Assembly: GCA_003661185.1 (NCBI GenBank)
Contig: QMVQ01000037.1
Location: 1-10,624 of the forward strand
Length of the DNA stretch: 10,624 bases
Direction: 5' to 3'
Origin: Candidatus Alkanophagales archaeon
Lineage (GTDB): Archaea > Halobacteriota > Syntropharchaeia > Alkanophagales > B39-G2
Notes under the pieces: generated by a model
What the model was told of the DNA's origin: nothing
Database searches by the model: none
Seen by the model: only the letters and a program-made list of their open reading frames with translations
Program-made: the position numbers and the translations under genes
Shown: positions 1 through 10,624 of the stretch, in pieces
How the letters are laid out: each line of letters starts with the position of its first letter
How positions within the stretch are numbered: the first letter of the stretch is position 1

Positions 1-820
1 ATTTCCAAAGCGCATCGGCATAATCACGTCGCCGACAGGCGCTGCGATTCGGGACATGCTGAAGATAATAAAGAAGAGGTATCCAAACGTCCACGTTTTG
101 ATAAGCCCGGTGAAGGTGCAAGGCGAGGAGGCGTCGCTCGAAATAGCTAACGCAATAAAATTTATGAACAACGTGAGTGAGACGCTTTTGCCGATAGACG
201 TGCTGATTGTGGGGCGGGGCGGGGGCTCCATTGAGGAACTTTGGGCGTTTAACGAAGAAATTGTCGCACGCGCAATCTACGAGTCGAAAATCCCGATAAT
301 TTCAGCAGTCGGGCACGAGATTGACTTCACAATCGCCGACTTCACCGCAGACCGCCGGGCAGCGACGCCATCCGAAGCTGCCGAAATCGTTGTCCCGGAC
401 ATGCGGGAGCTGAAAAAAAGCTTAGAAACGCTGGAAATCAGACTTCGCCAGAGCATCTCAAAGCAGCTTGAGGTCTGCAGGAAGCGGCTGGAAAGCGTGG
501 AACGCAGCGCAGTCTTCAGGAAGCCCACAGAAAGAATAGACAAATACCGGCAGCAGGTGGACGAGCTAAAAAGCAGGCTGCTCGCCATCCTTTCGCACTA
601 TCTTGAGCTGAAGAAGAGCATGTTACAGGGCATCGCCGGGAAGCTGGACGCCCTCAGCCCGCTTGCGGTGTTCGGCCGGGGCTTCAGCGCCTGCCTGCGG
701 CTCGATGGCAGCGTCGTGCGCAGCATCGAAGACGTGAGTATCGGCGACGCCGTCAGAATATTGTTGAGCGATGGAGAGCTGTTGTCAGAAGTGAGGGGAA
801 AGAGGAAAAGAGAAAATTAA
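1..820 (+). CDS. xseA: Exonuclease VII large subunit (5' part missing)
   Basis: The frame is open from base 2 to the TAA at 818-820, so the gene enters from the left; the ATG at 56 is internal. XseA is the catalytic subunit of the XseA/XseB nuclease that degrades single-stranded DNA into short oligonucleotides. About 272 residues are visible. They begin with the conserved block [17 protein letters not shown], then [30 protein letters not shown] and [13 protein letters not shown], which together are the XseA family signature of the catalytic domain. A charged, coiled-coil-like helical stretch follows, then the C-terminal closing segment (GRGFSACLR, then an [17 protein letters not shown] strand pair). 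The missing part should be the N-terminal OB-fold. The family is mainly bacterial, so ancient transfer into this archaeal lineage is likely (inference). XseB lies 222 bases downstream, not directly adjacent or overlapping as in many bacteria. Confidence 0.96.
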
Positions 821-993
821 TGGCGTAGGTAGCTACCAGAACAGATTTTCTCACCTCTTTTTGCTCCTTTTCAGTAAGCTTTTCCAATCCTAAATATCCT
901 CTTTGAGCATATTTCATCAACATCCTTCAATACTCTCGCGGGTCTTTTCCACCGCTCTTTAAGTTCGTCGTCTCCCGAGAGAGCCACATTCAC
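753..993 (-). pseudogene. Possible decayed minus-strand gene fragment
   Basis: Two short minus-strand frames together read like one small charged protein interrupted by a frameshift. The upstream part (993 down to 871) contains DDELKERWKRPARVLKDVDE. The downstream part (ATG at 917-915, stop at 753-755) contains QRGYLGLEKLTEKEQKEVRK, followed by [10 protein letters not shown]. The two overlap at 871-917 and would join near the VDE codons. The second part runs into the 3' end of xseA, so its tail there is probably not original coding sequence. I do not recognise a family. The reasons for listing it are protein-like composition and an unusual gap between xseA and xseB. It may be only chance open frame. 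Confidence 0.28.
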
Positions 994-1005
994 ATACCTA
1001 AACGG

Positions 1006-1039
1006 TTAAGTATGTTACGACTAACAAATATGGGGAGAG
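1006..1039 (+). promoter_or_regulatory. Possible xseB promoter and ribosome binding site
   Basis: An AT-rich TATA-like element (TTAAGTAT, 1006-1013) lies about 30 bases before the xseB ATG. A Shine-Dalgarno sequence GGGGAGAG (1032-1039) sits 3 bases before that ATG. The Shine-Dalgarno supports the start; the TATA call is weak. Together they suggest xseB can be transcribed on its own. Confidence 0.4.
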
Positions 1040-1042
1040 CGC

Positions 1043-1264
1043 ATGGAGCTAAGTTTCGAAGATGCATTACGGCGGCTTGAGGAGATTGTGGAGATGTTAG
1101 AGCGGGGCGACTTGCCGTTAGAAGAGGCGTTAAAACTTTACGAGGAGGGGATTACGCTCTACCGTGTTTGCAACAAGAAGCTCGACGAGGCAGAATACAA
1201 AGTTGAAACGTTGGTGAACGAGGGCGGAGAGATAAAAATGGAAAAATTTGAGGGAGAGGGTTAA
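1043..1264 (+). CDS. xseB: Exonuclease VII small subunit
   Basis: The 73-residue product is normal length for XseB, the small helical subunit that coats the XseA helices and is needed for activity on single-stranded DNA. The sequence carries the family pattern: LSFEDALRRLEEIVEMLERG at the N-terminus, then LPLEEALKLYEEGITLYRVC and LDEAEYKVETL. The ATG has a Shine-Dalgarno GGGGAGAG just upstream. The TAA at 1262-1264 is immediately followed by the complement of the acdB stop, so the two genes converge with no bases between. Presence of both subunits in order argues that the complex is functional here. The gene is bacterial in type, like xseA. Confidence 0.93.
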   Translation: MELSFEDALRRLEEIVEMLERGDLPLEEALKLYEEGITLYRVCNKKLDEAEYKVETLVNEGGEIKMEKFEGEG

Positions 1265-1951
1265 TTATTCCAGTATTATCAAGGAATCCGCAGCCACCAC
1301 GCCTTTACCCCGCTCGCGAACGAACAGCGGGTTTATGTCGAGCTCTTTAATCTCAGGGTGTTCGACCACGAGTGCCGAAACTTTGAGAAGAACGTCAATT
1401 AACGCATCTACGTCGGCGGGCGGGATGTGACGGTAGCCCTTGAGAATTTTGTAGCCTTTTATTTCCTGAATCATCTCAATGGCGTCTTCACGCTCTATCG
1501 GGCAGATTCTGAGTGAGATGTCCTCGAGGATTTCCGTAAAAATGCCACCAAGCCCAAAGAGGATGGTAGGGCCGAAAATTTCGTCCTTCTTCGAGCCGAC
1601 GAGCGTTTCGACGCCACTCTCCACCATTTCTTGAACTAAGAATGCGGGCGTGATGTTCTGCGCCTTTGCCCTTTCGGACAGGGCGTCGTATGCTGCGAGG
1701 AGCTGTTTTTCATCCTCGATGCCGATGTGGACGCCGCCGAAGTCTTGTTTGTGCGTAACCGCGTGCGAGCAGATTTTCAGGACGACAGGATAGCCGACCT
1801 CCTCGGCAGCCTCCACGACTTCTTCCATCGTCCTCGCTACGATCTCTCTGGTTATCGGGATGCCGCACTCCGCAAGTATCAGTTTTGATTCGTGCTCGTT
1901 AAGGACTTTCCTGCCCTCGCCGAGAGCCGCTCCAATTACCTCCCTTATCAT
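1265..1951 (-). CDS. acdB: ADP-forming acetyl/acyl-CoA synthetase, beta subunit (ATP-grasp)
   Basis: ACD converts acyl-CoA + ADP + phosphate into acid + CoA + ATP by a phosphohistidine relay, conserving energy from acyl-CoA in many archaea. The beta subunit is an ATP-grasp protein of about 230 residues; this one is 228. Visible landmarks are the lid start PVVLKICSHAVTHKQDFGGV, where His67 matches the beta-subunit relay histidine of the family, then VQEMVESGVETLVGSKKDEI, FGPTILFGLGGIFTEILED, and near the C-terminus ELDINPLF, the metal/ATP-binding end of ATP-grasp. The ATG abuts the ftsZ2 TAG with no gap, so the two are very likely co-transcribed and translationally coupled. No alpha (CoA-binding) subunit is in the window, so it must be encoded elsewhere or be absent. 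Acyl substrate cannot be read from the sequence. Confidence 0.9.
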   Translation of the reverse strand: MIREVIGAALGEGRKVLNEHESKLILAECGIPITREIVARTMEEVVEAAEEVGYPVVLKICSHAVTHKQDFGGVHIGIEDEKQLLAAYDALSERAKAQNITPAFLVQEMVESGVETLVGSKKDEIFGPTILFGLGGIFTEILEDISLRICPIEREDAIEMIQEIKGYKILKGYRHIPPADVDALIDVLLKVSALVVEHPEIKELDINPLFVRERGKGVVAADSLIILE

Positions 1952-3052
1952 CTAAATCATCCTTATGAGCCGCTCAACGTCGCTCGTGAGACTCTTCTTC
2001 GGCGGCGGCACGCAAACTTCCAACTCTTCTTCCTCTTCCCGCCTGCTGTAGGCAATGCTTTCCTCGACGCCTGTCATGATGGCGGTAACCCGGACCCTGC
2101 CGCTATAATTCTCGTTGATTCTTGCGCCCCAGATGACCGTGGCGTTCGGATCTATTTCATACGTCAGGAGCTTCACGATATCGTCAACCTCTTTGATCGT
2201 GAGGTCGGGGCCGCCTGTGATGTGCACCAAACTACCTTTAGCGCCTCGGTAGTCGAGGTCGAGGAGCGGATGACCGAGCGCCGCCCTGACGACCTCCTCG
2301 GCTTTGTTCTGCGACTTCGACGTCTCGCCGATGAGCATGACTGCGATGCCCTTGAACCGCATTATCGCCCTGAGGTCTGCGAAGTCGAGGTTTATCAGCG
2401 AGGGCTGCGTGATGGTCTCGGTTATACCTTTCACGGTGTTCGCGATTATCAGGTCCATCACCTTAAAGGCTTCCTCGACGGGCAAATTCGGGACATACTG
2501 CAAGAGCTTCTCGTTGTCGAGCACAATGACGGTGTCCGCAAACTTCTTCAGCTCTTCAACCCCGTCTTGCGCCTTCTTTATCCTCGCACGCTCAGCTCTG
2601 AACGGCGAGGAGACCATAGCCACGACTATCGCACCAAAATCCTTGGCGACTTCAGCCACGATGGGTGCGGCGCCGGTGCCCGTGCCGCCGCCCATGCCAG
2701 CCGTGACGAACACGAGGTCCTTGCCCCGGAGCGCCTCTTCTATGACCTTTTTATCCATCTCTGCAGCTTTCTTTCCAATCTCAGGCTCTCCACCCGTCCC
2801 CAAACCTCTCGTCAGGGCTTTACCTATCAGTATTTTCTTTTGCGCCTTCGTGTTGTCGAGATGGAGTTTGTCGGTGTTTATGGCAATACGGTCCGCGCCT
2901 TCCACCCTCAGCTCCTCAAGCCGGCTTATTGTATTGTTCCCGGCGCCGCCGATCCCTACGACCGCAACTCGGGGGACCCCGAAATACGACGTTTCGGGCT
3001 CGCTAACTCGGCTCGTGCTGTTCCCGAATATCATCTCCAACTCGTTTATCAA
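1952..3052 (-). CDS. ftsZ2: Cell division protein FtsZ, FtsZ2 type
   Basis: FtsZ is a tubulin-like GTPase that polymerises at mid-cell. FtsZ2-type proteins act in constriction in archaea that carry two FtsZs. Nucleotide-binding parts are [17 protein letters not shown] (about 31-47), the tubulin signature GMGGGTGTG (119-127), the segment [14 protein letters not shown] (151-164) characteristic of FtsZ2, and the T7 synergy loop [10 protein letters not shown] (221-230). An acidic linker (EEEEELE) leads to a short C-terminal peptide [10 protein letters not shown], which may be a partner-binding tail. The open frame begins with TTG at 3052-3050, preceded by GGGGGGAG six bases away. However, an ATG at 3068-3066 has a better Shine-Dalgarno (AGGAGG) and is off by one base because of a run of six G. 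With five G the protein would start [12 protein letters not shown]. Followed without gap by acdB. Confidence 0.95.
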
Positions 3053-3078
3053 GAGATTCTCCCCCCATGCAGCCTCCT
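3053..3078 (-). promoter_or_regulatory. Two competing ribosome binding sites at the ftsZ2 start
   Basis: On the minus strand AGGAGG (3078-3073) stands four bases before ATG 3068-3066. That ATG opens a 21-codon frame which overlaps the start of ftsZ2 in another register. GGGGGGAG (3066-3059) stands six bases before the TTG that is in frame with FtsZ2. Either a short leader ORF is translated first, or one base too many is present in the G run. Confidence 0.5.
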
Positions 3079-3084
3079 AAAGAA

Positions 3085-3106
3085 GCAATAAATAAAAAAT
3101 TATTAC
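3085..3106 (-). promoter_or_regulatory. Probable ftsZ2 promoter (TATA region)
   Basis: A minus-strand AT block (TTTTTTATTTATTG, within 3085-3106) lies about 35-50 bases before the ftsZ2 start region, the expected place for an archaeal TATA box with a short leader. It directly adjoins a perfect palindrome at 3100-3114. Confidence 0.45.
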
Positions 3107-3153
3107 TGTAATAAATACCCTTCCATGGACTTAAAATGTAAAAAATACAGTAA
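3100..3153. repeat. Palindromic operator-like sites upstream of ftsZ2
   Basis: TTATTACTGTAATAA at 3100-3114 is a perfect 7-1-7 palindrome. Its core TTACTGTA (3103-3110) recurs in inverted orientation as TACAGTAA at 3146-3153, 43 bases away centre to centre, about four helical turns. The first copy touches the likely TATA element of ftsZ2. This arrangement is typical of a dimeric regulator, but no regulator is identified. Confidence 0.4.
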
Positions 3154-3248
3154 CAATTCTCGATGGGTGGGCGTTCATAATAGAGTTATTTGTATCCAAA
3201 ACGATATTTTTCCGAAAAACGCCCGAACACGAAATTATTATCCTTGAA

Positions 3249-3360
3249 ATATAAAAAGGGGGCAGTCTCTACGAGAACGGGCACCATTTCCACTGTATCG
3301 CCCCACTTGGTTATCTACGTGACGCCGCAGGTGCGCCCGTGACAACCGCCATATACCTGC
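3249..3360 (+). ncRNA. Possible small structured RNA in the ftsZ2-pantoate kinase gap
   Basis: A good plus-strand TATA-like element (AATATAAAAAGG, 3249-3260) is followed about 26 bases later by a stem: ACGGGC (3277-3282) with GCCCGT (3335-3340), extended by ACC (3283-3285) with GGT (3330-3332). A second, mutually exclusive pairing is GCAGGT (3327-3332) with ACCTGC (3355-3360). No convincing open frame covers this stretch. The remaining sequence from 3115 to 3493 shows no gene. The call rests only on promoter spacing and base pairing and is tentative. Confidence 0.25.
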
Positions 3361-3493
3361 CCGTATCTGGAGATGATATACTAAAATATTCCCATTAAAG
3401 ATTAAAGCGAAAATCCATGTTTGCTGTTGTAGAGGACACGTCTAAAGAGGTAGGCAAAATATCAGCAAGCGTCTCGGCACCGCAACCGCTCGT

Positions 3494-4411
3494 TTAGGGT
3501 AACGTCTTTGCGCCATGAGCAGCTATTTTGCTTCTAATGATGCCGCCGAATTCCAAAAGGCATTCATATATGTTTTCGGGTAACGTGCCCAAGACCCTAC
3601 GCCCGTCGCCCGCAAGCCCGACGGCGAAGACTGTGTCGCCGAGCATTGCGACACTTGCAAGCCCGCCCGCTGCCTCCACAGCCTCTATGGCGTCTTTACC
3701 ACGCTCGCTTACCAGTCCAGTTTCGTAAGCAAAACGCTTGGACAACCGCATGAAGTTTTCAAGACTCGGCGCCTGCATTAAATCCCGCATCGCTCGCCGC
3801 CCCGCCTCGTTTATCCTCCGCTTCGCATCTTCATCATCTAACACCTCCTTCGTCGGTAGCTCCCTGAAAGCGACGGCGCCGACCTCGACGCTCCCGCACG
3901 GGATTTTGTCGACGACGCCGACGCCCGGCGGTCCTGGCGAGAGCCTGATGACAACGCCACCGTAACTCTGGGCGATGATGTCGCCTAAGCCCGTTTTGTT
4001 CGTCACCTCTGCGACGTGGGCGAGTTGAGCGAGGCGGTTCAGCGACATTTTTAGCGAAAAAAGCTCGTTAAGTGCGAGTGCGGTGCTTAAAGTGCCGGCG
4101 GCGCTTGCGCCGAAGCCACAACCTACGGGCACCTCCAGCTTGATGTCCACGATGACAGGCTTGCCCGCGAGGCGTTCTACGACGAGTTTTGTAGTCTTTG
4201 CATCGGTTTCGACGCCGTTGATGAGAATACGGTGCTTGCGTTCGTCAATACTTTCGCTAAAACGGACTTCGACTACGCAGCCCGCCTCAAGGGCGACGCC
4301 GCAGCCCACAGAGCCCGTGCGCAACGGACTTTCATGCCTAATTATCTCAAAGAAGCCGGTAATGTGTGACGGCGAATATGCCTTCACGCCGACCTTGGAG
4401 CGGGCAGGCAT
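3494..4411 (-). CDS. pok: Pantoate kinase (GHMP kinase family)
   Basis: Pantoate kinase phosphorylates pantoate to 4-phosphopantoate with ATP. In most archaea this enzyme, with phosphopantothenate synthetase, replaces the bacterial PanC/PanK steps on the way to coenzyme A. The 305 residues are normal length. The N-terminal AYSPSHITGFFEI block is typical of the archaeal family. The GHMP phosphate-binding motif PVGCGFGASAAGTLSTALAL lies at about 95-114, TNKTGLGDIIAQSYGGVVIR at about 138-156, and the third GHMP motif ASVAMLGDTVFAVG at about 252-265. The ATG at 4411-4409 has no clear Shine-Dalgarno. The 24 bases before it are almost pure A/T, which could be a promoter for a leaderless transcript as well as a link to the DsrE-like gene upstream. 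Its partner enzyme is not in the window. Confidence 0.92.
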   Translation of the reverse strand: MPARSKVGVKAYSPSHITGFFEIIRHESPLRTGSVGCGVALEAGCVVEVRFSESIDERKHRILINGVETDAKTTKLVVERLAGKPVIVDIKLEVPVGCGFGASAAGTLSTALALNELFSLKMSLNRLAQLAHVAEVTNKTGLGDIIAQSYGGVVIRLSPGPPGVGVVDKIPCGSVEVGAVAFRELPTKEVLDDEDAKRRINEAGRRAMRDLMQAPSLENFMRLSKRFAYETGLVSERGKDAIEAVEAAGGLASVAMLGDTVFAVGLAGDGRRVLGTLPENIYECLLEFGGIIRSKIAAHGAKTLP

Positions 4412-4435
4412 GGAACTAAAAATAAAAAAATAAAT

Positions 4436-4828
4436 TTAGAAAGTGCCAATAACCTTTTTCGCCTCGCCGATGATCCGTAAGACTTCAGCGACGTCGGGCG
4501 TCTCAAGCTCTGCAGGCACTTTTATCTCGGTCAAACCGACCCACGCCGGGCATGCAATCAGCCGCACGCCGGCGTCCTTCGCCGCCTTCACGAGCGCCAC
4601 AGGATCGGCGGCGAGTCCTAACTTCTTTGCGTTCTCCTCTATTTTGCTCTTGTAGCCCTCGAGCAGCGGGGCGAGCCTGAACTTCCGCTCCGCAAGCGCC
4701 ACGAGCGCCTCCTGCGTGAAGATGACAGCGACGTCCCCGCCCGCCTTCTTGGTCTCAATCGCGGCGATGAGGCTGCTTATGTAAGAATTTACCATGCCAT
4801 CCCGGCATATTACCACGATGTCCGCCAT
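4436..4828 (-). CDS. DsrE/DsrF-like small protein
   Basis: The 130-residue product has an alpha/beta layout of the DsrE/DsrF-like family: a first strand ADIVVICRDG, a helix rich in Ala, a strand GGDVAVIFTQEAL, and a later strand VRLIACPAWVGL. Cys93 in ACPAW sits where many DsrE-like proteins carry their reactive cysteine; Cys8 is a second candidate. Members take part in sulfur relay or persulfide binding, but many have no assigned function and none should be assigned here. The start at 4828-4826 was chosen because GGTGGTGAT lies just upstream. The frame stays open for 35 more codons to an ATG at 4933, but that stretch is charged and unlike the family. It is followed after 24 bases by pantoate kinase, so an operon is likely. 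Confidence 0.75.
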   Translation of the reverse strand: MADIVVICRDGMVNSYISSLIAAIETKKAGGDVAVIFTQEALVALAERKFRLAPLLEGYKSKIEENAKKLGLAADPVALVKAAKDAGVRLIACPAWVGLTEIKVPAELETPDVAEVLRIIGEAKKVIGTF

Positions 4829-5030
4829 GCTATCACCACCGTTTTGGCTTTCGACGACATTCGATGCGTCATCGAGAGCCTCCCATCTCCGCCACTCCGT
4901 TCGGAGCGACTTCATAGATGGCATTCGGGGCAAGCGGAAGTCCCCACATCTGAGGTTTCTCTTCTCTCGCTCACGCTCATCAGCCTCTCGGCTTCGCGTC
5001 TTTCTACCCTTGCACCTTCCTTTTTAATTT
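4829..5030 (-). promoter_or_regulatory. Long leader of the DsrE-like gene, with hairpins
   Basis: No convincing gene lies here. The nearest minus-strand TATA is about 200 bases from the ATG, so the transcript would have a long leader. It contains an inverted repeat TCGATG-CGT-CATCGA (4861-4875) and CTCCG-TT-CGGAG (4895-4906). The function is unknown. The leader could instead be an N-terminal extension of the protein, since the frame is open to 4933. Confidence 0.3.
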
Positions 5031-5045
5031 CAATTAATATAAAGC
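5031..5045 (-). promoter_or_regulatory. Possible promoter of the DsrE-like/pantoate kinase pair
   Basis: Minus-strand GCTTTATATTAATTG is a good archaeal TATA match, and no better one lies closer to the gene. From 5046 to 5204 I see no gene or other signal. Confidence 0.4.
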
Positions 5046-5204
5046 TGGCGATCTCGGTTGCAACTGTATGCGCGAATGTTATCTAAACTTAGGACTGTCA
5101 GCAAACCCTCTAAACCGTTTCTTCCTTGGTTCCGAACATACTCAAAAGGATATTTTAACGCCCGTCTTAACCTTTGCCAGCATAAGTTCCGACCAGCTGC
5201 GTCC

Positions 5205-5214
5205 TTTAAATTTT
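5205..5214 (+). promoter_or_regulatory. TATA box of tRNA-Gln
   Basis: TTTAAATTTT ends 27 bases before the first base of the tRNA, the standard archaeal spacing for transcription starting just before the mature 5' end. Confidence 0.6.
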
Positions 5215-5241
5215 AGGTATACTAAGTAAATAAGAGGCAGT

Positions 5242-5314
5242 AGTCCCGTGGTGTAGGGGTCAAGCATGCGGGCCTTTGGAGCCCGCGACGGCGGTTCGAA
5301 TCCGCCCGGGACTA
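5242..5314 (+). tRNA. tRNA-Gln (anticodon TTG)
   Basis: The full cloverleaf is visible. The acceptor AGTCCCG (5242-5248) pairs with CGGGACT (5307-5313), with discriminator A at 5314. The anticodon stem CGGGC/GCCCG encloses loop CTTTGGA with TTG at 5276-5278. The T stem GGCGG/CCGCC encloses TTCGAAT. The D stem is short and contains G-U pairs. The first pair A1-U72 is usual for archaeal tRNA-Gln. CCA is not encoded and there is no intron. The gene ends 2 bases from the spt5 stop codon on the other strand. Confidence 0.97.
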
Positions 5315-5316
5315 TC

Positions 5317-5775
5317 TTACACCTGTTCCTCCTCTCCGCGGCTAAGGACCTTCACGCTGTCGCCCCTGACAGTAATGGGTATAGGAACAACGGCGTCGAA
5401 GAGCTCGATGGTGACCTCCTCACGAGTCTCGTCTACCCGCTTAACACGGGCGCGCTCGCCTTTCAGAGGTCCTGATATGATTTCGACGATGCTACCTTCG
5501 ACGATGCCTGTTATCGAGGGGCGTGGCGTGAGGAAATGCTCTATCTCGCCGAGGCTCGTCGCACCTCGGACCAGCGACCTTGCATGCGGTATATGCTGTA
5601 TTGCTTCCTCTATGGTATCAGGCTTCTCAGCCTCGACGAGCACATACCCCTTCAGGTTATCGGGCACTAAAATCGCTTTCACCCCGTGGTCCTTTTTCCC
5701 ACGTATCGCCCGCTCTATGAGGTTTGCTACCGCCTGTTCCTGATTTACCGTCGTCTTCACGGCATAGATTGACAT
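5317..5775 (-). CDS. spt5: Transcription elongation factor Spt5 (NusG family)
   Basis: Spt5 binds the clamp of archaeal RNA polymerase and keeps it processive; with Spt4 it bridges the main channel. The 152 residues match the compact archaeal form. The N-terminal NGN domain (about 1-85) includes IYAVKTTVNQEQAVANLI and the strand NLKGYVLVEAE. A C-terminal KOW domain (about 92-148) includes EGSIVEIISGPLKGERARVK. The ATG at 5775 is preferred because GGGTG lies upstream; an in-frame GTG at 5781 would add two residues. The gene starts 9 bases after the secE stop, the classic secE-nusG/spt5 pairing. Ribosomal protein L11, which often follows in archaea, is absent here: tRNA-Gln converges instead. 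Confidence 0.95.
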   Translation of the reverse strand: MSIYAVKTTVNQEQAVANLIERAIRGKKDHGVKAILVPDNLKGYVLVEAEKPDTIEEAIQHIPHARSLVRGATSLGEIEHFLTPRPSITGIVEGSIVEIISGPLKGERARVKRVDETREEVTIELFDAVVPIPITVRGDSVKVLSRGEEEQV

Positions 5776-5784
5776 TCTCACACC

Positions 5785-5991
5785 CTAAATACTCTCAGGT
5801 AGCACCGTCAGGAAGACATATATCAAAAACCCTATAAGTCCAATAATTAATATCACGGCGCCCGCAATTTTTGAAATTCTTAAAAACTCCTCTCTCGTAG
5901 GTCTCCTCGTGAGCTTCAAAATAACAGAATACTCTCTTAGCTTCGACTCCAAACCTTTCACGTCCAAATTCAATTTTCTCTCTTGAGGCAT
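5785..5991 (-). CDS. secE: Preprotein translocase subunit SecE / Sec61-gamma
   Basis: SecE is the small clamp subunit of the SecYEG channel in the cytoplasmic membrane. At 68 residues it has the archaeal size and a single membrane segment. An amphipathic, charged N-terminal helix (about 8-35, including LKLTRRPTREEFLRISK) precedes the hydrophobic stretch AGAVILIIGLIGFLIYVFLT at about 43-62. The TRRPTREEF segment is the conserved cytoplasmic hinge of the family. The ATG at 5991-5989 has GCGGGAAG just upstream. The start lies 41 bases after the end of the frameshifted unknown gene, and spt5 follows at once. Confidence 0.93.
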   Translation of the reverse strand: MPQERKLNLDVKGLESKLREYSVILKLTRRPTREEFLRISKIAGAVILIIGLIGFLIYVFLTVLPESI

Positions 5992-5994
5992 CTT

Positions 5995-6024
5995 CCCGCT
6001 TTCCTACGTTATAGCATAAATACC
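5995..6024 (-). promoter_or_regulatory. Possible internal promoter before secE
   Basis: The 41 bases between the unknown gene and secE contain minus-strand AT-rich sequence (GTATTTATGCTATAACG) followed by a Shine-Dalgarno-like GGAAAGCGGG. This could let secE-spt5 be transcribed separately from the ribosomal run. It is a weak call from composition only. Confidence 0.25.
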
Positions 6025-6032
6025 TGTCGGAT

Positions 6033-6436
6033 TCAAGGCGAAAGGGACGCACTTCGCTCGCCGGCGGGCATGAACCCCTGAGCGACGGCGCCGCCGCCGA
6101 CGAACGTGTAGTTCGCGTCCTCTAAACCTGTCAATGCCTCGAGCGTCACTTCAAGCCCGTAGCATTCGGCAGACTTGCAAAGGACGACGGTGCCATCGAC
6201 GCACACCGCCCCCAAAAATCTTTGCCTCGGCGGGACGCCGAACCCGAGCGCCTCCATCTTTTTGGGTCGTAGCCCGGAAGCCTCCTCTCATCGGCAAGCT
6301 TCTTCGCAACTTCAATGAACCCCACCTTCCGCCTCGACTGCCGCCGCCACTCCCCATTGAACATCTTTTCATCTTTGACCAGCACAACTCCATAAGCCTC
6401 TTTAAGGACCTCCTCCGGGCGTCTCTTATCTCTCAT
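6033..6436 (-). pseudogene. Unknown protein gene with one-base frameshift
   Basis: A minus-strand gene starts at ATG 6436-6434 (GGCGGAAGG just upstream), 52 bases after ftsZ1. It reads RRPEEVLKEAYGVVLVKDEK and later VGFIEVAKKLADERRLPGYD, then leaves frame at the A run 6263-6259. The -1 frame continues from there as MEALGFGVPPRQRFLGAVCV, then CKSAECYGLEVTLEALTGLE, and TFVGGGAVAQGFMPAGERSA, ending at 6033. Adding one A to the run of five gives a single protein of about 134 residues, PGYDPKKMEALGF across the joint. I do not recognise the family. Both halves look like real protein and the order ftsZ1-unknown-secE-spt5 suggests a functional operon member. Causes could be a sequencing error, a real mutation, or programmed -1 frameshifting at C_CCA_AAA. 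Confidence 0.6.
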
Positions 6437-6488
6437 TCCTTCCGCCCGGGCGGGGCAGTAGCTTACTCGCTCGATTCGGAACTGCGGC

Positions 6489-7547
6489 TCACCCGATTAT
6501 ATCAATGCCGTATTTCTCTTTCTTGGTAACCTTCCCAAGGATTTGGTCCGAGCGCACGCCCGTCACGATGACCATCGCACGTATCGTGTTTTTCAGCTCA
6601 GGTAGGATTTGGGCGCCCCAAATGATTCGTGCATTTGGGTCCACCATCTTGTAAACCTCCTCGACGACGCCTTCCGCCTCCTCGATAGTCATGTCCTCGC
6701 CGCCACAGACGTTCACGAGCGCCGCCTTCGCTCCCGAGATGTCCACGTCGAGCAGCGGAGAGCGCAAAGCCCGCTTCACCGCCTCCAACGCTTTATTATC
6801 GCCATTTGCCTCGCCCAAGCCTATCATTGCGACGCCGCCCTTCTGCATCACCGTGCGGACGTCTGCAAAATCCAGATTTATCAAGCCGGGCTTCGTTATC
6901 AGCTCGGTAATGCCCTTCACCGCCCGCATTAATACCTCGTCAGCGACCTTGAACGCCACGTTCAGCGGAAGCCGAGGCGCAACCTGCAAAAGTCTGTCGT
7001 TCGGGATTACAATAACAGTGTCAGCGGACTCTCTCAGCCTCTCAAGCCCCAGTTCGGCATTCTCCCAGCGAACCCGCCCCTCGGCGGTGAATGGCATGGT
7101 CACGACCGCTATCGTCAGCGCTCCCGCCTCTGCCGCCGCCGCCGCAACGATAGGCGAGGCGCCGGTGCCCGTGCCGCCGCCGAGCCCGCACGTCACGAAT
7201 ACCATATCGGCGCCTTTGACCACGTCCTTTATTTCATCTATGCACTCTTTTGCCGCTTCCTCGCCGAGCTGCGGAAGGCTGCCCGCGCCGAGCCCTCTTG
7301 TCGTCCTTTTCCCCAAAAGCACCTTTTTGTGGGCGTTTGCATAGAACAGGTGTAAAGCGTCCGTATTCATCGCAATTAGCTCGGCGCCCGCAATTCCCTC
7401 TTCCATCATTCTTTGTATGGTGTTTGTGCCGCTGCCGCCGCATCCTATTACTTTTATGACAGTCTTGGCTCTCTTCAGAATCTCCTCCAGCTCCTCATCT
7501 ACAACCTCTCTTCCTCTACTTACCACCTCGTTGATGATATGCTCCAT
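6489..7547 (-). CDS. ftsZ1: Cell division protein FtsZ, FtsZ1 type
   Basis: A second FtsZ, of the FtsZ1 type, which in two-FtsZ archaea assembles first and helps organise the division ring. The 352 residues contain [18 protein letters not shown] (about 30-47), [28 protein letters not shown], the tubulin signature GLGGGTGTG (121-129), [13 protein letters not shown] in place of the FtsZ2 segment, [13 protein letters not shown], and the T7 loop [11 protein letters not shown] (224-234). GTP-binding and hydrolysis residues look intact. The ATG has AGAGGT upstream and lies 25 bases after the 3' end of tRNA-Leu, so it is almost certainly read from the ribosomal/RNA polymerase transcript. In other euryarchaea ftsZ1 also sits next to secE and spt5, which agrees with the genes downstream here. 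Confidence 0.95.
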
Positions 7548-7572
7548 ATTATTACCTCTTTGCTTACAATGA

Positions 7573-7655
7573 TGCGGAGGGGGGGATTCGAACCCCCGAA
7601 CCCCTACGGGACTGACCCCTCAAGCCAGCGCCTTTGTCCGCTCGGCAACCTCCGC
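7573..7655 (-). tRNA. tRNA-Leu (anticodon GAG), overlapping rpoD
   Basis: Class II tRNA with a long variable arm. The acceptor GCGGAGG (7655-7649) pairs with CCTCCGC (7580-7574), with discriminator A at 7573. The D stem is GCC/GGC. The anticodon stem CTGGC/GTCAG encloses loop TTGAGGG with GAG at 7621-7619. The 14-base variable arm folds as CCC-GTA-GGG. The T stem GGGGG/CCCCC encloses TTCGAAT. CCA is not encoded and there is no intron. The first 36 bases are also the last 12 codons (with stop) of rpoD. A tRNA-Leu is also part of the halobacterial S9 ribosomal operon, so the position is probably old. Confidence 0.96.
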
Positions 7656-8483
7656 AACCACCACCGCCAATTTTACATATTTCCCTCTCAAAGCCCTTGC
7701 AGCTCTCAACACCAGCTCCCAGGCATCATAAGAGCCATCAGACTCAACATTGAAGATAAATGAGTTCTTGTCATAAGACACTTTTATGGCGTCCCTATCG
7801 CAGACATCCTCGCAAAGCTTGCAGAGCGAGCAGAGCTTTTCATCCTTTACCCTCAACACCGTTGTAGCTTCAAGTATTTGCTTTGGGCATTCCTCAACGC
7901 ACTTCCCGCAAAGGTCGCATTTCTTCTCATCTATCTCGATTACTGGCAGGTTTTTATAACCGCATACCGTTGCGGGCTGCCATTTCGCATGTTTCTTGCC
8001 AACGCCGAGTCTTGCAATCGCTTCTAACATTACGCTCTGTCGTGAGATTGTTTTTATCCCGTTTATCCGTGTCTCTCTGGAAATCAGCTTGACGATGGGG
8101 ATGTTCGGATACGGACGGACCTTCTCATCTGACGAAATAAGCTCGTCGGAGTAAACGACACGCTCCCCCACGCTTTCAGGGCTCTGAGCGGAGAGCGTGA
8201 ACGACACTTGGCAGAAGCCGCAGCCTTCGCCTTTGCATTCGCACTCCTCGGGAAATACAAACTCATCTATGTTTTCAGCCCTCAACGGGATGAGCGCAAG
8301 CCTTAACGCCAAAATCTCGTCGAAGAGCGGCGAAGTGTTCTCATAAATATTAACCTCGTCAATCGCAAGCTTCGGAACCTCTGTCAGCATGGCTCTACGC
8401 AGGGCGTTCGCAAAGCTCGGCTCAACGCCCCGCAATATGAATTTGACCTCCATGTCCGTAAGCTCGAGAATCTCCACCTCCAT
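7620..8483 (-). CDS. rpoD: DNA-directed RNA polymerase subunit D (Rpo3)
   Basis: Subunit D dimerises with subunit L and nucleates assembly of archaeal RNA polymerase, like bacterial alpha and eukaryotic Rpb3. The 287-residue form starts MEVEILELTDMEVKFILRGV, with the dimerisation motif ANALRRAMLTEVPKLAID (about 26-42). A ferredoxin-like insert carries two complete four-cysteine sets, CDLCGKCVEECP (Cys189, 192, 195, 199) and CSLCKLCEDVC (Cys218, 221, 224, 228), so two [4Fe-4S] clusters are expected. Cys81, 83, 88 and 91 form a further cysteine group. The start at 8483 was chosen because a longer frame from 8543 would overlap rps11 and lacks family resemblance. The last 11 residues (AEVAERTKALA) are encoded inside the tRNA-Leu gene. 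Confidence 0.95.
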   Translation of the reverse strand: MEVEILELTDMEVKFILRGVEPSFANALRRAMLTEVPKLAIDEVNIYENTSPLFDEILALRLALIPLRAENIDEFVFPEECECKGEGCGFCQVSFTLSAQSPESVGERVVYSDELISSDEKVRPYPNIPIVKLISRETRINGIKTISRQSVMLEAIARLGVGKKHAKWQPATVCGYKNLPVIEIDEKKCDLCGKCVEECPKQILEATTVLRVKDEKLCSLCKLCEDVCDRDAIKVSYDKNSFIFNVESDGSYDAWELVLRAARALRGKYVKLAVVVAEVAERTKALA

Positions 8484-8496
8484 AGCAGCACCCCGC

Positions 8497-8886
8497 TCAG
8501 ACCCTTCTTCCCCGCTTCCCGCCCGGCGGTCTCGTGCCGTCATGCGGTATTGGTGTGACGTCTTCTATCCTTCCAATACGCAGGCCCCCCCTCGCAAAAG
8601 CCCTGATCGCCGCTTGCGCCCCCGGTCCTGGGCTTTTCTCCCGGTTACCGCCCGGCGCCCGCACTTTTATATGAATGCCCACGATACCTTTTTCCTTCAG
8701 CTTCTCAGCAAGCTGAAGGGCGAGCTGCATTGCCGTGTATGGTGAGCTTTCGTCTCTATCTGCCTTTGCTACCATGCCCCCCGAGCCTCTTGCGATGGTC
8801 TCCGCTCCCGTCAAGTCAGTTATCGTGATTATCGTGTTGTTAAACGACGAATATATATGGGCTACTGCCCACTTCCCCTCTACCAT
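8497..8886 (-). CDS. rps11: 30S ribosomal protein uS11
   Basis: uS11 lies on the platform of the small subunit near the 3' end of 16S rRNA. The 129 residues start [20 protein letters not shown], continue with [18 protein letters not shown] and [20 protein letters not shown], and end in the basic tail [15 protein letters not shown]; all are diagnostic. ATG 8886 is preferred, with GGAG four bases before it. A GTG at 8901, one base after the rps4 stop, would add five residues (VGDGA) with no good ribosome site. It is followed by rpoD after 13 bases, in the conserved archaeal order rps13-rps4-rps11-rpoD. Confidence 0.96.
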
Positions 8887-8902
8887 AGCTCCATCCCCCA
8901 CT

Positions 8903-9418
8903 CTACGTCAAACCAAGTCGCTCTGCAATGTCTTCTGAGAAATATCGCACCTCGGGCTCTTCGTCCACAGATACTATATAACTGGGCGCCGTCACCCGCC
9001 GTCCGGCTACTGCAATGTGTCCGTGCACAATTAGCTGCCGTGCCTGTTTCATCGTCTTAGCAAGTCCCTTCTTATACACAATCGTCTGCAAACGCCGTTC
9101 TAAGAGGTCTTCAATGCTTAGCCCCAAAACGTCGTCGACGTCGCCATCTGGCTTCAATATCCCTTTCCTTTTCAAACTCCTTAGAATCCCCTCCCGCTTC
9201 TTTAAGGCGTGCTCGCTGCCCTTCATGCTGGAAAGCGCTGCTGATATCCCTCGAATTTCTCTTCTGTATTTCTTTATAGTCGTTAGCGCCTTGTATATCT
9301 CCCGTTTGTTTTTTAACCCGTACTTCTCGACGAGCTCATGTTCTTCTTGTATTCTTGTTGCTTCCCAAGGATGCTTTGGCGTCTCGTAGGTCTTCCTTCG
9401 CCTCTTCGGGTCGCCCAT
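8903..9418 (-). CDS. rps4: 30S ribosomal protein uS4
   Basis: uS4 is a primary binder of the 5' domain of 16S rRNA and starts small-subunit assembly. The 171 residues have the archaeal form without the long bacterial N-terminus: [20 protein letters not shown], a helical middle, then the S4 RNA-binding domain (about 106-160) with [40 protein letters not shown] and SYIVSVDEE. The ATG has a strong Shine-Dalgarno, AGGAGGTGAG, which lies over the end of rps13 and its TGA. Spacing from rps13 is 7 bases, so tight coupling is expected. Confidence 0.97.
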
Positions 9419-9425
9419 CCGCCGC

Positions 9426-9899
9426 TCACCTCCTCTTCCTTCTAACGCCGACGACAGGACCTCTCCTGCCGGTAGACCGCGTCCTCTGCCCTCTTACTTT
9501 TTGACCGAGTTCGTGTCTTATGCCTTTGTAGCAGCGTATCTTTCTCATGAAGTTTATATCCTCTCTAATAGTCATCAGCAGGTCTGCGCCCAGGATGTGC
9601 TTGTCCTCGCCGGTATAGATATCCTTTCGCCTGTTGAGCATCCAGCCCGGCAACCGCCTCTCAACGCTTTCCAACGCAGTTTTCAGCCGCTCTATCTCCT
9701 CGTCGGAAAGCTTGCCCATCGTTGCATTCGGGTTGATGCCTGCGGAGATGGAAATTGCTCTTGCGACGCGTCGCCCTACGCCCTTTATGCCGCAAAGTGC
9801 ATGCTGCACGCTCTTCCTCCCGTCTAAGTCCGTGTCCACAAGCCTTACTATATGTTTGAGTTCTTCTTCTGTAGCTCCTTCTGCTGCGTCCTCTGCCAT
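9426..9899 (-). CDS. rps13: 30S ribosomal protein uS13
   Basis: uS13 sits in the head of the small subunit and contacts the P-site tRNA and the large subunit. The 157 residues match the archaeal length. Features are an acidic N-terminal extension ([20 protein letters not shown]), the helix-two-turn-helix region with [18 protein letters not shown] (about 37-54), and the conserved basic tail [20 protein letters not shown]. It is the first gene of the minus-strand run. The ATG lies 8 bases after GGGGGGAG. Confidence 0.97.
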
Positions 9900-9943
9900 C
9901 CGCTCACACTCCCCCCGCCAAGCTTATGGTTTAAATGAGAGGG

Positions 9944-9962
9944 CGGAAGTTATTTATGTATC
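9944..9962. promoter_or_regulatory. Shared promoter region between rps13 and the structured RNA
   Basis: On the minus strand ATAAATAA (within TACATAAATAACTT) lies about 50 bases from the rps13 ATG, suiting a short leader. On the plus strand the same block, TTATTTATGTA at 9950-9960, lies about 26 bases before GGTGGG at 9981, where the structured RNA would begin. One AT block could therefore serve both directions. Confidence 0.4.
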
Positions 9963-9980
9963 CGTAGTTATTTTTGTTTC

Positions 9981-10125
9981 GGTGGGCTGGAGCGGCGTCC
10001 GCCAGTTTTCCAGCCCGATGAGGGGTGCGGTCAGCCACCCTGATTGGCTCGATGAAGCGTCCCGGCGGGACATCGCGAGGGCAAGCTAGCTCCTCGTTCA
10101 TCGAGGAGACGCTGACCTTTTATTT
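9981..10125 (+). ncRNA. Strongly structured RNA candidate, about 140 nt
   Basis: This GC-rich block sits in an AT-rich gap. Hairpin 1 pairs GGGCTGGA (9984-9991) with TCCAGCCC (10009-10016), with an inner GCGG/CCGC. A long-range stem GGTCAGC (10029-10035) with GCTGACC (10111-10117) closes a domain holding GTCCC-GGC-GGGAC (10059-10071), extended by CGAT/ATCG across a five-base bulge, and CTCCTCG-TTCAT-CGAGGAG (10090-10108). It ends in TTTTATTT, a likely archaeal terminator. Four box-like motifs occur in order (CGATGA, CTGA, CGATGA, CTGA), recalling C/D RNA, but the last interval is too long. I see no coding frame. It matches no RNA family I recognise. Strand is set by the T run and promoter spacing. 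Confidence 0.5.
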
Positions 10126-10136
10126 CCCTTGTTTTT
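10118..10136 (+). terminator. T-rich terminator after the structured RNA
   Basis: TTTTATTTCCCTTGTTTTT directly follows the GCTGACC strand of the closing stem. Archaeal transcription commonly ends at such T tracts. It precedes a fresh TATA element, which supports the RNA being a unit of its own. Confidence 0.4.
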
Positions 10137-10140
10137 CCAA

Positions 10141-10150
10141 ATTATAAATA
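10141..10150 (+). promoter_or_regulatory. TATA box, probable aor promoter
   Basis: ATTATAAATA is a near-consensus archaeal TATA box on the coding strand of aor. Initiation would fall near 10170, giving a leader of about 140 bases. A second, weaker candidate (TTAAAAT, near 10176) would shorten the leader. Confidence 0.5.
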
Positions 10151-10201
10151 TGTCGCCACGGCTGTTGAGTTTCCCTTAAAATAGACTGAGCGGACGCACG
10201 T

Positions 10202-10238
10202 GTTCAAACGTCTCCGACAATTGTTTTTGGAGACGAAC
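10202..10238 (+). promoter_or_regulatory. Hairpin in the aor leader
   Basis: GTCTCC (10210-10215) pairs with GGAGAC (10229-10234), with a 13-base loop. An outer GTTC/GAAC (10202-10205 with 10235-10238) extends it past a four-base bulge. It lies in the 5' leader of a tungsten/molybdenum enzyme gene and could be a regulatory element; nothing more can be shown. The rest of 10239-10314 has no evident signal except GGAGTGGAG (10296-10304) before the start. Confidence 0.3.
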
Positions 10239-10314
10239 TCTTGCATTAAAGCGGTTTTGGGGGTTCCAGCTTAAAATGCAAAAGTTTTTTTGTAGGAGTG
10301 GAGAAAGGGTTCTG

Positions 10315-10624
10315 ATGCCCATTCACGGCTACGCAACTCGCATATTACGAGTAAATCTAACAAGCCAGAAGTTGCATGTGGAAGAGCCAAGTAAACCGAT
10401 ATTGAATGCTTTTCTTGGGGGGCGTGGCGTCGCCACGAGGCTTTTGTATGAGGAGGTGCCTGCGGGCGTCCCCCCGCTCGACGCACGCAACAAGTTAATC
10501 CTCATGACGGGGCCGCTGACCGGGACGGCGGCGCCGACGGCGGGGCGGTACGACGTCGTTGCGAAATCCCCGCTGACGTCGCTTTTCGGCGCGGCGAGCG
10601 CCGGCGGGCACTTCGGCGCCGAGC
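10315..10624 (+). CDS. aor: Aldehyde:ferredoxin oxidoreductase (3' part missing)
   Basis: AOR-family enzymes oxidise aldehydes to acids and pass electrons to ferredoxin, using a tungsten (or molybdenum) bis-pterin cofactor and a [4Fe-4S] cluster. About 103 residues are visible and the frame is open to the window edge. The N-terminal domain shows GYATRILRVNLTSQKLHVEE, LGGRGVATRLLYEEVP, NKLILMTGPLTGTAAPTAGR, YDVVAKSPLTSLF and ASAGGHFGAE, the conserved pterin-binding region. The ATG at 10315 fits family length; an in-frame ATG at 10276 would add 13 residues without resemblance. Which of the AOR subfamilies (AOR, FOR, GOR, WOR) it belongs to cannot be decided from this part. Together with an ACD subunit in the window it fits anaerobic organic acid metabolism, though the two are not in one operon. 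Confidence 0.92.
   Translation, partial: MPIHGYATRILRVNLTSQKLHVEEPSKPILNAFLGGRGVATRLLYEEVPAGVPPLDARNKLILMTGPLTGTAAPTAGRYDVVAKSPLTSLFGAASAGGHFGAE

Follow-up and report, generated by a model that had tools for sequence, protein, structure and literature searches.

An archaeal rpoD gene that ends within a tRNA-Leu gene, and a separate overlap of rpoL with tRNA-Gly in a sister family

Can the same stretch of RNA serve as the end of a message and as the beginning of a tRNA, and what might this mean for a cell when the message encodes a subunit of its RNA polymerase? This question is raised by a stretch of 10,624 nucleotides of DNA from a Candidatus Alkanophagales archaeon, analysed here at its full length (the window), in which rpoD runs into the gene for tRNA-Leu(GAG) and stops there.

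The letters shared by rpoD and tRNA-Leu(GAG)

On the minus strand, the genes follow one another in the order rps13, rps4, rps11, rpoD, tRNA-Leu(GAG) and ftsZ, with ftsZ as the likely next cistron behind the tRNA (Table 1). Sequence and open reading frames place the end of the rpoD frame 36 nt inside the tRNA gene, and the junction reads ...GTG GTG GTT / GCG GAG GTT GCC GAG CGG ACA AAG GCG CTG GCT TGA, where the slash marks the start of the tRNA. G1 of tRNA-Leu (7655) is the first base of the rpoD codon GCG, the TGA (7622-7620) consists of U33 and the anticodon bases G34 and A35, and the tail AEVAERTKALA, 11 codons long, is encoded entirely by tRNA-Leu. A preliminary description of this DNA had claimed as much, namely that 11 codons and the stop equal nucleotides 1-36 of the tRNA, that the tRNA starts on a codon boundary, that the stop combines U33 with bases 34 and 35, and that the tail is purely tRNA-derived; the sequence, the open reading frames and the Rfam limits bear this geometry out exactly.

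Rfam places the tRNA at 7655-7573 with 49.4 bits, whereas ARAGORN gives 7656-7571, one base more on the 5' side and two more on the 3' side; we set the ARAGORN start aside for that of Rfam, with which the pair G1:C72 and the discriminator A73 agree. At the other end of rpoD, the mechanically listed ATG at 8543 falls within rps11, and homologues begin with MEVEILEL, which corresponds to 8483, the likely start. The encoded protein carries the Rpb3/RpoA insert and two ferredoxin-like motifs.

Table 1 Features around the junction of rpoD and tRNA-Leu(GAG) in the window
Feature	Positions	Strand	Remarks
rpoD, archaeal RNA polymerase subunit D, 4Fe-4S domain	8483..7620	-	287 codons + TGA; PF01193, Fer4, PF01000
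tRNA-Leu(GAG), 83 nt	7573..7655	-	ARAGORN, Rfam
rpoD/tRNA-Leu overlap	7620..7655	-	last 11 codons + stop = tRNA nt 1-36
rpoD stop TGA in the anticodon loop	7620..7622	-	sequence, ARAGORN, Rfam
TATA-like site AATATGTAAAAT, 8.1 bits, at -26	7670..7681	-	best in the 70 nt 5' of the tRNA; probably not a promoter
ftsZ	6489..7547	-	ORF + domain matches; start codon 25 nt after the tRNA
rps11 (uS11), upstream cistron	8497..8901	-	stop 13 nt before the rpoD start
rps4 (uS4)	8903..9418	-	S4 domain; name from context
rps13 (uS13)	9426..9899	-	ORF + domain matches

Compared by eye, the RpoD of relatives ends about three residues past the point where the tRNA begins here, with ends of the type ...LSEIVDAL*, and the tRNA-encoded tail replaces roughly these last three residues. 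An AlphaFold2 model built on a 14-sequence alignment (mean pLDDT 91.4, 86 in the last block) predicts a final helix over residues 254-286 of 287, that is, through most of the tRNA-encoded residues 277-287, and in this model the tail looks tolerable for the protein.

Two further arrangements were observed in the window. There are two ftsZ paralogues in this one 10.6-kb contig, at 1952-3052 and 6489-7547, one of which sits where other archaea carry rpl18e behind rpoD and tRNA-Leu. On the plus strand, tRNA-Gln(TTG) (5242-5317) ends about two bases from the stop of a convergent Spt5-like gene.

Age of the junction and transcription of tRNA-Leu

As the genome of the window (G000) is a draft in 259 contigs, an assembly or base-calling error could hide a true stop codon before the tRNA, a possibility that the comparison within the genus makes extremely improbable. 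The available part of PMC10322722 describes Alkanophaga as thermophilic alkane oxidisers and sisters of ANME-1. In Candidatus Alkanophaga volatiphilum (G001, locus L105, JAPHEE010000009.1), RpoD is 83% identical to that of G000, tRNA-Leu is identical over its 83 nt, and the protein ends in ...KYMKLKTEI/AEVAERTKALA*, so that the same overlap is found in both of the two Alkanophaga genomes. The four codons just 5' of the tRNA encode AVVV in G000 and KTEI in G001, and because all four residues differ, it is the rpoD frame, and not the DNA alone, that has been held. With two divergent genomes agreeing in this way, we rejected sequencing or assembly error, and likewise chance. The tail itself is uninformative on selection for the peptide because the tRNA does not vary; a single GAG copy of tRNA-Leu was found in each of the two (incomplete) genomes.

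In wider relatives, a tRNA-Leu was sought within 900 nt after the rpoD stop in the best 80 of 223 rpoD loci in named genomes. It was found in 65 of the 80 (61 with a GAG and 4 with a CAG anticodon), and in 4 of the other 15 loci, fewer than 200 nt remain behind rpoD or the contig breaks off. The gap between the two genes is 4-333 nt in 64 of these 65 loci, and the single overlap, of 36 nt, is that of Alkanophaga, which has no counterpart in the other 64. Among 30 loci scanned from 59 relatives, tRNA-Leu lies behind rpoD in L005, L008 and L009 besides the two Alkanophaga loci, with a gap of 0 in L008 and a UAG anticodon in L009, and ARAGORN found no tRNA behind rpoD in the other 25, including L020 with less than 100 nt downstream. 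In L005 (G056), the tRNA-Leu(GAG) about 80 nt after rpoD apparently has an insert of about 40 nt in its D-arm, perhaps an unusual intron. The rpoD case does not extend to family f2, the sister of Alkanophaga that includes Candidatus Methanoxibalbensis (G018) and that we take to be ANME-1, because no tRNA was found behind rpoD in the 21 scanned loci with an f2-type RpoD (L010-L030).

Judged by this distribution, the order rpoD-tRNA-Leu is old. The synteny is conserved, its gap varies, and the RpoD of relatives reaches slightly past the point where the tRNA begins here; the overlap is thus probably the product of an old junction that lost its stop codon and spacer. The preliminary description had named a relative with a stop codon before the tRNA as evidence against its reading. 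Such stops are present in 64 of the 65 wider relatives (best 80 of 223 loci) and absent in the sister species, and therefore date the overlap without refuting it.

Promoters were scored with a motif trained on 67 of the 73 tRNAs of G000 and G001. The two tRNA-Leu(GAG) and four tRNAs with short or unreadable upstream sequence were left out, five flush tRNAs were included, and the underlying list is incomplete, as it misses the G000 tRNA-Pro behind rpoN. The resulting motif, AAAATTTTTAAA, most commonly starts at -36 in the 67 tRNAs. Between -44 and -28, the rpoD-tRNA junctions of the two species score 5.6 and 6.6 bits, at sites that differ and do not align with each other. These values fall between those typical of promoters and of background: 8% and 6% of sampled window positions score at least as high, and among the other 64 tRNAs, 30% and 33% do not surpass them. 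The site AATATGTAAAAT lies at -26, off the usual -36, and the position that aligns with it in the sister species reaches 4.2 bits. Upstream of tRNA-Leu, the motif scan found no tRNA-type TATA box common to both Alkanophaga species.

The seven tRNAs that abut coding genes directly, or lie within them, score below the other 64 (Mann-Whitney p 0.0025), a group that was picked after the scores had been seen, with orthologues counted separately and the purF-like and hisA-like junctions left out. In relatives, rpoD-tRNA gaps of at most 14 nt have a median of -2.75 bits (n=14) and those of at least 45 nt one of 3.1 (n=49; p 0.006), a weak contrast given a motif from another genus and related loci. 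A promoter inside rpoD that makes the tRNA independently of the message had also been named as evidence against the preliminary description. On this point, no site is conserved between the species, but the weak sites in rpoD (5.6 and 6.6 bits) leave room for a promoter. From these scores, it is probable that tRNA-Leu is read through from the rpoD transcript.

rpoL and other genes that end at tRNAs

We read every one of the 57 main loci, from 56 genomes, that a search for rpoL in 59 relatives yielded. In 46 of the 49 loci of family f2 (48 genomes), rpoL ends 15 nt inside tRNA-Gly(CCC), where U13-A14-G15 of the tRNA form its stop TAG, and has the tail AAIV, AAVV or AAMV. Outside the 46 are G024 and G052, with gaps of 24 and 30 nt, and one of two copies in G030, which has the same letters to the TAG and was excluded with its tRNA not recognised. 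Both Alkanophaga genomes have TAG-T and then tRNA-Gly(CCC), a gap of 1 nt, and no tRNA was found behind rpoL in six class- or phylum-level outgroups. RpoL is the partner of RpoD, and in the sister family the putative tRNA-stop device has become fixed at rpoL in a separate event.

Among the 8 codons that precede the tRNA, each of the 46 overlap loci has 3-7 that a single substitution could turn into a stop, so that escape from the overlap by mutation would be easy, yet it is rarely seen. The overlap is also unusually fixed in that the gaps of rpoN and rpl12 to their tRNAs vary. A need for the final residues of RpoL would explain this without regulation; by eye, RpoL in the outgroups extends about as far at this end. 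In genome G007, rpoN/tRNA-Pro and rpoL/tRNA-Gly rank 39th and 40th of 42 in promoter score, and the median over the 46 rpoL-overlap loci is 1.45 bits, compared to 7.0 for the 39 other tRNAs of G007, a value that only one of the 46 exceeds. By these scores, the tRNA is likely read through from the rpoL transcript.

Several features were observed at the rpoL loci. In G024 (L280), the overlap is undone, and an apparent partial copy of the tRNA start, 24 nt upstream, holds rpoL's own stop. ARAGORN assigns introns of 19 to 125 nt to the f2 tRNA-Gly(CCC), with the 5' overlap constant (for example, L217 and L232). Just 3' of tRNA-Gly, many f2 genomes (for example, L218 and L236) have an inverted repeat with A/T runs, TCAAACTTTT...AAAAGTTTGA, perhaps a terminator or processing signal. 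In L207 and L208 (G000:C64 and G001:C22), a gene of the release-factor/Pelota family begins with its ATG one base after tRNA-Gly(CCC); the gene has a sub-threshold Pelota match, and our reading is release factor 1. With the ATG so close, a message without a leader would follow immediately behind rpoL once the tRNA is excised.

Polymerase genes are not alone in this layout. In both Alkanophaga genomes, tRNA-Pro(CGG) begins immediately behind rpoN. A search with rpoN matched 50 of 59 genomes, and in all 30 loci fetched from these, a tRNA-Pro follows at a gap of 0-95 nt. Likewise, rpl12 has TAG-T and then tRNA-Glu(UUC) in both Alkanophaga genomes, with tRNA-Glu present in 28 of 30 fetched loci at gaps of 1-207 nt (47 of 59 genomes matched). 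In G000, DUF447 ends 15 nt inside tRNA-Arg(GCG), with no tRNA behind it in the other 19 fetched loci. A gene that we take to be purF-like is flush on a tRNA in one Alkanophaga species only, and one that we take to be hisA-like is 7 nt from a tRNA in G000. These non-polymerase genes at tRNAs (rpl12, DUF447, purF-like and hisA-like) suggest general compaction and not a polymerase-specific device. Further candidate open reading frames of G007 that run into tRNAs were left out of the counts. For rpoP, PF03604 matched in 6 of 20 genomes, 3 of them over its cut-off. The viral contigs and plasmids searched held no relative.

A putative cleavage mechanism, its alternatives and its parallels

The reading that we favour, with some reserve, is a read-through transcript whose stop codon is supplied by the tRNA and in which the RNase P cut competes with the making of further complete RpoD. 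With the rpoD stop lost at a compact junction, a history suggested by the relatives, translation ends at the first in-frame stop, that of the tRNA, as the sequence itself places it. The rps13-rps4-rps11-rpoD transcript would read through the tRNA, which RNase P and tRNase Z would excise, and the cut at G1 would take the last 11 codons away from rpoD together with its TGA, leaving a message without a stop codon. A ribosome already at the UGA would have made normal RpoD, so that one transcript could give both products in sequence; after the cut, there would be no further stop-terminated RpoD, and tRNA and further complete RpoD would compete for each transcript. The net effect would be a ceiling on RpoD per transcript relative to the upstream ribosomal proteins. 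Stalled ribosomes would need Pelota-type rescue and would be left to Pelota; a Pelota gene and an RNase P RNA gene were both found in the genome. The preliminary description had held that a transcript could make tRNA or complete RpoD, but not both. The geometry, the RNase P RNA, the lack of a conserved TATA box and the overlap in the sister species are in its favour, but the exclusion would hold only once the message is cut, and 'not both' is too strong because a transcript may be translated first and processed later. Its further suggestion, that tRNA supply might be coupled to the assembly of RNA polymerase, gains from the position of rpoL and rpoN at tRNAs and loses from that of the non-polymerase genes.

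A precedent for such damping comes from Methanococcus maripaludis, in which, according to the available part of PMC10450193, rpoDLNP form part of ribosomal-protein operons, where internal termination damps the polymerase genes and their expression stays lower than that of the ribosomal proteins. The same source describes a smaller amount of assembled polymerase in strains that have RpoP in excess. The class of genes and the need to keep polymerase below ribosomal proteins are the same, whereas the means described there is transcription termination before the polymerase gene and that at rpoD a putative RNA cleavage in the last codons. By analogy, the tRNA overlap could serve a similar damping via RNA cleavage.

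The same layout might instead reflect neutral compaction, with the stop lost by chance and the tRNA expressed separately from a weak promoter in rpoD with little mutual effect. Many tight junctions between coding sequences and tRNAs in these genomes, and the promoter-like scores of 8.1 bits at -26 in G000 and of 7.1 and 6.6 bits at -60 and -42 in G001, point this way, but neither site is conserved between species or at the usual -36, and at rpoL the low median of the 46 overlap loci against the 39 other G007 tRNAs (1.45 and 7.0) argues for read-through; we regard this account as possible, if rather doubtful. Selection may, conversely, have used the RNase P cut to keep RpoD, or RpoL in the sister family, low against ribosomal proteins and tied to tRNA processing capacity. 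The assembly platform pairs D with L, rpoN also lies near a tRNA throughout its fetched loci (with a gap of 0 in G000), the 46 rpoL overlaps persist although stops are one substitution away, and polymerase genes in the ribosomal operons of M. maripaludis are damped. The same persistence would be expected, however, if the C-terminal residues were needed, non-polymerase genes have the same layout, the rpoN and rpl12 gaps vary freely, and G024 and G052 do without the overlap, which leaves such adaptive regulation unlikely in our estimation.

In its widest form, which we offer as a speculation that is more probably wrong than right by a good way, tRNA-supplied stops would act as a processing switch on polymerase subunits D and L in Alkanophaga and its ANME-1 sister family, RNase P choosing per transcript between a tRNA and a further polymerase subunit and so keeping polymerase output under that of the ribosomal proteins from the shared operons and tied to tRNA maturation. 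Should excision of the tRNA shorten the messages of rpoD and rpoL, two polymerase subunits and two tRNAs would compete on the same RNA, and RNase P would regulate the supply of RNA polymerase. With 46 of 49 f2 loci overlapping at rpoL, the arrangement is stable over a whole group.

In mitochondrial tRNA punctuation, stop codons are completed by polyadenylation after tRNA excision. This does not apply to rpoD, where a complete TGA lies inside the tRNA; likeness is confined to the layout, with an overlap of 36 nt and an ftsZ start 25 nt after the tRNA. As in the mtDNA of Armadillidium vulgare, cited in the available part of PMC8124441, mitochondrial coding genes are separated or overlapped by excised tRNAs, whereas rpoD draws a complete in-frame stop from its tRNA, in the genome of a cellular archaeon whose RNase P includes an RNA subunit.

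The closest parallel is selB/selC of Alphaproteobacteria, Gammaproteobacteria and Nitrospirae (PMC8124441, available part), where an open reading frame runs in frame into a tRNA on the same strand, as rpoD does in ending within its tRNA. Dyella/Luteibacter have their stop within the tRNA, at 46-48. For selB/selC, processing was proposed to give nonstop mRNA with protein and tRNA as alternatives, and some lineages lost the overlap (Mukai 2021, PMC8124441, available part). SelB has in tRNASec its functional partner, and the whole tRNA is often nested; here, a canonical tRNA meets an RNA polymerase subunit in an archaeon, and tRNA-Leu(GAG) is not a functional partner of subunit D. The titles and abstract openings searched mention no archaeal gene that ends in a tRNA, which is weak evidence of absence. 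The rpoD and rpoL cases are an archaeal variant of the selB/selC-type overlap, with canonical tRNAs and polymerase genes. Their stops lie in the anticodon loop (U33-G34-A35) or D-arm (U13-A14-G15), and in this, and in the fixation at rpoL across a family, they differ from selB/selC as described in the available part of PMC8124441. They suggest a simple rule by which a gene that runs into a tRNA finds a stop at hand in conserved bases of that tRNA, either in U13-A14-G15 or in U33 with a GA anticodon.
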